A DNA stretch of 64,000 nt, taken from positions 1,511,001 to 1,575,000 of the forward strand of contig CP036424.1 of assembly GCA_007745835.1 (NCBI GenBank), read 5' to 3'. The notes under the pieces are model-generated. The model was not told the DNA's origin, made no database searches, and was given only the letters and a program-made list of their open reading frames with translations. Positions within the stretch are counted from its first letter, which is position 1. Every line of letters starts with the position of its first letter. The DNA is from Planctomycetes bacterium MalM25 (lineage in GTDB: Bacteria; Planctomycetota; Planctomycetia; Pirellulales; Lacipirellulaceae). Below, piece by piece: positions 1 through 64,000 of this stretch. The translations under genes were made by a program, and so were the position numbers.

Positions 1-208
1 GGGGGGCGGAACGGGCGTGTTGGGGAGGCTATCGCGGCTCGCCCTCAGGGGCAACCGAGCCGTGGCCGGCCGAGTTGCAACAAACCGTTGTGGGCTCTAT
101 CTTTACGGCACCTCGGGGCGTCGCTCGGGCGGCGTCTCTCCTCGGTGAATCACGGCATCCGCCCACCGCTACCGGCGGTGGCGCCACTCGGAATCCAACG
201 GTCTCTTC
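1..208. other. Upstream flank, no gene recognised
   Basis: I see no supportable coding frame before the ACT-domain gene. A perfect 7-bp stem with a 5-nt loop lies at 163-181 (CCACCGC and GCGGTGG arms), about 27 bases before the start codon at 209. It could be a leader hairpin or chance in GC-rich sequence. The start of any neighbouring gene lies outside the window. Confidence 0.4.
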
Positions 209-721
209 ATGAGCATTGGCGACGACTCGGGTGAAGGCATCGCGACCGCCGGCCTCACGGCTCGGGGGCACGACTATCCCACCATCCGTCAGTTCACGGT
301 CTTCCTGGAGAACCGGGTCGGTGAGCTGATGGGCGTGGTGCGGCGTTTCGAGGGGAGCCGCGTGCGGATCGTCGCCCTGACGACCAGCGACTCGACCGAC
401 TGCTCGCTCGTCCGCTTCTTGCTAAGCGACCCCGAAGCGGGGCGCGAGATCCTGGAGCGGGCCGGGTTGGCGATCGTCGAGTCGGACCTGATCGGCGTCG
501 AGCTGCCGGCGACCAACCAGCCAATGCTCTCGGTCTGCACCGCTCTGCTTGCCGCCGAGGTGAACATCACCCAGGTCTACCCGCTCTTGATTCGCCCGAA
601 CGGCCGCCCGGCGGTCGCGTTGATGGTGGACAACATCGAGCACGGGATCGAGACCCTGCTCTCCAAGGGGTTCCACACGATCAACGAAGACGAACTGCAA
701 CAGTTCGACCCGATGGCTTGA
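209..721 (+). CDS. Tandem ACT-domain protein
   Basis: This 170-residue protein consists of an unstructured N-terminus of about 27 residues followed by two ACT-like modules, roughly residues 28-97 and 98-162. The first opens with a beta strand (RQFTVFLENRVGEL) and the typical 'gelmgvvrrFe' helix. The second starts near PMLSVCTALLAAEVNI. ACT domains bind small ligands, usually amino acids, and regulate enzymes allosterically. No catalytic domain is attached, so a stand-alone sensor or regulator role is inferred. The ligand cannot be read from the sequence. The ATG at 209 gives the longest sensible frame, but the N-terminal 27 residues are poorly conserved-looking and the true start could be later. 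The gene is followed 86 bases downstream by an unrelated membrane-protein gene. Confidence 0.85.
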   Translation: MSIGDDSGEGIATAGLTARGHDYPTIRQFTVFLENRVGELMGVVRRFEGSRVRIVALTTSDSTDCSLVRFLLSDPEAGREILERAGLAIVESDLIGVELPATNQPMLSVCTALLAAEVNITQVYPLLIRPNGRPAVALMVDNIEHGIETLLSKGFHTINEDELQQFDPMA

Positions 722-807
722 TCCGCTCCAAATGAAGTGTGGCCGAGTCGGGGACGGCTCGGTGCACGAGACCGCCCACCGCCTGACGCCCCTCTGCCGA
801 TTCTCTG

Positions 808-1509
808 ATGGCCATCAACGTCACCTGCCCGAGCTGCCTCAAGCGGTTCACTGTCGCCGACCAGCACGCCGGCAAGACCGGACCTTGCCCCAGCTGCAAG
901 AAGCCGATCAAGATCCCCGAGGCCGACGAGGGCGTGACGATTCACGCGCCCGCGCCCGAAGGTCCCACCGGCAAAGACGGCAAATCGGTCCTCAAGACCG
1001 AGAAGCGGAAGGACGCCTCGTTCGACCCGCTGATCGCCACCGGCGTCGGGCTGATCACGCTGCTGACCCTGGTCGGCGCCTTCCTCCTGAACGGCAGCGA
1101 GAACGCGGACACGTGGCCCGTCCTCGCCGCGGGGGCGATCCTGCTGGGACCGCCCCTCGCCTGGGCCGGCTACGGCTTCCTGCGCGACCAGGAGCTCGAG
1201 CCCCACAGGGGCGGGACGCTCTGGATGCGGGCGGCGATCGCGGGGGCGGTGTTCGCGCTCTCGTGGGGCGTGTACGTGCTCATCGCCAGCCAGATCGGCG
1301 AGTCGGGCTGGCGCACCGAGGGCCTCGAGATCTGGCAGATGATGTTCGCCGCGGGCGTGGCGATCGGCGTCGGCACGTTCGGCGCCTTCGCGTCGCTCGA
1401 CCTCGATCCCTTCATGGGCTTCTTCCTTTGCGCCCTCTACTTCGTAGCGACCGTGCTGCTGCGGATCGTCATGGCGTTGCCGCCGGTGCCCGGCCTGATC
1501 AGCGAATAG
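808..1509 (+). CDS. Zinc-ribbon polytopic membrane protein
   Basis: This 233-residue protein begins with a zinc ribbon: C7-x2-C10 and C27-x2-C30, each in a CPSC context, ending in IKIPEAD. A polar linker (residues 37-70) follows, then about five hydrophobic segments near residues 73-95, 103-122, 139-163, 177-200 and 205-223. Short ribbons of this type at the N-terminus of membrane proteins are common in planctomycetes. Their ligand or partner is generally unknown. I do not recognise a functional family and assign no function. The ATG at 808 directly precedes the ribbon, which supports the start. The HD-domain gene begins 22 bases after the stop, so the two are probably co-transcribed. Confidence 0.8.
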   Translation: MAINVTCPSCLKRFTVADQHAGKTGPCPSCKKPIKIPEADEGVTIHAPAPEGPTGKDGKSVLKTEKRKDASFDPLIATGVGLITLLTLVGAFLLNGSENADTWPVLAAGAILLGPPLAWAGYGFLRDQELEPHRGGTLWMRAAIAGAVFALSWGVYVLIASQIGESGWRTEGLEIWQMMFAAGVAIGVGTFGAFASLDLDPFMGFFLCALYFVATVLLRIVMALPPVPGLISE

Positions 1510-1531
1510 CCACTCTAATCCTTGCAGGCTG

Positions 1532-2869
1532 ATGCCCGACTCGTTGCTCGACCTGGCCGAGATCCGCGGGCTGCACGGCGCCGCCGCCGGGCTGGTGCGC
1601 ATCCCACCGGGCGTGGACGTGCCGGTCACCCCGCGGGTGCGGCAGCTGATCGACGCCCCCGAGTTCCGCCGGCTGGCGCAGATCAGCCAGCTGGGGCTCG
1701 TCTCGCTCGTCTACCCGGCGGCCAATCACACGCGGCAGGAGCACTCGCTCGGAGTCTACCGAACCGCGATCGAGTACCTGCAGAGCCTCGCGGCGGACGA
1801 GCGTTTCGCCGCCGTCATCCGCCCGCAGGACGCCGAGCTGTTCCTGGTCGCCGCGCTCTTACACGATCTGGGGCACTGGCCGTTCTGTCACCCGATCGAG
1901 GACATCCGCCTGCCGCAGACGCCCGACCACGAGCTCTTCGCCAACAGCTTCGTGCTCGAGGGCGAGATTGCCGACACGCTCCGCGATGAGTGGGGGGTCG
2001 CCCCGCGCGACGTGGTCGCTTTGCTCTCCGGCAAGCCGACCGACCGTCGAGGGCGGATCCTCCAGTCGCTGCTCTCCGGGCCGATCGACGTCGACAAGGC
2101 GGACTATCTCGTCCGCGATAGCCTTCACGCCGGCGTGCCGTACGGGCAGCACTTCGACAGGACACGCCTCATCCGCAGCCTCTGCCTCAACGAGGCGGGC
2201 GACGGCCTCGCCATTACCGAGAAGGGCAAAACGGCCGCCGAGATGATGGTCTTCGCCCGCTACGTGATGTTCAGTGAGGTCTACTGGCACCACGCCGTGC
2301 GGAGTGCGACGGCCATGTTCCAGCGGGCGTTCTTCTCGGTGTACCGGAGCGTCGATCTCGACTCGCTGTTCCGTCTGCCCGAAGGGCCGTTCGTCGCCGC
2401 GCTGACCGAAGCGGCCGGGGACGGCCCCGCCGCCGAGCTGCTGAGCGGCCTCTTCGGCCCGACCCGCAGGCTCTACAAACGGTTGACGCAGTACAGCCTG
2501 TTCGAGTCACCCGAGCTATACGGCCGCCTCGCCCGCAGGCCGTACCCGTGGCTGGTCCGATGCTCGGAAGAACTGGCCGCCGGGATGAGTCGGGCGCTGT
2601 CGCGCGTCGTGGCGCCGCACGAGGTGGTGTTCGACGCGCCGCCGACCGAGCTGGAAGTCGAGTTCGACGTTGAGGTCCGCGACACCCGCGCGGGGGTCTC
2701 GCGACGGCTAGGAGAGATCTCGCCGATGGTGAAGACCCTGGCGCGCGAGCAGTTCGACGATTACGTCAAACGGGTCCGGGTCTTCGTCCACCCCCGACTG
2801 GCGGCCGACGCCCGCGGGTTGCGCGGTCTGCAGGACCTGATCCACGAAGCGATCGACCGCGCGGGCTAG
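1532..2869 (+). CDS. HD-domain phosphohydrolase, SAMHD1/dGTPase-like
   Basis: This 445-residue protein has the HD metal-binding set of the COG1078/SAMHD1-like group. H71 lies in the 'QEHSLG' motif, H111-D112 in HDLGHWPF, and the fourth metal ligand is the Asp in IDVDKADYLVRDS (around residues 186-191). Family members hydrolyse deoxynucleoside triphosphates to nucleoside plus triphosphate, or act on related phosphates. The exact substrate is not visible. The region after residue 330 is less conserved and ends without added domains. The start ATG at 1532 follows the preceding stop by 22 bases. Cytosolic; no signal or membrane segment. The family assignment is firm; the substrate is inferred only. 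Confidence 0.9.
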   Translation: MPDSLLDLAEIRGLHGAAAGLVRIPPGVDVPVTPRVRQLIDAPEFRRLAQISQLGLVSLVYPAANHTRQEHSLGVYRTAIEYLQSLAADERFAAVIRPQDAELFLVAALLHDLGHWPFCHPIEDIRLPQTPDHELFANSFVLEGEIADTLRDEWGVAPRDVVALLSGKPTDRRGRILQSLLSGPIDVDKADYLVRDSLHAGVPYGQHFDRTRLIRSLCLNEAGDGLAITEKGKTAAEMMVFARYVMFSEVYWHHAVRSATAMFQRAFFSVYRSVDLDSLFRLPEGPFVAALTEAAGDGPAAELLSGLFGPTRRLYKRLTQYSLFESPELYGRLARRPYPWLVRCSEELAAGMSRALSRVVAPHEVVFDAPPTELEVEFDVEVRDTRAGVSRRLGEISPMVKTLAREQFDDYVKRVRVFVHPRLAADARGLRGLQDLIHEAIDRAG

Positions 2870-2880
2870 CCTCGCCGGGT

Positions 2881-3249
2881 TCAGGCGAGCAGGCTGACCG
2901 ACCGCGCGACGCCGTGCACGCGCGCTGTCTGCGCCTGTTCTCTCGACAACCGCCCGAGCTCGACCAGGTGCTCGATCACCGGGCGTTGTTTCTCTAGCTG
3001 CTGCATCAGCAGGGTGGCGACCTGATGCGAGTCGAGGTAGCCCTTCTCCACCGCCAACTCGCCAAATCGCCGCGTGGGGTCGGTGTGTTGAAGCCGCAGC
3101 ACGTCGAGCACGTGGGTGGCTGCCATCATCCCCTGTTCGATCGCCACCTGCCCGAGCGGCGGGCGTTCCTGGTCCCTGCGCGCCAACGCGGCGACGTAGT
3201 CGTCGGCGGAGATCACTCCCGTTTGGACGAGTGCGATTTCGATTTGCAC
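2881..3249 (-). CDS. Small GspE/MshE N-terminal-like protein
   Basis: This 122-residue cytosolic protein contains two similar helical modules. The first is around residues 5-40 (ALVQTGVISADDYVAAL...PLGQVAIEQGMM) and the second around 62-100 (RFGELAVEKGYLDSHQVATLL). The 'LG..L.e.G.i...ql..al' pattern is that of the N-terminal domain of type II secretion and type IV pilus ATPases (GspE/MshE-N), which can bind nucleotides such as c-di-GMP in some members. Here it is free-standing with no ATPase attached. Convergent with the HD gene (11-base gap). Function unknown; a small regulatory module is an inference. Confidence 0.7.
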   Translation of the reverse strand: MQIEIALVQTGVISADDYVAALARRDQERPPLGQVAIEQGMMAATHVLDVLRLQHTDPTRRFGELAVEKGYLDSHQVATLLMQQLEKQRPVIEHLVELGRLSREQAQTARVHGVARSVSLLA

Positions 3250-3577
3250 CGATTAGTCCTCCCCGCTGTTGGCCTCTCCAACGCGGTCGCCAAGATAAGG
3301 AATCCAGAGTTGCAAGCCGGCCGCAATAACTTCCGGTACAAAGAACTCTAGATTGATTGTTTGCGCGACTCGGGTGCGGTTGTCCGTCTCGGGTGATTTC
3401 GCGCCTATCCGCAAAGATCCGTGTGGTTATGACGCACCGGGATTGTCAGAGTTTGCGGGATGAGAAAGTTGGAGAAAGTGGGTGCATGGGGACGATGGGG
3501 TTTGTAAGGCAAGCTAGCAAGGCGGCTCGGCTTGCCCATCCCCCCCCGCCTAAGCCCTCCCACCGCTACCCCCGCCC
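3250..3577. other. Intergenic region, inverted repeat only
   Basis: This 328-base gap separates two divergently transcribed genes, so promoters of both should lie here, but I see no convincing sigma-70 box. It contains a 7-bp inverted repeat, GGCAAGC at 3508-3514 and GCTTGCC at 3530-3536. This is flanked by GATGGGG and CCATCCCC runs that weakly resemble the termini of the miniature elements at 19075 and 63681. It may be a decayed copy of that family. No gene is supported. Confidence 0.4.
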
Positions 3578-4168
3578 ATGCAGGCCGCACGACCCCGTTA
3601 CGTCCTGATCGCGGAGATCGAGCACGCCGACGAAGGCCCGCAGTGGCGTTTCGCCCTGCAAGCTGCCGACGCCTCGGTGACGATCGCCGCGTGCGACCGC
3701 GAGCCGGGCGCCGATGAGGACCGCTTGGTCCTGCTCGCCATGGTCCGCGGTCTGGAGGCGCTGGACGTCTCGGCCGACGTGACCGTGGTGACCCGTTCCT
3801 CCTCGGTCCTCCGCGGCCTGACCCGTGGTCTCGCTCAGTGGCGCAACAACCACTGGCGCTGGGAACGCTTCGGGCGGCTCACGCCGATCCGTGACGCCGA
3901 CCTCTGGCGCCGCGTCGATCAGGCGATGCGTTTCCACACGGTCCACTGCCGGAGCTGGCGATCCGAGAACGCAGCCCGCGTCGGCCCGCCGCGTCCCCAC
4001 TTCCTGCGTACGGCCGACGCCCCGGTGCGAGAGCCCGCCTGCCTGGTCGAGGGCCGTGCCGACTCGCCAGCCATGGTGATCGTCCGCAGCGCCCGCTCAC
4101 GCCGCCGTGTGCGTTTGAGCGATCCGGAACCGACCACGCTCTCGCCGGCCCACGCCGCCGCCGGCTGA
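3578..4168 (+). CDS. RNase H-fold protein, catalytic residues not conserved
   Basis: This 196-residue protein resembles bacterial ribonuclease HI over residues 8-125. [14 protein letters not shown] (49-62) aligns with the RMELMAAIVALEAL helix of E. coli Rnh[18 protein letters not shown]...W (70-88) aligns with the strand and helix around D70, and [12 protein letters not shown] (106-117) with VDLWQRLDAAL. At the expected catalytic positions I read V51 for E48 and R73 for D70, and no clear Asp for D10. The protein is therefore probably not an active nuclease, although the fold and the substrate-handling helix persist. The C-terminal 60 residues are basic and low complexity. It lies 52 bases upstream of glgB and may be co-transcribed with it. 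A structural nucleic-acid-binding role is conjecture. Confidence 0.65.
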
Positions 4169-4220
4169 GATCGACCCAGAAACCGTCCACACTCCCACCA
4201 AGATCGCGAAGGATCCCGCC

Positions 4221-6452
4221 GTGCGTACGCAAGTCTCCCTGGAATCGGTAGGCGCATTGGCCGAAGGCCGCCACGAGAACCCGTTCGACCTCCTCGGACC
4301 GCACGAAGTGGTCGACGAGGGACGCCGGGCCTTGGCGGTGCGGGCGTTCCAGCCCGACTCAAAACAGATGTGGCTTGTCGATCCTGCGCAGGGCAGGTCG
4401 CGGCCGATGCGAAGAATCCACCCGGCGGGCCTGTACGAGGCCATCTGTCCCATTGAAGATAGCGGGGCTGGGAAGACAGCGAAGATCGGCGAGTACCAAT
4501 TCCGCGTTTCCGACGCACACGGCGGGCGACAGACGATGCACGATCCCTACTCTTTTGAGCCCCTCCTCACGGAGTACGACCTGCACCTTCTCCACGAGGG
4601 GACGCACTACGACGCGTACGAACGCCTCGGGGCGCACCTCCGAGAGGTCGATGGCGTGAAGGGCGTAAACTTCGCCGTCTGGGCCCCCAACGCCGAAGGG
4701 ATCAGCCTGATCGGCGACTTCAACGGCTGGAGCGGCTCGGCGCACGCGATGCGCAAGCGGGTCCCCAGCGGCATCTGGGAGTTGTTCGTCCCCGGAATCG
4801 AGGTCGGCACGAAGTACAAGTTCTCCGTCAAGCAGCTGGGGGGCGCCGTTGTCGAGAAGTGCGACCCGTACGGCTTCGCCGCCGAGGTGCCGCCCCGCAC
4901 GGCGAACATCGTTACGGACCTCTCCGAGCACCGCTGGGCCGACGGCGACTGGATGAACCAGCGCGTCGAGCGCAACGGCCTCGACGCCCCCATGAGCATC
5001 TACGAGTTGCACCTGGGCAGCTGGCGTCGTGACCCGGCCGACCCGGAGCGTTGGCTCAGCTACGGCGAGATCGCGCCGCAACTGGTCGAGTACTGCCAGC
5101 GGATGGGCTACACGCACGTCGAGCTGATGCCGGTCAGCGAGCACCCGTTCACCGGGAGCTGGGGCTACCAGACGGTCGGCTACTTCGCCGCCACGAGCCG
5201 CTACGGCTCGCCCGAGGAGCTGATGGCGTTGATCGACACGCTGCACCAGGCGGGCATCGGCGTGATCATCGACTGGGTGCCGGCCCACTTCCCGAAGGAC
5301 GACCACGGCCTCCGCCGGTTCGACGGCAGCGCCCTGTACGAGCACGAAGACCCTCGCCAGGGGGAGCACCCCGACTGGGGCACGCTCATCTTCAACTACG
5401 GACGCAACGAGGTCGCCGGCTTCCTGCTCGCCAACGCCCTCTTCTGGTGCGACAAGTACCACATCGACGGGCTGCGCGTCGACGCGGTCGCCTCGATGCT
5501 GTACCTCGATTACAGCCGCGAGGGAGACGACTGGATCCCCAACAAGCACGGCGGGCGCGAGAACCTCGAGGCGATCGAGTTCCTCAAGACCTTCAACGAG
5601 AAGGTCCACGAACGCCACCCCGGCGTGCTGACCATCGCCGAGGAGTCGACCGCCTGGACGGGCGTGTCACGCCCGACGTACGTCGGCGGCCTCGGCTTCA
5701 GCCTGAAATGGAACATGGGCTGGATGAACGACACGCTCCGCTACTTCAAGCACGAGCCGATCCACCGCAAGTACCACCAGGACGAGCTGACGTTCTCGTT
5801 GATCTACGCGTTCACCGAGAACTTCTGCCTCCCCTTCAGCCACGACGAGGTGGTCCACGGCAAGGGCTCGCTGCTCGACCAGATGCCAGGCGACATGTGG
5901 CAGAAGTTCGCCAACCTGCGGCTCCTGTACGGCTACATGTGGAGCCACCCGGGCAAGAAGCTCACGTTCATGGGCTGCGAGTTCGGCCAGTGGAACGAGT
6001 GGAACCACGACACCTCGCTGCAGTGGGACCTGCTGCAGTGGGACTCCCACCAGGGCCTGCAGAACTACGTGGCGCACCTGAACCACCTGTACCAGTCCGA
6101 GCCGGCGATGCACCAAGTCGACTTCGACGGCGAGGGCTTCGAGTGGATCGACTGCCACAACCACGAGGACAGCATCCTCGCCTACATGCGGAAGGCGAAG
6201 GACCCCGAGGACTACGTGATCGCCGTCAGCAACTTCACGCCCGTCCCGCGGCACGGCTACAAACTGGGCGTCCCCGAGGTCTGCTTCTTCGAGGAGATCA
6301 GCAACAGCGACTCGACCTACTTCGGCGGCAGCGACGTCGGCAACTCGGGCGGCGTGATGGCGACCGACAAGGGGGTCCAGATGCGTCCGGCCAGCGTTGA
6401 GCTAACCCTCCCGCCGCTGTCGACCGTGATCCTCAAGCCGCGACGCGGATGA
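4221..6452 (+). CDS. glgB: 1,4-alpha-glucan branching enzyme (GlgB)
   Basis: This 743-residue enzyme introduces alpha-1,6 branches into glycogen. It has the full GlgB layout: an N-terminal extension, a CBM48/E-set domain (about residues 130-225, '[22 protein letters not shown]'-type), a GH13 barrel and an all-beta C-terminal domain. The catalytic triad is visible: nucleophile D421 in [12 protein letters not shown], acid/base E474 in TIAEEST, and transition-state stabiliser D542 in FSHDEVVHG. The length matches the family norm of about 730. The ATG at 4221 gives an N-terminus ([21 protein letters not shown]) typical of GlgB. No other glycogen gene is adjacent, so it is isolated from a glg operon here. 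Confidence 0.97.
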
Positions 6453-6492
6453 TGCCGCGGCCCTAGCCCCGAATGGGCGCCGAGACGATCGC

Positions 6493-6515
6493 CCCCCCAG
6501 ACGCAGTCCGGGGGG
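6493..6515. terminator. GC-rich stem-loop between convergent genes
   Basis: CCCCCC and GGGGGG arms plus an inner GAC/GTC stem around a 3-nt loop sit between the 3' ends of glgB and the PpiD-like gene. There is no T-run on either side, so this may be a transcript-end stabiliser rather than an intrinsic terminator. Confidence 0.4.
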
Positions 6516-6543
6516 AGGCTTGGGGTCGCTTAGGCGAGCGCCC

Positions 6544-8880
6544 TCATTCCGTCCGGTCCGGGAGCCGCGTCCAGTCCAGCCCGGAGCCTTCGAGCAAGTC
6601 GCCCAGGAGGGCGGAGATCTTGTTCTGGGCCCGGGCCTGCATCAGCGGTCCGGCGCCGACCCAGCGGTCGCCGTCGCGGATGAAGTTGCTGCGGAGCTCG
6701 TCCTCGGTGCCGATTCGCTGCGCGATCCGCAACAGGTAGGCGATCGAGTGGTCGTGGTTCAGGTGGGCGATCACCTCGCCCGGCTCGATGCCGAAGGCGG
6801 CCTCCAGCAGTTCGGGGCCGGCGGCGACCAGCGGCTCCGGCTGGCTCAGCCGCAGAGGGACCTGGCGGGCGTTCGGGGCGATGCGCCCCAGCGACAGCAG
6901 GCTGAAGGTGTCGGTCTCCTGCACGTCCGCCACGGGGACGAGCGGCTCGTCGGCCTGGGCGAAGTAGTCGGCGATCGTCTTGCCCGATTCGGTGATCTGG
7001 GCGGCGACCTCCTCGGCCTTCTTCTCCGACAGCTCGGCCGCCTGGACCCGCTTCCACGCGGCGACGACCTGCTCACGCACGTCCTCGAGCTTGGGCGTCT
7101 CGCCTTCGTAGCGTTCGGTGATCAGGCAGATGTAGCGGTTGCCATCGATGTCGTAACTGACGAAAGGTTGGTAGAGATCGAGGCCTTCGGAGCGGAAGGC
7201 GAGGAACCAGATCGGCCCGGAGGGCGTGAGGTCCGTGGCGACCGTGCGTCCGAAATCGGTTTCACGCAACTGGAGCTGCGACGCTTGGTCGACTTCGGTC
7301 AGTTCGAGCTGCTCCTGCTCGGCGAGCGGCTGGAGATTCGCGAGCGAGTCGGGCGCTGCCGGGGCCTCCTCGCCGTTCTCTTGGGCGACCAGGATCGCGT
7401 CGAAGTACTCGACGAACTGGTCGTCGAGCTGCAGCTTGATGCGGTTCACTTTCTCCTGCATCCTCTCGGCGGCGCGCTCGGTCGCCAGACGCTGGCGGAT
7501 CTCGTCGGCGACCTCCTCGAGCGGCTGGTACGGCTTGGCGTCGGCGGCGGGCTCTTCGGCCGCCTCCTCAGCGGAGTCCGCTTCGGGCGCCTCTTCGGTG
7601 GCGGGCGCAGTATCGGCGGTGGCCTCTTCCTCTTCTTCTTCCTCCTCCTCAACGGCCTCGGTCGACTCGTCAACGACCTGCTCGGTCTTGTCGGCTGCTT
7701 CCTCGGACGCGTCCTTGTCGGCGGGCTCGTCGGCGGGCTCCTCTTGGTCCGGAGCGTTGTCGCCGAAGGGGAGCGGGCCCTCGTCCTCAACGGCGGCCTC
7801 TTCCTGCATCGCTTCGTCGGATTGCAGCAGGTTGTCGGGCCCGAAGACGCCTCCGCCCGAGCCGAATTCGCCGTCGTCACCGAACCCACTTTCATCGCCG
7901 AACAGAGCGCGGTCGGCCTCAACGAAGCTCTCCTTGTTGGCCTCGTAGTAAGCGGCGATCTCTTCGTCGGTCACTTCGCCCATGAGGCTATCGACCACCG
8001 CGTTGAAGTCGGCCTTCAGGTAGGTGACCCGCACGCGCGGTGGAACGGCGAAGCCGGGCGTGGGGGAGGGGAGTTCGAGGTTGCCGTATCCCCGCAGCAA
8101 GTCCGGCAGCGGTTGGCGGTCGCGGTGCTCTTCGTAGAAGGCGACCAACTCCTCTTCGGACGGCTCCGGGACTTCGTCGATGAACGCCGCGGTCTTGACC
8201 GGCGCCGCCTCGACGACGATTCGCTCGTTGACCTTCTTCCAGTCCTCCCAGCGTTCCTCCGGGAGGATCGTGCGGAAGGCGAAGGTGTGGCTCGACAGGT
8301 AGTTGTTGGCGAGCATCGCCTCGCGGAGCAGGTCGAAGACGAACCCGATGGTCGCCCGGCCGCCGCCCCCCGAGCCGCGGCCCATGCGGGTGAGGATCTC
8401 ACGCATTTGGTCGTTGCTGACCCGTTCGAAGCCGAGCGCTCTTAGGTAGCTGATGATCATCTCGTCGCTGACGACCATGCCCGCCTCGCGGGCTTTCTGG
8501 GCGAAGATCTTGGTCGTGACGACGCTCCGCTCGACGCCCTGCTCGCGTGTGCGGGGCAGCTGAAGCGGTTGGACGCTCCGCTGGAGGTACTCGAGATCGA
8601 CGCCAGCGTCGCGGGCCGCCAGGGCCCCGGCCTGCTCAACCGATTGTTGGAACTGGGCCAGGATGTTGCGGTGGATGACCGCGTCGGCGAGCTGTCGCTC
8701 GTTGATCTGGCCGCCGTCCCAGATGGCGACCGTGTCGCCCCCGCCGGTCGAACCGCCGGGGCCGCCGCCCATCATGTTGGAGATCGAGTCGCCGAGGACG
8801 AAAGTGAACATCAGGACCGCGCAGAGCACGGCCATGAAGACGCCCGTGTATTTGCTGAGGGCAGTCAGGGGGGTCGCCAT
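6544..8880 (-). CDS. PpiD/SurA-like membrane-anchored chaperone
   Basis: This 778-residue protein has PpiD-like topology: a short cytoplasmic N-terminus, one membrane helix (about residues 14-32, 'FMAVLCAVLMFTFVLGDSI') and a long periplasmic part. A SurA-N-like helical region spans roughly residues 55-300 (peptide-binding chaperone fold). A very acidic low-complexity stretch follows (about 350-450, with a run of nine glutamates), then more helical SurA-like segments. I cannot find the parvulin rotamase signature, so peptidyl-prolyl isomerase activity is doubtful. Its likely role is folding of exported proteins at the inner membrane. The ATG at 8880 precedes the membrane helix by 13 codons. 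It converges with glgB. Confidence 0.75.
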   Translation of the reverse strand: MATPLTALSKYTGVFMAVLCAVLMFTFVLGDSISNMMGGGPGGSTGGGDTVAIWDGGQINERQLADAVIHRNILAQFQQSVEQAGALAARDAGVDLEYLQRSVQPLQLPRTREQGVERSVVTTKIFAQKAREAGMVVSDEMIISYLRALGFERVSNDQMREILTRMGRGSGGGGRATIGFVFDLLREAMLANNYLSSHTFAFRTILPEERWEDWKKVNERIVVEAAPVKTAAFIDEVPEPSEEELVAFYEEHRDRQPLPDLLRGYGNLELPSPTPGFAVPPRVRVTYLKADFNAVVDSLMGEVTDEEIAAYYEANKESFVEADRALFGDESGFGDDGEFGSGGGVFGPDNLLQSDEAMQEEAAVEDEGPLPFGDNAPDQEEPADEPADKDASEEAADKTEQVVDESTEAVEEEEEEEEEATADTAPATEEAPEADSAEEAAEEPAADAKPYQPLEEVADEIRQRLATERAAERMQEKVNRIKLQLDDQFVEYFDAILVAQENGEEAPAAPDSLANLQPLAEQEQLELTEVDQASQLQLRETDFGRTVATDLTPSGPIWFLAFRSEGLDLYQPFVSYDIDGNRYICLITERYEGETPKLEDVREQVVAAWKRVQAAELSEKKAEEVAAQITESGKTIADYFAQADEPLVPVADVQETDTFSLLSLGRIAPNARQVPLRLSQPEPLVAAGPELLEAAFGIEPGEVIAHLNHDHSIAYLLRIAQRIGTEDELRSNFIRDGDRWVGAGPLMQARAQNKISALLGDLLEGSGLDWTRLPDRTE

Positions 8881-9359
8881 CGAGGACTCCTAGCTAGCGG
8901 GACCGCCCTGGGGCGGCGGTTTCCCGCGGTTTTCACTGGTAGAGGCGTCGCTCCGAGCGGCGCCGGGGGCTTCTCTCGTCGTCGAACGAAGGCCTCAGGG
9001 AGGGCCTCGGGGATTGACAGGGCACGACACCAGGCCGCACCCTGCGTCGGCTCCCGACAACGAGCGAAGCTCGCGATTGTCCGGCGTTTCGTGCGTTTAC
9101 GCAATCCCGGCGTGCCGATTCGGCCGCAGCGAATCCCCCGGACCCGGGCTCGCCGGCGTCGGGGCGTCCGCGTAGCATTCGGACGCGCCGGGATCCGGCC
9201 GGCCGCCGGCCGCAAGCCGTGCGACCCGGGCGGGCCGGGCGACCGCTGCAATCCGTCCTTTTTGTCAGGGGCTGAGCCGGCGACGGCTCGCCGCCAGATA
9301 GAGAGCAAGCAGACCTCCCCTCATTCCCGACCCCTGACTCCACGCGACTCGCAACGCCG
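8881..9359. other. Divergent intergenic region
   Basis: This 479-base gap lies between the divergent PpiD-like gene and topA, and must hold both promoters. I find a small hairpin (CGAGC-GAA-GCTCG, about 9061-9073) and several GC-rich short palindromes, but no clear -35/-10 pair. No coding frame with recognisable content is present on either strand. Confidence 0.4.
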
Positions 9360-12068
9360 ATGGCCAAGAAGAAAGCCGCCGCCGCCGGAACGGGCTCCGC
9401 CCTGGTGATCGTCGAATCGCCCGCCAAGGCGAAGACGATCGGCAAGTACCTGGGCAAGGGGTACATCGTCGAGGCCTCGGTCGGCCACGTCCGCGACCTG
9501 CCTCAGGGCGCCGCCCAGATCCCCGCCAAGTACAAGGGCGAGAAGTGGGCCAGCCTGGGCGTGAACGTCGAGAAGGACTTCGAGCCGATCTACGTGATGT
9601 CGCCGGGCAAGAGCAAGCAGATCAAGCTGCTCAAGGACCAGCTCAAGAAGGCGGACACGCTCTACCTCGCGACGGACGAAGACCGCGAGGGGGAGGCCAT
9701 CAGCTGGCACCTGCTGGAGCTCCTCAAGCCGAAGGTGCCGGTCCACCGCCTGGTGTTCCACGAGATCACGAAGGAGGCGATCCAGGAATCGCTCGAATCG
9801 CCCCGCCAGGTCGATGACGGCCTGGTCAAAGCGCAAGAGACCCGCCGCATCCTCGACCGCCTGTACGGCTACGAGGTCTCGCCGCTGCTGTGGCGGAAGG
9901 TGCGGCCGAAGCTCTCGGCGGGCCGCGTGCAGAGCGTCGCGGTGCGGCTGATCGTCGACCGCGAGCGCGAGCGGATGGCTTTCGTCTCGGCGACGTGGTG
10001 GGACCTGCTCGGCACGTTCTCTAAGAAGGGAGACCCAAAGCAGCGGCTGGAGACGACGATCGTCTCGGTCGATGGCCAGAAGCTCCCCAGCGGTAAGGAC
10101 TTCGATCAGAACACGGGCAAGATCAAGAACGACGCGCTATTGCACCTCGACGAGGCGGGCGCGCGGGCCCTCGTGGAGAAGATCAAGAACGGCACGTTCG
10201 TCGTGAAGAGCGTCGAGGAGAAGCCGTACACGACCAAGCCGTACGCCCCGTTCACGACCAGCACGCTCCAGCAGGAAGCGAACCGCAAGCTCAGCTTCAC
10301 CGCCCGCCGCACGATGCAGGTGGCCCAGTCGCTCTACGAGAACGGGCACATCACCTACATGCGTACCGACTCGACCAACCTGTCGAAGCTGGCGGTCGAA
10401 GAGGCCCGCAAGCTGGTGCGGGGCGAGTACGGCGAGGACTACCTGCCCGCGGAGCCGCGCGTCTACAGCGGCAAGGTGAAGAACGCCCAGGAGGCTCACG
10501 AGGCGATCCGCCCCGCGGGCACGCCGTTCGAGTCGCCGGTCGCGATGAAGTCGAAGCTGAACGACGAGCAGTTCAAGATCTTCGACCTGATCTGGAAGCG
10601 GACGATCGCCAGCCAGATGGAGAACAGCCGCGGCCGCCGGATCGTCGTGCAGATCGAGGGCGAGGGCTGCGTCTTCACCGTCAGCGGCAAGACGATCGAC
10701 TTCCCCGGTTACCTGCGGGCGTACGTCGAGGGCTCGGACGACCCGAACGCCCAGCTGGCCGACCAAGAGAAGTCCCTGCCGAGCGTTGAGGTCGGCGAAC
10801 AGCTCGACGTCCTGGAGATGCTCGCCAAGGACCACACGACGCAGCCCCCCGGGCGGTTCAGCGAAGCGGCGCTCACGAAGGCCTTGGAAGAGAAAGGTAT
10901 CGGCCGGCCGAGCACGTACGCGTCGATCATCGACACGATCCTCTTCCGCAACTACGTCTTCAAGAAGGGCGGGGCGTTGGTCCCCACCTGGGTCGCTTTC
11001 AGCGTGGTGAAACTGCTGGAAGACCATCTCTCCGGGCTGGTCGACTACCAGTTCACCGCCCAGATGGAGGACGATCTCGACGAGATCAGCCGCGGCGAGC
11101 GCGACAACCTCGACTACCTGAAGAGCTTCTACTTCGGCAACGGCAAGCCGGGCCTCAAGCAGCAGCTCGAGAATAAAGTCGATGAGATCGACGCCCGCTC
11201 GATCAGCCGGATCTCGCTCGGCAAGGCGGACGATGGCGACGAGGTCTTCGTCCGCGTCGGCCGTTACTCGCCCTTTGTCGAGAAGGGGGAGAAGACCGCC
11301 TCGCTGCCCGACGAGCTGCCGCCCGACGAGGTGAAGCTTGGCTACGCCCTCGACCTGCTCGCCCAGGCGGAGAAGGCCGAGGAGCCGCTCGGCATGCACC
11401 CGGAGAATGGCAAGCCGGTCTACCTGAAGGTCGGCCGCTTCGGCCCCTACATCATGCTCGGCTCGCCCGAGGATGAGGAGAAGCCGAAGAACGCGTCGCT
11501 GCTCAAGGGGATGAGCCCCGACGACATCGACCTAGAGACCGCGCTCAAGCTGCTCAGCCTGCCTCGCGAGCTGGGCGTTCACCCGAAGCTCGAGGGGACG
11601 ATCCACGCGTACAACGGCCGCTACGGCCCCTACGTGAAGTGCGACAAAGAGACCCGTTCGTTGCCCGCCGACGTGTCGCCGCTCGACGTGACGCTCGAGC
11701 AGGCGATCGAGCTCTTGAACCAGCCGAAGCAGCGTGGTCGCGCCGCCGCGAAGCCGCCGCTCAAGGTCTTCGAGGAGAAGTCGCCGATCACCGAAGGCGT
11801 GGTCCAGGTGATGGACGGCCGCTACGGGCCCTACGTGACCGACGGCGAGACGAACGCCTCGCTGCCGAAGGGGGGCTCGCCCGAGGAGCTCAGCTTCCAG
11901 GACGCCCTCGACCTGCTGGCCGCCCGCGCGGCCGCCGGCGGATCGAAGAAGAAGAAGAAAAAGGCGGCCAAAAAGAAGACGACCAAGAAGAAGGCCGCAA
12001 AGAAGAAGACGACCAAGAAAAAGACCGCCAAAGGCGCCAAGAAACGGGCGACCAAGAAGGCGGACTAG
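9360..12068 (+). CDS. topA: DNA topoisomerase I (TopA) with lysine-rich tail
   Basis: This 902-residue type IA topoisomerase relaxes negative supercoils through a tyrosyl-DNA intermediate. The TOPRIM domain is at the N-terminus (VIVESPAKAKTIGKYLG; acidic triad in ATDEDREGEA), and the active-site tyrosine is Y333 in ITYMRTDSTNLS. After the core, at least three topoisomerase C-terminal repeats (each with a 'GRYGPY' or 'GRFGPY' motif) replace the classical four-cysteine zinc fingers. The last 40 residues are almost all Lys, Ala and Thr in KKTTKKKAAKKK-type repeats, resembling a histone H1 tail. A lysine tail is known to aid DNA binding and processivity in some actinobacterial and other TopA proteins; here that is inference. 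The ATG at 9360 opens MAKKKAAAAG, also basic. Confidence 0.97.
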   Translation: MAKKKAAAAGTGSALVIVESPAKAKTIGKYLGKGYIVEASVGHVRDLPQGAAQIPAKYKGEKWASLGVNVEKDFEPIYVMSPGKSKQIKLLKDQLKKADTLYLATDEDREGEAISWHLLELLKPKVPVHRLVFHEITKEAIQESLESPRQVDDGLVKAQETRRILDRLYGYEVSPLLWRKVRPKLSAGRVQSVAVRLIVDRERERMAFVSATWWDLLGTFSKKGDPKQRLETTIVSVDGQKLPSGKDFDQNTGKIKNDALLHLDEAGARALVEKIKNGTFVVKSVEEKPYTTKPYAPFTTSTLQQEANRKLSFTARRTMQVAQSLYENGHITYMRTDSTNLSKLAVEEARKLVRGEYGEDYLPAEPRVYSGKVKNAQEAHEAIRPAGTPFESPVAMKSKLNDEQFKIFDLIWKRTIASQMENSRGRRIVVQIEGEGCVFTVSGKTIDFPGYLRAYVEGSDDPNAQLADQEKSLPSVEVGEQLDVLEMLAKDHTTQPPGRFSEAALTKALEEKGIGRPSTYASIIDTILFRNYVFKKGGALVPTWVAFSVVKLLEDHLSGLVDYQFTAQMEDDLDEISRGERDNLDYLKSFYFGNGKPGLKQQLENKVDEIDARSISRISLGKADDGDEVFVRVGRYSPFVEKGEKTASLPDELPPDEVKLGYALDLLAQAEKAEEPLGMHPENGKPVYLKVGRFGPYIMLGSPEDEEKPKNASLLKGMSPDDIDLETALKLLSLPRELGVHPKLEGTIHAYNGRYGPYVKCDKETRSLPADVSPLDVTLEQAIELLNQPKQRGRAAAKPPLKVFEEKSPITEGVVQVMDGRYGPYVTDGETNASLPKGGSPEELSFQDALDLLAARAAAGGSKKKKKKAAKKKTTKKKAAKKKTTKKKTAKGAKKRATKKAD

Positions 12069-12145
12069 CCCGGCCCCCCGAATCCGGGAGCCGGGCCAAT
12101 CGCGAAGCCGAGTCAGTCACGAATCCAGGTCGTCGTAGCGTGCGG

Positions 12146-12676
12146 TTAGGCGGCCGCCATCGCCCGGGTTTTCTCCCCCGCTTGGCGGCGACGCCGCTTG
12201 CAAGCGAAGAGCAGGCTCAGGCCCATCGCGTGGGCCACCAGCAGCAGCGGCACGATCAGCGCCGGGATCCAGACGGTCGCGCCCATGTCCGCGGGGGCGT
12301 CGTGGAGGGTGCCCAGGCTGACCGCGTAGGTTAGGTCCGCGAGGCCGAAGGCGTGCGCCACGCCGGCCACCGAGTAGCCGCTCGCCCAGCTACGCCGCAC
12401 GGCGATCACCGCCAGCCAGGCGAGCAACGCCGCCACCACATCGCCCCCCGCAGCGGCCACGGCGAATTCAGGGGGGAGGGCGTTCTGGGTTGCTCCCTCG
12501 TACAGGAACAGCAGGCCGACAAAGCGGGCCGTGTGCGGCAACAGCAGCAGGGTCATTGCGTCACGGGCCGGCAGCTTTTTTAAAGCGGGCCACACGAACC
12601 AGGCGGCGGCGCACGCCAGGGTCATGGCGTTCGTGACGAGCAGCACCGGCACGGGGTTGTTCATGATTTCCGGCAT
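12146..12676 (-). CDS. Small polytopic membrane protein, function unknown
   Basis: This 176-residue integral membrane protein has about five hydrophobic segments (near residues 8-30, 41-62, 70-92, 99-125 and 132-158) and a basic C-terminus (CKRRRRQAGEKTR). I chose the ATG at 12676 because a good AGGAGAG ribosome-binding site lies 7 bases upstream; a frame extending to 12736 would run through the operator region. It is transcribed divergently from the HxlR-family regulator, and both share the duplicated operator at 12722-12774. It is therefore probably the regulator's target. The segments resemble small DoxX/YphA-like membrane proteins only loosely; no function is assigned. Confidence 0.7.
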   Translation of the reverse strand: MPEIMNNPVPVLLVTNAMTLACAAAWFVWPALKKLPARDAMTLLLLPHTARFVGLLFLYEGATQNALPPEFAVAAAGGDVVAALLAWLAVIAVRRSWASGYSVAGVAHAFGLADLTYAVSLGTLHDAPADMGATVWIPALIVPLLLVAHAMGLSLLFACKRRRRQAGEKTRAMAAA

Positions 12677-12721
12677 GATGGGTCTCTCCTGGGCGGATGG
12701 TAGATCGTGAGGGGGCCTGTT

Positions 12722-12774
12722 GGTTGCAAAGTGCAAGTCACTCTAAGGGGGACGGTTGCGAAATGCAAGTCACT
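12722..12774. promoter_or_regulatory. Duplicated dyad operator in divergent promoter
   Basis: Two 21-bp direct repeats, 12722-12742 and 12754-12774, match at 19 of 21 positions and are offset by 32 bp, close to three helical turns. Each contains an inverted repeat of the form TTGCA-3nt-TGCAA (one mismatch in the second) followed by GTCACT. The pair is centred between the divergent start codons at 12676 and 12821. This is the expected layout for binding by a dimeric winged-helix regulator, most simply the HxlR-family protein encoded next to it. Confidence 0.7.
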
Positions 12775-12820
12775 TTCCTAGAGTGGACTGTTCAAGCACG
12801 CCCTGTTCCGCCGTAGACAC

Positions 12821-13210
12821 ATGGCCAAGAAAGCGACCAAGAAGGCCAAGCCTTCACCGGAACGCCGCTCCGCCTGCCCGATCGCCTGCGCGCTCGACGT
12901 CTTGGGCGATAAGTGGACGCTCTTGGTGGTGCGCGACTTGATGTCGGGGAAGCGGACGTACGGCGAGTTGGCCGATTCGCCCGAATCGATACCGACCAAC
13001 CTGCTGGCCGATCGCCTGAAACGCCTGGTCGCCGCGGGGCTGGCGGACAAACGGGCGTACCAAGACAACCCGCCCCGCTACGAGTACACGCTAACCAAGC
13101 GGGGGCGGGAGCTGTACCCGGTGCTCGACGCGGTGAAAGAGTTCGGGCTCCGAGAGTTCCCCGGCTCCGAGGCCCGCATCGATTTCAGTAAGCAAGCTAA
13201 CAAGAAGTAA
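12821..13210 (+). CDS. HxlR-family winged-helix transcriptional regulator
   Basis: This 129-residue protein carries the HxlR signature CPIACALDVLGDKWTLLVVRDL (residues 19-40), followed by a winged-helix domain (TYGELADSPESIPTNLLADRLKRLVAAGLADK) and the wing strand RYEYTLTKRGREL. HxlR proteins are small dimeric repressors or activators. Several sense electrophiles or redox state through the conserved Cys, here C19, at the start of the motif. The basic N-terminus (MAKKATKKAKPSPERR) is extra. It is divergent from a small membrane-protein gene across the operator pair, so autoregulation is likely. The DinB-family gene 90 bases downstream may be part of the same regulon. Confidence 0.92.
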   Translation: MAKKATKKAKPSPERRSACPIACALDVLGDKWTLLVVRDLMSGKRTYGELADSPESIPTNLLADRLKRLVAAGLADKRAYQDNPPRYEYTLTKRGRELYPVLDAVKEFGLREFPGSEARIDFSKQANKK

Positions 13211-13300
13211 GGCTCACGTTCCTCGGGACGCTTCACCGATCCCCGCGGAAGCGATAACTTGAACACGCGTCCAATAATCTCAACCCGGGAACCCACGGCG

Positions 13301-13795
13301 ATGAACGCGATCCAGGCGATACAGGCATCGGCGGCGACGAGCGATATGGTCCTCAAGAGCTATCTGAGCGACCTGGAAGACGCCGATCTCTTCAAGCGGC
13401 CGCACCCCGAGTGCAACCACCTGGCGTGGCAGCTCGGGCACCTGATCGCTTCGGAGTGCAACTTGGTCGAGGTGATCAAGCCGGGCTCCGCGATCGAGCT
13501 GCCCGAGGGATTCGCCGACAAGCACAGCAAAGAGACCGCCGGCGACAACGACCCGGCGAACTTCGCGACCAAGGAGGAGTACCTCGCCCTCTTCGACAAG
13601 GTGCGGTCCGCCACGAGCGAGACGGTCGCCACGCTCAGCGAGGCCGACCTCGACGCGCCGAACCCGAAGGAAGAATGGCGTGATTTCATGCCGACCGTCG
13701 GTTCGGTCTGCGTGCTCACCGCCAGCCACCCGATGATGCACGCCGGCCAGTTCGTGCCGGTCCGCCGCGAAGCGGGCAAGCCCGTTTTGATGTAA
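13301..13795 (+). CDS. DinB-family protein
   Basis: This 164-residue four-helix-bundle protein of the DinB/YfiT superfamily keeps the usual metal-ligand histidines: one in HLAWQLGHLIASE, in the second helix, and one in SHPMMHAGQF near the C-terminus. Family members bind a divalent metal, and some use low-molecular-weight thiols as co-substrates (for example bacillithiol transferases). No substrate can be inferred here. The ATG at 13301, with GGGA about 10 bases upstream, is preferred over an in-frame TTG at 13259. A strong terminator follows at 13822, so it ends its transcription unit. Confidence 0.85.
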   Translation: MNAIQAIQASAATSDMVLKSYLSDLEDADLFKRPHPECNHLAWQLGHLIASECNLVEVIKPGSAIELPEGFADKHSKETAGDNDPANFATKEEYLALFDKVRSATSETVATLSEADLDAPNPKEEWRDFMPTVGSVCVLTASHPMMHAGQFVPVRREAGKPVLM

Positions 13796-13821
13796 TCCGA
13801 AGACGCACAACGCATTTTCAC

Positions 13822-13856
13822 AACGGGCCCGACGCACGGCGTCGGGCCCGTTTTCG
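13822..13856 (+). terminator. Strong rho-independent terminator
   Basis: A perfect 14-bp stem (13822-13835 pairing with 13839-13852) with a 3-nt ACG loop is followed by TTTTCGTT. It lies 27 bases after the DinB-family stop codon. Confidence 0.9.
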
Positions 13857-13976
13857 TTGTCACGCGGCCAGATGCCGCGTTGAGGGTCGCATCGTCGTCG
13901 CCATCTCAGCGCGTTAGACTACCGGTAGCAGGCGAGCGATCTCGCGATCTCGCCGATCACTCAGGAAGACGCAAGC

Positions 13977-15572
13977 ATGGCTTACCCGATCCGGCTCGAC
14001 ACGTACGGCATTCAGAACGTTAAGGTCCATCGCAATCTGCCGGCGGCGGAACTGTACGAGCACGCCGTGATGTACGACGGCGCTCAGGTGTCGGCGAGCG
14101 GGGCCCTGTGCGTTTATTCGGGCGAGAAGAAGGGCCGCAGCCCGAACGACAAGCGGATCGTCGAGGAGTCGACCAGCCGCGACGACGTTTGGTGGGGACC
14201 GGTCAACCAGCCGCTTTCGATCGGCTCGTTCCAGAAGGTCCGCGCGGGGGCGATCGAGTACCTTAACTCGCGCGACCGGGTCTACGTGGTCGACGCCTTC
14301 GCGGGGTGGAGCCCGAAGGAGCGGATCAAGGTCCGCGTGATCTGCTCGCGGCCGTACCATGCGCTGTTCATGTGGAACATGCTAATCCGCCCTACCCTGG
14401 AGGAAGCGAATCACTTCGGCGAGCCCGACTACGTGATTTTGAATGCCGGCGCCCAGGCCGCGGACCCCTCGATCGACGGCGTCGAGAGCCCGACCAGCGT
14501 CGCCCTGAACTTCGCGCTCGGCGAGTTCGTGATCCTCGGCACCGAGTACGCCGGGGAGATGAAGAAGGGCGTCTTCACGATCATGAACTACCTGCTGCCC
14601 AAGAAGCGGCTGCTGTCGATGCACTGCTCGGCCAACGAGGGGAAGAAGGGAGACGTCTCCCTCTTCTTCGGCCTCTCGGGCACCGGCAAGACGACCCTCT
14701 CGGCCGATCCCAATCGCGATCTCATCGGCGACGACGAGCACGGCTGGGGAGCCGATGGCGTCTTCAACATCGAGGGGGGGTGCTACGCCAAGTGCATCGA
14801 CCTGTCGGCGGAGAGCGAGCCGGAGATCTACGGCGCGATCCGCTTCGGCGCGGTGCTCGAGAACACCGTGCTCGATCCGGCGACCCGCGTCGTCGACTAC
14901 CACGACAGCTCGCTCACCGAGAACACGCGGGCGAGCTACCCGATCGACCACATCCCCAACGCGCAGATCCCCTGCCGCGGCCGTCATCCGCGGAACATCA
15001 TCTTCCTCACGTGCGACGCCTTCGGCGTGCTGCCGCCGGTCAGCCTGCTCACGCCCGAGCAGGCGATGTACCACTTCATCAGCGGCTACACGGCGAAGGT
15101 CGCCGGCACCGAGGTGGGGGTCACCGAGCCGAAGCCGAACTTCTCCGCCTGCTTTGGCGCGCCGTTCTTGGTCTGGCACCCGACCGTCTACGCCGAGTTG
15201 CTCGCCGACAAGATGCGTGAGCACGAAGTGAAGGCCTACCTGGTCAATACCGGCTGGTCGGGCGGGCCGTACGGCGTCGGTTCGCGGATGAGCCTGCACT
15301 ACACCCGCGCCATCATCGATGGCATCCACGACGGCACGATCGCCGAGGCGCCGACCGAGATCGACCCTTTCTTTGGCCTCGAGATGCCGACCGTCTGCGC
15401 CCAGGTGCCCAGCGAGTTGCTCGTGCCGCGCAACGCCTGGGGCGACGGAGCCGCGTACGACGCGACCGCCCAGAAGCTAGCCGGCCTCTTCAGCGAGAAC
15501 TTCCGCCAGTACGAGGACGTCGCCTCCGCGGAGATCGTGGCGGCGGGCCCGAGCGTGGGCGCCGCGGTGTGA
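13977..15572 (+). CDS. pckA: Phosphoenolpyruvate carboxykinase (ATP)
   Basis: This 531-residue enzyme converts oxaloacetate plus ATP to phosphoenolpyruvate, CO2 and ADP, the entry step of gluconeogenesis. The kinase-1a P-loop GLSGTGKTT is at residues 232-240. The PEPCK signature region follows (LIGDDEHGWG, FNIEGGCYAKCIDL), as does the kinase-2 Asp in that stretch. ATP-type rather than GTP-type is clear from the length and these motifs. The start ATG at 13977 is preceded by no strong Shine-Dalgarno sequence. It appears monocistronic: a terminator ends the previous unit and a stem-loop (CCTCCC/GGGAGG, 15601-15619) follows the stop. Confidence 0.97.
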   Translation: MAYPIRLDTYGIQNVKVHRNLPAAELYEHAVMYDGAQVSASGALCVYSGEKKGRSPNDKRIVEESTSRDDVWWGPVNQPLSIGSFQKVRAGAIEYLNSRDRVYVVDAFAGWSPKERIKVRVICSRPYHALFMWNMLIRPTLEEANHFGEPDYVILNAGAQAADPSIDGVESPTSVALNFALGEFVILGTEYAGEMKKGVFTIMNYLLPKKRLLSMHCSANEGKKGDVSLFFGLSGTGKTTLSADPNRDLIGDDEHGWGADGVFNIEGGCYAKCIDLSAESEPEIYGAIRFGAVLENTVLDPATRVVDYHDSSLTENTRASYPIDHIPNAQIPCRGRHPRNIIFLTCDAFGVLPPVSLLTPEQAMYHFISGYTAKVAGTEVGVTEPKPNFSACFGAPFLVWHPTVYAELLADKMREHEVKAYLVNTGWSGGPYGVGSRMSLHYTRAIIDGIHDGTIAEAPTEIDPFFGLEMPTVCAQVPSELLVPRNAWGDGAAYDATAQKLAGLFSENFRQYEDVASAEIVAAGPSVGAAV

Positions 15573-15939
15573 GAACGCGAGTCGCTTGCAGACAAACGAC
15601 CCTCCCGCGGTAGGGGAGGTAGGCTTGCCACGACACGTGCAGCTTGCCCAGACCGCTAGGGCGCCTCCCAAGAAACCGAGAAACTTCCTTGGCGTGCGTG
15701 GGGCCAACTGTGTTACAACGCGATGAAGCCGTCCGCGGTGGTCGCGGAGGGCGCGGAGATCCGCCGGGATACTTTAGCTTGTACGGCCGACAGCGCTGTC
15801 GCCGAGGGGCTCTGGACGCAGGGTCGGTTGGCTTGGCCTGTCGGAGATATCAACCACCATCCCCTTTCTCCGCGTCCCCCGCGCTCACCGCGCGGCCTCT
15901 CTCTCGACGCGGAGTCGATCTGCTAGGATTGCCGCCACG
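15573..15939. other. Intergenic region with a stem-loop
   Basis: This gap follows pckA and precedes coaB. CCTCCC at 15601-15606 pairs with GGGAGG at 15614-15619, a likely transcript end for pckA, and is related in sequence to the CCCTCC/GGGAGG repeats elsewhere in the window. A 67-codon open frame at 15723-15926 has no family resemblance or ribosome-binding site, and I do not call it a gene. The promoter of coaB must lie here but is not evident. Confidence 0.45.
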
Positions 15940-16596
15940 ATGGCGAAGATCCTCATCACCTCCGGCCCGACGCGCCAGCATATCGACGCGGTGCGCTACC
16001 TGACGAACGCCTCGAGCGGGCGGATGGGACGCGGCTTGGCCCGGGCGGCTCTCGAGGCGGGGCACGACGTGGTCGTGGTCTCCGGCCCGGTCGATGTCGA
16101 GTACCCGGACGCCTGCCGGATTGTGCCGGTCGTTTCGACCGAAGAGATGCTCGAAGTCTCCACCGAAGAGTTCGCCGGCTGCGACGGCCTGATCGGCGCC
16201 GCCGCCCCGTGTGACTACCGACCCGTGCGGGTCGAACCCGGGAAAATCGCCAAGACGGGCGAACCGCTCCAGCTGCGGCTTGTCGAAACCGAAGACATCG
16301 TCGCCACGCTGGGCGCCGACAAGCGGGATCGCTGGGTCGTCGGGTTCGCCCTGGAGGCCGAGGACCACCGCCTGCGGGCGCTGGCGAAGCTGGAGCGCAA
16401 GCACTGCGACTTGATCGTCAGCAACGGCGTCGCGGCGATGCACGCCACGGACAACGAGGTCGAGGTCCTCACGCCCGAGGGCGAGGTGGTCGGCCACTTC
16501 GCCGGGCCGAAGGACGAGGTCGCCCGCGGCATCCTGGCGGTGATCGGCGAGCGGCTGATTGATGGCGATCTCCCCTCCCTTTCAGGGAGGGGCTAG
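15940..16596 (+). CDS. coaB: Stand-alone phosphopantothenate-cysteine ligase domain (CoaB)
   Basis: This 218-residue protein matches the CoaB half of bifunctional CoaBC, which joins 4'-phosphopantothenate and cysteine using CTP in coenzyme A synthesis. It shows the nucleotide-binding opening ILITSGPTRQHIDAVRYLTNASSGRMG, the AAPCDYRP motif, KIAKTGE (the usual KIKK region) and the VGFALEAED segment. The CoaC decarboxylase half is absent and should be encoded elsewhere. The last nine residues (DLPSLSGRG) and the TAG stop lie inside the left arm of a dispersed 33-bp inverted repeat that begins at 16572. The natural C-terminus was therefore replaced or extended by repeat insertion. The core fold ends before this, so activity is probably kept. 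Confidence 0.9.
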   Translation: MAKILITSGPTRQHIDAVRYLTNASSGRMGRGLARAALEAGHDVVVVSGPVDVEYPDACRIVPVVSTEEMLEVSTEEFAGCDGLIGAAAPCDYRPVRVEPGKIAKTGEPLQLRLVETEDIVATLGADKRDRWVVGFALEAEDHRLRALAKLERKHCDLIVSNGVAAMHATDNEVEVLTPEGEVVGHFAGPKDEVARGILAVIGERLIDGDLPSLSGRG

Positions 16597-16681
16597 GGGA
16601 GGGTCTCGGCGTCCAGTACCGGAGAGCTTTCCTGTGTTGAACGTTTACACCCTCCCCTAGCCCCTCCCTGAAAGGGAGGGG
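16572..16681. repeat. Perfect 33-bp inverted repeat element, copy A
   Basis: The left arm, 16572-16604, is perfectly complementary to the right arm, 16649-16681, around a 44-nt centre. Each arm is itself a hairpin (a CCCCTCCCT stem, 3-nt loop, AGGGAGGGG). The left arm recurs without a mismatch at 54205-54237. The left arm contains the coaB stop codon. The architecture fits a REP/BIME or miniature element that may also act as a transcript-end signal. Confidence 0.9.
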
Positions 16682-16772
16682 GAACACTTTGCCACCGGGC
16701 GTAGCGACCCGACGGGCGGTGCATTAAGATTTAGCGATTCCGAGGCGTTTTCTAGGCAAAAGAAGAGGGAAG

Positions 16773-17807
16773 ATGATCCGGGTCGCGGTCTACGGCGCCA
16801 GTGGTTACACCGGCTTGGAGCTCCTGAAGCTCCTGGCGCGGCACCCGCACGTCGAGGTGACGGCCCTCACAACCCGTCAGGACGAGTCCCCCCACCTGTC
16901 GGAAGTCCACCCGCAGCTTACGGGCGGGCCCGATCTGCGGCTCGAGAAGCTGTCGATCGAGCAGGTCGCCGAGCGGGCCGACGCCGCCTTCGCCTGCCTG
17001 CCGCACGCGGCGAGCGCCGAGGTCGTGGGGCAGCTGGTTAATCGGGGCCTGAAAGTCGTCGATCTCAGCGCGGACTACCGGCTGACCGACCTGCTGACTT
17101 ACGAGCAGTGGTACCACGTCACGCACCCCGACCCGGCCCGCGTCGGCAAGACGCCCTACGGGCTGCCCGAGCTGTTCCGCGACCAGATCCGTGGCGCCGA
17201 CCTGGTCGCCAACCCGGGCTGCTACCCGACGGCGGCGATCCTGGGGCTCGCGCCGTTGCTCGCCGAGGGGCTGATCGCTCCGCGGGGCGTGGTGATCGAC
17301 GCGAAGAGCGGAGTCACCGGCGCGGGACGCAACCCGAAGCCCGGCCTCCACTTCCCCGAGGCGAACGAGAGCTGCACCGCCTACGGCGTCGGCGCTCATC
17401 GGCACATGCCGGAGATCGACCAGGTGCTGACCACCGCCCACGCCCGCGGTCCGCACGCCGCGGCGGGCGATCCGGTCGAGGTGATCTTCACGCCGCACCT
17501 GGTGCCGATGGACCGGGGCGAGTTGTGCACCTGCTACGCGGCGCCCTTCGCCGACACCTCCGAGTCGACCCTGCGGGCGTGCCTCGACGCGTTCTACGCG
17601 GACGAGCCGTTCGTGCAGGTGGTCGACGCCCCGCCGGCGACAAAGCACGTGGTCGGATCGAACCGCTGCCACGTCTTCGTGAAGAAGGTTCGCAGCCAGG
17701 TGGTCGTCGTCAGCGCGATCGACAACCTGATCAAGGGCGCCAGTGGCGCCGCGGTTCAGAATTTCAACTTGATGCACGGCTTCGAAGAGACCACCGCGTT
17801 GCTGTAA
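16773..17807 (+). CDS. argC: N-acetyl-gamma-glutamyl-phosphate reductase
   Basis: This 344-residue NADPH-dependent dehydrogenase performs the third step of arginine synthesis, reducing N-acetylglutamyl phosphate to the semialdehyde. The Rossmann opening VAVYGASGYTGLELLKLL is at the N-terminus. The catalytic cysteine C150 sits in VANPGCYPTAA, and the HRHMPEIDQ region carries a conserved His. The length is normal. The ATG at 16773 immediately precedes the Rossmann strand. argJ starts 23 bases after the stop, so the two form an operon. Confidence 0.97.
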   Translation: MIRVAVYGASGYTGLELLKLLARHPHVEVTALTTRQDESPHLSEVHPQLTGGPDLRLEKLSIEQVAERADAAFACLPHAASAEVVGQLVNRGLKVVDLSADYRLTDLLTYEQWYHVTHPDPARVGKTPYGLPELFRDQIRGADLVANPGCYPTAAILGLAPLLAEGLIAPRGVVIDAKSGVTGAGRNPKPGLHFPEANESCTAYGVGAHRHMPEIDQVLTTAHARGPHAAAGDPVEVIFTPHLVPMDRGELCTCYAAPFADTSESTLRACLDAFYADEPFVQVVDAPPATKHVVGSNRCHVFVKKVRSQVVVVSAIDNLIKGASGAAVQNFNLMHGFEETTALL

Positions 17808-17830
17808 ACAACTAACCGGAAATCAGGCGG

Positions 17831-19039
17831 ATGTCCGAGAACCAGTTCCAACTCCCGAAGGGCTTCACCGCCGGTGGCGTCTATTCGGGCGTGAAAGAGG
17901 ACACGAGCAAGCTCGATCTGGCCCTGCTGGTGAGCGACCGCGCGGCGACCGCCGTCGGTGTGTACACGAAGAACCTCGTGAAGGCCGCCCCCGTGCTGCT
18001 CGACCGCGAGCGGACCCCGGGCGACAACCTGCGGGCCGTGATCACCAACTCGGGCGTCGCGAACGCCTGCACCGGCGACCGGGGCATGGCGGACGCCCGG
18101 CGGATGGCCGCCCTCACCGCCGAGGCGATCGGCGCGGGGGTCACCGAGGACCAGGTCCTCGTCCTCTCGACCGGCGTGATCGGCGAGCACCTGCCGATGC
18201 AGAAGATCGCCGACGGCATCCCGGCGGTCGCCGCCGACCTGGGCTCCGACGCCGGCGCCATCGAGCGTTCCGCCCGAGCGATCATGACGACCGACACCGT
18301 CCCCAAGGTCCGCTCGCGGACGGTCGAGATCGGCGGACGCGAAGTGACGGTCACGGGGGTCGCCAAGGGGGCGGCGATGATCGGCCCGAACATGGCGACC
18401 ATGCTGGCGACCGTCGTGACCGACGCGCCACTCGCCGCCGCCGACGCCCAGTCGGCCCTCTCCGAGGCGGTCGATGAGTCGTTCCACTGCATCAGCGTCG
18501 ACGGCCACACCAGCACGAACGACACGGTCCTGCTGCTCGCCAACGGCGCCGCGGGGGGCGAGCCGCTCGCAGGAAAAGAGCTGAACCATTTCCGCGCCAC
18601 GCTGGTCGAAGTGTGCGAGGACCTGGCGGTTGCGATCCCCGCCGACGGCGAGGGGGCCGATCACCTGATCACGGTCGAGGTCCACGGTTGCGCCACGAGG
18701 AGCGACGCGGTCCGCATCGGCAAGACGATCGCCGACAGCCCGCTGGTGAAGACCGCCGTGGCGGGGGCCGACCCGAACTGGGGACGCATCGTCTCCGCCG
18801 CCGGCTACGCGGGCGTCCCATTCGATCCGTCGGACGTGGCGCTGCTGATCAACGGCATCCTGGTCTACGAGAAGGGCGCGCCGGTCGAGTTCGACGAGGC
18901 GACCGTCTCCGACAGCATCCGCTCCAGCCGAGACACGCTGCTGCTGCTCTTGCTGGGCGAGGGCCAAGCCAACGCCCGCTTCTGGACGACCGATCTCACC
19001 ACCGAGTACGTGCGGCTCAACGCCGACTATCGGACGTGA
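17831..19039 (+). CDS. argJ: Bifunctional ornithine acetyltransferase/N-acetylglutamate synthase
   Basis: This 402-residue ArgJ recycles the acetyl group between N-acetylornithine and glutamate. ArgJ is made as a precursor that cleaves itself before a threonine nucleophile. The site is visible as MIGPNMA-TML with T190 as the new N-terminal nucleophile. The oxyanion-hole region and the C-terminal DPNWGRIVSAAGYAG motif are present. It follows argC by 23 bases. No argB or argD lies in the window. Whether it is mono- or bifunctional (also making N-acetylglutamate from acetyl-CoA) cannot be told from sequence. Confidence 0.96.
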   Translation: MSENQFQLPKGFTAGGVYSGVKEDTSKLDLALLVSDRAATAVGVYTKNLVKAAPVLLDRERTPGDNLRAVITNSGVANACTGDRGMADARRMAALTAEAIGAGVTEDQVLVLSTGVIGEHLPMQKIADGIPAVAADLGSDAGAIERSARAIMTTDTVPKVRSRTVEIGGREVTVTGVAKGAAMIGPNMATMLATVVTDAPLAAADAQSALSEAVDESFHCISVDGHTSTNDTVLLLANGAAGGEPLAGKELNHFRATLVEVCEDLAVAIPADGEGADHLITVEVHGCATRSDAVRIGKTIADSPLVKTAVAGADPNWGRIVSAAGYAGVPFDPSDVALLINGILVYEKGAPVEFDEATVSDSIRSSRDTLLLLLLGEGQANARFWTTDLTTEYVRLNADYRT

Positions 19040-19074
19040 TCAGCACAGGCTTGCCCAGCGTAGGGAACGCTTAT

Positions 19075-19318
19075 GAGAAGGAGATAGGGGGATGTTTGGA
19101 GATGGGGGGATGGCGGCTTGTTGCTGAGCGAGGCTTTGTACAGGCTTGTGCCATGGTGTGGATTGCGGAGAGAAAGCGAGTTGACGGGTGATCGCTCCGC
19201 GGTCGCCTTTTCTGATTTCTGCTTGTTGCACTCACATACAGGTAGCATTCCTGTAAGAAACCTTGCACAGCACCGAGAGATCATCCCCCCATCTCCTAAT
19301 ATCCCCTTATCTCCTTTC
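19075..19318. mobile_element. MITE-like element with imperfect 35-bp inverted ends
   Basis: The left end (19078-19112) and right end (19282-19316) are inverted copies matching at 32 of 35 positions by hand alignment. Each end contains two tandem versions of a GGAGAT-GGGGGATG unit. The centre of about 170 bases is not repetitive and encodes nothing recognisable. The left end resembles the start of the element at 63681. The size, inverted ends and lack of a transposase suggest a miniature inverted-repeat element, though a large structured RNA or BIME is also possible. Confidence 0.7.
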
Positions 19319-19370
19319 GTAACGCTTCTCGACCGAACCGCCTCACCTGTAAGCACCCGCCCCGAAGCCC

Positions 19371-20393
19371 TTGAGCTTGCTCCTCCGAATCCGCCGCGGC
19401 GTCACGTTCCTCGGGGCGTTCTTCGTCGTCGCGGTGACGAGCTACAAGTGGCTGCACGAGTGCTCGTGGCTCGACGCGGTCTACTTCTTCGTGATCACGG
19501 TTTCGACCGTGGGTTATGGCGAGCAGAGTCAGTTTGATTCCGACGAGAAGATCTTCACCATCGCCGTCATCCTGGTCGGCGTGATCTCGGTCGGTTACAC
19601 CGTGGGCCTCATCGTCCAATCGATGATCGAGGGCCAGATTGACCAAGCCCTGGGGGCCCGACGGATGGAACAGCAGATCGAACAACTCTCCGGCCACGCG
19701 ATCGTGTGCGGCTACGGCCGCCTCGGCGCCACGATCTCCGAAGAGCTGAGCCGGCGGAAGCGGGCGTTTGTGATCCTCGATTCCGATCAGGAGGTCGTCG
19801 ACGCCGCACTCGAGGACGGGCACCTCGCCATCGCTGGTGACGCGACCGACGAGGAGGTGCTCAAGCACGCGTGCATCGACAAGGCCGAGACGATCGTCAT
19901 CGCCCTGCGGAGCGACGCCGACAACGTCTTCCTCACGCTCACCGCGCGCAACCTGAACCCCTCGATGCGGATCATCGCCCGTGGCGAGCAGGTCGCCACG
20001 GAGAAGAAGCTCCGCCAGGCGGGCGCGGACCAAGTCGTCCTGCCCGCGGTGATCGGAGGCCGGCGGATGGCCGCGCTCGTGACCCGCCCCAACGCGGCTG
20101 AGATGCTCGAGCACTTCACGAACCACGAGAAGATCGACGTTGAGCTCGAGGAGCTGCGCATCCCTCAGGGGAGCCCGTTGGTCGGCCAGACCGTCCGCGA
20201 CACGGCCACCCGCCAACGCCATAATCTGCTGATCGTCGGCATCCGACGGTCGGGGGGGACGATGGTCTTCAACCCGGACCCGGACGACGAATTTGAGGCC
20301 GACGACACGTTGGTCGTGATGGGCCGCGTGGAGGACGTGCAATCGTTCCAACGCTCACAACGCCTCGCCTGCGAGAACTCGGGCGCCGGCTAG
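19371..20393 (+). CDS. Two-TM potassium channel with RCK (TrkA-N/TrkA-C) domains
   Basis: This 340-residue protein has a pore module followed by RCK regulatory domains, like MthK/Kch-type channels. TM1 is near residues 11-25, the selectivity filter T46-V-G-Y-G50 follows a pore helix, and TM2 is about residues 63-85. The RCK-N Rossmann domain starts at HAIVCGYGRLG (residue 107 onward), and the RCK-C domain covers about 255-330. It probably conducts K+ under ligand control (Ca2+, nucleotide or other). The start is TTG at 19371; no upstream ATG keeps the frame. TM1 is short and begins almost at once, so a slightly truncated N-terminus is possible. The MITE-like element ends about 50 bases upstream and may supply or disrupt the promoter. 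Confidence 0.88.
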   Translation: MSLLLRIRRGVTFLGAFFVVAVTSYKWLHECSWLDAVYFFVITVSTVGYGEQSQFDSDEKIFTIAVILVGVISVGYTVGLIVQSMIEGQIDQALGARRMEQQIEQLSGHAIVCGYGRLGATISEELSRRKRAFVILDSDQEVVDAALEDGHLAIAGDATDEEVLKHACIDKAETIVIALRSDADNVFLTLTARNLNPSMRIIARGEQVATEKKLRQAGADQVVLPAVIGGRRMAALVTRPNAAEMLEHFTNHEKIDVELEELRIPQGSPLVGQTVRDTATRQRHNLLIVGIRRSGGTMVFNPDPDDEFEADDTLVVMGRVEDVQSFQRSQRLACENSGAG

Positions 20394-20430
20394 TCGCCGC
20401 CCGCCAGCCGGTTGCGGCTTACGCTGCTGT

Positions 20431-20453
20431 AGGGCTTTCGCCCCTCGTTTTTT
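20431..20453 (+). terminator. Intrinsic terminator after the K+ channel gene
   Basis: A short GGGC-TTTC-GCCC hairpin is followed by CTCG and six T residues, 38 bases after the channel stop codon. Confidence 0.75.
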
Positions 20454-20478
20454 GCACCTTGAAGAGTCAGGGACCGCT

Positions 20479-23091
20479 ATGTCTCGCCAGACCGTCGTTG
20501 GGTTGCTGCTGAGCTGCTTGCTGATCGCGTCCGGTGTGCGGGCGGAGCACGTCTGTCGCTACTGCCAGGCCTTCGCCGCCGACGCCGCGGCCTCGACGCC
20601 GAAGTACGCGCCGGACCGCGTGGTCGATGTGCGTCACATCAAGATCGACGTGACGCCCGACTTCGCCGGCAAGACGGTCCACGCGACGACCACGCTCACC
20701 TTCGCGCCGATCTCCAAGCCGACCCGCGAGGTCGTGCTGAACGCGGTGCGGCTGCGCGTCGAAGGGGTCGAGTCGAGCCACGCCCTGGCGGAGCACGCAT
20801 CGACCGACGAGAAGCTCACGCTCCTCTTCGCCGAACCGATCCCCGTGGGCGAGGAGGTGACGGTCGCCATCACCTACACCGCGGAGCCGAAGAAGGGGCT
20901 CTACTTCCGCACCGCCGACATGGGCTACCCGGAGGGCGAGGACCACCTCTGGACCCAGGGCGAGACGCACGAGGCGCCGCATTGGTTCCCCTGCTTCGAC
21001 TACCCGAACGAGCGCTCGACGACCGAGGTGATCTGCCACGTGCCGGCGGACATGACGGTCCTGTCGAACGGCTCCCGCCTCGGCGCGGTGGTTGATGAGG
21101 TGACGGGCTTGAAGAAGGTCCACTGGCGGCAGGACAAGCCGCACGTGAACTACCTGGTCTGCCTCGTCGCCGGCCACTTTCACAAGCTGGCAGGCCACAG
21201 CAACGGCGTGCCGCTCGGCTTCTTCACGCAGCCCGAGTTCGCCGCCGAGTCGCCCAACTCGTTCCAGGACACGGCCGCCATCCTCAAGTTTTATGAGGAA
21301 GAGATCGGCGTGCCGTACCCGTGGGACAAGTACGACCAGGTCACCATCCGCGACTACAACTGGGGCGGCATGGAGAACACGTCGCTCACGACGCTCACGC
21401 ACGAGACCATCTACAGCGACGCCACCGAGAACCTCCGCTCCTCGCGCGGTCTCGACGCCCACGAATTGGCCCACCAGTGGTTCGGCGACTACGTGACTTG
21501 CAAAGACTGGAGCCACCTGTGGCTCAACGAGGGCTTCGCCACCTACTACACGCACCTGTACGAAGGGCACAAGCTGGGCCGCGACGCGATGCTGTACGGC
21601 CTCTACCGCGACGCGACCAATCGCGTGCTGCCCGGCAGCGAGAAGAGCGACAAGCCGATTGTCTTCCGCTCGTACGCCCAGCCGTGGGATCAGTTCGACT
21701 TCCGGGCCTACCCGAAGGGGAGCTGGGTGCTGCACATGCTCCGCAGCCGCCTGGGCGAGGACCTTTATCGCAAAGCGATCAAGCTCTACCTGGAGCGTCA
21801 CGCGCTGTCGAGCGTCGTCACCGACGACCTGCGGCAGGCGATGGAGGAGGTCTCCGGCAAGCCGCTCGACGCCTTCTTCGACCAGTGGGTCTACCACGGC
21901 GGCGTCCCTCAGCTGAAGGTCAAGCACAAGTGGCTGGCCGAAGAGAAGCTGCTCAAGGTCACCGTCTCGCAGGACGAGCCGAAGGCGGGCAAGACGCTCC
22001 TGTTCACCTTCCCCGTCACGCTCCGCGCGCACGTCGGCGACCAGGTCGTCGACCACGCGGCCGAGGTGACCGAGGTCGAAGAGGACTTCTACTTCAAGCT
22101 GCCCGGCAAGCCGGACGTGGTCCGGTTCGACCCCGAGTACACGGTTCTCGCCGAGGTCGAGCACAAGAAGCCGCAGCCGATGCTCGAAGCCCAGCTCCGC
22201 CTCGAAAGCGATCTTATCGGCCGCCTGCACGCGGCGAAGGCGCTCGGAGACAAGGACAGCAAGAAGGCGACCGCAGCTCTGGCGGCGGCGCTCAATGGCG
22301 ACGCCCATCACGCCGTCCGTCGGGCGGCGGCCGGCGCGCTCGCCGAGCAGGGGACCGACGCGGCGCTCGACGCGCTGCTCGCTTCGCTCGACCAGCCCGA
22401 CGCCCGGGCGCGTGAGCAGGTGGTGACGAGCCTCGGTAAGTTTTTCGAGGACCAGGCCGCGGACGCGCTGCGCCGAATCGCCGCCGAGGATCCCAACCCG
22501 GACATCCGCGGCGCCGCGTTGAAGGGGCTTGCGAAGTACCGGGACGACGCCTCCACGGCGGCGTTGCTCGCCGCGCTGCGGGGCGAGTCGTTCCAGAACC
22601 AGCTCGCCATCACCGCCGCTCGGGCGATCGGCAAGCGGCTCGACCCGGCGTTGGGCGAGCCCCTCCTGGAGTCGCTCCGCGACCGCCGGCACGAACTGCC
22701 CGGCCGCCGCTACGGCGAGGTGATCCCCTCGCTGGGACGCGTGTGGCGCGAGGCGGACGACAAGACGCCCGCCCGTGAGTTCCTGGCCGACTGCCTGAAC
22801 GACGCGGCGATCTCCGTTCGGCTCGGGGCGATCGAGGCGCTCGGAGAGCTGGGCGATCGCGGCGCGACGCCGATCCTGGAGGACCTGGCCGGCCAAGCGG
22901 GCAAGACCGGCCCGGCCGCCAAGAAGGCCCTCAAACGCCTCGAGACGGAGACCAGCCGGACGCCCGCGGGGGTCCAAGAGCTCCGCGATCAACTCCGCGA
23001 GCTACGCAAGCAGCAGGAAGCGCTGCAGGAAACGGTCGAACGGCTCGACGCGCACAGCGAGGCGGACGAGCCGGGCGAAGGGGGAGGGTAG
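20479..23091 (+). CDS. Secreted M1-family aminopeptidase with HEAT repeats
   Basis: This 870-residue zinc metallopeptidase is exported by a signal peptide (MSRQTVVGLLLSCLLIASGVRA). I place the start at the ATG at 20479 rather than nine codons earlier because of this. The gluzincin N-domain is followed by the exopeptidase motif GGMEN and the zinc site H328-E329-x2-H332 with third ligand E351 in LNEGF. After the catalytic part, a region of about 250 residues contains several HEAT/PBS-type helical repeats (AALAAALNGDAHHAVRRAAAGAL and similar). The protein ends in a short coiled coil (LRDQLRELRKQQEAL...). M1 enzymes trim N-terminal residues from peptides. The HEAT tail suggests scaffolding or substrate gating and is common in planctomycete homologues. 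Confidence 0.93.
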   Translation: MSRQTVVGLLLSCLLIASGVRAEHVCRYCQAFAADAAASTPKYAPDRVVDVRHIKIDVTPDFAGKTVHATTTLTFAPISKPTREVVLNAVRLRVEGVESSHALAEHASTDEKLTLLFAEPIPVGEEVTVAITYTAEPKKGLYFRTADMGYPEGEDHLWTQGETHEAPHWFPCFDYPNERSTTEVICHVPADMTVLSNGSRLGAVVDEVTGLKKVHWRQDKPHVNYLVCLVAGHFHKLAGHSNGVPLGFFTQPEFAAESPNSFQDTAAILKFYEEEIGVPYPWDKYDQVTIRDYNWGGMENTSLTTLTHETIYSDATENLRSSRGLDAHELAHQWFGDYVTCKDWSHLWLNEGFATYYTHLYEGHKLGRDAMLYGLYRDATNRVLPGSEKSDKPIVFRSYAQPWDQFDFRAYPKGSWVLHMLRSRLGEDLYRKAIKLYLERHALSSVVTDDLRQAMEEVSGKPLDAFFDQWVYHGGVPQLKVKHKWLAEEKLLKVTVSQDEPKAGKTLLFTFPVTLRAHVGDQVVDHAAEVTEVEEDFYFKLPGKPDVVRFDPEYTVLAEVEHKKPQPMLEAQLRLESDLIGRLHAAKALGDKDSKKATAALAAALNGDAHHAVRRAAAGALAEQGTDAALDALLASLDQPDARAREQVVTSLGKFFEDQAADALRRIAAEDPNPDIRGAALKGLAKYRDDASTAALLAALRGESFQNQLAITAARAIGKRLDPALGEPLLESLRDRRHELPGRRYGEVIPSLGRVWREADDKTPAREFLADCLNDAAISVRLGAIEALGELGDRGATPILEDLAGQAGKTGPAAKKALKRLETETSRTPAGVQELRDQLRELRKQQEALQETVERLDAHSEADEPGEGGG

Positions 23092-23166
23092 GGCTTCGGC
23101 GGCCGGTTGGTTGGTGGTAGGTTGAGGGCTCCCGCCTGCCCCCCCGCCCCTCCCGCTCTCCCCGCC

Positions 23167-24612
23167 ATGAAGCACTACGACGTCATTTGCATCGGCACCG
23201 GTCCGGCCGGACAGAAGGGGGCCATCCAGGCCGCCAAGCTCGGGCGGACGGTCGCCGTGATCGAGAAGAACCCGGTCGTCGGCGGCGCCCAGGTCAACAC
23301 GGGGACCATCCCCAGCAAGGCCCTGCGTGAGGCGGTGATCACGCTCACCGGGTCGGACAAGCGCAACCTGCTGGGCGCTTCGTACCGGGCGAAGAAGGAC
23401 GTGACGGTCGCCGACCTAGTCGGCTTCTCGCAGCAGATCATCCGCCACGAGTGGGAGCTGATCGGCAGCCAATTCGAGCGGAACCACATCGACCTGGTGT
23501 GGGGGCACGCGAAGTTCGTCGGGCCCAACGAGATCGAGGTCGCCGGCAAGGATGGCCCGGAGCGGCTCACCGCCGACAAGTTCCTGATCTCGGTCGGCAC
23601 GCGTCCCGCGCGGCCCGACCACATCCCGTTCAACCAGGACACGATCATCACCAGCGACGAGCTGGTCACGCTCGAGCACATCCCGCGGACGATGATCGTC
23701 GTCGGCGGCGGCGTGATCGGCAGCGAGTACGCCACGATCATGGCGACGCTCGGCGTTCGCGTGACGCTGGTCGAGGGGCGCCACCAGTGCCTCGGCTTCC
23801 TAGATCAGGAGATCGCCGGCGCCTTCCAGTACTTCATGCGGCAGAAGGGCATCACTCTCCGCCTGGGGGAGAAGGTCGAATCGATCGCCGAGGTTGACGC
23901 CGAGGAGGGCGAGAAGGGGGGCAACTTCGGAGGCCACGGCAAGCGGCCGGACAAGCTCGTCGAGGCGCAGCTCGAATCGGGTAAGCGGCTCCGCGCCGAG
24001 GTGCTGCTCTACTCCGTTGGCCGCCAGGGCGTGTGCGGTGCGTTGGGGCTCGACGCGGTCGGCATCGAGTACGACGACCGCGAACGCCTGAAGGTCAACG
24101 ACAACTACCAGACCAACGTCGAGCACGTTTACGCCGCGGGCGACGTGATCGGCTTCCCGGCGCTCGCCTCGACCAGCATGGAGCAGGGCCGCCGCGCTGT
24201 TTGCCACGCGCTCGGCGTGTGCGACGTGCGGAACTACAACACGGAACTCTTCCCGTACGGCATCTACGCGGTGCCGGAGATCTCGATGGTCGGCAAGACC
24301 GAAGAGGAGCTGACCGACGAGGGCATCCCGTACGAGACCGGCATCGCCCACTACCGCGAGATCGCCCGCGCGAAGCTCCTGGGCGACGAGCTGGGCATGA
24401 TGAAGATGCTCATCCACCAAGAGACGCACCACATCCTGGGCGTGCACGTCATCGGCGCCGAGGCGACCGAGCTGATCCACATCGGCCAGGCCGTGATGGC
24501 CCTGGGCGGCACGGCCGAGTTCTTCATCGATAACGTGTTCAACTTCCCGACCCTCGCCGAGTGCTACAAGGTGGCGGCGTACAACGGGATGAACAAGCTG
24601 AACCACGTGTGA
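23167..24612 (+). CDS. sthA: Soluble pyridine nucleotide transhydrogenase
   Basis: This 481-residue flavoprotein of the disulfide-reductase fold interconverts NADPH and NADH pools. The FAD-binding GTGPAGQKGAIQAA motif opens the protein, and the NAD(P) site is VVGGGVIGSEYATIMA. In place of the redox-active CxxxxC of lipoamide dehydrogenase it has VNTGTIPSKAL, which is diagnostic for SthA. The ATG at 23167 precedes MKHYDVICIG; an in-frame start at 23107 would add a proline-rich leader and is not favoured. The C-terminal dimerisation domain is complete. A terminator follows the stop. Confidence 0.94.
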   Translation: MKHYDVICIGTGPAGQKGAIQAAKLGRTVAVIEKNPVVGGAQVNTGTIPSKALREAVITLTGSDKRNLLGASYRAKKDVTVADLVGFSQQIIRHEWELIGSQFERNHIDLVWGHAKFVGPNEIEVAGKDGPERLTADKFLISVGTRPARPDHIPFNQDTIITSDELVTLEHIPRTMIVVGGGVIGSEYATIMATLGVRVTLVEGRHQCLGFLDQEIAGAFQYFMRQKGITLRLGEKVESIAEVDAEEGEKGGNFGGHGKRPDKLVEAQLESGKRLRAEVLLYSVGRQGVCGALGLDAVGIEYDDRERLKVNDNYQTNVEHVYAAGDVIGFPALASTSMEQGRRAVCHALGVCDVRNYNTELFPYGIYAVPEISMVGKTEEELTDEGIPYETGIAHYREIARAKLLGDELGMMKMLIHQETHHILGVHVIGAEATELIHIGQAVMALGGTAEFFIDNVFNFPTLAECYKVAAYNGMNKLNHV

Positions 24613-24630
24613 TTGTCGGGGCGTTGTGGG

Positions 24631-24672
24631 AAACCGCGCGGTCGATCGTGCGGTTTTTCATTTTTTCTGCCG
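24631..24672 (+). terminator. Intrinsic terminator after sthA
   Basis: An AAACCGC/GCGGTTT stem (24631-24637 with 24650-24656) is followed by two T-runs, starting 18 bases after the sthA stop codon. Confidence 0.75.
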
Positions 24673-24802
24673 GCGCGGCGCGGCGGAGTGACCTAGCTTT
24701 TTAGTGGACCGACATGCCCCCCGGCGTTTCGATCCGGTCTCTTCCCGCCCACCTTTTCCGCCAGCCGCCGTTCGGGCGGCGTTGCCCACCGAGGAGCCGG
24801 TT

Positions 24803-25543
24803 ATGTCCGTGCGTCGAATGCTGCGCCCTGCGCTAGGGGCCCTCACTGCGGTTCTGACCTTTGCGGCCGCCTCGCCGGCGGTTGAGAAGGAAGAACAATC
24901 CGATTTCACCGTGTTCGGGATGCCCATCGCGGCGCCCATCCACTACAGCGGCTCGGACGCCCGGGCTCAAGCGTTCAACGAAGAGATCCTACCGGGCGCT
25001 TCGGCGTTGGTGGATGTCCACCTGCAAGAGGGAGTCGAGTTCCTGGCGGTCGGCGTCACGCGTTTGGACGAGGACGCCTTGTTCATCCTGAACCCGACCG
25101 ACCGCCCCGTGCGGGTCTACTTTGTCCACGAGGGGGCCGGCTACCGGAACACGCTCGGATACTCCACGACCATTGCCGGCTCGACAAGCGCCGGCGAACG
25201 CAAGATCGTGCTGCCCGACGTGTCCGACGGCACGTACGGCGGACCCGAGTGGCTGGTCCCGGGCGACTTTGTTGAGCTGGGCGACTTTGGCGCGGGCACG
25301 CAGTTCGAGTTCTTCATCGTCCGCGACGCGGTGCGGGGCGGGCGGGAGATCTTCACCTACCGCGACGACCTCAACCCGGACGGCATCCAGCACCTGGCCG
25401 CCTGGCTCTTGGGCGACCGCTACGTGCTGCTCGGCTTCGAGGACATCCTGCACGGCGGCGACCTCGACTACAACGACGTCGTCTGTGTGGTCGATCTGAA
25501 CCCCGACTTGGGGCAGATCCCCCTCACGCTGCTGCCGCGGTGA
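24803..25543 (+). CDS. Secreted DUF4114-domain protein
   Basis: This 246-residue exported protein has a signal peptide (MSVRRMLRPALGALTAVLTFAAASPA; GAGGAG-like site just upstream of the ATG at 24803). The C-terminal third has the DUF4114 hallmark: VLLGFEDILHGGDLDYNDVVCVVDL, with acidic residues that probably bind Ca2+. DUF4114 domains occur in extracellular and cell-surface proteins, often with PEP-CTERM tags; none is present here. The tadE-tadG-tadE genes follow at short distances (44-72 bases), so this protein may belong to the same exported or pilus-related transcription unit. Its role there is unknown. Confidence 0.85.
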   Translation: MSVRRMLRPALGALTAVLTFAAASPAVEKEEQSDFTVFGMPIAAPIHYSGSDARAQAFNEEILPGASALVDVHLQEGVEFLAVGVTRLDEDALFILNPTDRPVRVYFVHEGAGYRNTLGYSTTIAGSTSAGERKIVLPDVSDGTYGGPEWLVPGDFVELGDFGAGTQFEFFIVRDAVRGGREIFTYRDDLNPDGIQHLAAWLLGDRYVLLGFEDILHGGDLDYNDVVCVVDLNPDLGQIPLTLLPR

Positions 25544-25587
25544 GTGCGGGCTGATCCGTTCGTTTCACTTCCAAGGGTTTGACCATC

Positions 25588-26010
25588 ATGACACGGGGCA
25601 GGAGACGCCGAGCCGCCCGCGGCCGCCAAGAGCGGCGGCTCGGCGTCGAGATTGTCGAACTCGCGTTCGCGTTGCCGGTGATGATGGTCATCGTCTTCGG
25701 CACGCTGGAGACCTGCGAGCTCATCTTCGTTAAGCAGTCGTTGGCGGTCGGGGCCTACGAGTCGGGGCGGATCGCCGCCCGGCCCGGCGGCACGGCCGAT
25801 TCCGCGGTGACGCGTTTCGAGCAGATCATGACCTCCCGCCGGGTGAACGACGCCACGATCACGATCACCCCCGCCGACCCCACCGCCGTGGCGATCGGCG
25901 ATGAGATCCGCATCGAGGTCGCCGCGCCCGTTCACAGCAACAGCACGACCGGATTGGTGCTGACGAACGTTCCCGACATCACGGAGACGGTCGTCGTGGT
26001 GCGAGAGTAG
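25588..26010 (+). CDS. TadE-like minor pilin/pseudopilin
   Basis: This 140-residue protein starts with a very basic leader, followed by the TadE-type sequence RRLGVEIVELAFALPVMMVIVFGTLETCEL. That gives a prepilin-like cleavage region, a Glu at position +5 and one hydrophobic helix. The remainder is a beta-rich periplasmic domain. TadE-family pseudopilins contribute to Tad/Flp pilus assembly or surface attachment. I chose the ATG at 25588 (an in-frame TTG lies three codons upstream), with AAGGG about 10 bases before. It is the first of three related genes. Confidence 0.85.
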   Translation: MTRGRRRRAARGRQERRLGVEIVELAFALPVMMVIVFGTLETCELIFVKQSLAVGAYESGRIAARPGGTADSAVTRFEQIMTSRRVNDATITITPADPTAVAIGDEIRIEVAAPVHSNSTTGLVLTNVPDITETVVVVRE

Positions 26011-26082
26011 TGAGTTCCTAAAGGGGTTCGGGTCTCGGACGACCTGCGTCGATTCCCAGCCTAGTTACCGAGGGTTCCGACC

Positions 26083-27258
26083 ATGTGCAAACCGATCCGC
26101 CGCCGTCGCCTCATCCGCAACGGCCCGTCACGCCGCGGCGCCACGCTCGTCCTGATCGCGGTCATGTCGTCCGCTCTGGTTGGCATGGGAGCCCTGGTCA
26201 TCAACTGGTCGTTCATCGAGCTGACCAACACCCAGCTCCGCTCGGCGACCGACGCGGCGGCCAAGGCGGCCGCGGTCGCCCTCAGCCAAACTCAGAACAA
26301 GAGCGACGCCCGCGCCGCGGCCAAGCAGCTCGTCAAGAACTACTACATCGGCGGGCAGAAGCTGAAGATCACCAACGCCGACATCGAGTTCGGCAACGGC
26401 ACGCAGGACGGCCAGGGGGGGTACACCTTCACGCCGGACGTCTCCCCGCTCAACTGCGCCCGGGTGACGGCCCGGTGCGGCGAGGGGGCGGCGACCTCCA
26501 GCGTGCCGGTCTTCTTCTCGAACCTGATGCCGGAGGGGACATTCGACCTTCAGAAGGAGGCGACCGCCGGCCGCTACGACCACGATGTATGCGTGGTGGT
26601 CGATCGTTCTGGCTCGATGGCTTGGGACCTGAGCGGCGAGGACTTCAGCTATCCGGCCGAGTACAACAACGACTCGACCCTGCAAAACTACTTCCGCGCC
26701 CCGCACCCGACCGAGAGCCGTTGGGCGAAGCTGGTCGAGGCGCTCGAGTCTTTCAAGGACGTCATCGACAGCCGCAACCTGAACGCCCAGGTCGGGCTGG
26801 CCTCTTACTCCAGCGACTACACCTTCGGGCTCTTCGAGTCGAGCAAGGTCACGCAGGACCAGGTGATGAGCCCGGACACGGGCGACTTCTTGGACGCGGC
26901 CTACGCCATCGGGCAGGAGCCGATCATCGGCGACACCGACATCAAGGCCGGCATCGACAACGGCCGCTTGATCCTCACCTCGTCGTCCGAGCGGCGCATG
27001 ACCGCCACGAGGACGATGGTCCTGTTGAGCGACGGCCGCAAGACCTCCGGCGGAAACCCGCTCACCGGCGCCAGCAAGGCGTTCGACAAGCGGATCACGG
27101 TCCACACCGTCTCGTTCGGAGACGGCGCCGACCAGCAGGCCCTGACCGACATCGCCGAGGCGACGGGCGGCCGCCACTACCACGCCCTGACCGGCGACCA
27201 ACTCGCCGACGCCTTCAAAGACATCGCCGAGCAGCTGCCGGCCATCCTGATGGAGTAG
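26083..27258 (+). CDS. TadG-like protein with von Willebrand factor A domain
   Basis: This 391-residue protein has the TadG N-terminus: a basic leader, RRGATLVLIAVMSSALVGMGALVINWSFIEL as the membrane helix, and TQLRSATDAAAKAAA as the putative Flp-pilus TadE/G-like domain. It is followed from residue 168 by a vWA domain. The MIDAS motif is intact: D174-R-S-G-S178, with later Thr and Asp positions in the 270-300 region. vWA domains bind protein ligands through a metal ion. TadG proteins anchor or stabilise the Tad pilus. It starts 72 bases after tadE, and the next tadE-like gene begins 3 bases after its stop, so translation is probably coupled. Confidence 0.88.
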   Translation: MCKPIRRRRLIRNGPSRRGATLVLIAVMSSALVGMGALVINWSFIELTNTQLRSATDAAAKAAAVALSQTQNKSDARAAAKQLVKNYYIGGQKLKITNADIEFGNGTQDGQGGYTFTPDVSPLNCARVTARCGEGAATSSVPVFFSNLMPEGTFDLQKEATAGRYDHDVCVVVDRSGSMAWDLSGEDFSYPAEYNNDSTLQNYFRAPHPTESRWAKLVEALESFKDVIDSRNLNAQVGLASYSSDYTFGLFESSKVTQDQVMSPDTGDFLDAAYAIGQEPIIGDTDIKAGIDNGRLILTSSSERRMTATRTMVLLSDGRKTSGGNPLTGASKAFDKRITVHTVSFGDGADQQALTDIAEATGGRHYHALTGDQLADAFKDIAEQLPAILME

Positions 27259-27261
27259 CCC

Positions 27262-27708
27262 ATGCTCGTTCGCAAGGTCCGATCAACGAAGCGGAAGACG
27301 CGGCGCCCGCGTCGGTCGGAGGACCGACGCGGGGCGGCGACCGTCGAATTCGCGCTGACTTCGTTCATCGTCTTCTTCCTGTTCATGACGATGATCGAGT
27401 TCGCGCGGTTCCACATCGTGCGGCATTCGATGGACCAGGCGGTCTACATGGGCGCCCGGGTCGGCATCGTCCCGGGCGCGACCGCCAACGAGGTCGATCA
27501 GACCGTGCGTGACCGACTCACCCTGGCGGGCATCAGCGACGCGACGATCTCGATCTCCCCCGCGGTCATCACCGACGCCACCACCTCGGTGACCGTCAAC
27601 GCCACGGCGCCCTTCGGCCAGAACAGCTGGGCGACGCCCAAGTTCTTCGGCGGGGTGAACGTCGTCGCGGAAATCACGCTCGACCACGAGAACATCGTGT
27701 TCCAGTAA
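27262..27708 (+). CDS. TadE-like minor pilin, second copy
   Basis: This 148-residue protein has a basic leader (MLVRKVRSTKRKTRRPRR) and then DRRGAATVEFALTSFIVFFLFMTMIEFAR, a classic TadE hydrophobic helix with Glu at +5. A C-terminal domain ends in AEITLDHENIVFQ. It differs from the first TadE-like protein, so the pair could form a heteromer. It begins 3 bases after the TadG-like gene. No tadA, tadB, tadC, rcpA or prepilin peptidase gene is in the window. Confidence 0.87.
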   Translation: MLVRKVRSTKRKTRRPRRSEDRRGAATVEFALTSFIVFFLFMTMIEFARFHIVRHSMDQAVYMGARVGIVPGATANEVDQTVRDRLTLAGISDATISISPAVITDATTSVTVNATAPFGQNSWATPKFFGGVNVVAEITLDHENIVFQ

Positions 27709-27762
27709 GCGTGTTCTTCTCAACCTCCCCGGCCCTCCCCATCGAGAGGAGGGAGACCTCAG

Positions 27763-28143
27763 TTATCCTTCCGCAAGCGCGTACGCGGTGGCGTGGCTGC
27801 GGCAGTGGCTGATCGAGAGGTGGATCCGTTCGATCCCCGAGCGCTCGAGCACCTCACGGGCGCCGCCGTAGAGCTTGATCACGGGTCCGCCGGCGGGCGT
27901 GTTGCGGACCTCGAGATCACGCCACGAGACGCCCCGCACGAGGCCGGTGCCCAACGCCTTGAGCACGGCTTCCTTGGCGGCCCACCGACCCGCGTAGTGC
28001 TGGGTCGCCGCTTTGCGACTGGCGCAGTACTCGATCTCGTGCTCGGTGTAGACGCGGCCGATGAACAGCTCGCCGTGCCGCTCGATCATCTGCGCGATCC
28101 GCAGGACCTCGATGATGTCGGTACCGACGCCGAGAACGGCCAT
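27763..28143 (-). CDS. acpS: Holo-[acyl-carrier-protein] synthase
   Basis: This 126-residue enzyme transfers 4'-phosphopantetheine from CoA to acyl carrier protein. The AcpS motif GVGTDIIEVLRI (Mg-binding Asp) opens the protein. The second motif GRWAAKEAVLKALGTG contains the catalytic Glu and Lys, and the end HLSISHCRSHATAYALA is typical. The length is normal for the trimeric family. It converges with the tad-like cluster. A repeat element lies between its start and the metC-like gene that precedes it on the same strand. Confidence 0.96.
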   Translation of the reverse strand: MAVLGVGTDIIEVLRIAQMIERHGELFIGRVYTEHEIEYCASRKAATQHYAGRWAAKEAVLKALGTGLVRGVSWRDLEVRNTPAGGPVIKLYGGAREVLERSGIERIHLSISHCRSHATAYALAEG

Positions 28144-28226
28144 GGAAGTGGGCAGAGGGCAGCAGGCAGAGGGCAGTATTCGATCTCTACTCTAACAAGC
28201 CCGACGCTTACTTGCTTATTGGGGAG

Positions 28227-28349
28227 CCCCGGTTCTTGAACCGGGGTGGCGCAGCCACAGGAGGTTGCTAATCGAGGCGGTCCCCAAAGGGAGAACCCTT
28301 TCCAAGGACCTCTTGTCGCCTCGCGGCGACCCAGGTTCGAGAACCTGGG
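28227..28349. repeat. Hairpin-pair repeat element
   Basis: Two perfect 20-base palindromes with 9-bp arms bound this stretch: CCCCGGTTC/GAACCGGGG at 28227-28246 and CCCAGGTTC/GAACCTGGG at 28330-28349. A smaller GTGGC-GCA-GCCAC hairpin adjoins the first. Both share the core GGTTC-2nt-GAACC. The layout resembles a BIME, two REP hairpins around a linker, between acpS and the metC-like gene. Confidence 0.7.
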
Positions 28350-28363
28350 CTACCCTGAGGTTC

Positions 28364-29593
28364 TCAAGCTTCCAGCGCCTGCTTCAGGTCGGCGATCAGG
28401 TCTTCGGAGTCCTCGATGCCGCAGGCCAGGCGGATCATGTTGTCGGGGATGCCGAACGCCTTGCGTTCTTCGGGCGTGCGTTGGTAGTAGCTCATCACCA
28501 GCGGCTGCTCGATGAGCGTTTCGACGCCACCGAGGCTCGGGGCGATGCGGCAGATCTTCGTCCGATCGACCACGTCGGCCGTCTGCCGCCAATCGGCGTC
28601 CTTTACCAGGAAGGTGACCAGGCCGCCGTGCCCCTGCATGTACTTCTTCGCTTGCGGGTGGTCGCGGTGAGAGTAGAGGCCGGGGTAGTAGACCTTCTCG
28701 ACACGCTGGTGGGCGTCGAGGAAGCGGGCCACGGCCAGGCCGTTCTCGTTGTGCCGCTGCATCCGCAGCTCGAAGGTCTTCAGGCCGCGGAGCAGCAAGT
28801 AGATGCTGTGCGGCTGATTGATCGAGCCCATCACGCCCCGCAGGTCACGCACGGGGGCGAGCTTCTCCTCGCTGCCGGCGATCGAGCCGGCCAGCAGGTC
28901 GTTGTGCCCGCCCAGGTACTTCGTGCAGCTGTGCAGCACGTAGTCGACGCCCGCGTCGATCGGCCGCAGGTTGTACGGCGTGGCGAGGGTGGCGTCGATC
29001 AGCGTCTCGACGTTCTTCTCCCGCGCGATCGCGACGAACTTGTCGAGGTCGATGCAGCTCTGGTGCGGGTTCGTGGGCGACTCGCTGATGAGCAGCTTCG
29101 TGCGCGGCGTGATCGCGTCGCGGATGGCGTCGTAGTCGCCGGTCTTGACCGTGATGGTCTCGACGCCGAAGCGGCTCATGTACTCTTTGCAGAACTGGCG
29201 GCTGCGGTGGTAGCACTCGTCGGTGAAGACGACGTTGTCGCCCGACTCGAGCTTCGCCATGAGCACGCCGACCAACGCGGCCATGCCGCTGGCGAACAGG
29301 ACGGCCGACTCGGCGCCGTCGAGCGCGGCGAGCTTCGCCTCGGCGACCTTCTCGCCCGGGTTGCCGTAGCGGCCGTACTCCTCGCGGAGCTGGCCCTCCT
29401 CGATGAAGTCGATGATCGACTGCGTGTCGGGGAACGTGTAGGTCGACGCGCAGAAGATCGGGTCGGTGATCGCGTCGCCCGGCTTCTGCCGCGCCTCGCC
29501 CGCGTGGACCGCCAGCGTGCTCGCCGGGCGGGGCGGGAGGTCGCTGATCACGTCGTCGAACGATTCGGGGGTGGTCGGGAGTTCGGTGGCCAT
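28364..29593 (-). CDS. Cystathionine gamma-synthase/gamma-lyase-type PLP enzyme
   Basis: This 409-residue enzyme of the Cys/Met-metabolism PLP family acts in transsulfuration. It shows EEYGRYGNPGEKVAEAKLAALDGAESAVLFASGMAA, the PLP-phosphate and ring-stacking region, D200 in LIDATLATPY, and the Schiff-base lysine K225 in HSCTKYLGGHND. The family includes MetB, MetC-like lyases, MetZ and CGL, and sequence reading alone cannot separate them. I chose the ATG at 29593 because the match to the family starts shortly after it. A frame running to 30055 extends through non-conserved sequence. No SAM riboswitch is recognisable upstream. The enzyme is cytosolic. Confidence 0.9.
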   Translation of the reverse strand: MATELPTTPESFDDVISDLPPRPASTLAVHAGEARQKPGDAITDPIFCASTYTFPDTQSIIDFIEEGQLREEYGRYGNPGEKVAEAKLAALDGAESAVLFASGMAALVGVLMAKLESGDNVVFTDECYHRSRQFCKEYMSRFGVETITVKTGDYDAIRDAITPRTKLLISESPTNPHQSCIDLDKFVAIAREKNVETLIDATLATPYNLRPIDAGVDYVLHSCTKYLGGHNDLLAGSIAGSEEKLAPVRDLRGVMGSINQPHSIYLLLRGLKTFELRMQRHNENGLAVARFLDAHQRVEKVYYPGLYSHRDHPQAKKYMQGHGGLVTFLVKDADWRQTADVVDRTKICRIAPSLGGVETLIEQPLVMSYYQRTPEERKAFGIPDNMIRLACGIEDSEDLIADLKQALEA

Positions 29594-30078
29594 CGGTCTT
29601 GGTCGTCCAGCAGCGGGAGCCGCCCGGGCGATCGTGCGAAACAGCGCACAAAAAAACCGCCGGCGGCACAGGATTCCGCGGCGGGCAGGCAGGTCGATGA
29701 CGACTAAAGATCGCAAAATCGCGGATCCGCGCCCCTCAAAAAAAGAGACGGCACAAGAGAGCGACACGAGGTCGTTCCATGCGATCCGCGATGGCTCTTT
29801 AGCAGCACGGCTGCAAGCGGCCACAAATCCCGTACTAGAGACAGTAGCAATCGAGTGACCCGCGGGCAAGACGCCGGCCCGGCGAGCGAACCGATTGGTG
29901 AGGCCCCAGCTCCGGTTCGCCGGACCGGGAATCCGGGGAAATCGGCGTATTTCGCGACGCCTGGCGCGACTTTGCGGGGTTTCATCGGCTGGGGGCCTGC
30001 GCTCCCTGCGCAACCGGACTGCGCCGACTACGATAGAAGATCCCCCTCGCGGCACACGAACGCCCCTCTCCGCCCGCC
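29594..30078. other. Divergent intergenic region
   Basis: This 485-base gap between the divergent metC-like and secretin-N genes holds both promoters. An 8-bp inverted repeat is visible (GCGAACCG at 29886-29893 and CGGTTCGC at 29913-29920). I looked for a SAM or other riboswitch upstream of the metC-like gene and found no recognisable core. A-rich runs occur around 29648-29656 and 29738-29746. No gene is supported. Confidence 0.4.
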
Positions 30079-32979
30079 ATGCCCCGCCCCCTCCGCCACC
30101 TGCTGCTGATCGCCGCCTTGATGCTCGGCCCCGCGCCCGTTGTCCACGCGGCCGAATCGGAGATGGTCGGTCTGTTGGCGGTCGCGATCGAACCCGAGGT
30201 CGCCACGCAGTTGGTGCTCTCCGAGGAGCAACTCGCCCAGCTGACCGACTTGGCCGATCAGCGTGAGCTGAAGGGCTTCTCGCGGGCGATGAAGCTCTCG
30301 AAGCTGCCGCGCGAGGAGCGGATCGCCCAGTTCGCCGATTTTCGAGCCGAGAGCGAGAAGCTCGCGATGGCGATCCTCACCGAGGAGCAGGCCGCCAAGC
30401 TCCGCGAGATCGCCGCCGAGAGCGAGGACCCCGCGCTAAAGCCTTCGGAAGAAGCCGCGGAGAGCGCCGAGAACACGGAGGAAGCGAAAGAGGAGCCTGC
30501 CGAATCAAAGCCAGCGCCAAAGGCGGAGTCCCCTAGCGCGCGAGCAGTAACCCCGACCGAGCCGGTCGGGGACGTCTCTTCACCAGAAACTGCTCCTGTC
30601 GTTTCGGGTTCACGCAACAGCCCCGGCAAGCTCTCCTTCAACTTCCAGCAGCAACCGTGGGGCGACGTCCTCCGTTGGTTCTCCGAGAAGGCCGACCTGT
30701 CGCTCGTGATCGACACGGCGCCTCCCGGCACGCTGAACTACCGTGATGACCGCCTCTACACACCCGCCGAAGCGCTCGACGTGCTCAATGGCGTGCTCCT
30801 CACTAAGGGGTACACGCTCGTTAGGAAGGAACGCATGCTCCTGGTCATCGACCTGGAGCAGGACGTCATCCCGCCGAACATGGTGACCGACGTGCCGGTC
30901 GATCGGCTCGACCAGCGGGGCGAGTACGAGATCGTCCGCGTGCTGATCGAGTTGGGCGACGCCGATCCGGCGTCGGCGGCCGATTCTTTGCTCCGTTTGG
31001 CCGGACCGCAGGGCGCGGTCGTCGTGCTGCCCGAAGCCCGCATGCTGCAGGTCACCGAGACCGCCGGCCGGATCCGGACGATGCTCGCCGTGATCGAAGC
31101 GATGCGCCGCGCCGCCCAGCCCACGGACGCCGAGGAGGCGGAGCTCCGCTCGTACCCGACCGGCGGGGCGGACCCGGCGACGACGCTCGCCGTGCTGCAG
31201 ACGCTGCTCGACGGCTCGCCGACCGCCCGGCTGGCGACCGACGAGGCGACCGGCAGCCTCATTGCGCTCGCCACCCCCGCCGAGCACCGGGCGATCGAGC
31301 AGGCGCTGGGCAAGCTCACGACCGACGGTCGCCGGGTCGAGTTGATCCCGGTCGTCGAGGTCGATCCGCTGGTGGCGGCGACGCTCGTCACGCGGCTGTT
31401 CGACCCCGCCGGCGAGGGCGACGACAAGAAACGCGACCCGAACGCCCCGGTCGTCGAGGCCGACCCGTACACCGATTCGCTCCTGGTGCGTGGCACGTCG
31501 GCCCAGGTCGAACAGATCCGCCAGCTCGTTTCGCAGCTCGACACGCCCGACCCCGCCCTCGCGCCGGGGGCCGGCGGCACGATCCGCACCCTGCCGGTCA
31601 CCGACGCCGAACTCCGCCAGGCGCTCGAGCAGATCGAGACGCTCTGGCCGACGCTCCGTGGCAACCCGCTGCGGATGGCGACCCCGGGCGGCGAGATCCC
31701 TAGCTTCCGGCCCGGCGCCGATGTCGAACGCCAGCAGCAGCGGGGCGAGGACCCGCTCGACCTGCTGTACGAGGACGAACTACCGCCACCCGGTCGGACG
31801 ACCGAGGCGACGCGCCGTTCGCCCTTCCGCTTCGCGAACCAGACCGAAGAGTCCGAAGGGGATGGCCCCGACCCGATCTACATCACCCCCGGCGCCGGGA
31901 CGACCGTCATCGCCAGCCGCGACGTCGAAGCGCTTGACGACCTCGAGAACCTTCTCGCCACGGTCCTGCAGACCAGCACGGGCGGGGGACGGCAGTACGC
32001 GGTCTTCTACCTCAAGTTCGCCGACGCCTCGACCGCGGCGGCGCTGCTGAACAGCATCTTCGGGGGCGACTCGGGCGGCGGTGGTGGTCTGATGGGCGAC
32101 CTGGCCGGCGCCGCGGTCGGTGGTGGCGCAGGGGGTGACCTGCTGGGCGACCTGCTCGGCATGGGAGGGGGCGCCGAGAGCGTCGGATTCGACTCGGTGT
32201 CGGTCGATGTGGTCCCCGACCTGCGGCTCAACGCGCTGTACGTCTACGCCTCGCCGACGGATCAGCTGGTGGTGAACAAGCTGCTGCGGGTCATCGACCA
32301 GCCACGCGGCCCCGACCGGATCGAATCGACCGGCGTGGCCCGGCTGATCCGAGTGGAGAACACCAGCGCCAGCGACATCGCCGCCGTGGTGAGTGAGGTC
32401 TTCAAGGACCGGCTCGACGGCGGCTCGGGGGGCGGTCAACCGAGCCCGCAGGACTTCCTCCGCGCCATGCAGGGGGGCGGCAACACCGCCGAGGACCAGG
32501 AGCCCGAGAAGATGACCCTCGGCATCGACGAGCGGAGCAACTCGCTCGTCGTCCGCTCCTCCGAGCCCCTGTTCGAGCAGGTGAAGGCGTTGGTCGAGGA
32601 CCTCGACCGGGCGGGCGTCGAGCGGCCCGTGTCGACACGCGTCGTCTCGCTACGCAACACCAGCAGCAACGCGCTGCGGGAGACGCTCGTCTCGCTCTTG
32701 GGCGAGAAGGCCGAGATCGGGGCGGCGACCGGCGAGGCCGCTTCACAGAACCCAGCGGCCGGCGGGGGGGCTTCGAAGCCTGGCGAAGACAAAAAGCAAG
32801 AAGCCGCCCGCAACGCCGAACGCCAGCAACGCGAGATGCAGCAGGGCATGGAGCGCTTGCAGCAGTTCCGTCGAATGCTCGAGCGCGGCCGCGGTCAGGG
32901 GGGACCGGGTGGCGGACGCGGCGGGCGAGGCGGCGGCCCACGCGGTGGCGGTGGCCCGGGTGGCGGACGCGGGCGCTGA
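30079..32979 (+). CDS. Exported protein of tandem secretin-N domains, no barrel
   Basis: This 966-residue protein has a signal peptide (MPRPLRHLLLIAALMLGPAPVVHA), a charged helical region (about 25-170), and then an N0/STN-like domain (about 185-250, 'LSFNFQQQPWGDVLRWFSEKADLSLVID'). It continues with a series of secretin short domains, recognisable by 'pl.na.A..la..l..lf' helices and 'vv.D.rtNsLlv.gt..q...i..li..lD' strands near residues 270-330, 345-415, 420-495, 635-745, 750-840 and 845-900. The amphipathic secretin barrel that normally follows is missing. The protein ends in Gly/Arg-rich repeats (GGRGGRGGG type). Such proteins are common in planctomycetes. A periplasmic scaffold or gate partner is inferred. 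Confidence 0.8.
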   Translation: MPRPLRHLLLIAALMLGPAPVVHAAESEMVGLLAVAIEPEVATQLVLSEEQLAQLTDLADQRELKGFSRAMKLSKLPREERIAQFADFRAESEKLAMAILTEEQAAKLREIAAESEDPALKPSEEAAESAENTEEAKEEPAESKPAPKAESPSARAVTPTEPVGDVSSPETAPVVSGSRNSPGKLSFNFQQQPWGDVLRWFSEKADLSLVIDTAPPGTLNYRDDRLYTPAEALDVLNGVLLTKGYTLVRKERMLLVIDLEQDVIPPNMVTDVPVDRLDQRGEYEIVRVLIELGDADPASAADSLLRLAGPQGAVVVLPEARMLQVTETAGRIRTMLAVIEAMRRAAQPTDAEEAELRSYPTGGADPATTLAVLQTLLDGSPTARLATDEATGSLIALATPAEHRAIEQALGKLTTDGRRVELIPVVEVDPLVAATLVTRLFDPAGEGDDKKRDPNAPVVEADPYTDSLLVRGTSAQVEQIRQLVSQLDTPDPALAPGAGGTIRTLPVTDAELRQALEQIETLWPTLRGNPLRMATPGGEIPSFRPGADVERQQQRGEDPLDLLYEDELPPPGRTTEATRRSPFRFANQTEESEGDGPDPIYITPGAGTTVIASRDVEALDDLENLLATVLQTSTGGGRQYAVFYLKFADASTAAALLNSIFGGDSGGGGGLMGDLAGAAVGGGAGGDLLGDLLGMGGGAESVGFDSVSVDVVPDLRLNALYVYASPTDQLVVNKLLRVIDQPRGPDRIESTGVARLIRVENTSASDIAAVVSEVFKDRLDGGSGGGQPSPQDFLRAMQGGGNTAEDQEPEKMTLGIDERSNSLVVRSSEPLFEQVKALVEDLDRAGVERPVSTRVVSLRNTSSNALRETLVSLLGEKAEIGAATGEAASQNPAAGGGASKPGEDKKQEAARNAERQQREMQQGMERLQQFRRMLERGRGQGGPGGGRGGRGGGPRGGGGPGGGRGR

Positions 32980-32981
32980 GG

Positions 32982-33584
32982 TCAGCGTTTCGAAGCCGCT
33001 TCGTCGGGCGTGATCAGCCCGTCGTCGTTCTTGTCGAGCCCGACAAACCGCCGGGCGGTCGAGTCGGTCCAACGCCGGCTGTACTCGTGCATCGAGACCT
33101 GGCCATCGCCGTTGCGGTCCTTGTCGGTGAACCAGCCGGGCAGCCCCTCGGGGAGTTTTTCCTGGGCGGTGATCAAGCGGTAAGACCGCCGGTCGCCGCT
33201 GGCGACATTGCTGCGTGTGGCCAAGTCTTCGCGTCGCTTCATCGAGACGCGGGCGACCAGCTCATCGAAGGTGATCCGCTTGTCGCCGTTGTAATCGGCC
33301 TTCTCGGCGTTCTTGATAGCGTCCCATTCGTCGCCCTCAAGCACCCGATTCCCGTTGGCGTCGTGCCGCTTCATCATCCCTTGTGCGTACGACTTATCAA
33401 CACTGGTCGCCCGTTGAGGGCGTGAAGCCCGCTCGCCACGCGGGCCCGTGAAGCCCTGCGAATCGGCCGGCTTGCTCTTCCCAGCCTTGAAGCTCAGGCG
33501 AGCCTTCTCCGCCGCCCGGCCTACGAGGGGCGTGGCGAGCAGGCAGGCGAGCAGCAGGGCGGCGGTTCGCGTCGGGGACGGCAT
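32982..33584 (-). CDS. Exported EF-hand protein
   Basis: This 200-residue protein has a signal peptide (MPSPTRTAALLLACLLATPLVGRAA) and at least four EF-hand loops: DANGNRVLEGDE, DYNGDKRITFDE, DRNGDGQVSMHE and DKNDDGLITPDE. They are arranged as two pairs, which suggests a Ca2+-binding periplasmic or surface protein. I place the start at the ATG at 33584 because the signal peptide begins there; the same frame stays open to 34997, but only by antisense overlap with the CinA-like gene. It converges with the secretin-N gene (2-base gap) and is divergent from the CinA-like gene. Confidence 0.85.
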   Translation of the reverse strand: MPSPTRTAALLLACLLATPLVGRAAEKARLSFKAGKSKPADSQGFTGPRGERASRPQRATSVDKSYAQGMMKRHDANGNRVLEGDEWDAIKNAEKADYNGDKRITFDELVARVSMKRREDLATRSNVASGDRRSYRLITAQEKLPEGLPGWFTDKDRNGDGQVSMHEYSRRWTDSTARRFVGLDKNDDGLITPDEAASKR

Positions 33585-33665
33585 CGCGGGGGAGGGTGGG
33601 CGTTTGGGGCTCGGGAGCACTACCATTCTAACCACCGAGCCACCGCCAAGCCCCGCCGAATCTTG

Positions 33666-34886
33666 ATGAGCCAATCCCCCGAGACCCCGCCCCCCTCCTC
33701 GCCGCCCGTGGGCGAGGTGATCGCCATCGGCGACGAGCTGACCACCGGCCAGCGGCTCGATACGAACACCCAGTGGCTCGCCCAACGGCTCACCGAGGCG
33801 GGCGTCGATGTCCGCTACCACACGACGGTCGCCGACGACCTGGAGGCGAACATCCGGGTCTTCCGCACCGCCGCCGAGCGGGCGGACTTGGTGGTCTCCA
33901 CCGGCGGGCTCGGCCCCACGGCCGACGACCTCACACGCGATGCGATGGCCGCCGCCGCGGGCGTCGGGCTGATCGACGTGCCCGAGCTGGCCCGCTGCAT
34001 CGAGGAGCGGTTCACCTCGCGAGGCCGCGAGATGCCCCCCCAGAACCTCCGCCAGGCGCAGCTGCCCGAGGGCGCCGCCGCGATCCCCAACCCGGGCGGC
34101 ACCGCGCCGGGCGTCGATCAGACCGTCGGCCGTTGCCGCCTGTTCGCGTTGCCCGGCGTGCCGGCCGAGATGCGCGAGATGTGGACCGCCACCGTCGCCC
34201 CCGCGATCGAATCCCTGCCGGGCGAGCGCCGCGTCGTGCGGCACGGGCTCGTGAAGTGCTTCGGCATCGGCGAGAGCCACGCCGAGTCGCTCGTCCCCGA
34301 GCTGATCGCTCGCGGTCGTGAACCGCTGGTCGGCATCACCGCGAGCCTGGCGACGATCACCTTTCGCGTCTCCGCGAGCGGCCCCGACGTGGCGGCCGCC
34401 TTCGCCGCCATGGAGCCAACCCTCGCCGAGATCCGCGAGAAGCTGGCCGACTATATCTTCGCCGAGCAACCGGGCGGTGAGCCGGAGATCGGTTTGGAAC
34501 GGGTCGTCGTCGACTTGCTCGCCGAACGCGGCGAACGCCTCGCGACCGGCGAGGGGATGACGCGTGGCTTGTTGGCGAGTTGGCTCGCCGAAGCGGATCG
34601 CGAGAATCAAGCAATCGCTTCCAGCCGCTGTGCGAACGATCCGACTCCGCCGGACGAACAAGCCTTGCGGCTCCTCGGCGATGCGGGGGCCGATTACGGC
34701 CTCGCCGTGGCCGGTTCGGAGCGGGAAGGCAAAGTAACCATCGCTTTGGCCGTCCCCGATGACTCGGGGCACGGCCGGGTTGTGTCGAAAGAGATCACGC
34801 TGATCGGTCACCCGTCGATCCATGCTCCACTGGTCGCGAAGCACGCGCTCAACTTGCTGCGACGATCCCTCTTGGGGATTGAGTAA
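33666..34886 (+). CDS. CinA-like protein (MoCF domain, altered C-terminal domain)
   Basis: This 406-residue protein has the CinA N-terminal MoCF/COG1058 domain (residues 15-180: VGEVIAIGDELTTGQRLDTNTQWLAQ, VSTGGLGPTADDLTRD, GVPAEMREMW). In CinA proteins this acts as an ADP-ribose pyrophosphatase-like or molybdopterin-binding fold. A middle domain and a C-terminal domain follow; in true PncC/CinA-C the last deamidates nicotinamide mononucleotide with a catalytic Ser in the AESCTGG motif. Here that motif reads ATGEGMTRGLL, with G297 in place of the Ser, so deamidase activity is unlikely. It lies 119 bases upstream of NAD synthetase, a plausible link to NAD metabolism. The start is the ATG at 33666. 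Confidence 0.88.
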   Translation: MSQSPETPPPSSPPVGEVIAIGDELTTGQRLDTNTQWLAQRLTEAGVDVRYHTTVADDLEANIRVFRTAAERADLVVSTGGLGPTADDLTRDAMAAAAGVGLIDVPELARCIEERFTSRGREMPPQNLRQAQLPEGAAAIPNPGGTAPGVDQTVGRCRLFALPGVPAEMREMWTATVAPAIESLPGERRVVRHGLVKCFGIGESHAESLVPELIARGREPLVGITASLATITFRVSASGPDVAAAFAAMEPTLAEIREKLADYIFAEQPGGEPEIGLERVVVDLLAERGERLATGEGMTRGLLASWLAEADRENQAIASSRCANDPTPPDEQALRLLGDAGADYGLAVAGSEREGKVTIALAVPDDSGHGRVVSKEITLIGHPSIHAPLVAKHALNLLRRSLLGIE

Positions 34887-35005
34887 AGCATCGGGGGGTC
34901 TTATTTGCGCCTTGGCGGCTTTACGTGAGGCCCTCCGACGACTGGCGTCGTCGGCTCGCCGTCCCCTCTGCTGTCTCGGCGACTCTGCGCGATACACTTC
35001 TAAAC

Positions 35006-36934
35006 ATGCCGAACGTACGAATCGCCGCCGCCGCGCTGAACCAAACGCCCGTCGCCTGGGAGGGCAACCTCCGCCGTGCCACCGACGCGATCGAAGCCGC
35101 GCGTGAACAGGGCGCCCGGCTCGTTGTGCTCCCCGAGCTAGCCCTCAGCGGCTACGGCTGCGAGGATCTCTACTTCGCCGCCCACGTCATTGAACGGGCG
35201 CAGCGATCTCTCGAGTCGCTGCTCTCCGAGACCAAAGGTGTCGCGGTGACGGTCGGCTTGCCGCTGCGGATCGAGGGGCGGCTGTACAACGCGATGGCGA
35301 TGCTCGCCGACGGCGAGCTGCTCGGCTTCTCGCTCAAGCAGAACCTCGCCAACGACGGCCTGCACTACGAGGCCCGCTGGTTCCAAGCCGCCGAGCCGGG
35401 GCAAGTCTTCAAGGTCAACATTGAAGGGTGTACCGTCCCGGCGGGCGACCTGCTTTATGAATTTGCAGGTGTCGGCGTGGGCGTTGAGGTCTGTCGCGAC
35501 GCGTGGGTCGAGGACCGCCCCGCGCGCCGCTGGGCCGACGAGGGCGTTTCGCTCGTGCTGAACCCCTCGGCGAGCCACTTCGCGTTCGGCAAGCAGCGGA
35601 CCCGCGAACGCCTCGCCCGCGAGGGCGCCGAGGCGATCGGCGGCGCGGTCGTTTACGTGAACCTGCTGGGCAACGAGTCGGGCCGCACGATCTTTGACGG
35701 CGGCGCCCTCATCGCCCAAGCGAATGAACAGGGCGAGGGGGAGATCGTCGGCTCGGGCGCCCGATTCGCCTACGGCGATCACCAACTCACCCTCGCCGAC
35801 CTCGAACTGCCCGAGCGAAAGCTGGTCGAGTCGCCAAGGCGTGTTGCGAGCCTCCTATCGCTGGCACCCGAAGGCGAGAAACGGCCCGCTCAACGCCTCG
35901 ATCAGGTCGCGTCGAAGCTCGAAGAGTTCAGCCACGCCGTGCCGCTCGGGCTGCTCGATTACTTACGGAAGAGCGGCGCTCGGGGCTTTGTCGTGTCGCT
36001 CAGCGGCGGAGCCGACTCGGCGGCGTGCGCGGTGATGGTCTGGCTGATGGTGAAGCACGCCGTCAATCAGATCGGCCTGGCGGGGCTGGCGGAGCGGCTG
36101 CCGAACACGCCCGGCCTCGCCGACGCGTCCGACGAGCAGGACGCGGTCCGTTGCCTGCTGACGACCGTCTACCAAGCGACCGACAACTCGTCCGACACCA
36201 CGCGCGACGCCGCCGCCGGTGTCGCCGGGGCGATCGGCGCCGAGCACCACGCGTGGACGATCGACCCGCTCGTCGCGGGCTACACGGAGCTGGCATCCGA
36301 GTCGCTCGGGCGGCCGCTCGATTGGGAGCGGGACGATGTCGCGCTGCAGAACATCCAGGCCCGCGTCCGCGCGCCGGGCGTCTGGATGCTCGCGAACCTG
36401 AAGGGCGCCCTCCTGCTGACCACCGGCAACCGGAGCGAGGCGGCCGTCGGCTACGCCACCATGGACGGCGACACGGCCGGCGGCCTCGCCCCGATCGCCG
36501 GCTGCGACAAGGCGTTCCTCCTCGAGTGGCTCCGCTGGATGGAGAGCGTCGGCCCCGCGGGCGTCGGCCCGCTGCCCGCGCTGGCCGCCATCAACGCGCA
36601 GCAACCGACCGCCGAACTGCGTCCGCTGGCCGCGGAACAGACCGACGAGTCCGACCTGATGCCGTACCCGGTGCTCGAAGAGATCGAGCGCTCCGCGATC
36701 GCACGACTCGAGGACCGCGCGAAGACGGTCCGCGTCGTCACGGAACGCCACTCCGACTACTCGGCCGAGCAGATCGAGGCGTGGGTCGACCGCTTCTGGA
36801 CTCTCTGGCGGGCCAGCCAATGGAAACGCGAACGCCTCGCGCCGGGCTTCCACCTCGACACGCACAGCCTCGATCCGCGCGGCTGGCGGCGGTGGCCGAT
36901 CCTGAGCGGACGCTGGCCGAAGCGTGAATCGTGA
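35006..36934 (+). CDS. nadE: Glutamine-dependent NAD+ synthetase
   Basis: This 642-residue two-domain enzyme converts deamido-NAD to NAD using glutamine. The N-terminal nitrilase-type glutaminase has its Glu-Lys-Cys triad: E44 in VLPELALSGYG, K111 in FSLKQNLAND, C163 in GVEVCRDAW. The C-terminal synthetase has the PP-loop SGGADS at 333-338 and TTGNRSEAAVGY. The length fits the glutamine-dependent class (about 640-680). The ATG at 35006 is chosen because the glutaminase strand NVRIAAAALNQ begins at residue 3. Its stop marks the left border of the low-GC islet. Confidence 0.96.
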   Translation: MPNVRIAAAALNQTPVAWEGNLRRATDAIEAAREQGARLVVLPELALSGYGCEDLYFAAHVIERAQRSLESLLSETKGVAVTVGLPLRIEGRLYNAMAMLADGELLGFSLKQNLANDGLHYEARWFQAAEPGQVFKVNIEGCTVPAGDLLYEFAGVGVGVEVCRDAWVEDRPARRWADEGVSLVLNPSASHFAFGKQRTRERLAREGAEAIGGAVVYVNLLGNESGRTIFDGGALIAQANEQGEGEIVGSGARFAYGDHQLTLADLELPERKLVESPRRVASLLSLAPEGEKRPAQRLDQVASKLEEFSHAVPLGLLDYLRKSGARGFVVSLSGGADSAACAVMVWLMVKHAVNQIGLAGLAERLPNTPGLADASDEQDAVRCLLTTVYQATDNSSDTTRDAAAGVAGAIGAEHHAWTIDPLVAGYTELASESLGRPLDWERDDVALQNIQARVRAPGVWMLANLKGALLLTTGNRSEAAVGYATMDGDTAGGLAPIAGCDKAFLLEWLRWMESVGPAGVGPLPALAAINAQQPTAELRPLAAEQTDESDLMPYPVLEEIERSAIARLEDRAKTVRVVTERHSDYSAEQIEAWVDRFWTLWRASQWKRERLAPGFHLDTHSLDPRGWRRWPILSGRWPKRES

Positions 36935-37189
36935 AGTGAAACTCAAGGAAGTCGGGGTAGAGCGAAGCCCCCAGTGACGTTCTAGGTGTTATCCACTAGC
37001 TAAGCGCTGAGGGGTAGCCTGCTAGCTATTGAGCTCAGCACCTACCAATGTCACATGTGTTGTTGACGATTCCTGGGCAGCACGCGAGTAGACCATTGAC
37101 AGCTGAGCAGCTGTCAGTAGCTTTGTGGTTTCTCAAGCTACTGCCGGTTAGATGAGACTTATGGTAGGTGAGTAACAATGGGCTATTAG
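36935..37189. promoter_or_regulatory. Hairpin-rich leader of the low-GC islet
   Basis: Three consecutive inverted repeats precede the proton-channel gene. The first, 37013-37046, is GGTAG/CTACC outside with TGCT/AGCA and AGCT/AGCT inside. The second, 37097-37116, is a perfect TGACAGCTG-AG-CAGCTGTCA palindrome. The third, 37116-37142, is AGTAGCTT/AAGCTACT. The composition differs from both flanks. This could be a structured leader, an operator or a remnant of a recombination site. I see no Shine-Dalgarno sequence or clear promoter, and no gene. Confidence 0.55.
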
Positions 37190-38212
37190 GTGATCGAAGA
37201 TTACAGGGTCTCTAAGGGCATTACGGGCAAGTCAGTACATTACGACTGCCCAAACTGTCATACGCCGCTAGTCAACCAGCTTGCGAACGCTGGCACGAAC
37301 GACTATTGCCCTGACTGTGGCACACCTCATGTGGTGCCGGGAACGCGTGAACGCGAAGTAGAATCGACTCGTCGCGTGGCAGTGGAGAAAAACCGCGAAC
37401 TAGACCGTAAGGAGAAGCTGGAGCGCTCGCGTGAAGCCGTTCTCAGTCGCGTCGCCAAGCAGAGTAAAAGGGCACGCAAAGTCTCACTTAATCGCGATCC
37501 CTTCATCGAGTGGCTCTTGTACGCCGGTTTCTTGACACTAGTGCTCTTTGTGGTGGCCGGTCGTCATCTAGTCAGCGCAGTCCAATCAGACTCATCGGGG
37601 ATGACCATCGTCATCCTGGTGCTGTTCTCGATCGGCCTCGTGCTAAATCTAATGGGAATCCGCACGCTGCGAAACGAGTACGTCTGTGCTGCGGTCTGTC
37701 TCGACACAATGAAGGTACCTAATGGGATAAAGGAGCTCGTTGAGCTGCCTTCCGCAGGCGTCTTTCACCAGCACCTTAAGGATCTGGCGGCGATCGCGAA
37801 GCACGATAAGAACCTCTCCCAGGATGGCCTTATCTCGTTGCTTTACAGTCAGTTGATGGCGAAATCTCGCATGGTTGACGTTCTGTCGGGAGTGCTGGTT
37901 ACGCTTGGGCTAATCGGCACTGTCGTCGGTCTAATCTCTATGACCGCGGGGCTTAATGAGACTCTCAGCAGTCTTGACGATTCTCAAGACGCCTCCGGGC
38001 TACTCAGTGGTATGCGTGACACCATGTCGGGTCTCAGCACAGCCTTCTACACTACTCTCATTGGGGCTTTCCTGGGAAGTGTCGCGTTGCGTGTCCTGAA
38101 CAACGTTTACACCTCGAACGTAGAGCACCTCGTTTCGTACATCGCTTCGACCGCTGAGGTACGCATTGTGCCCCTGTTGAAGTCAGCGAAACGAGTCAAG
38201 GTAGATGCTTAA
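37190..38212 (+). CDS. MotA/TolQ/ExbB-family proton-channel subunit with zinc ribbon
   Basis: This 340-residue membrane protein opens with a zinc ribbon (C20-x2-C23 and C40-x2-C43, YDCPNCHTP and DYCPDCGTP). A charged coiled-coil-like linker (55-100) and four hydrophobic segments near 106-125, 138-156, 229-250 and 285-303 follow. The last two match the MotA/TolQ/ExbB core: LGLIGTVVGLISM, then a loop, then GMRDTMSGLSTAFYTTLIGAFLGS. Such subunits form a pentamer around a dimeric partner and use ion flow to drive motion or force. The start is GTG at 37190; an upstream ATG is closed by a stop. The gene overlaps its partner by 8 bases. Codon use and G+C (about 52% in 37921-37980, counted by hand) differ from neighbours, which suggests transfer. 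Zorya ZorA is a related defence protein, but subfamily membership is not proven. Confidence 0.85.
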   Translation: MIEDYRVSKGITGKSVHYDCPNCHTPLVNQLANAGTNDYCPDCGTPHVVPGTREREVESTRRVAVEKNRELDRKEKLERSREAVLSRVAKQSKRARKVSLNRDPFIEWLLYAGFLTLVLFVVAGRHLVSAVQSDSSGMTIVILVLFSIGLVLNLMGIRTLRNEYVCAAVCLDTMKVPNGIKELVELPSAGVFHQHLKDLAAIAKHDKNLSQDGLISLLYSQLMAKSRMVDVLSGVLVTLGLIGTVVGLISMTAGLNETLSSLDDSQDASGLLSGMRDTMSGLSTAFYTTLIGAFLGSVALRVLNNVYTSNVEHLVSYIASTAEVRIVPLLKSAKRVKVDA

Positions 38213-39170
38213 GTCACTGGGACCGAACTCTGCTCCAAGCTCGGTAGCCGAGACGTTCGGTGACCTCGTCTTCTGCGCGTTGATTGTGCTCGTTCTATTT
38301 GTGCTAGCGCTTGCGATAGAGGTAAGTCAAAGAGTGCGAGCTGCGGAGGATCCGGTCGATGTGGTGGAGCCGTCCGAAGTCGCCTTGTTATCGCCGGAAG
38401 ATATCGCGGACCTCAGCTCGCAGCTTCAGCTCAAGCAAGCCGCAATCGAAGAATTGCGTGACAAGGTGCGATCTCAGAGCCTTCAGGTATCAAACCAGTT
38501 AGCAGCGTTGGCCGGTGAGCAGCGTTTCACTGGCGCACGCGAACCGGCTTCCTTGTGTATGGCCGTTGATTACCGCAAGGGACTCTACTACTTTGTGCCA
38601 TCCCGTGATCTCGAGCACGCCGACACGAGGTTGTCAGGCGAAACCAGTATCGAATACGCCGTCAGGAAGCGACTTGAACTCACGTCACTAGCAGAAAAGT
38701 CGCTGCGAGGACGTGGCTACAAGATCGACGAAGCCATTTCGCTTTATCGATCATTTTCACAGTACGAAGAGGTGGTCCCCACCGAGGTGAACTACCGTGT
38801 TGAACAGTCCCAGATTGGTGTTACCTACAGCACATGGCTGTCAGATAAAATAAGTTACGGTACAGATTCGCGAGTACGTGACTCGGAAGCCGAAGTAGTA
38901 TCGGCTATTCTTGAAGTATATGAAACACCGGGGCCGCATGAAGAGTCGATGTACCCGATTGTTGCGGTGCATATTCATGAAGATGAGCATGTCTCGGTAG
39001 GCGGAGTCCGACTCTCTGCACGCAACCTGCGAGATATCCTGATTTCGATTTCGGGTCGCGGCGCCATGCTAGACTTATCAGGCCTAGAAGGTTCCGCACC
39101 GGGTTGGTTGGTTGAAGGGGCGCTGACTCCAGCTGGATATATTGGGAAAGTGCCCAAGGCTCCAGAGTGA
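38205..39170 (+). CDS. TolR/ExbD/MotB-like single-pass partner of the proton channel
   Basis: This 321-residue protein has a short cytoplasmic N-terminus and one membrane helix (about residues 20-39, DLVFCALIVLVLFVLALAIEV). D20 sits at its cytoplasmic end, where MotB, TolR and ExbD carry the ion-carrying aspartate. A coiled coil (about 62-105) and a unique domain (110-240) follow. The end, VHIHEDEHVSVGGVRLSARNLRDILISI (255-282), resembles the ExbD/TolR periplasmic fold rather than an OmpA-like peptidoglycan-binding domain. The ATG overlaps the upstream stop (ATGCTTAA), so translation is coupled. G+C is low (43% in 38821-38880 by hand count). No TonB, Pal or flagellar gene is near. The large middle domain is unrecognised and may define its target. 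Confidence 0.8.
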   Translation: MLKSLGPNSAPSSVAETFGDLVFCALIVLVLFVLALAIEVSQRVRAAEDPVDVVEPSEVALLSPEDIADLSSQLQLKQAAIEELRDKVRSQSLQVSNQLAALAGEQRFTGAREPASLCMAVDYRKGLYYFVPSRDLEHADTRLSGETSIEYAVRKRLELTSLAEKSLRGRGYKIDEAISLYRSFSQYEEVVPTEVNYRVEQSQIGVTYSTWLSDKISYGTDSRVRDSEAEVVSAILEVYETPGPHEESMYPIVAVHIHEDEHVSVGGVRLSARNLRDILISISGRGAMLDLSGLEGSAPGWLVEGALTPAGYIGKVPKAPE

Positions 39171-39205
39171 GACACATTGGTCTGTGACACGCGGCGTCTG
39201 TATCT

Positions 39206-41437
39206 TCAGTAAGTTTGTAGTGGGCGAGTAGGAGGGCAGACCACCAACCGCCAGCACCGATGGATCCGCTTGTTCCGAAAGTCCTCCGGCACGGTCTGCT
39301 TGCTGATCTCGCGGACCGCGTAGCCCGCGAGCGCCGCCTCGTCGAGTTTGAAGCGGCGGAAGTTGGTGCTGAAGTAGACGACGCCCCCGTCGCTCATCCG
39401 CAGGCGCAGTGCGTTGAGCAGCGGGGCGACGTCGCGCTGCACGTCCCAGTGGTTGTCGATCCGCTTGCTGTTGGAGAAGGTCGGCGGATCGACGATGGCC
39501 AAATCGAAGAGGGGCTCTTTCGGCAGCAGGTTCACGTAGGCGCGGCTGTCGTCGCGCAGCAACCGGTGCGTCTCGCCCGCCTTGAAGCCGTTCAGCGCCA
39601 AGTTCTCCGCGGCCCAATCGAGGTAGTTCTGCGAGAGATCAACCGTCGTCGTCGACGCGGCCCCGCCCGCGGCGGCGTACACGCTGAACGAGCCGGTGTA
39701 GGCGAACAGGTTGAGCACCCGTTTTCCCTCCGCCTGCTCGCGGAACATCCCGCGGGTGACGCGGTGGTCGAGGAAGAGGCCCGTGTCCAAGTAGTCCGAG
39801 AGGTTCACGCGGAAGCGGAGACCGGCCTCCTCGACGACACGCAACTCGCTCTGGTCGCTCTGCCGTTCGTACTGCGCTTCACCACGCTGACGCTCACGCC
39901 GGCGGAGGAAGACCTCGTCGCGCGGGACGTCCAGCGTCTTCGAGACCGTTCGCACCATCAGGTCGAGCCAATCGGCGTGCTCGGCGGGGGTTCGCTCGTG
40001 GGGTCGCTCGTACTCGGCGACGACGACCGCGTCGCCGTAGCGATCAATGGCGAAGGGCGCCTCGGGCATGTCGCGATCGTAGAGGCGGTAGCAAGCGATG
40101 TTGCGTTTGGTCGGCCACTTGCGCAGGTGGCGGGCCCGTTTGGCGAGCGCGGCGCCGAACTCCCTCGCCTGCCGCTCCGCTTCGGGTCGCAGGCCGCCGA
40201 ATACTTGTTGCTGAATCGGGGTTTCCCCCGAGGGTTTTGGGTGGTTCGCTTCCAACAATTCGGCTTCCCGCACCTCGCTCTCCCCCTTCCGCAGTCCGCC
40301 CTGACTCTTCGGCGGCCGCGGACCGTGGAACTGGAAGAAGGTGCACTCGAGACCGCCGTTGTACAGCTTCCGCCGCTTGGTGGCCCGCTGGCCGACGAGT
40401 TTCTCGAAATCGAGCCGGGCGGTCAGGACGTAGTGCGACCAGGTCTTCATCCGGCGCAGCACGTCGGGCATCGACTGGTAGAGCCGCTCGATCTCTTCGG
40501 CCTCGCCGATCCGTTCGCCGTACGGCGGGTTGGTGATGAGGCAGCCGTAGTCCCGCTTGCTGGAGACCTCCTCGAAGTCGCGGCGTTGGAAGTGGATGTC
40601 GTCGAGCACGCCGGCGTTCTCGGCGTGGCGGCGGGCGGCGCGGAGGGCCTCCTCGCTGGCGTCGGTGGCGGAGAGCCGCTCGGGCAGGGACGGCTTCGCG
40701 CGGCGCTCGGCCGCGTCGCGCAGCTCCTGCCACGCCTCACCGGCGAGGCGGGGCCACGCTTCGCAGGCGAACGTGCGACGCAGCCCCGGCGCGATGCCTC
40801 GGCCGATCATGGCGGCCTCGATGGCGAGCGTGCCGGCGCCGCAGAAAGGGTCCCAGAAGGGCTGCTCGGGCCGCCAGCGGCTGAGCGTCACCAGACCGGC
40901 GGCGAGGGTCTCGCGCAGCGAGGCGACGCCGACCAGGGGACGATAGCCCCGCTTGTGCAGGCCGACGCCCGTGGTGTCGAGCAGCAGCGTTGCTTGGTCC
41001 TCCGCGATAGCGATTTCGAGGGCGTACTCGGCGGCCGACTCGGGGAGTTCCTCGACGCCATGCTGCTCAAGCAGGGCATCGACAACCGCCTTCTTCACGG
41101 TCCGCTGCACCGCCGGCACGCTGGTGAGCTGCGACTTGTAGCTCCGCCCCCGCACGGGGAAGGCGCCGTCGGCGGGGATCCAATCGCTCCAGGGGGTCGA
41201 GCGGGCCAGATCGAACAGCAGGTCGAAGTCGCCCGCCGGGCCGGTGGCGACGCGGATCAGCACCCGCTCAGCGCAGCGGAGCCAGAGGTTGGCTTCGCGG
41301 ATCGCCTGGTCGTCCCCCTCGAAGAGGACGCGGCCGGGGCTGACGACGCGGGCCGGGTAGCCGAGCGCCTCGATCTCGTGGCGGACGAGCGTCTCCAGCC
41401 CGAAGGCGGCGGTCGCGATCAATTCGTGCTGGGCCAC
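39206..41437 (-). CDS. rlmL: Bifunctional 23S rRNA methyltransferase RlmKL
   Basis: This 743-residue fusion enzyme makes m2G2445 and m7G2069 in E. coli 23S rRNA. The N-terminal THUMP domain (about 45-155) precedes the RlmL methyltransferase (FWDPFCGAGTLAIEAA and the catalytic NPPYGER). The RlmK half contains RVLNLFAYTGSFSVYAAAGGAASTTTVDLS and IVDPPTFSNSKR. The length is close to the E. coli protein. The start is GTG at 41437 (MAQHELIATAAFGLE, typical for RlmL). A DUF2608 gene follows the same strand 24 bases upstream, so co-transcription is likely. It marks the right border of the low-GC islet. Confidence 0.94.
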   Translation of the reverse strand: MAQHELIATAAFGLETLVRHEIEALGYPARVVSPGRVLFEGDDQAIREANLWLRCAERVLIRVATGPAGDFDLLFDLARSTPWSDWIPADGAFPVRGRSYKSQLTSVPAVQRTVKKAVVDALLEQHGVEELPESAAEYALEIAIAEDQATLLLDTTGVGLHKRGYRPLVGVASLRETLAAGLVTLSRWRPEQPFWDPFCGAGTLAIEAAMIGRGIAPGLRRTFACEAWPRLAGEAWQELRDAAERRAKPSLPERLSATDASEEALRAARRHAENAGVLDDIHFQRRDFEEVSSKRDYGCLITNPPYGERIGEAEEIERLYQSMPDVLRRMKTWSHYVLTARLDFEKLVGQRATKRRKLYNGGLECTFFQFHGPRPPKSQGGLRKGESEVREAELLEANHPKPSGETPIQQQVFGGLRPEAERQAREFGAALAKRARHLRKWPTKRNIACYRLYDRDMPEAPFAIDRYGDAVVVAEYERPHERTPAEHADWLDLMVRTVSKTLDVPRDEVFLRRRERQRGEAQYERQSDQSELRVVEEAGLRFRVNLSDYLDTGLFLDHRVTRGMFREQAEGKRVLNLFAYTGSFSVYAAAGGAASTTTVDLSQNYLDWAAENLALNGFKAGETHRLLRDDSRAYVNLLPKEPLFDLAIVDPPTFSNSKRIDNHWDVQRDVAPLLNALRLRMSDGGVVYFSTNFRRFKLDEAALAGYAVREISKQTVPEDFRNKRIHRCWRLVVCPPTRPLQTY

Positions 41438-41461
41438 CGGCGGGGCTCCGGGCGCGTCGCG

Positions 41462-42433
41462 TCAGTGAGCGGCGCCCGCCTCCGACGGAGCGAGGGCGGA
41501 CGCGTGGTCGTGCGTCTCTTGGGCTTCGGCGGTCTTCTGGGGAAGCTCGAACACCTCTTCGATTGCCGACTCGAGACGGCGCCAACGCCGCGTGACCTCG
41601 CCCTTGTCGCCGTAGCGGAAGCGGGCGACGCGGTCGTCTTCGCGGCGGTAGTGTACGACGGTCGTCTCGACGCCTCGGCGGACGAGGGCGTCGTACACGC
41701 GGTGGACGTGCCGGCCGTGGTCATCGACGAAGACCACCGCCTTGGGCATCCGCTCGGCCCGGTGCAGGGCGGTGAGCAGCATGGCCCCTTTGTGCTGACC
41801 GGAGGTCATGAAGACCCCGTTGGCGAGGCTCGCTTCGCGCGGCTTGCGGAGCGCGAACAGGCGCAGCTCGTCTGCGGTGAGTCCGACCTCGCTCGGCTTC
41901 TTGGGGTCGTACGGCATGAAGACGCCCTCGGGCACGCCTTGTATCGCCAGGCAGGTCGAGGCGAAGTCGTAACCGGCGGCGGCGATCTCGCGCTCGGTCG
42001 ACGGCCGGAAGCCGGGGCCGCGCGAGGTGAGCACCAGCGTCGGCACGCCGAGGCCTTGGACCTCGCGGACCAGCTTGGGCAGGTTCTCTTGCGGCGGGCG
42101 CATCTTGCCGAGCCGGAAGAGGAGCCCCTGGGCCTCGAGCAGCCCGCCGAAGTCGTCCGCCACCAAGTGGGGCGACGCCGGCTCGTGCTCGAGCAGGTGC
42201 TCCTGCCACTCGAACCACTGGTCGCTGCCCAGGTCGCCCTGCATGGTGAGCAGGGTGTTGTCGATGTCGACGACCAGCAGGGTCTCGTCGGCCCCGAATC
42301 GCTCGGCGTAGGCCCGGGTGGCGGCGACGGCGTCGGCGAAGTCCTCCGACTCGCGGTATTCCGAAGCGGCAGCCCCGGTCGCCAGGGCGAGCGTCAGCAA
42401 CGCGAGGGGCAAGGTTGGTTGGCGAAAGGGCAT
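41462..42433 (-). CDS. Exported HAD-like DUF2608 protein
   Basis: This 323-residue protein has a signal peptide (MPFRQPTLPLALLTLALATGAAA) and the haloacid-dehalogenase motif I as VVDIDNTLLT (D55 and D57 region). A motif II-like TLVLTSRGPGFR and a later AVVFVDDHGRHV, matching HAD motif IV, follow. The overall pattern agrees with DUF2608, a group of exported acid-phosphatase-like proteins in several intracellular and environmental bacteria. Substrate unknown. The ATG at 42433 is set by the signal peptide. The C-terminus is rich in Glu, Ala and His. It lies 24 bases upstream of rlmKL on the same strand. Confidence 0.85.
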   Translation of the reverse strand: MPFRQPTLPLALLTLALATGAAASEYRESEDFADAVAATRAYAERFGADETLLVVDIDNTLLTMQGDLGSDQWFEWQEHLLEHEPASPHLVADDFGGLLEAQGLLFRLGKMRPPQENLPKLVREVQGLGVPTLVLTSRGPGFRPSTEREIAAAGYDFASTCLAIQGVPEGVFMPYDPKKPSEVGLTADELRLFALRKPREASLANGVFMTSGQHKGAMLLTALHRAERMPKAVVFVDDHGRHVHRVYDALVRRGVETTVVHYRREDDRVARFRYGDKGEVTRRWRRLESAIEEVFELPQKTAEAQETHDHASALAPSEAGAAH

Positions 42434-42664
42434 CGAGATCGCTGGAATAACGGGGGCGAGCCAAACTACGAATCTTAGCCCCCCGCCGCGTCGGAAGCCA
42501 CTCGTTGAGGCGTTGCGGGGGTCCGATTGTGACGATCCGATCGCCGCAACCGGCCGGATTACGCCGCCGGAAAGGTGCGGATCCGGCCCTCGGCGACTAG
42601 TCTGGAGTTTCCGGCCCCGTCGCCGGTCTTCCCCCCTCAGCATGTGCTCCGAGTCAGGCCCCCG

Positions 42665-43528
42665 ATGATGACCCGCGCCGCCCTCCTCGCCCTCGCCGCG
42701 ATCCTCGCCGGCTCCGCCACGCAAGCGACCGCCCAAACGGTCCGGTTCCAGACCAGCGTCGGTGCGTTCGACATGCTGCTGAACCCGACACGCAACGCCG
42801 ACCTGCAACCGCTGGTCGACAACATGCTGGCGAACGTCGCCTCGGGCATCTACAAGGACAACGTGGTCAACCGAGCTCAAGAGGGCTTCGTGTTGCAACT
42901 CGGCAGCTTCGATATCGACCCGGCCGACATCGGGAACATTTCGGCCGATGTGTTCCAACAGAACGAGACGTTCGATCCGGTCATCGTTGATACGAACGGC
43001 GATCTGACCCCCGATCTCGACCTGGGGGATCTCAGCAATGTGCGTGGCACCGTGTCCCTCGCTCTGGCAGCGGGTGATCCCAACAGCGGCCGAGCCAGTT
43101 TCTTCGTCAACATCGGTGACAACTCGGCCAGCCTCGACCCGCAAGGGTTCGTCCCGTTCGCGGCGATCGTTGACATGACGCCGATCGATGAGTTGATGGC
43201 GCTGGAGCAGGTCAACCTGGGGGGTAACCTGGCGCTCAGCGATGTCCCGCTCGATGAGAACGGCGACTTCGTGATCGTCGAGACCGCCTCGGTGATCTCT
43301 GAGAGCAACTTCTCGTTCATCGGTCCGGTCCGCACCGCGCTCGGCATCGAGCCCACAGTCGCCTCGGTTTCGGCGAGCGGCTCGTCGGTGGGCGCGATCT
43401 CGCCGGCGATGGCGCCTTCGATCAGCGAGTCGATCGAGCCGGCCGCCGCGTCGGCGTTGGCGGTTCCTGAGCCGGGCGCCGCGGCGCTGGTGCTCAGCGG
43501 TCTCGCCCTGCTGGCCCGCCGGCGCTGA
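42665..43528 (+). CDS. PEP-CTERM cyclophilin-like exported protein
   Basis: This 287-residue protein has a signal peptide (MMTRAALLALAAILAGSATQATA) followed by a cyclophilin-type domain (TVRFQTSVGAFDMLLNP, NVVNRAQEGFVLQLGS, RGTVSLALAAGDPNSGRASFFVNIGD, GFVPFAAIVD). The catalytic Arg may persist (VNR for FHR), but the active-site His and the QGGD motif have changed. The C-terminus holds a linker and a PEP-CTERM sorting signal: VPEPGAAALVLSGLALLARRR, i.e. motif, helix and Arg cluster. PEP-CTERM tags are processed by exosortase and sent to the surface or matrix. Isomerase activity is uncertain. It is divergent from the HAD gene (231-base gap). Confidence 0.88.
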   Translation: MMTRAALLALAAILAGSATQATAQTVRFQTSVGAFDMLLNPTRNADLQPLVDNMLANVASGIYKDNVVNRAQEGFVLQLGSFDIDPADIGNISADVFQQNETFDPVIVDTNGDLTPDLDLGDLSNVRGTVSLALAAGDPNSGRASFFVNIGDNSASLDPQGFVPFAAIVDMTPIDELMALEQVNLGGNLALSDVPLDENGDFVIVETASVISESNFSFIGPVRTALGIEPTVASVSASGSSVGAISPAMAPSISESIEPAAASALAVPEPGAAALVLSGLALLARRR

Positions 43529-43551
43529 GATTTCTCCATCGGCGATGAGCT

Positions 43552-44022
43552 TCAGAGCCGGCACGAAGGCGAGCCCGTGCAGAACCGCTTGTAGCGGGTC
43601 AGCCCGCCGCCGCGGCTGACGCGCAGCTCGACGAGCGACCCGCAGCGCGGGCAGAACTCGGGCTCGTCCTCTTCGGGCACGCCCGCCTCGCTCTTCGCTT
43701 GGCAGGGCACGCACCGGCGGGTGTCGGGGAAGACCTCGAGGCGTTCGGGCGGGATCGGCTGGCGGCACGCCTCGCAGAGCGTGGCCGCCTGCCAATCGTC
43801 GTCGTCCTCTTCATCGGGGTCTCCGACGGTCAGGCCGATCCGTTTGCAGCCTTGGCAGGTCATCCTCTCTGCCGCCTCGGGCAGCAGCGCGGCGAGGATC
43901 TCCTCCTCGGGGTCGCCGTCACGGCGTAGGAGGCCGACCAACCGCAGCCGCGAGGCGACCTGGCCCGCCCCGCAGAGCGTCCGCCAGCCGCAGGCGGGGC
44001 AGTTGAGGGTCTTGGCGAGCAT
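43552..44022 (-). CDS. DksA/TraR-type zinc-finger protein
   Basis: This 156-residue protein has three zinc-binding areas: CPACGWRTLCG at the start, CQGCKRIG at about 56, and the C4 finger CEACRQPIPPERLEVFPDTRRCVPCQ, which matches the DksA/TraR C-terminal finger. A further ribbon CPRCGSLVELRVSRGGGLTRYKRFC ends the protein. DksA-like proteins bind RNA polymerase, but here the long coiled coil needed for that is absent, so a direct DksA role is doubtful. I chose the ATG at 44022; upstream sequence of the frame includes a terminator. The start lies 26 bases from that terminator. Confidence 0.75.
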   Translation of the reverse strand: MLAKTLNCPACGWRTLCGAGQVASRLRLVGLLRRDGDPEEEILAALLPEAAERMTCQGCKRIGLTVGDPDEEDDDDWQAATLCEACRQPIPPERLEVFPDTRRCVPCQAKSEAGVPEEDEPEFCPRCGSLVELRVSRGGGLTRYKRFCTGSPSCRL

Positions 44023-44047
44023 CGAGGGGGCGAATGCGGGGGGGACG

Positions 44048-44085
44048 AAAAAAGCGGCCGGGCCCTGTAGGGGACCCGACCGCTT
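44048..44085 (-). terminator. Intrinsic terminator after the autotransporter-like gene
   Basis: On the minus strand an AAGCGG..CGGG stem pairs with CCCG..CCGCTT (44052-44065 with 44072-44085, two mismatches), followed by six T residues. It lies about 26 bases after the stop at 44111. Confidence 0.9.
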
Positions 44086-44110
44086 GGGGGGAGTCAAGTT
44101 CGACGCCGAC

Positions 44111-47100
44111 TCACGGATTCGGCAGGGCCGGCGCGGCCGGCAGGTCGTCGAAGTCGGGCTCGTTGTTCGGGTCGAAGGTGACCGTGCCCGTGTTGCGTGT
44201 CGGGCTGCTGAAGGTGTCGCTAAGCTCGAACACCGAGACGGTTCCCGCCGATTCGCGGATGATCATCTCTCCGTTGCCAGTGCCGCCTCCCGAGTTGGCG
44301 GTGTTGCCGGAGAAGTTGAGGTTCAGGTTCGGGTTGCCCGCGGTGGTTGCGATCTCGAACTGCACCGTGCCGGTGGCGTCGCTGTTGGTGAACACGTTGT
44401 CGGTGATCGTGGCGTTGGTCGTGCTCGAGCCGGAGACGTCGATGAAGACGGCTCGGGCGTCGGTCGCCAGCGGGCTGTTGTTGGTGAAGAGGTTGTTGGC
44501 GATCTGGAAGTCGACATCGGCGCCGTTGATATCGACATTCAACGCTCGGTTGTTGCCGGTGGTCACCCCGGTGTTGTTGATGACCGTTAAGTCGGCATCG
44601 TCGATCGTGGTCGCGAAGGCGACGTCGATCGCCGTGTCGTCGTTGCCGGTGTCGAAATTGAAACCGCTGATGTTGAAGAGGGCGTCGCCCGTGTTGGCCG
44701 CGTTGAGGGCCACCCGGCCGTTGGTGATCGAGGCGCCGGCTAGGCGGGAGATGAAGTTGCCCGTGCCGGTCGCGTCTCCCAAGATGGAGCCGGCCACGCT
44801 GCCGCCGGTGACCGTGAAGTTGCTGGCTCCGTTGGTCCCCGAGTTGTAGTCGATGTCACCGCCAACGGTCGCGTTCAAGACGGTGAGCGTGCTGTTGCCC
44901 GATCCGGCGGTGTCGTAGTTGATCCCGCCGCCGAGGGTCGAGCCGTCGACGGTCAGGCTGCCGCCGCCGCCGCCCACCGAGTCGAAGTTGACGCCCGAGG
45001 TGGTCTCCGAGTTATTGAACGTCAGGGTCCCGTTGCCGGCGCCCTGTTCGTTGAACACGACCGACGTGAACGCGCTGGTGTTGCCCGAGTTCTCGACGTC
45101 GACCGTCAGGTCGCCGGCCGATCCGGCGGTGCTGTTCGCCGCCAGGATGCCCGCGGTGTTGACGCGGGTGAGGCTCAGGTCGGCGTCGCCGCTGAGGGAG
45201 ACGTCGAGCGTGATGTCGCCGAAGCCGGTGACGTCGGTCATCGTGGCATCGACGGCGCCGCTGCCGCCGACGTTCAGGTCGGTGTCGCCGATGCCGATGA
45301 GGTCTTGGAGGGTGACGGTGGCGTCTTGGTTGCCGCTCGTGGTGACAATCACGTTGTCCGAGTTGAGGTTGCCGTTGGCCACTCGCAGCGTGCGGGCGTT
45401 GGTCGTGCCGTTGAAGATGGCCTGGACCGCCGTGCCGCTCCCCGAGGTGATGTCGACTCCATCGAGGTCGAGGCTCGAGTCGGTCACGGTGACCGCGGTG
45501 TTTCCCGCAGTGGAGCCGAGCTGACCGCCGTTGATGTCGACCGTGCCGTCGAAGTTGTTGAGGTTCACCGCGACGGCGCCGCCGGTGCTGGTGACCTCGT
45601 TGAAGTTCACCCCGCCCGTGGAGGAACCGCCCGTCAGGTTGATGGCGGTGTCGGTCGAGGTGAGGCTGTTCGTGCCGTTCGGGTTGGCGATGTTCAGCTC
45701 GCCGCCGTTGCTGGTGATGCCGGTGCCGGTCGAGTTGATCGTCAGGTCGCCGTTGATATTGACCGACGAGGCGTCGTTGTTGCCGGTCATCGTGATCGCG
45801 GCCGTCTGGTCGGTCAGGCTGAGGGCGGCGGCCGACTCGAAGGTGATGTCGGCGCCGCTCTGACGATCGGTGATCAGGATGCCGTCGCCCGTGTCGGTGA
45901 CGGTGTCGTTGAACGCGATGTTGTCATCGCCGTTGTCGACCACCAGCACGCGGCCCTCGTCGTTGTTGATCGTGGCGCCCGGGGAGAACAGCACCTCGGC
46001 GGTGTTTGCGGTCCCGAGGCCGGCGTTGGTGATGGTGATCGCGTCGCCCGTGCCGTTGTCGTCGATGGCGCCGCTGAAGGTGATGTTCGCCTTCGAGTCG
46101 GTGATCGTGACCGAGTTGGTGTTCTGAGTCGTGATGTTGCCGCCGAAATTGACGACCGCCGTGTTGTCGAGCACGCGGACACCGCCGCCATCGACGGTGC
46201 TGTTCACGATGTTCGAGTTGATGGCGACCGTGCTGGTCCCGTCGGTCTCGGCGCGGTCGATGAGGACCGCCTCGCCGTTGACGTCGGTGATCACCACCGT
46301 GCTGGCGAGCGAGACGCCGCCCGTCGTTTGACGTGCTTCCACCGCCGGACCGGCTCCGCCGCCACCGGTGATGGTCGAGTTAGACACGTCAACCTGGCCG
46401 TCGGTCCGATCGAGCAGAAGGGCTCCGGTCGCGGTGGCCTCGCCGTCATAGGTGAGGCCGTCGATCGAGATGTCGCCCGTCGCCTGCGAAGCCGTGACGC
46501 CGACGCCCGTGCCGCCGGTGACCGCCAGCGTGTTCATGGTCACCGTGCCCTCGGTCTGGTCGAGGAGCACGGCCCCGCTGCCGGTGGCGCCGCCGTCGTA
46601 GGTCAGATTGTTGATCGTAATGGCGCCAGTCGATTGCAACGCCGTGACGCCGACCGCGCTGCTGCCGGCGATGTCGATTCTCTCGAGCGTGACCGGGCCG
46701 GACGTGTTGTCGAGCTCGACGGCGCCCTGTCCCGTGCCCCCTCCGACGTAGTTGAAGTCGCTGATGTTCGCGCTGCTCGTCCCCACGGAGCTCGTGTTAC
46801 GCAGGGCGATGCTCTCTTCCGTGATGTTGCCGGTCGAAGTGATGTTGCTGATGTTAATCGTCTGGCCGCTCTCGTCGGTCGCGTCGGTTGCGTTTCCGTC
46901 GATGCTGATGTCGTGGCCGCCGACGTTGTTGAAGGCGATCTCGTCGATCGTGACCGTACCGAGCGCGTCGAGCGTTTCGGACGTGTCGCCATCGCCGTCG
47001 AAGTCGTCCGCGTCGGTGCGGATCACCGTGGCGAGCGAGATCGCGTCGCCGGTGGTGTTGCTGATCGTGAGGTTGTTCAGGTTCGGGTTGAACGAGCCGT

Positions 47101-48586
47101 TGGTGGCGTCGTTGGTGATGGCGGTCGGCACGCCGTCGAACTCGAGGTTCTGCACGGTGTTGTTGTCCGCCAGGACGATGCCACCCGAGGCGGCGCCGCT
47201 GATGATCGGCACGGGGCCCGCTTGGGCGCCCGGTGCGGTCTCCGGCACGTCGATCGTGCCGAACTGGTTGGTCGTGATCTGGAAGACGTTGCCCGCGCCT
47301 TCGCCGACGAGCGTCTGGTTGTCCTTGAGCGTGCCGGTCTGATCGGCGAAGTTGCTGCCGCCATGGGCGTAGAGGATGTCGCCGTCCTGGGTCCCGGCGG
47401 TGTCGATGCTGTCGAGCGTGTTGAACGGGTTCTCGAACGTGCCGTCCCCGTTCGCCGCGTTGTTGCTGTCGAAGTGAACGAGGCGGATCTCGGCGCCGTT
47501 GTCGTCGAGCAGCGCGTCGCCCGCGGCGAGGTAGCTGTCCTGTTGCGTGGCGATGTAGGTGTTTCGCATGACCGGTTCGCGGAAGCGATCCGCGAGGGTG
47601 CCGGTCGGGCAGTTCTCGGCGCGGGTGCGGCCGATGAACCACGTGGCGGCGAAGATCGCGTTGGTGTCGAACTCGTCGTCGTTGGCGACCGAGATCGAGA
47701 GCAGCAGGTCGGGGGTGGCGTAGCCGCGGAGGCCGAGCTCGCCGCCGACGCCGTCGTACTGGCCCCCGCTGAAGCCGTAGACGCCCGCGAACGCCCAGGC
47801 GTCCAGGTTGCCGAGCCGGCCGGCCAGTTCGGCTTCGCCGACCGTGAGGGCCGTGTCCCGCACGAAGCGGAGCTGTTCGGAGACGCCGTTGCCGGCGAGG
47901 GTGAACGAGCCGGACGAGACGCCGTCGCGGAGCTGGGTGCGCGAGCTGACCGGCGCGTAGCCGTTGGCGCGGAAATCGATGTGCTCACCGAGGCACTCGA
48001 GCGACACGCCGACCTGGCTGAAGAAGTTCTCTTGGCCGATGGTCTGGCCGTCGGACCAGATGCTCACGCCCATGATCTTCTCGTCATCGGGGCCGTACGG
48101 CAGCAGCGGCAGCGCCATGAAGCGGTAGCCGAGGCCGACGTTGTAGCCGACGCCCGATTCCTCGTTGACAGTTACTTGACCGTCGATGAAGGCGATGCCC
48201 CCGTCGAGGTCGATGAAACGCATCGTGCCCAGGTCGAGCTGACCCTCTTGCTGGCCGTAGCTCTGCGAGCTGTAGCGGGCGCGGAGGTGGGCTCCGAGCG
48301 TTGGGTTATAAACCGAACCCGACGCGTAGGCGCTGGTCGGGCCGATGTCGATGCTCTGGCCGGTCGGCCCGAGCATCGTCCCATTCGAGGACGAATAGGC
48401 GGCGCCGCTAGACGGCTGCGTGTCCGTGGCGGTCGCCGACGCGGGGGCGTCGACCGATTCGGCCTGCCCTCCCGCGAGCGGATCGCCCGGGAGCGTCAGC
48501 TCCTGAGCGATGACCGGACTCGCTGTAACGAGCCAAGTGGCGAGGGCGATGGACGTGGCGCAGCGGAGAGTGGATCGGCTTGGCAT
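44111..48586 (-). CDS. Giant inverse-autotransporter-like outer-membrane/adhesin protein
   Basis: This 1491-residue protein has a signal peptide (MPSRSTLRCATSIALATWLVTASPVIA). Residues about 75-330 form alternating amphipathic strands in GLGYRFMALPLL- and YATPDLLLSISV-type segments, resembling the inverse-autotransporter (intimin/invasin) beta barrel. A long passenger follows: a region with NPFNTLDSI, DGDILYAHGG and NQTLVGEG, as in right-handed beta-helix proteins, then about 1000 residues of degenerate Asn/Thr/Gly/Asp-rich repeats with 'I.n....G.gv..' periodicity (about 20-25 residues). A Glu/Pro-rich end (PNNEPDFDDLPAAPALPNP) closes it. The N-terminal barrel with a C-terminal exposed passenger suggests surface display. 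No lipoprotein box or PEP-CTERM tag is seen. Confidence 0.8.
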   Translation of the reverse strand: MPSRSTLRCATSIALATWLVTASPVIAQELTLPGDPLAGGQAESVDAPASATATDTQPSSGAAYSSSNGTMLGPTGQSIDIGPTSAYASGSVYNPTLGAHLRARYSSQSYGQQEGQLDLGTMRFIDLDGGIAFIDGQVTVNEESGVGYNVGLGYRFMALPLLPYGPDDEKIMGVSIWSDGQTIGQENFFSQVGVSLECLGEHIDFRANGYAPVSSRTQLRDGVSSGSFTLAGNGVSEQLRFVRDTALTVGEAELAGRLGNLDAWAFAGVYGFSGGQYDGVGGELGLRGYATPDLLLSISVANDDEFDTNAIFAATWFIGRTRAENCPTGTLADRFREPVMRNTYIATQQDSYLAAGDALLDDNGAEIRLVHFDSNNAANGDGTFENPFNTLDSIDTAGTQDGDILYAHGGSNFADQTGTLKDNQTLVGEGAGNVFQITTNQFGTIDVPETAPGAQAGPVPIISGAASGGIVLADNNTVQNLEFDGVPTAITNDATNGSFNPNLNNLTISNTTGDAISLATVIRTDADDFDGDGDTSETLDALGTVTIDEIAFNNVGGHDISIDGNATDATDESGQTINISNITSTGNITEESIALRNTSSVGTSSANISDFNYVGGGTGQGAVELDNTSGPVTLERIDIAGSSAVGVTALQSTGAITINNLTYDGGATGSGAVLLDQTEGTVTMNTLAVTGGTGVGVTASQATGDISIDGLTYDGEATATGALLLDRTDGQVDVSNSTITGGGGAGPAVEARQTTGGVSLASTVVITDVNGEAVLIDRAETDGTSTVAINSNIVNSTVDGGGVRVLDNTAVVNFGGNITTQNTNSVTITDSKANITFSGAIDDNGTGDAITITNAGLGTANTAEVLFSPGATINNDEGRVLVVDNGDDNIAFNDTVTDTGDGILITDRQSGADITFESAAALSLTDQTAAITMTGNNDASSVNINGDLTINSTGTGITSNGGELNIANPNGTNSLTSTDTAINLTGGSSTGGVNFNEVTSTGGAVAVNLNNFDGTVDINGGQLGSTAGNTAVTVTDSSLDLDGVDITSGSGTAVQAIFNGTTNARTLRVANGNLNSDNVIVTTSGNQDATVTLQDLIGIGDTDLNVGGSGAVDATMTDVTGFGDITLDVSLSGDADLSLTRVNTAGILAANSTAGSAGDLTVDVENSGNTSAFTSVVFNEQGAGNGTLTFNNSETTSGVNFDSVGGGGGSLTVDGSTLGGGINYDTAGSGNSTLTVLNATVGGDIDYNSGTNGASNFTVTGGSVAGSILGDATGTGNFISRLAGASITNGRVALNAANTGDALFNISGFNFDTGNDDTAIDVAFATTIDDADLTVINNTGVTTGNNRALNVDINGADVDFQIANNLFTNNSPLATDARAVFIDVSGSSTTNATITDNVFTNSDATGTVQFEIATTAGNPNLNLNFSGNTANSGGGTGNGEMIIRESAGTVSVFELSDTFSSPTRNTGTVTFDPNNEPDFDDLPAAPALPNP

Positions 48587-48831
48587 CCCCTGACTTCCCT
48601 ATCGAGGTGGGCCTTAGCGTGTTTTCATACGCGGAGCGGTGGCGCCGCGACGCACCGGGGGCGCAAAGCGTCCCCGGCGACAGCGCAGCGTCCGGCAGCG
48701 TTGGTCTGGTAGAAGAGACCACCCCAGGACTCGGCCCGAGGCGGCGGGAAATTAGGAGCCGTCGCGGTCGCGTGCAACCCCAGTTCTCCCGGGATTTACA
48801 AACAGATTGAAAAGATTATCCGTTCGTATGG

Positions 48832-49896
48832 TCAATCGACCGTGACCGGGTTCTCGAGCACGCGGACCTCGCATCGATCCGCATCGACACGCACCGGCAC
48901 GCCGAAGGGCAGGGTCGCGTTGAGCGTCACGTGCCCCGCGGGGAAGTTGCAGACCACGGGGTAGGAGGCCTCGCCGAAGTAATCGAGGAAGACCTCGGTG
49001 AGCGAGAGGCTCGAGTCGCTGCCGTCCGGGTCGCACTTGCGGAACTGGCCGAGAATGACGCCCGCCAAGTTGTCGAGCTGACCGGCGAGCTTCATCTGGC
49101 GTAGCATGCGGTCGATGCGGTAGGGCGCTTCGTTCACGTCTTCTAGGAAGAGGACGCGACCGTCGGTCTCCAATTCGTACTCGCTGCCCGCCAACGCGGA
49201 GACAAGCGACAGGTTGCCGCCGCAGAGGGGCCCCTCGGCCACGCCCGTTGTGAACGCGCCCATCGGGGTCCAACGCGGTGGCTCGTAGGCGAAGCCCGGC
49301 TCGCCGCGGTTCTCTTCCGCTAGCAGATTCCGCCAGAAGTACTTCGCGGAGAAGGGGTTGAGGTTGCTTTCGCTGCCGAGGCCCCACTGCGGGTTGGGCG
49401 AGTGGAACGTGACCAGGTTGCACTTGGTCGCCAGCGCGATGTGCAGCCCAGTGACGTCGCTGAAGCCGATGAGGATCTTCGGATTGGCCCGGATGACGTC
49501 GTAGTCGAGCAGGTCGAGCATCCGCATCGTGCCGTAGCCCCCGGTGCCGGGGAAGACCGCGTCCACCTGCGGGTTAGAGAACGCCTGCATCAGCTCCTCG
49601 GCGCGGCGTTTGTCGGTCCCGGCGAGGTAGCCGCGCACGCGATAGAGGTCTTCCGGCTCGACGACTTCGAAGCCCATCTCGCGGAGCCTTTCGATCGCGA
49701 GCTTGGTCCGCCTGGGGATCAGCTCGCCCGCGGGCGCGACCATCATGATCGTGTCGCCCGGCTTGAGGCCGGCCGGCTTGGTCGCCGGTGTCGGGGTCGC
49801 GCGTGTTTGGGGCGCCGGCTTCGGGGGGGCGGCCGACAGCTTGCCAGCGAAGAGGAGGGCTGCCAGGGCGATCGCGGCGAGGCGGAGCGAGGGCAT
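48832..49896 (-). CDS. LD-carboxypeptidase, peptidase family S66
   Basis: This 354-residue enzyme of the muramoyltetrapeptide carboxypeptidase family removes the terminal D-alanine from tetrapeptide stems during peptidoglycan recycling. The Ser-Glu-His triad is visible: S146 in LIGFSDVTGLH, E252 in VLFLEDVNEAPYRIDRML, H322 in FPAGHV. A signal peptide or membrane anchor (MPSLRLAAIALAALLFAGKLSA) and a Pro/Thr/Ala linker precede the domain, so it is exported, unlike cytosolic E. coli LdcA. It is on the same strand as, and 245 bases upstream of, the large surface protein gene. Some S66 members instead cleave microcin-type peptides. Confidence 0.92.
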   Translation of the reverse strand: MPSLRLAAIALAALLFAGKLSAAPPKPAPQTRATPTPATKPAGLKPGDTIMMVAPAGELIPRRTKLAIERLREMGFEVVEPEDLYRVRGYLAGTDKRRAEELMQAFSNPQVDAVFPGTGGYGTMRMLDLLDYDVIRANPKILIGFSDVTGLHIALATKCNLVTFHSPNPQWGLGSESNLNPFSAKYFWRNLLAEENRGEPGFAYEPPRWTPMGAFTTGVAEGPLCGGNLSLVSALAGSEYELETDGRVLFLEDVNEAPYRIDRMLRQMKLAGQLDNLAGVILGQFRKCDPDGSDSSLSLTEVFLDYFGEASYPVVCNFPAGHVTLNATLPFGVPVRVDADRCEVRVLENPVTVD

Positions 49897-49985
49897 AGCG
49901 GATTCGTGCGCTAGGGCGGAGGAAATGAAGGTCTCGCCTAGCTTAACTGCCCGCGCTCAACGGTTCGCGCTGTGGTCTCACGCGT

Positions 49986-50858
49986 TCACGCCGGGGGGCG
50001 GTTCGCCACGACCCGGTTGAAGTGCAGACGCACCTCGTCGTCGACCACGCGGCGGACCCCTTCGACCAAGCAATCGGGCTCGTTGTCTTCCTGCCCGCGG
50101 CGGATGACCTCGTCGAGCGACAGGCCGGGGGGGACGGTGAAGGTCGCTTGGTTGATGATCTGGTTGCCCGCGTCGAGCTCCGGCACGATGAAGTGGCAGG
50201 TGGCGCCGAAGGTGAGCATCCGGCTCGCGTACGCCTCGTGGTAGGGGCGGATGCCGGGGAAGCTGGGCAGCAGGCCGTGGTGCAGGTTGATGATCCGCCC
50301 GCCGGCGTACTTCCAGCAGCTGGCCGCGGGCAGCACCCGCATGTAGCGGGCGAGGACGACGTAGTCGACGTCGAGCTCGTCGCAGATGTCGATCATCTGA
50401 TCGTCGTTGGCGGCGCCGTCCTTCTCGCCGATGTGCCGCCAGGGGACGTCGAACTGCTCGGCGAGGCCTTGGAGCTTCTTGCGGTTGCTGATTACGACGG
50501 TCGCCTCGCCGCGGATGCGGCCGTCGCGGATGCCCCGGAGCACCGCGAGGGGGGTCTCCGGCCGGTACGTGACACAGATCGCGAGGCGCGGCTTGCGGCC
50601 CTCGATCCTCGGCTGATCGGGCGACCAGGTGCGGATCGACAGCCCGGTTCTCTTGGCGACCTCCGCCATCGCCTCGCCGACTTCGCCGTAGCGCGACGGG
50701 TCGATCTCGACGCGGGTGAGCATCGAGAAGATGTGCGCGTCCTCCTGGTCGTACATCTGGATCTCGGCGATGTTCGCCCCGAGTTCCGTGACCGAGTGGA
50801 CGATCGGATCGGCCAGGCCCGCGTTATCGGGGCCGACGGCGGTGATGACGGCTTGCAT
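49986..50858 (-). CDS. purU: Formyltetrahydrofolate deformylase
   Basis: This 290-residue enzyme hydrolyses 10-formyl-THF to THF and formate, balancing one-carbon pools. An N-terminal ACT domain (residues 1-80, ITAVGPDNAGLADPIVHSVTELGANI) is followed by a formyltransferase-type domain: AICVTYRPETPLAVL, IINLHHGLLPSFPG (catalytic His/Asn region) and FGATCHFIVPELDAGNQIINQ. The length is typical. I chose the ATG at 50858 because the ACT strand starts at residue 3; a longer frame to 51140 runs through non-conserved sequence. The HDOD gene lies 80 bases upstream on the same strand. Confidence 0.95.
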   Translation of the reverse strand: MQAVITAVGPDNAGLADPIVHSVTELGANIAEIQMYDQEDAHIFSMLTRVEIDPSRYGEVGEAMAEVAKRTGLSIRTWSPDQPRIEGRKPRLAICVTYRPETPLAVLRGIRDGRIRGEATVVISNRKKLQGLAEQFDVPWRHIGEKDGAANDDQMIDICDELDVDYVVLARYMRVLPAASCWKYAGGRIINLHHGLLPSFPGIRPYHEAYASRMLTFGATCHFIVPELDAGNQIINQATFTVPPGLSLDEVIRRGQEDNEPDCLVEGVRRVVDDEVRLHFNRVVANRPPA

Positions 50859-50938
50859 GGCTTGCGTTGGTGAGCGGAGGTACGCCGGTAGCGGCGGTCC
50901 GCGATTGTCGCTCGATGCGGCCGCGGGGCGAAGGGGGA

Positions 50939-51877
50939 TCAGGCGCCCGTCAGCTCTTTGACGTTCGTGATGCTCTCGGGCAGAGAAGCCCAGATCTCGC
51001 GGAAGGCTTGCAGGTTGAGCCCCATCGGCTGCAGGACCCCTTCCGGCGGCGCCGGTAGACGGCGCCCCTCGATCGACCCCCGTCCATACCGTGTTGCGAG
51101 GTAGTTGGCGACCGAGACGACGCGCGTCAACGGTTGGCACTCTTTGGGGCAGGTCTGCGGGGTGTGGTGGTAGTCGATCGCCGCGACCAGGTTCTCAGGG
51201 AACTTCGAACGCCAAGCGACGTAGGCCCCGAACTGAGCGTGGTCGAACGCCAGCACGCGGCGTTCGGCCTCGGTGAGCGACACGCCGGCGGCGGTCTGGG
51301 CCAAGACGCGTGGCGCCAGCTTGCTGAGGTGCTGGCTCACGAACAGCAGCCCGATGTCGTGCATCAGCCCCGCGAGGTAGGCCTCTTCGGGGTCGCAGTA
51401 ACCGTCGCGGTTGGCGATCTGCCGGCAGATGGTGGCGACCACAACCGAGTGGTCCCACAGCCGCTCGGAGTCGATCTGCCCGACCGTCGTCGGCCGGCTG
51501 AAGGTCGAGCCCATCGAGACGGTGAGCGCCAGGTTGCGGACCCGCACCACGCCAAGGAGCGTCAGAGCGGTCTTCAGGTCGGAGACCCCGTTCCGCAGGC
51601 CGCAGTACGCCGAGTTGACGACCTGCATCAGTTTGGCGGCGACCGCGGTGTCTTGCTCGATGACGGCCAGCAGGTCGTCCGCGTCGGAGTCTTCGTCTTC
51701 GGCGACCTGGATCAGCTTGTGGGCGATCGCGGGCAGCGTGCAGAGCCCCGCGAGCTGCTCGAAGAGCGGCTCGATGGAGGGATCGATCGCGCGGTCTCCG
51801 CTCCTCGCCGAGAAGGTCGGCGATCCAGAGTCGAAGGCGGCGCGGAGCGACGCGGCGGGAGGGGCTGATGTGGTCAC
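50939..51877 (-). CDS. HDOD-domain protein
   Basis: This 312-residue protein carries an HDOD domain, a catalytically relaxed HD relative linked to signalling and regulation. The core is LPAIAHKLIQVAEDEDSDADDLLAVIEQDTAVAAKLMQVVNSAYCG, then LGVVRVRNLAL, SERLWDHSVVVATIC, YLAGLMHDIGLL and AIDYHHTP. Some H and D residues remain (WDHS, MHDIG), so metal binding is possible. The start I favour is GTG at 51877, with VTTSAPPA preceding the domain. An ATG at 51964 would add 29 Cys/Pro-rich residues. It is upstream of purU on the same strand. A role in signal transduction is inferred only from the family. Confidence 0.87.
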   Translation of the reverse strand: MTTSAPPAASLRAAFDSGSPTFSARSGDRAIDPSIEPLFEQLAGLCTLPAIAHKLIQVAEDEDSDADDLLAVIEQDTAVAAKLMQVVNSAYCGLRNGVSDLKTALTLLGVVRVRNLALTVSMGSTFSRPTTVGQIDSERLWDHSVVVATICRQIANRDGYCDPEEAYLAGLMHDIGLLFVSQHLSKLAPRVLAQTAAGVSLTEAERRVLAFDHAQFGAYVAWRSKFPENLVAAIDYHHTPQTCPKECQPLTRVVSVANYLATRYGRGSIEGRRLPAPPEGVLQPMGLNLQAFREIWASLPESITNVKELTGA

Positions 51878-52162
51878 GGCGTTCGATCGGGGGTGAGCTT
51901 CTCCCCTAAAGCTAATGCACGTCTGGGGGGGCGGACGCGGTGCGTCGCACGTCTGGCAGAGCAAAAAGGAGCCTCAGGTCGCATCACTGTCGCGAACCGC
52001 ACGACCGTCAGAATGACTCCCAAGAACCTGCGCTTGTTCGCTAGGGCCAGCCGCGATCCGAGCTGTGGGACGGGTTGCGTCGTAGGTTTCAGGCGTGCTG
52101 AAACGCGTTGAAGGCGCTCGTGAGCGTCCTGTTCCCACGGTTCCGATTCTTGTTCGATCGCC

Positions 52163-53704
52163 ATGTCTGTGTCTGCTGCCAGCGATGAGAAGGCCGATCC
52201 GCAACCCAAGGCCGAAGCCGAGGGGAGCGGCAGCCGGCTGGACGAACTGCTCGATCGCATCCAAAGGCTCACCGCCGAAGAGACCGACGGCGTCGTGGCG
52301 CCCGACGCGCCCCCTCCGGCGGATCCGGCCTCGGGAGCCGACTCCGGATACACCCACCCGCTGGCCGAGGCGCCCGCCGCCGAACCGAGTAAGCCGATCG
52401 AGCCGGCTGAGGCGCCGGCGACCCCAGAGGCCTCTGAGACGCACGCCGATTGGTACCCGCCCGAGCCGGGGTCGTTCCGCGAAGCGGGGCTGACCAACAC
52501 CGAGGTCGAGAACCTGGTCCTCAAGTTCCTGACCGCCCAGGCCGAAGCGTCGGGGCGTGATCTTTCGGATCACGTGAAGCTCCCGTTCCGGCTGATCGAC
52601 CCGCTCATGCAGTCGATGAAGGACGATCAGCTCGTGGCCCACAAGGCGGCCGCGGTGATGAACGACTACATCTATACCCTCACCGAGGCGGGCCGCGAGC
52701 GGGGTAAGAAGCTGACCGATCACTGCACCTACCACGGCTCGGCGCCGGTGCAGCTGGATCATTACATCGCGAGCGTCGCCGCCCAGACGATCGCCGATCA
52801 GCACCCGAGCGAAGAGGACTTGGCGCAGGCGTTCTCCGACTTGTTGATCGACGCCAACATGCTCCGTCGGCTCGGCCCAGCGATCAACTCGGGGCGAGGG
52901 CTCTTCCTGTTCGGCGCGCCGGGTAACGGCAAGACGTCGATCGCGGAACGCGTCACCAAGGCGTTCGGTGAGCACGTCTGGATCCCCCGGGCCCTGGGCA
53001 TCGACGGCGAGATCATGCGGCTCTTCGACCCCAGCATGCACGAGGCGGCCCCGCTGGAGGCCTCCGGCGGGCTGCTCGACGACCGCAAGATCGATCAGCG
53101 CTGGGTCCGCATCAAGCGGCCGACGATCGTCGTCGGCGGTGAGCTGACGATGGACTCGCTCGAGGTCACCCTCAACCGCGTGACCAACGTCAGCGAGGCT
53201 CCCGTCCAACTCAAGAGCAACTGCGGCACGCTGGTGATCGACGACTTCGGGCGCCAGCGGATGACGACCGACGAGCTGCTCAACCGCTGGATCGTGCCGC
53301 TGGAGAAAAGGTACGACTTCTTGAACCTCTCCAGCGGTAAGAAGATCCAGGTGCCGTTCGATCAGCTGATCGTCTTCTCGACCAACCTGGAGCCCCGCGA
53401 CCTGGTCGACGACGCCTTCCTGCGGCGTATTCCTTACAAGATTGAGGTCATCGACCCCACCGAGGAGGCGTTCCGCAAGCTGATCGTCATCATGGCCAAC
53501 ATCTTCAAGATGGAGGTCGACCAAGACGCTGTGGACTACCTCATCGAGACCCACTACAAGGCGGTCGATCGCCCCTACCGGGCGTGCCAGCCCCGTGACT
53601 TGCTGTTGCAGATCATCAACTTCTGCCACTACAAGAAACGCCCCGCGGTGATGTCGAGGGAGAACTTCGACTTCGCGGCGGAGAACTACTTCGCGGTCAT
53701 GTAA
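52163..53704 (+). CDS. AAA-type ATPase with disordered N-terminus
   Basis: This 513-residue protein has an acidic Ala/Pro-rich N-terminus (1-100) and a winged-helix-like middle section (105-200, '[35 protein letters not shown]'). The ATPase follows: Walker [10 protein letters not shown] at 251-259, Walker B LVIDDF (D360/D361), sensor-type '[19 protein letters not shown]' and a C-terminal lid. The fold is that of AAA chaperone-like ATPases. Planctomycetes carry close homologues of unknown role, sometimes near secretion or pilus genes. Here its neighbours (HDOD, globin-like) do not reveal a function. A terminator follows 12 bases after the stop. Confidence 0.85.
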
Positions 53705-53715
53705 CAGAACCCACC

Positions 53716-53746
53716 ACGCCACGCTTCAACGAGCGTGGCGTTCCCC
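53716..53746 (+). terminator. Intrinsic-like terminator after the AAA ATPase gene
   Basis: A perfect 10-bp stem (53716-53725 with 53732-53741) with a 6-nt loop is followed by TTCCCCGTTT. The T-run is interrupted, so efficiency may be modest. Confidence 0.7.
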
Positions 53747-53782
53747 GTTTAGCTCCCCCACTCGAAGAACAGGTATCTTCCG

Positions 53783-54193
53783 ATGTCCCCCAATGAGATC
53801 GAGCTCGTTCAGGCTTCCTGGCGGCACGCTTCGCCGATCGCCGACACCGTCGTCCGGCTGTTCTACCGGCGGTTGTTCGAGCGAGCCCCCGAGGTGCGGG
53901 AGCGGTTCCACACCTCGATGAGCGAGCAGGGCGACCACCTGATCGGGGCCGTCGAAGAACTCCTCAGCCGGCTCGACCAGGGCGACGCGGTCTCGGGGAT
54001 GGTGCTCAGCGAGCAGTCGTTCGCGGACCGTGGCGAGGAGGTCGCCGACGCCTGGCTCTGGGCCTTGGAGCAAGAGATCGGTCGCTGTGCGTCCGAGGGC
54101 GCCCGCAACGCGTGGCGCCGAGCGATCCAGAGCGACGCCGGCGTCGCCTTCAAGCTGGTCGCGCTGGGCGAGGTCGAGCTGGTCGGCGCCTAA
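53783..54193 (+). CDS. Globin-fold protein without proximal histidine
   Basis: This 136-residue protein matches the A-E helices of bacterial single-domain globins: IELVQASWRHASPIADTVVRLFYRRLFERAPEVRERF, with Trp, Phe and Arg in place. It also matches the G-H helices (VADAWLWALEQEIG, NAWRRAIQ). Between E and G, where globins have a proximal His in an 'LgrrH..ygv' segment, it reads GMVLSEQSFADRGEE. The only histidines are H15, H43 and H52. Loss of the F8 His implies that haem binding is absent or unusual, as in some non-haem sensor globins. The ATG at 53783 directly precedes the A helix. Confidence 0.75.
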   Translation: MSPNEIELVQASWRHASPIADTVVRLFYRRLFERAPEVRERFHTSMSEQGDHLIGAVEELLSRLDQGDAVSGMVLSEQSFADRGEEVADAWLWALEQEIGRCASEGARNAWRRAIQSDAGVAFKLVALGEVELVGA

Positions 54194-54204
54194 TAGGTTG
54201 TGTC

Positions 54205-54287
54205 CCCCTCCCTTTCAGGGAGGGGCTAGGGGAGGGTTGCGGCTTGCACCGCACATCACCCCTCCCCGAACCTCTCCTCTAGAGAGG
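54205..54287. repeat. Inverted repeat element, copy B (right arm degenerate)
   Basis: Bases 54205-54237 are identical to the 33-bp left arm of the element at 16572. The right arm, about 54258-54287 (ACCCCTCCCCGAACCTCTCC), is a diverged inverse copy. It sits 11 bases after the globin-like stop codon and just before the convergent dcd 3' end, where it may also serve as a bidirectional transcript end. Confidence 0.85.
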
Positions 54288-54308
54288 ATCGGAGCCTTCG
54301 ACTCGATC

Positions 54309-54887
54309 CTAGCGCGACAGCGGCCGTTCCATGCCGAAGTCGAGCGGCAGCTGCGGGTCGCCCTCTTCGTCGCGGCTGAGTTCCTCGAACAGGAGGCTTG
54401 GCTGGATGTCGCGGTTGTGCTGGTACTTGCTCGCGTACTCGGTGATCTCGCCGGTTAGCTCGTGGTAGAAGATCTGGCAGATCGGCACGCCCGGGTAAAT
54501 CTTGACCGGCTGGACGGCGAACATCTCGAGCGTCCAGAAGCCGCTGAAGCCGACGTCGCCGAAGCCGGCGGTCACGTGGACGAACAGGCCGAGCCGGCCG
54601 ATCGAGCTGCGCCCCTCGATCTGCGGCACCAGGTTGTGGGTCGTCGTCCGCTCCGCCGTGCGCCCCAGGTAGAGCTGGTTCGGGCTGAGCACGAGCCCCT
54701 CCTCGGGGATCGTCAGCCGGCGGACCCGGTTCGGCTTGGCCATGTCGAGGACGACCTCCTCGTACACCATCAGCTCGTCGTGCAGCGTCAGGTTGTAGCT
54801 GTTCGGGTTGAGCCGACACGGGTCGAAGTCATCGATCAGGATGTCGCCGCCGAGGCGACGTTGGATTTCGGCGCCGGATAGAATCAT
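54309..54887 (-). CDS. dcd: dCTP deaminase
   Basis: This 192-residue enzyme deaminates dCTP to dUTP (or to dUMP if bifunctional) in thymidylate synthesis. It has the family motifs EGRSSIGRLGLFVHVTAGFGDVGF and the catalytic Glu in FWTLEMFAVQPVKIYPGVPICQIFY. The start MILSGAEIQRRL is typical. The length agrees with the trimeric dCTP deaminase/dUTPase fold. The bifunctional type cannot be excluded from sequence alone. nth lies 86 bases upstream on the same strand. Confidence 0.96.
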   Translation of the reverse strand: MILSGAEIQRRLGGDILIDDFDPCRLNPNSYNLTLHDELMVYEEVVLDMAKPNRVRRLTIPEEGLVLSPNQLYLGRTAERTTTHNLVPQIEGRSSIGRLGLFVHVTAGFGDVGFSGFWTLEMFAVQPVKIYPGVPICQIFYHELTGEITEYASKYQHNRDIQPSLLFEELSRDEEGDPQLPLDFGMERPLSR

Positions 54888-54973
54888 GCGGAGAGCCGGG
54901 ATGACGAGGGCGGGGGGCGATTGGCTGGCGAGCTTACCGTTTTTGGGGCTCCGATGCTCGCACGCGGTTCGGC

Positions 54974-55645
54974 TTATTGCGCAACACCCACGCGGGGGCA
55001 GAACCGCCGCATCGAGCAGGCCTCGCAGTCGGGCTTACGAGCGTCGCACACCTGCCGCCCGTGATAGATCATCCGGTGCGAAAAATCGACCCAGCGGCTC
55101 TTGGGCAGCAGGGGCATGAGTTCGCGTTCGACCTTCACCGGGTCTTTCTGCTCGGTCAGCCCGGTCCGTCGGCTGAGACGACCAACGTGGGTATCGACTA
55201 CCACCCCCGAGGGGATGCCGAACGCCGTGCCGAGGACGACGTTCGCCGTCTTCCGCCCCACGCCCGCCAGCGCGACCAGGGCGTCGAGGTCCCGGGGAAC
55301 CTCGCCGTCGTATTTTTCCACGAGGTCGGTGCAGCACGCCTTGAGGTTCTTCGCCTTGTTGCGGAAGAACCCGGCGCTCTGGACGTACTCCTCCAGTCGC
55401 TTGATCGGCAGCGCCGCTAGGTCCTCGGCGGTGGGGCAGTCGGCGAACAGCTTGGCGGTCACTTTATTGACCCGTTCGTCGGTGCATTGGGCAGAGAGGA
55501 TGGTCGCCACGAGCAACTGCACGGGCGTGTCGTAACGGAGCGCGCACTCGGCGTCGGGGTAATCGGCCTTCAATCGCCGCAACACCCGCTTGGATTGGGC
55601 CTTGCGTTCATCTTGGTCGGCGGGAGGAGCGGGGCGGGGGGGCAT
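54974..55645 (-). CDS. nth: Endonuclease III
   Basis: This 223-residue DNA glycosylase/AP lyase removes oxidised pyrimidines. The helix-hairpin-helix LVALAGVGRKTANVV carries catalytic K132, and VVDTHVGRL has D151. The 4Fe-4S cluster ligands are C200, C207, C210 and C216 in the usual C-x6-C-x2-C-x5-C spacing. The N-terminal extension of about 15 residues is Pro-rich. It is divergent from the LON-domain gene. Confidence 0.96.
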   Translation of the reverse strand: MPPRPAPPADQDERKAQSKRVLRRLKADYPDAECALRYDTPVQLLVATILSAQCTDERVNKVTAKLFADCPTAEDLAALPIKRLEEYVQSAGFFRNKAKNLKACCTDLVEKYDGEVPRDLDALVALAGVGRKTANVVLGTAFGIPSGVVVDTHVGRLSRRTGLTEQKDPVKVERELMPLLPKSRWVDFSHRMIYHGRQVCDARKPDCEACSMRRFCPRVGVAQ

Positions 55646-55841
55646 GCTTTCTTGGCGCGGGCGGCGGTGGGAGACGCCCCGATTGTCCGCTAGCCCCGTA
55701 CGCTTTGGGAAGCGCCGACGCCCGAGCCGTCGTGGGAGAGCTCCGCCGGGGCGTTCACGCTGGCGTTTTGGAACGGGGGCGTGCTACGGTTGCTACTCGA
55801 GACCCCGTCCCGAGACGGACCGCCGTTCCCTGAGATACAGC

Positions 55842-56555
55842 ATGCCGAGTGACCCGCACGGTTTGGGCTTCGACCACCTCGAATTCGATCCGGAACGCTT
55901 TTCGGGCGTGGCGCGGGTCTTTCCGTTGCCCGCGCCTTCGCTGTTCCCGCGGACCCTCGTGCCGCTGCACGTGTTCGAGGAGCGCTACCTCGAGCTCATG
56001 CATGACGCGCTCGACAGCGACGGGCTGATCGCGATGGCCGTGCTGAAGCCGGGCTGGGAGATCGATTACGCGAGCCGCCCGCCGGTGGAGCCGATCGCCT
56101 GCCTCGGCAAGATCGTCACGCACCACCGCCTCGAAAACGGGCGTTACAACACGCTGCTGGCCGGCGTGAGCCGGGTTCGGCTGCTGGAGGAGATCGAGCC
56201 CCCGCGGGCTTTCCGGCGCGCGCGGGTCGATCTGCTCGCCGAGCAAGAGCCCGAAGCCTCGGAGCCGGGCGTCGCGGAGCTGCAGGAACAGCTGATCGAG
56301 GCGTTCCGCGAGGCCCTGCCGCACGGGGAGCCTCCCGAGCCCCTGATGCGAGCGTTCCAGGGGGATCTCCCGCTCGGTCTGCTGGCCGATCTGGCGGCGC
56401 AGACCTTGCCGATGGACGGTCGCGTGAAGGTCTCGCTCCTCGCGGACCCCTCGGCTATCGACCGGGCCCGCAAGGTGCTGGCGGCGCTCGCCTCGGGTGG
56501 GGAGCCGGGGGGGCGGCTCGATCCCCCTTCGCCGCCACCGTTTAGCGAGAATTGA
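55842..56555 (+). CDS. LON N-terminal (substrate-binding) domain protein
   Basis: This 237-residue protein consists of a Lon-N/LON-SB domain without the ATPase or protease parts: VARVFPLPAPSLFPRTLVPLHVFEERYLELMHDAL, then CLGKIVTHHRLENGRYNTLLAGVSRVRL. Such free-standing proteins are widespread and may bind unfolded or specific proteins; the function is not established. I chose the ATG at 55842, ahead of the conserved domain. A frame from 55590 overlaps nth antisense. It starts a run of four same-strand genes with gaps of 109, 8 and 3 bases. Confidence 0.88.
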   Translation: MPSDPHGLGFDHLEFDPERFSGVARVFPLPAPSLFPRTLVPLHVFEERYLELMHDALDSDGLIAMAVLKPGWEIDYASRPPVEPIACLGKIVTHHRLENGRYNTLLAGVSRVRLLEEIEPPRAFRRARVDLLAEQEPEASEPGVAELQEQLIEAFREALPHGEPPEPLMRAFQGDLPLGLLADLAAQTLPMDGRVKVSLLADPSAIDRARKVLAALASGGEPGGRLDPPSPPPFSEN

Positions 56556-56664
56556 TCGGGGATGCGCGGGGAAGCAGGGTGCTTGCCCGGCCGGTGAGCC
56601 AGTAGGATGGAGGGGGCGGGGGACGGACGCCCCGCGCGTCTGAGCCCGTCACCCGCTGCGCCGC

Positions 56665-59604
56665 ATGCCGAACGATCCACGCCGCATCGCCGAAGACCTC
56701 CGCGGTCAGGTCGCGGGCGACGTGCTGCACGACGAGCTGACGCGGCGGCTCTACGCGACCGACGGCAGCCTCTATGAGATCACGCCCGCGGTGGTCGTTC
56801 GCCCCCGCGTGACGGCCGACGTGGCGGCGACGCTCGCCTACGCCACGGCCGAAGGGGTTGCTGTCCACGCCCGCGGCGCCGGGTCGGGCTTGGCCGGGGG
56901 GTGCCTCGGGCCGGGGATCGTCGTGGATTTCTCGCGCTACATGCGCCGCGTCCTCTCCGAAGAGGGGGACCTGATCCGGGTGCAGCCGGGCGTCGTCCAC
57001 GCCGAGCTGAACCGCCGCCTCGCCGAGAGCGGGCGCCAGTTCGCCCCCGACCCGGCGATGACCGAAGTCACGACGCTGGGCGGAGTCGCCGCGGTGGACG
57101 CCTCCGGCAGCCGCCGGATGGTCACCGGCTCGGCTCGCGAACACGTCGCCGGTCTGGCGGCGGTGCTGAGCGACGGCCGCGTCGTGAAGACCGGTGTGCT
57201 GGGCGAGGGGGAACCGCACGAGGCGCAACTCTCCGACCGTCTGTTCTCCCTGCTCAAAGGTTCGCGTGAGGTGATCCGCGAGCACACACCGCGCGGCTGC
57301 GTGAACAACAGCGGCTACGCCTTGGACCGCGCGCTGGGCGCCGACGGAGTCGCTCTGACCCAACTGCTGGTCGGTAGCGAGGGAACGCTCGCCCTGATCA
57401 CCGAGCTGGCGGTCCGTGCGACGCCGCTGCCCAGGGCGGTCGGTTCGGTGTTGCTGACCTTCCCGAGTTTCGAGCTGGCCGCCGAGGCCGTGCAGGTCCT
57501 GGCGCCCCTCAAACTCGCGGCGTGCGACCTGATCGACCGCCGGCGGATCAGCCTGACGCGGCAGCTCGACCCGCGGTACGAGATGCTGCTCAGCAGCGCC
57601 GCCGAGGCGATGCTGTACGTCGAGGTCTTCGCCGGGGATGAGGAGTCGCTCGTCGAGAAGACGAACGCCCTGGTCGAAGCCGTGCGCGGCGACGAGTCGC
57701 TCGCCGCCGAGGCGATCGTCGCCGAGACGCCCGACGACCGGCGGCTCTTCCGGCAGCTGTCGCGGACGCTGGTCTCTTCGCTGCACGGACTCAAGGGCAA
57801 CCGCCGCGCGGTGACGGGCGTCGAGGACCTGGCGCTCCCGCCGGCCGCCCTGCCACAGTTCTTCTTGCGGCTCCAAGAGATCCTCAAGCGTCGCGAGGTG
57901 ACCGCGTCGGTGTACGGTCACGTGGGGCACGGCCAGCTGCACCTGCGGCCTTTGCTCGACCTGACCAACCCGGTCGATGTCCGCAGGCTGGAGACCCTGG
58001 CGAGCGACCTGTACGACACGGTCTGGCTGCTGGGCGGCACGATCAGCGGTGAGCACGGCGATGGCCTCAGCCGCACGCCGTTCAGCTCGAGGCAGCACGG
58101 GCCGCTGGTGAATGTCTTCCGGGGCGTGAAGGGGGTGCTCGATCCGGCGGGCGTGCTCAACCCGGGCAAGGTGGCGCCCGCTCCGGGATCGCGGATGACG
58201 CACGCCCTCCGCAAGACGGGCGCCGTGCGGACCCGCCCCGAGTCGACGCCACAGGCGAAGGCGCCCCCCTCGCCCCCCGTGGAGTTGCAGCTGGAGTGGG
58301 AGCCCGAAGAGGCCGCCGCCGCCAGTCGCGCCTGCAACGGCTGCGGCGCCTGCCGCACCGGCGGCGACGCGGAGCGGATGTGCCCGATCTTCCGCTACAC
58401 GCCGCGCGAAGAGGCTTCGCCCCGGGCGAAGGCGAACCTGCTGCGAGGGGTGCTCACCGGCGAGCTGCCGGCGGAGACCCTGCTGCTGGACGACACCAAG
58501 GCCGTGGCCGATCTGTGCGTCAACTGCCATCAGTGCCGCCTGGAGTGCCCGTCGGGCGTCGACATCCCCAAGATGATGCTCGAGGCCAAGGGGAGCTACG
58601 CCTCGACCAACGGCCTGCGGCGCGACGCCTGGTTGTCGGCGCGGATCGACTTGATGGCGAAGTACGCCTCGCGGTGGCCCTCGGCGGTTAACGCGGTGCT
58701 CCGGAACCCGACAGCGCGGTGGCTGCTCGAGCGAACCACCGGACTCGCCGCGGGCCGCAAGCTCCCACCGTTCGCTCGGCGAACCTATTTGCAAGAGGCC
58801 GCTTCACGCAAGCTGAACCGCCCGCCCGACGCGCCCGAGAAGATTTATTACTTCGTCGACACGTACGCGAACCATTTCGACACCGAGCTGGCGACCGCGT
58901 TTGAGCGGGTCATCAAGTGGCACGATGTCGGTTTCTATGCGCCGAGCGACCAGCAGCACAGTGGCATGGCGATGATCAGCCAGGGGGCGCTCGAGCACGC
59001 GCGTCGCTTGGCGTCGCGGAACGTCACGCGCCTCGCCGAGGCGGTGCGCGACGGCTACGCGATCGTGGCGACCGAGCCCTCCTCGGTGCTCGCGCTCACC
59101 CATGAGTACCTGAACCTCTTGCCCGACGACGAAGACGCCGAGCTCGTCGCCGCCAGCACCTACGAGGCGTGCCACTACCTCTGGCGACGTCACGTGGAGG
59201 CGCGGCTGCGGCTCGACTTGCAGCCGATGCCGTACCACGTGGCGCACCACACCCCCTGCCACATGAAGGCGCTCGGCGTCGGCTCGCCGGCGCAGAACTT
59301 GTTGCGGCTGATTCCCGAGCTGCGGCTCGTGCGCCTGGAGAAGGGGTGCAGCGGCATGGCGGGCGTCTACGGCATGTCGCGGCGGAACTACCGGAGTAGC
59401 CTGCGGGCCGGCCTGCCGCTGCTGTCCGAGTTGCGCAGCGGGCGGCACCAGGTCGGCTCGACCGAGTGCGGCTCCTGCCGGACGCAGATGGAGCAGGCGG
59501 CCACCGTGCCGACTCTGCACCCGATCAAGCTGCTCGCGGCGAGCTACGGCCTGATGCCGGAGGTCGCCGAGCGCCTCGCCGCCCTCAACGACGATTTACC
59601 TTGA
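56665..59604 (+). CDS. FAD-linked oxidoreductase fused to 4Fe-4S and CCG domains
   Basis: This 979-residue protein joins a GlcD/Dld-type FAD domain (residues 36-215: PRVTADVAATLAYA, GSGLAGGCLG) and an FAD-oxidase C-terminal domain (to about 510, YGHVGHGQLHLRP, ISGEHGDGLSR). A ferredoxin-like region with clusters C557-C560-C563-C573 and C618-C621-C624-C628, and CCG-type domains near the end (HHTPCHMKALG, KGCSGMAG, STECGSCRTQME), complete it. It resembles YdiJ/GlcDF-type fusions that oxidise 2-hydroxyacids such as D-lactate or D-2-hydroxyglutarate and pass electrons to the respiratory chain. The substrate is not determined. It is followed after 8 bases by a cysteine-desulfurase-like gene. Confidence 0.92.
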   Translation: MPNDPRRIAEDLRGQVAGDVLHDELTRRLYATDGSLYEITPAVVVRPRVTADVAATLAYATAEGVAVHARGAGSGLAGGCLGPGIVVDFSRYMRRVLSEEGDLIRVQPGVVHAELNRRLAESGRQFAPDPAMTEVTTLGGVAAVDASGSRRMVTGSAREHVAGLAAVLSDGRVVKTGVLGEGEPHEAQLSDRLFSLLKGSREVIREHTPRGCVNNSGYALDRALGADGVALTQLLVGSEGTLALITELAVRATPLPRAVGSVLLTFPSFELAAEAVQVLAPLKLAACDLIDRRRISLTRQLDPRYEMLLSSAAEAMLYVEVFAGDEESLVEKTNALVEAVRGDESLAAEAIVAETPDDRRLFRQLSRTLVSSLHGLKGNRRAVTGVEDLALPPAALPQFFLRLQEILKRREVTASVYGHVGHGQLHLRPLLDLTNPVDVRRLETLASDLYDTVWLLGGTISGEHGDGLSRTPFSSRQHGPLVNVFRGVKGVLDPAGVLNPGKVAPAPGSRMTHALRKTGAVRTRPESTPQAKAPPSPPVELQLEWEPEEAAAASRACNGCGACRTGGDAERMCPIFRYTPREEASPRAKANLLRGVLTGELPAETLLLDDTKAVADLCVNCHQCRLECPSGVDIPKMMLEAKGSYASTNGLRRDAWLSARIDLMAKYASRWPSAVNAVLRNPTARWLLERTTGLAAGRKLPPFARRTYLQEAASRKLNRPPDAPEKIYYFVDTYANHFDTELATAFERVIKWHDVGFYAPSDQQHSGMAMISQGALEHARRLASRNVTRLAEAVRDGYAIVATEPSSVLALTHEYLNLLPDDEDAELVAASTYEACHYLWRRHVEARLRLDLQPMPYHVAHHTPCHMKALGVGSPAQNLLRLIPELRLVRLEKGCSGMAGVYGMSRRNYRSSLRAGLPLLSELRSGRHQVGSTECGSCRTQMEQAATVPTLHPIKLLAASYGLMPEVAERLAALNDDLP

Positions 59605-59612
59605 GGCCCAGC

Positions 59613-60794
59613 GTGCCCGCGCCACGGATCTACCTCGACAACGCGGCGACCAGCTGGCCGAAGCCCGAGGCCGTCTACCGAGCGGTCGACGGCTGGCAAC
59701 GCCGTGTCGGCGCCGCCTACGCCCGCGGCGTCTCCTCGGCGGCCGACGAGACGCGCGCCCTCGTCGATCGAGCCCGGCGGGGCGTGGCGACGCTGCTTGG
59801 CGAGAGCGACCCCTCGCGAATCGCCTTCACGTCGAGCGGCACCGACTCGCTCAACCTGGCCCTCTTCGGCCTGCTGCGCGACGGCGATCACGTCGTCGCT
59901 ACGGTGTGCGAACACAACGCCGTGCTGAGGTCGCTCGATAGGCTCGCCTCGGGCGAAGGGCCGATCCGGATCGAAGTGACTTACGTTGAGTGCGACGCGG
60001 AGGGCGCTGTCGAACCGCAGGCGATCGACGCGGCGATCCGCGAAGCGACCCGCCTCGTCACGGTGATCCACGCCTCGAACGTGACCGGCGCCGTGCAACC
60101 GATCGAGGCCATCGCCGCCGCGGCGCGCGAGCGGGGTGTGCGGGTGCTGGTTGACGCGGCGCAAACCCTGGGGCGTTGGCCGCTCGACGTGAAGCGGCTC
60201 GGCGCTGACCTCGTGGCGGCTCCGGGGCACAAAGGCTTGCTAGGACCGCTGGGCACAGGCGTCCTTTGGATGCGACCTGGCGTAGAACATGATCTATGCC
60301 CTTTGCGCTATGGCGGCGCCGCGAGTGGCGGCGACCAACTCGGGATGCCGACCACGGCCCCCGACCGCTACGAGGCGGGCAACCTGAACGTCCCCGGGCT
60401 GGCCGGCCTCGCGGCGGGTGTCGAACACGCCCTCGAAGCCGGAGTTGAGAAGACCCAATCCCAGCTGGCCGCCGGCAGGCGCCTGATCGCCGAAGGCCTG
60501 GCGACGATCCCCGGAGTCACTCTCTACGGCCCGAGCGACCCGGCGAGACAGGCGGGCGTTGTGAGCTTCTCGGTCGAGGGCTACGATCCTCACGAGTTCG
60601 CGACCCTGCTGGCGAGCGTCGCCGGCGTCGAGTGCCGCGCCGGATTGCATTGTGCGCCCCGCCTGCACGAGGCTCTTGGGACCAAGCCGCGGGGCGGGCT
60701 CGTCCGCTTCAGCCCCGGCGCCTCGACCACCGAGGAGGAGATCGTTGCCGCTGTCGAAGCGGTGCGGACGCTCGCCTCCGACACGCCGCGATAG
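59613..60794 (+). CDS. Class V aminotransferase, cysteine-desulfurase-like
   Basis: This 393-residue PLP enzyme has the SufS/CsdA-type layout: IYLDNAATSWPKPEAVYRAV, SSGTDSLNLAL, K207 as Schiff-base Lys in APGHKGLLGP, and C347 in AGLHCAP, equivalent to the sulfur-accepting Cys of SufS. It probably takes sulfur from cysteine for iron-sulfur assembly, though some relatives act on selenocysteine. The start is GTG at 59613 with GAGG 6 bases upstream; it lies 8 bases after the stop of the iron-sulfur flavoprotein. The tight coupling and the downstream cysteine-cluster gene hint at a local role in that protein's clusters. Confidence 0.92.
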   Translation: MPAPRIYLDNAATSWPKPEAVYRAVDGWQRRVGAAYARGVSSAADETRALVDRARRGVATLLGESDPSRIAFTSSGTDSLNLALFGLLRDGDHVVATVCEHNAVLRSLDRLASGEGPIRIEVTYVECDAEGAVEPQAIDAAIREATRLVTVIHASNVTGAVQPIEAIAAAARERGVRVLVDAAQTLGRWPLDVKRLGADLVAAPGHKGLLGPLGTGVLWMRPGVEHDLCPLRYGGAASGGDQLGMPTTAPDRYEAGNLNVPGLAGLAAGVEHALEAGVEKTQSQLAAGRRLIAEGLATIPGVTLYGPSDPARQAGVVSFSVEGYDPHEFATLLASVAGVECRAGLHCAPRLHEALGTKPRGGLVRFSPGASTTEEEIVAAVEAVRTLASDTPR

Positions 60795-60797
60795 AAC

Positions 60798-61238
60798 ATG
60801 AAGATCCAACCCGACGCCGACGACCCTTCGAAGCCGTGGTACCACGAGGGGCTGCGGTTCACCTGCACCGCTTGCGGCGACTGCTGCACAGGCGAGCCGG
60901 GGTACGTCTGGCTCAACAAGGCGGAGATCGAGTCGATGGCCGAGCAGTTGGGGCTGTCGGTCGAGGACTTCGAGCGGGAGCACGTTGTCTTGGTCGGGGT
61001 CCGCAAGAGCCTGCGGGAGCGTGAGAACGGTGATTGCGTGCTACTGGATGCGAAGAGCCGAAAATGCACCGTCTACAAGCTCCGCCCCCGCCAGTGCCGC
61101 ACCTGGCCCTTCTGGGACTCGAACCTGAAGTCACCCAAGGCGTGGGAAGAGGCTTGCGAGGCCTGCCCGGGCAGCGGCAAGGGCAAGCTCTATTCGCTCG
61201 ACAAGATCGAGGACCAGCGGACGGTGATTCGCGTCTGA
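60798..61238 (+). CDS. YkgJ-family cysteine-cluster protein
   Basis: This 146-residue cytosolic protein contains the YkgJ/CxxCxxCC-type signature: CTACGDCC at about 23-30, then CVLLDAKSRKCTVYKLRPRQCRTWPFWDSN, and CEACPGSG near the C-terminus. These proteins probably bind zinc or an iron-sulfur cluster; their function is unknown. It starts 3 bases after the desulfurase stop, so the two are likely translationally coupled. The last gene of the operon. Confidence 0.9.
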   Translation: MKIQPDADDPSKPWYHEGLRFTCTACGDCCTGEPGYVWLNKAEIESMAEQLGLSVEDFEREHVVLVGVRKSLRERENGDCVLLDAKSRKCTVYKLRPRQCRTWPFWDSNLKSPKAWEEACEACPGSGKGKLYSLDKIEDQRTVIRV

Positions 61239-61555
61239 GGGGGGCGGGCGCCCCAAGTTCCGGTTGGCGTGACTTTGACGGTTGGCTAAAGAACGCCGGT
61301 GGCGCCGCCGATACCGATCAGGAGGCCCGCGCTAGGCGGTTCGTGCAAGCACGGTCCGCCGCCATACCTGGTGATGCAAAGTCCTTCTGAGAAAGACTTT
61401 GCGTCGTTTCAAGGTGGTTGCGAGGCCTGCGATGAGACCCCATTCGCCGTAAATCGTTGCAATCGTGTTAGTTACGTCGCAAACGCCGCAAAGCCGTCAA
61501 CACGCCCGAAAGGCGTGTTCTGGCCAGTTTGCGGCGTCGCCTTGGCGCGCGAACG
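61239..61555. other. Structured intergenic region upstream of the HU-like gene
   Basis: No gene is supported here. An 11-bp stem with one G-U pair joins 61373-61383 and 61395-61405 (GCAAAGTC/GACTTTGC core). A nested structure lies at 61483-61537: a 10-bp outer stem ACGCCGCAAA/TTTGCGGCGT encloses the 8-bp hairpin AACACGCC-5nt-GGCGTGTT (61499-61519). These could be terminators of the upstream operon or a small structured RNA. Neither ends in a long T-run. Confidence 0.55.
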
Positions 61556-61584
61556 TTGACACTAACCGTTGTCAGACATACACT
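61556..61584 (+). promoter_or_regulatory. Consensus sigma-70 promoter for the HU-like gene
   Basis: TTGACA (61556-61561) and TACACT (61579-61584) are separated by exactly 17 bases. A dyad TGACA-8nt-TGTCA (61557-61574) overlaps the -35 box and spacer and could be an operator. Transcription would start near 61591, giving a leader of about 110 bases to the GTG at 61702. Confidence 0.75.
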
Positions 61585-61701
61585 TGGGACGACGAGACCA
61601 ACCATAGAAAGGCCTCGCAGCGAGTCGATTTTGGCCTCTCAGCCAAGCAGGGCAGAGAGCGTCTCGCCGCGTACGGCGTCTTTCCAGCCGGGGAGTCGGT
61701 C

Positions 61702-62184
61702 GTGACCAAAAAAGAGATCGTCAGGACGATCGCCGAAGAGATCGGCCTGACCCAACTCAAGACCAAGGAGATCGTCCAGAAGACGTTCGACGCCATCGTC
61801 GAAACGCTTGTGGAGGATCACCGCATCGAGCTGCGCAACTTTGGCGTGTTCGAGGTCAAGAAACGGGCCGCTCGCAAGGCGCGCAACCCGCGTACGGGCG
61901 AGAAGGTGGACGTCGCCGAGAAGTTCGTCGTGACGTTCAAGCCCGGCAAAGAGATGGAAGAACGCGTCCGCGAGCTGGAACGTCGCGCCGCCGAAGAGGC
62001 CGCCGAGCGGCGTCTGGCGGAAGAGCGGGCGGCCGCCGCGGCTGCGGAGCCCTCCGCCAACGGTTCAGGAAACGTTTCTCAGGGAGGCTACCCGCCTGCC
62101 GGAGAGAGCCCTTCCGCCCCGGAAGCGAATCCGGGCGGATTCGCCGGCTACGATCGTGCCCCGCACGATTCAACCGGTTCTTGA
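61702..62184 (+). CDS. HU/IHF-family DNA-binding protein with long C-terminal tail
   Basis: This 160-residue protein begins with a complete HU/IHF domain (residues 1-91): [35 protein letters not shown], the [40 protein letters not shown] saddle and DNA-binding arm, with the arm proline in NPRTG. HU proteins bend and compact DNA. The remaining 70 residues, an acidic/Ala-rich helix ([31 protein letters not shown]) and a Gly/Pro/Ser-rich end, are not part of ordinary HU. I chose the GTG at 61702 with GGGGAG upstream; a long frame from 61465 runs through the promoter. Confidence 0.92.
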
Positions 62185-62329
62185 TCGAACTACAAGCTGC
62201 TGCTGACAAACGGTTTACGACGATAAAGCGGCCAATCCGGGCAAGGATGCTCGACCAACCGCACACAACGACTAGAAGCGACGCCGGGCGTTGACGCCCA
62301 ACGCCCCACTCAAGGAGGAGTGACCCCCC

Positions 62330-62587
62330 ATGCGACCTCTCTCGCGCCCCCGAAAGCGACTGCTGCGTCCTCAGGCGTGGCTCTGGGTCTTGCTCACGGT
62401 CTGCACCCTCGGGTCGAGCACCGGCTGCCTGATCCCGATGTACTCGGCCGATCCGGCCCGACGGGCTCAGCAACTGCTCTACACGTCGGAAGACCTCCGC
62501 ACTTTCCTTGATGAGTGGGAACGCATCTGGTTCCTGGACTCGCCCAGCCACATGAAGCCGTACCGCACCAGCGGTCTGGTTCTGTAG
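62330..62587 (+). CDS. Small predicted lipoprotein, planctomycete type
   Basis: This 85-residue protein has a basic N-terminus, a hydrophobic segment (WLWVLLTVCTLGSSTG) and a lipobox-like STGC at residues 30-33. A short conserved-looking domain follows (SADPARRAQQLLYTSEDLRTFLDEWERIWFLDSPSHMKPYRT). A perfect AAGGAGGAG site 9 bases before the ATG at 62330 makes the start secure; strong sites are rare in this window. Membrane-anchored, function unknown. Confidence 0.85.
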   Translation: MRPLSRPRKRLLRPQAWLWVLLTVCTLGSSTGCLIPMYSADPARRAQQLLYTSEDLRTFLDEWERIWFLDSPSHMKPYRTSGLVL

Positions 62588-62701
62588 CACGGCGTCGGTC
62601 GACGGCCCGCCGGTTGGGCGGGCCGCTAGGAGCGATCGCGGCGGCCGGGTAGGCTGCTGGGCTCGTGGTATGCCCGTACGTCGCGTCGAAACAGTGCTTT
62701 T

Positions 62702-63682
62702 ATGTCCCCAGGGCCCGGTGAGCCGTCTCTCGCGTCGGTCGAGACCACGGCGCCACAAGTCGATCTAACGGTCACTCTAGGTCGCTTGCGGCTGCCCAAT
62801 CCGGTGATGGTCGCCTCGGGGACGTTCGGCTACGCCCGCGAGCTCGCCTCGCTGGTCGATCTGAGCCGCCTGGGCGGCATCCTGCCGAAGACGGTCACCG
62901 CCACGCCCCGTGAGGGCAACGCCCCGTGGCGGACGGTCGAGACCTCCGCCGGCATGCTCAACGCGATCGGCCTAGATAACGACGGCGTCGACGCGTTCCT
63001 CGAGCACCATCTCCCCTACCTAGCGTCGGTCGGGGCACCGATTGTGGTGAGTGTCGCCGGGCGGACGGGCGACGAGTTCGTCGACCTGGTCCGCCGCTTT
63101 GCTGCGGTGGACAGCTCGCTCCGCCCCGCCGCGATCGAGCTCAATCTCTCCTGCCCGAACGTCTCGGGCGGCGTCGACTTCGGCAGCGACCCGGCGAAGT
63201 GCGAAGCGGTGGTGCGCGACTGCGTCGCCGCGAGCGACCTGCCGATCCTCGCGAAGCTCACGCCCAACGTGACCAGCGTGCCGACCATGGCCAAGGCGGC
63301 CGAAGCCGGCGGTTGCGATGCGATCACGCTGATCAATACGGTGCTCGGCATGGGCGTCGACTGGCGGAACCAGAAGCCGCTATTGGCGAACGTCGTCGGT
63401 GGCCTCAGCGGCCCCGCGATCAAGCCGATTGCGCTGCGTTGCGTCTACCAAGCGGCGGGCGCCGTGAGCTGCCCGATCGTCGGCGTCGGCGGAGCCGCCA
63501 CGCTCGACGACGTCATGGAGTTCCTCGTCGCCGGCGCCAGCGCGGTGCAACTTGGCACCGTGAACTTCTACCGCCCGCAGGCATCGATGGAGATGCTCGA
63601 CGGCTTGCCGACGGCGTTGGCGGAGTTGAACGCGGCGAGCGTCTCGCAGGTGGTTGGCTCGCTCGCTACGGGGAAGTCATGA
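62702..63682 (+). CDS. pyrD: Dihydroorotate dehydrogenase, class 1 (probably 1B)
   Basis: This 326-residue FMN enzyme oxidises dihydroorotate to orotate in pyrimidine synthesis. It starts the barrel with VTLGRLRLPNPVMVASGTFGYARE and has the FMN-site ELNLSCPNVSGGVDFGSDP, with the Cys acting as base in class 1 enzymes. Later come LINTVLGMGVDWR and IVGVGGAATLDDVMEFLVAGASAVQLGT. The pattern fits class 1B, which needs the PyrK electron-transfer subunit; pyrK is not in the window. The ATG at 62702 gives a 22-residue leader before the first strand, so a later start is possible. An inverted-repeat element begins at its stop codon. Confidence 0.93.
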   Translation: MSPGPGEPSLASVETTAPQVDLTVTLGRLRLPNPVMVASGTFGYARELASLVDLSRLGGILPKTVTATPREGNAPWRTVETSAGMLNAIGLDNDGVDAFLEHHLPYLASVGAPIVVSVAGRTGDEFVDLVRRFAAVDSSLRPAAIELNLSCPNVSGGVDFGSDPAKCEAVVRDCVAASDLPILAKLTPNVTSVPTMAKAAEAGGCDAITLINTVLGMGVDWRNQKPLLANVVGGLSGPAIKPIALRCVYQAAGAVSCPIVGVGGAATLDDVMEFLVAGASAVQLGTVNFYRPQASMEMLDGLPTALAELNAASVSQVVGSLATGKS

Positions 63683-63981
63683 GAAGGAGATAAGGGGATG
63701 GTGGCTTGGCGGGTCGCGTGCGGTGTTGGATTCCAAGACGCCGTTAGCTGACTCACCGGCCTCTGTGGAGATCGAGGGGATGACGAGTTAGTGGGGCGGA
63801 CCGCCACGGAATGGATTGTCCCTTGAACGAACGTTCGGGAGTTCGAACTGATTTCAGCCTTCCCGCTTCCACTCTCAAGGCGACCTCCCCCCATCCCCTC
63901 ACACAGCCGTCATTTAGCACTCGCCGATACCGAACAACCAACGACCCCAACCTCACTTCAAGCCATCCCCCCATCTCCTCA
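63681..63981. mobile_element. Second MITE-like/inverted-repeat element, extends to near window end
   Basis: The left end GAGAAGGAGATAAGGGGATG (63681-63700) matches the left end of the 19075 element at 19 of 20 positions. The right end, near 63962-63981 (GCCATCCCC, CCATCTCCTC), is its imperfect inverse. A further inverse-type CCCCCATCCCCTC lies at about 63888-63900. The left end overlaps the pyrD stop codon (TGA at 63680-63682). About 260 bases of non-coding sequence lie between, unrelated to the centre of the first element as far as I can see. Confidence 0.6.
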
Positions 63982-64000
63982 TGCGTGCTCTCTCCGGAAT

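What the first reader, a model, noticed from the sequence alone, without database searches (positions are those of the whole stretch)
36935..39205. Low-GC islet with an orphan ion-motive stator pair
Two overlapping genes encode a MotA/TolQ/ExbB-type channel and a TolR/ExbD/MotB-like partner with the membrane Asp (D20). They sit alone between nadE and rlmKL. G+C is about 43-52% in lines I counted, against about 70% in nadE. Known users of such motors (Ton, Tol, Mot, Zorya) normally have specific partners nearby, and none is visible. The partner has an unrecognised middle domain (110-240) and an ExbD-like end instead of an OmpA-like domain. A two-gene, horizontally acquired, proton-driven surface or defence device is plausible.
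Basis: partly seen in the sequence, partly recalled or inferred. Interest (0 to 1): 0.78.

Follow-up and report, generated by a model that had tools for sequence, protein, structure and literature searches.

The report
Acquired two-gene ion-driven membrane motor
A bacterium of the order Pirellulales carries, between two housekeeping genes, an imported pair of genes that should build a small ion-powered rotary motor in its inner membrane; the motor belongs to a little-studied family that resembles the motor of a known anti-virus system but lacks that system's other parts, so its job is an open and testable question.

Summary
A complete two-gene operon (37190-38212 and 38205-39170) fills the 2,271 bp between nadE and rlmKL (G+C 53.6%, window 66.8%). 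In three congeneric genomes the flanking genes adjoin without it (80-554 bp): an insertion. No homologue of the partner appeared in 58 relatives.

Both genes have true relatives. In 75 of 80 related loci a partner with an ExFxD-type helix follows the channel gene; no third gene is shared broadly. The channel gene passes Pfam MotA_ExbB. The partner profile's helix matches ZorB of Zorya (E 4e-4), not TolR/ExbD/MotB. The rest differs: an N-terminal zinc ribbon on a long helix instead of ZorA's C-terminal tail; no detectable OmpA, ExbD, PDZ or VWA domain in the partner; no Zorya effector alongside.

Five such zinc-ribbon pairs were found (4 of 396 genomes searched in the order). Two lie in defence islands with a CARF/RtcR-type sigma-54 regulator; three do not.

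Verdict: a real, horizontally acquired, two-gene 5:2-type stator, a new variant of a known kind. Defence is plausible (about 0.4), not shown. "ExbD-like end" is unsupported; "43-52% G+C" is too low.

The parts
36935..39205 (.). low-G+C insertion between nadE (+, ends 36934) and rlmKL (-, ends 39206)
   Evidence: G+C 53.6% vs 66.8% window; the same junction is 193, 554 and 80 bp in three congeneric genomes; no direct or inverted repeats of 9 bases or more found between its ends
36935..37189 (+). 255-bp leader without a convincing ORF; promoter not identified
   Evidence: a 2-mismatch sigma-54-like site at 37049 is not taken as evidence
37190..38212 (+). subunit A: MotA/TolQ/ExbB-type channel protein, 340 aa, GTG start directly after an in-frame TAG
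   Evidence: Pfam MotA_ExbB 32.1 bits, cut-off 22.9; model pLDDT 86
37247..37318 (+). zinc-ribbon cysteines of A: C20-x2-C23 ... C40-x2-C43
   Evidence: sequence; same CxxC...CxxC layout in L066, L069, L074, L076 and, in another frame, L070
37343..37480 (+). long helix of A, residues 52-97, between zinc ribbon and first membrane helix; cytoplasmic coiled coil inferred
   Evidence: helix: AlphaFold2 model; side of the membrane and coiling inferred from the stator fold
37499..38206 (+). membrane/channel core of A, residues 104-339, with conserved GLIGTxxGL and AFYTTLxGA
   Evidence: invariant or near-invariant columns in 22 rows; Foldseek probabilities 0.96-1.0 to ExbB/TolQ/MotA/PomA/ZorA chains in the first 30 rows, none at E<=0.001
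38205..39170 (+). subunit B: one-helix partner, 321 aa, overlaps A by 8 nt
   Evidence: a partner of this kind follows A in 75 of 80 related loci; model pLDDT 81
38244..38345 (+). membrane helix of B, residues 14-47, with the ETFGDLVF motif
   Evidence: E16, F18, D20, L21, F23 invariant in 19 rows; profile matches chains 8vvn_B and 8qyd_F
38262..38264 (+). codon of Asp20, the expected ion-binding residue
38394..38531 (+). long helix of B, residues 64-109; coiled-coil stalk inferred
   Evidence: AlphaFold2 model
38550..39134 (+). alpha/beta (predicted periplasmic) domain of B, residues 116-310, no family assignment
   Evidence: 10-residue pLDDT means mostly 80-96, 57-65 around residues 221-240; no meaningful Pfam/PADLOC/NCBIfam match; no confident PDB fold match

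Best explanation
The islet is a horizontally acquired, self-contained two-gene operon for an ion-driven inner-membrane rotary complex. By homology five A subunits form a channel ring around two B helices, and ions passing Asp20 of B turn the B dimer (inferred). B carries a long helical stalk and a periplasmic alpha/beta domain that should anchor to or sense the envelope (inferred). A carries five N-terminal zinc ribbons on long helices that should form a crown in the cytoplasm (inferred). The crown would do, from the other end of the protein, what ZorA's C-terminal tail does in Zorya: carry the envelope signal or torque to a nucleic acid or protein in the cytoplasm. The most likely role is an accessory envelope-stress or anti-phage device that works without dedicated neighbour genes. 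Shown here: gene anatomy, family, recurrent pairing, insertion, sporadic spread, protein-level constraint. Not shown: assembly, ion, trigger, target, any defence activity.
For: Insertion: congeners lack it at the same junction; no real P0002 homologue in 58 relatives; class scan: 8 of 397 genomes, own included, with A matches at E<1e-70; zinc-ribbon clade in 4 of 396 genomes of the order, own included. Pairing: partner next to A in 75 of 80 loci; only A and B are shared broadly across neighbourhoods. Motor type: Pfam MotA_ExbB; best named models are ZorA, below the NCBIfam cut-offs; the B profile matches 8vvn_B, Shewanella ZorB, E 4e-4, and 8qyd_F, E 0.0089 (ZorB by recall), with no chain named MotB, PomB, ExbD or TolR among the 41 sequences at E<=10 (the depositors call 8vvn_B 'MotB-related protein'). 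Cytoplasmic crown: zinc ribbon and 46-residue helix; zinc-ribbon rows lie on one side of a 100/100 branch in the A tree and in the B tree. Defence link: L069 and L076 carry CARF/RtcR-PspF-type sigma-54 activators (PADLOC E 5e-160, 2e-158) and OLD/AriA-like ATPases, L069 also a type I methyltransferase; the L053 pair lies about 2 kb, one gene away, from an ABC-3C type pair. Mobility: the L052 pair adjoins a tyrosine recombinase. Constraint: differences are fewest at codon position 2 and most at position 3 in all 20 pairwise comparisons.
Against: No mobile gene adjoins the window's pair. Defence genes mark only 2 of 5 zinc-ribbon loci: 38 neighbour ORFs of the window, L066 and L070 matched a single PADLOC model at E<=1e-10 (mad2, one protein), and that model also rings in the controls. 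No full-length match to the L069 CARF-bearing regulator was found in G000, G537 or G690. The pair-versus-control PADLOC excess (122 models against 8) therefore does not come from these three loci. The wider family in Gammaproteobacteria and Kiritimatiellota keeps recurrent, housekeeping-like neighbours (by eye), which looks resident rather than defensive. Foldseek ranks ExbB/TolQ chains above ZorA for subunit A, and sequence searches with A found no ZorA chain. The partner's periplasmic domain is unassigned. No multimer was modelled.
Confidence: 0.45

Rival explanations
1. A non-defence envelope force device: the pair works on a chromosome-encoded periplasmic or outer-membrane client (cell wall, secretion, surface protein). 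The zinc ribbon is a regulatory input. It was acquired as an adaptive accessory gene pair.
For: Relatives' B subunits carry PDZ-like domains or VWA-type MIDAS motifs (14 of 80 loci; L079 VWA_2 E 2e-4, below the cut-off), which are protein-binding modules; Gammaproteobacteria and Kiritimatiellota members sit among recurrent housekeeping-like neighbours; three of five zinc-ribbon loci have no defence neighbour found.
Against: Patchy presence (4 of 396 genomes in the order), different insertion places, two loci inside defence islands.
Confidence: 0.37
2. A remnant of a larger Zorya-like defence system that lost its effector genes and persists without function.
For: ZorA/ZorB are the closest named relatives; in L069 the pair directly follows a helicase gene and a small gene on the same strand, and L076 has only a 105-aa ORF resembling that helicase's N-terminus (by eye); the A gene of L070 is split between frames.
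Against: Both reading frames are intact in the window; codon-position differences show protein-level constraint; no third gene was seen in all five zinc-ribbon loci (only L069 and L076 share a regulator and an ATPase); no EH_Signature gene (the ZorC-type family, by recall) in the genome.
Confidence: 0.11
3. An extra ExbBD/TolQR-type energiser that plugs into the host's Ton or Tol machinery.
For: Subunit A passes the general MotA_ExbB family and its model matches ExbB and TolQ chains best; the genome holds six other MotA_ExbB proteins.
Against: The B profile matches ZorB and no chain named ExbD/TolR; no ExbD family match; no TonB, TolA or Pal gene beside it by eye; its MotA_ExbB score is the lowest of the seven in the genome.
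Confidence: 0.07

Closest known systems
Zorya defence motor ZorAB (types I and II)
   Same: Two adjacent genes; MotA-family channel; B helix with the FxDL motif, profile hits 8vvn_B (Shewanella ZorAB, PMC11890865) and 8qyd_F (ZorB by recall); a cytoplasmic appendage on A (inferred); two relatives lie in defence islands.
   Different: Appendage is an N-terminal zinc ribbon with long helix, not a C-terminal tail; no detectable OmpA-like domain in B; no Zorya effector gene alongside; NCBIfam ZorA scores 26.1 bits against a cut-off of 100.
Flagellar stator MotAB/PomAB
   Same: MotA-family channel; a B helix with an Asp in a similar setting (one search shows the E. coli MotB N-terminus).
   Different: NCBIfam MotA score 8.6 bits against 340; no MotB plug or OmpA family match; zinc ribbon; no flagellar neighbours by eye.
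ExbBD / TolQR
   Same: Fold of subunit A, ion-motive principle.
   Different: B does not match ExbD/TolR models or chains; no TonB, TolA or Pal linkage seen.
vWA force transducers (PMC12204202, passages read)
   Same: Stator-linked VWA domains, reported in Proteobacteria, Planctomycetes and Verrucomicrobia among others.
   Different: There the VWA sits on a TolA/TonB-like transducer with its own helix; here, in distant relatives, it is fused to the Asp-bearing B subunit, and the window's B has none detected.

Membership tests
MotA/TolQ/ExbB - MotB/TolR/ExbD stator superfamily | A subunit passes the family model | tested here: met
   PF01618 32.1 bits, cut-off 22.9
MotA/TolQ/ExbB - MotB/TolR/ExbD stator superfamily | B subunit with one membrane helix bearing an Asp, encoded next to A | tested here: met
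   D20 in helix 14-47, invariant in 19 rows; adjacent in 75 of 80 loci
MotA/TolQ/ExbB - MotB/TolR/ExbD stator superfamily | 5:2 assembly and ion flow | not testable with these tools
   no multimer prediction or experiment possible
Zorya | A passes the ZorA models | tested here: not met
   NF033915 26.1 bits vs 100, NF033914 11.9 vs 190, NF033917 12.1 vs 500
Zorya | ZorB with OmpA-like peptidoglycan-binding domain | tested here: not met
   no OmpA or ZorB family match for P0002 at E<=1 in Pfam, PADLOC or NCBIfam; the fold search is inconclusive on its own
Zorya | long C-terminal cytoplasmic tail on ZorA | tested here: not met
   A ends at residue 340, directly after its last helix (268-339); the extension is N-terminal
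Zorya | effector genes ZorC/ZorD or ZorE alongside | tested here: not met
   flanks are nadE and rlmKL; no EH_Signature (PF15611) gene in the genome; ZorD and ZorE were not searched genome-wide
Flagellar MotAB | A passes the MotA equivalog model | tested here: not met
   NF005997 8.6 bits vs 340
ExbBD/TolQR | B belongs to the ExbD/TolR family | tested here: not met
   no such match at E<=1 in Pfam or NCBIfam; no chain so named at E<=10 with profile A5
ExbBD/TolQR | linkage to TonB, TolA or Pal | tested here: not met
   neighbours by eye; none seen by eye in the zinc-ribbon loci; no profile search for TonB or Pal was made
ExbBD/TolQR | ExbD-like fold of the B end | tested here: inconclusive
   no confident match, which do not exclude it
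Anti-phage defence system | location among defence genes | tested here: inconclusive
   2 of 5 zinc-ribbon loci yes; neighbours of the other three, window included, gave one match, to mad2
Anti-phage defence system | protection against phage | not testable with these tools
   needs an experiment

The most novel reading that the evidence does not exclude
A two-gene anti-phage rotary motor complete in itself: the periplasmic domain of B senses envelope injury, ion-driven rotation turns the complex, and a pentameric zinc-ribbon crown on A engages invading nucleic acid or stalls a cytoplasmic target directly, with no separate effector gene; it would be a Zorya-like principle with its business end moved to the other terminus of the channel protein.
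Probability: 0.2. Interest if true: 0.85.

Novelty: new variant of a known kind. Interest (0 to 1): 0.5.

Why it matters
Known stator motors each come with a client (flagellum, Ton, Tol, gliding, Zorya effectors). This family keeps the channel core constant and exchanges both ends: zinc ribbon or none on A; PDZ-like, VWA-like or an unassigned alpha/beta domain on B. Its sporadic, two-gene form in Pirellulales makes it directly testable whether an ion-driven motor can act, perhaps against phage, with no effector beyond the motor itself. The window's partner has no Pfam or NCBIfam model, so such pairs are likely to be passed over in annotation.

Tried and rejected
Sigma-54 control of the window's pair: the best site (37049) has 2 mismatches, and the window as a whole has fewer such sites (9) than its shuffles (mean 18.45); dropped. 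Mobile-element ends: no repeat of 9 bases or more between the islet ends. Plasmid and phage carriage: no match for A or B in the plasmid and phage collections; for B none in viral contigs. Zorya proper: rejected by the membership rows. RtcR-type regulator as an obligatory third gene: rejected; in G000, G537 and G690 only partial matches to its sigma-54 activator part, none full-length. Ion type: T244 and T288-T289 are conserved where the E. coli MotA row differs, but I do not call H+ or Na+. No ZorB, MotB, TolR or ExbD chain appears in the rows shown; that is no evidence either way.

Weaknesses of my own steps: profile A6, used, held one row (L073) in a wrong frame; it was corrected in A7, used for the structure. 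Neighbour lists for searches are longest-ORF picks, some antisense to real genes in high-G+C DNA (for example over cinA and rlmKL); for A9 I put cinA and rlmKL themselves in place of those two ORFs and left A and B out, but the L066 and L070 picks are unchanged. One 2,201-aa control ORF was left out of A4 (128 of 129 used). Searches count models, not genes, and give no table per locus; I chose the nine pair loci and the nine control stretches. For the empty site I fetched 8 of the 31 other genomes with a nadE match, chosen because nadE and rlmKL lay near each other; at least G015, G018, G023, G027 and G032 also have them near by coordinates and were not fetched, and in some genomes (for example G007, G009, G013) the genes are apart. 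Gene names of neighbours without a cited family search are by eye. The identity of G942 with the L069 genome and of G537 with SV_7m_r (L070) is inferred from contig coordinates and length.

Full report
What is there. Between nadE (ends 36934) and rlmKL (minus strand, ends 39206) lie two + strand genes: A, 37190-38212, 340 aa, GTG start, and B, 38205-39170, 321 aa, overlapping by 8 nt. The 2,271-bp gap has 53.6% G+C; the window has 66.8%. GC3 is 0.63 and 0.54 for A and B, and 0.87-0.89 for cinA, nadE and rlmKL. Low-G+C stretches exist elsewhere in this genome (17 of 928 overlapping windows as low or lower), so composition alone would not prove transfer. The order Pirellulales is inferred: G942 and G537, 'same order' as the window, correspond to L069 and L070 by contig coordinates and length, and Laterigemmans (L069) is in Pirellulaceae, Pirellulales.

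It is an insertion. The same convergent nadE/rlmKL junction measures 193, 554 and 80 bp in the three congeneric genomes, and 2-1,098 bp in five further family members fetched. None of these eight shows a B homologue above chance. In one search, 14 of 59 genomes match at E<=1: the own genome and 13 others, best foreign E 0.05, taken as chance. No end repeats were found.

It is a family. A scan of 392 genomes of the phylum with A alone gave four foreign relatives at E<1e-40; a profile scan of 397 genomes of the class gave ten matches at E<=1e-12, eight of them strong (E<1e-70), own included; a pattern scan of the 84,980-species genome collection gave 125 relatives, of which the best 80 were kept. 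In 75 of these 80 an ORF with an ExFxD-type motif and a hydrophobic stretch follows the A gene. The five exceptions are L101, L130, L131, L137 and L148; in L101, L137 and L148 the A gene ends within 500 bp of the stored end. Clustering of 1,231 neighbour ORFs from 84 loci shows A (75 loci in one cluster) and B (35, 18 and 17 loci in three clusters) as the families shared broadly. The other clusters printed hold 14 loci or fewer and are mostly blocks of neighbours kept within Gammaproteobacteria or Kiritimatiellota, or generic families such as SDR- or UvrA-like genes by eye (45 clusters at most were printed).

Subgroups. The tree of 26 A proteins puts the window with L066 (G690), L069 (Laterigemmans), L070 (SV_7m_r) and L076 (Pirellulaceae) on one side of a branch, 100/100; the B tree of 13 rows does the same, 100/100, with two long branches among its other rows. 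These five share an N-terminal zinc ribbon (in L070 the ribbon and the channel part lie in different frames) and a B of 321-340 aa that aligns without the PDZ insert. L074 also has a ribbon but groups elsewhere. In other Planctomycetota B carries a PDZ-like domain (Pfam PDZ_2, E 8e-5 in L023 and 8e-6 in L024, below the cut-off). In L079 B carries a VWA-like domain (VWA_2 E 2e-4, below the cut-off), and a MIDAS-like motif is found in B of 14 of 80 loci. In the order the zinc-ribbon clade is in 4 of 396 genomes, own included; a fifth match, G672, falls outside the clade.

What kind of motor. A passes Pfam MotA_ExbB; the PADLOC models it matches are all ZorA (best 26.3 bits), and ZorA also leads in NCBIfam (26.1 bits against a cut-off of 100). 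The AlphaFold2 model of A (22-row alignment, pLDDT 86) shows a ribbon, a 46-residue helix (52-97), then the membrane helices. Foldseek finds no match at E<=0.001, but its first 30 rows are ExbB, TolQ, MotA/PomA and ZorA chains with probabilities of 0.96-1.0; the first ZorA chain is rank 30. A sequence profile of A (one of 26 rows in a wrong frame) found MotA chains at E 0.01 and no ZorA chain at E<=1, and A alone found none. The B profile (19 rows) against PDB sequences gives ZorB of Shewanella (8vvn_B, E 4e-4; entry identified in PMC11890865, passages read) and 8qyd_F (E 0.0089), labelled only 'Membrane protein', which I recognise as ZorB from recall. It also finds PDZ proteases (from the PDZ-bearing rows) and, by name, no MotB, PomB, ExbD or TolR chain at E<=10. 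So A is a generic stator channel by fold and B is ZorB-like in its helix. Pairwise scores of the B N-termini to E. coli MotB (mean z 3.55) and TolR (2.25) point the same way, weakly.

What B does outside the membrane is unknown. The model (pLDDT 81) has a long helix and an alpha/beta domain, with no meaningful Pfam, PADLOC or NCBIfam assignment and no confident fold match.

Defence link. L069 and L076 each carry a gene for a sigma-54 activator with a CARF-type N-terminus (PADLOC RtcR_PspF2, E 5e-160 and 2e-158). In L076 it is directly divergent from the pair; in L069 it is divergent from a run of a DEAD-box helicase, a small gene and the pair. Both loci also hold an OLD/AriA-like ATPase gene with an unassigned gene next to it; L069 also has a type I methyltransferase and a UvrD-type helicase. 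[quoted passage not shown] The L053 pair lies about 2 kb, one gene away, from an ABC-3C type gene pair, and the L052 pair beside a tyrosine recombinase. A scan of 136 ORFs of nine pair loci (the pairs themselves included) matched 122 PADLOC models at E<=1e-10; 128 ORFs of nine control stretches matched 8. Against this, 38 neighbour ORFs of the window, L066 and L070 matched one model, mad2, with one protein; mad2 also rings twice in the controls. The excess therefore comes from L069, L076, L053 or the other loci of the set, not from these three. No full-length match to the CARF-bearing regulator was found in G000, G537 or G690.

Function is retained. In all 20 pairwise comparisons within the zinc-ribbon clade (ten for A, with L070 from downstream of its break; ten for B) differences are fewest at codon position 2 and most at position 3, as expected under protein-level constraint; no stop interrupts either window gene.

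Mechanism committed to. By family knowledge (MotAB, ExbBD and ZorAB are 5:2 motors) an A pentamer holds a B dimer and ion flow past D20 turns it. B's periplasmic domain is the envelope end, A's ribbon crown the cytoplasmic end. I put about 0.9 on the stator, 0.85 on horizontal acquisition and 0.4 on a defence or phage-triggered role; the field 'confidence' (0.45) is for the composite statement, whose role is worded as envelope-stress or anti-phage.

Literature. Searches (open-licence library only; one search found no paper) returned none that I recognised, from titles and abstract beginnings, as describing a zinc-ribbon, PDZ or VWA two-gene stator family. PMC12505986 (passages) has no occurrence of 'PDZ' or 'VWA' and groups proteins of unknown function among the non-flagellar stators. 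PMC12204202 (passages) describes separate vWA force transducers near tolQ-like genes. [quoted passage not shown] The Nature paper on the Zorya mechanism (PMC11946911) was not held and is not used.

Noticed in passing
L070:9967-11040: In the Planctomycetes bacterium SV_7m_r genome the zinc ribbon and the channel part of subunit A lie in different frames: a real frameshift or an assembly error.
   Followed up: partly
L078:5290-7214; L116:10441-12491: Two tandem B-like genes, each with the E-x-(F/V)-S-D motif, follow one A gene; possibly a heterodimeric partner.
   Followed up: no
L080:10665-17318; L081:4594-8928; L116:6259-7700: In Rubritalea (L080), a planctomycete (L081) and Oceanococcus (L116) the pair sits with runs of small membrane- or lipoprotein-like genes, and in L080 next to ParA-, TraD- and relaxase-like genes, all by eye: perhaps a larger, mobile multi-gene system.
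   Followed up: no
L075:9167-9712 (FHA); L071:1935-2453; L051:7700-8422; L078:2538-4523: An FHA-domain gene lies beside the pair in Phycisphaeraceae-type loci (Pfam-tested for L075 only, the others by eye), suggesting phosphorylation-linked control.
   Followed up: partly
L091, L096, L102, L103, L106, L109, L111, L117, L118, L138, L145: Proteobacterial relatives whose partner has a VDASGSM-type MIDAS motif; several share neighbours with each other. The L091 partner has no Pfam or NCBIfam hit at E<=0.01.
   Followed up: partly
L210:2829-3384; L213; L215; L216: The nadE-rlmKL junction holds other small ORFs in other members of the family (for example a 146-aa membrane-like one in L216), so it may be a minor insertion hot spot.
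   Followed up: partly
G000:C1:4211261-4211416 (L002); L029; L047; L050: Weak matches to the zinc-ribbon part of A occur in other proteins of this genome and phylum, so the ribbon on subunit A may be a lineage-specific module.
   Followed up: no
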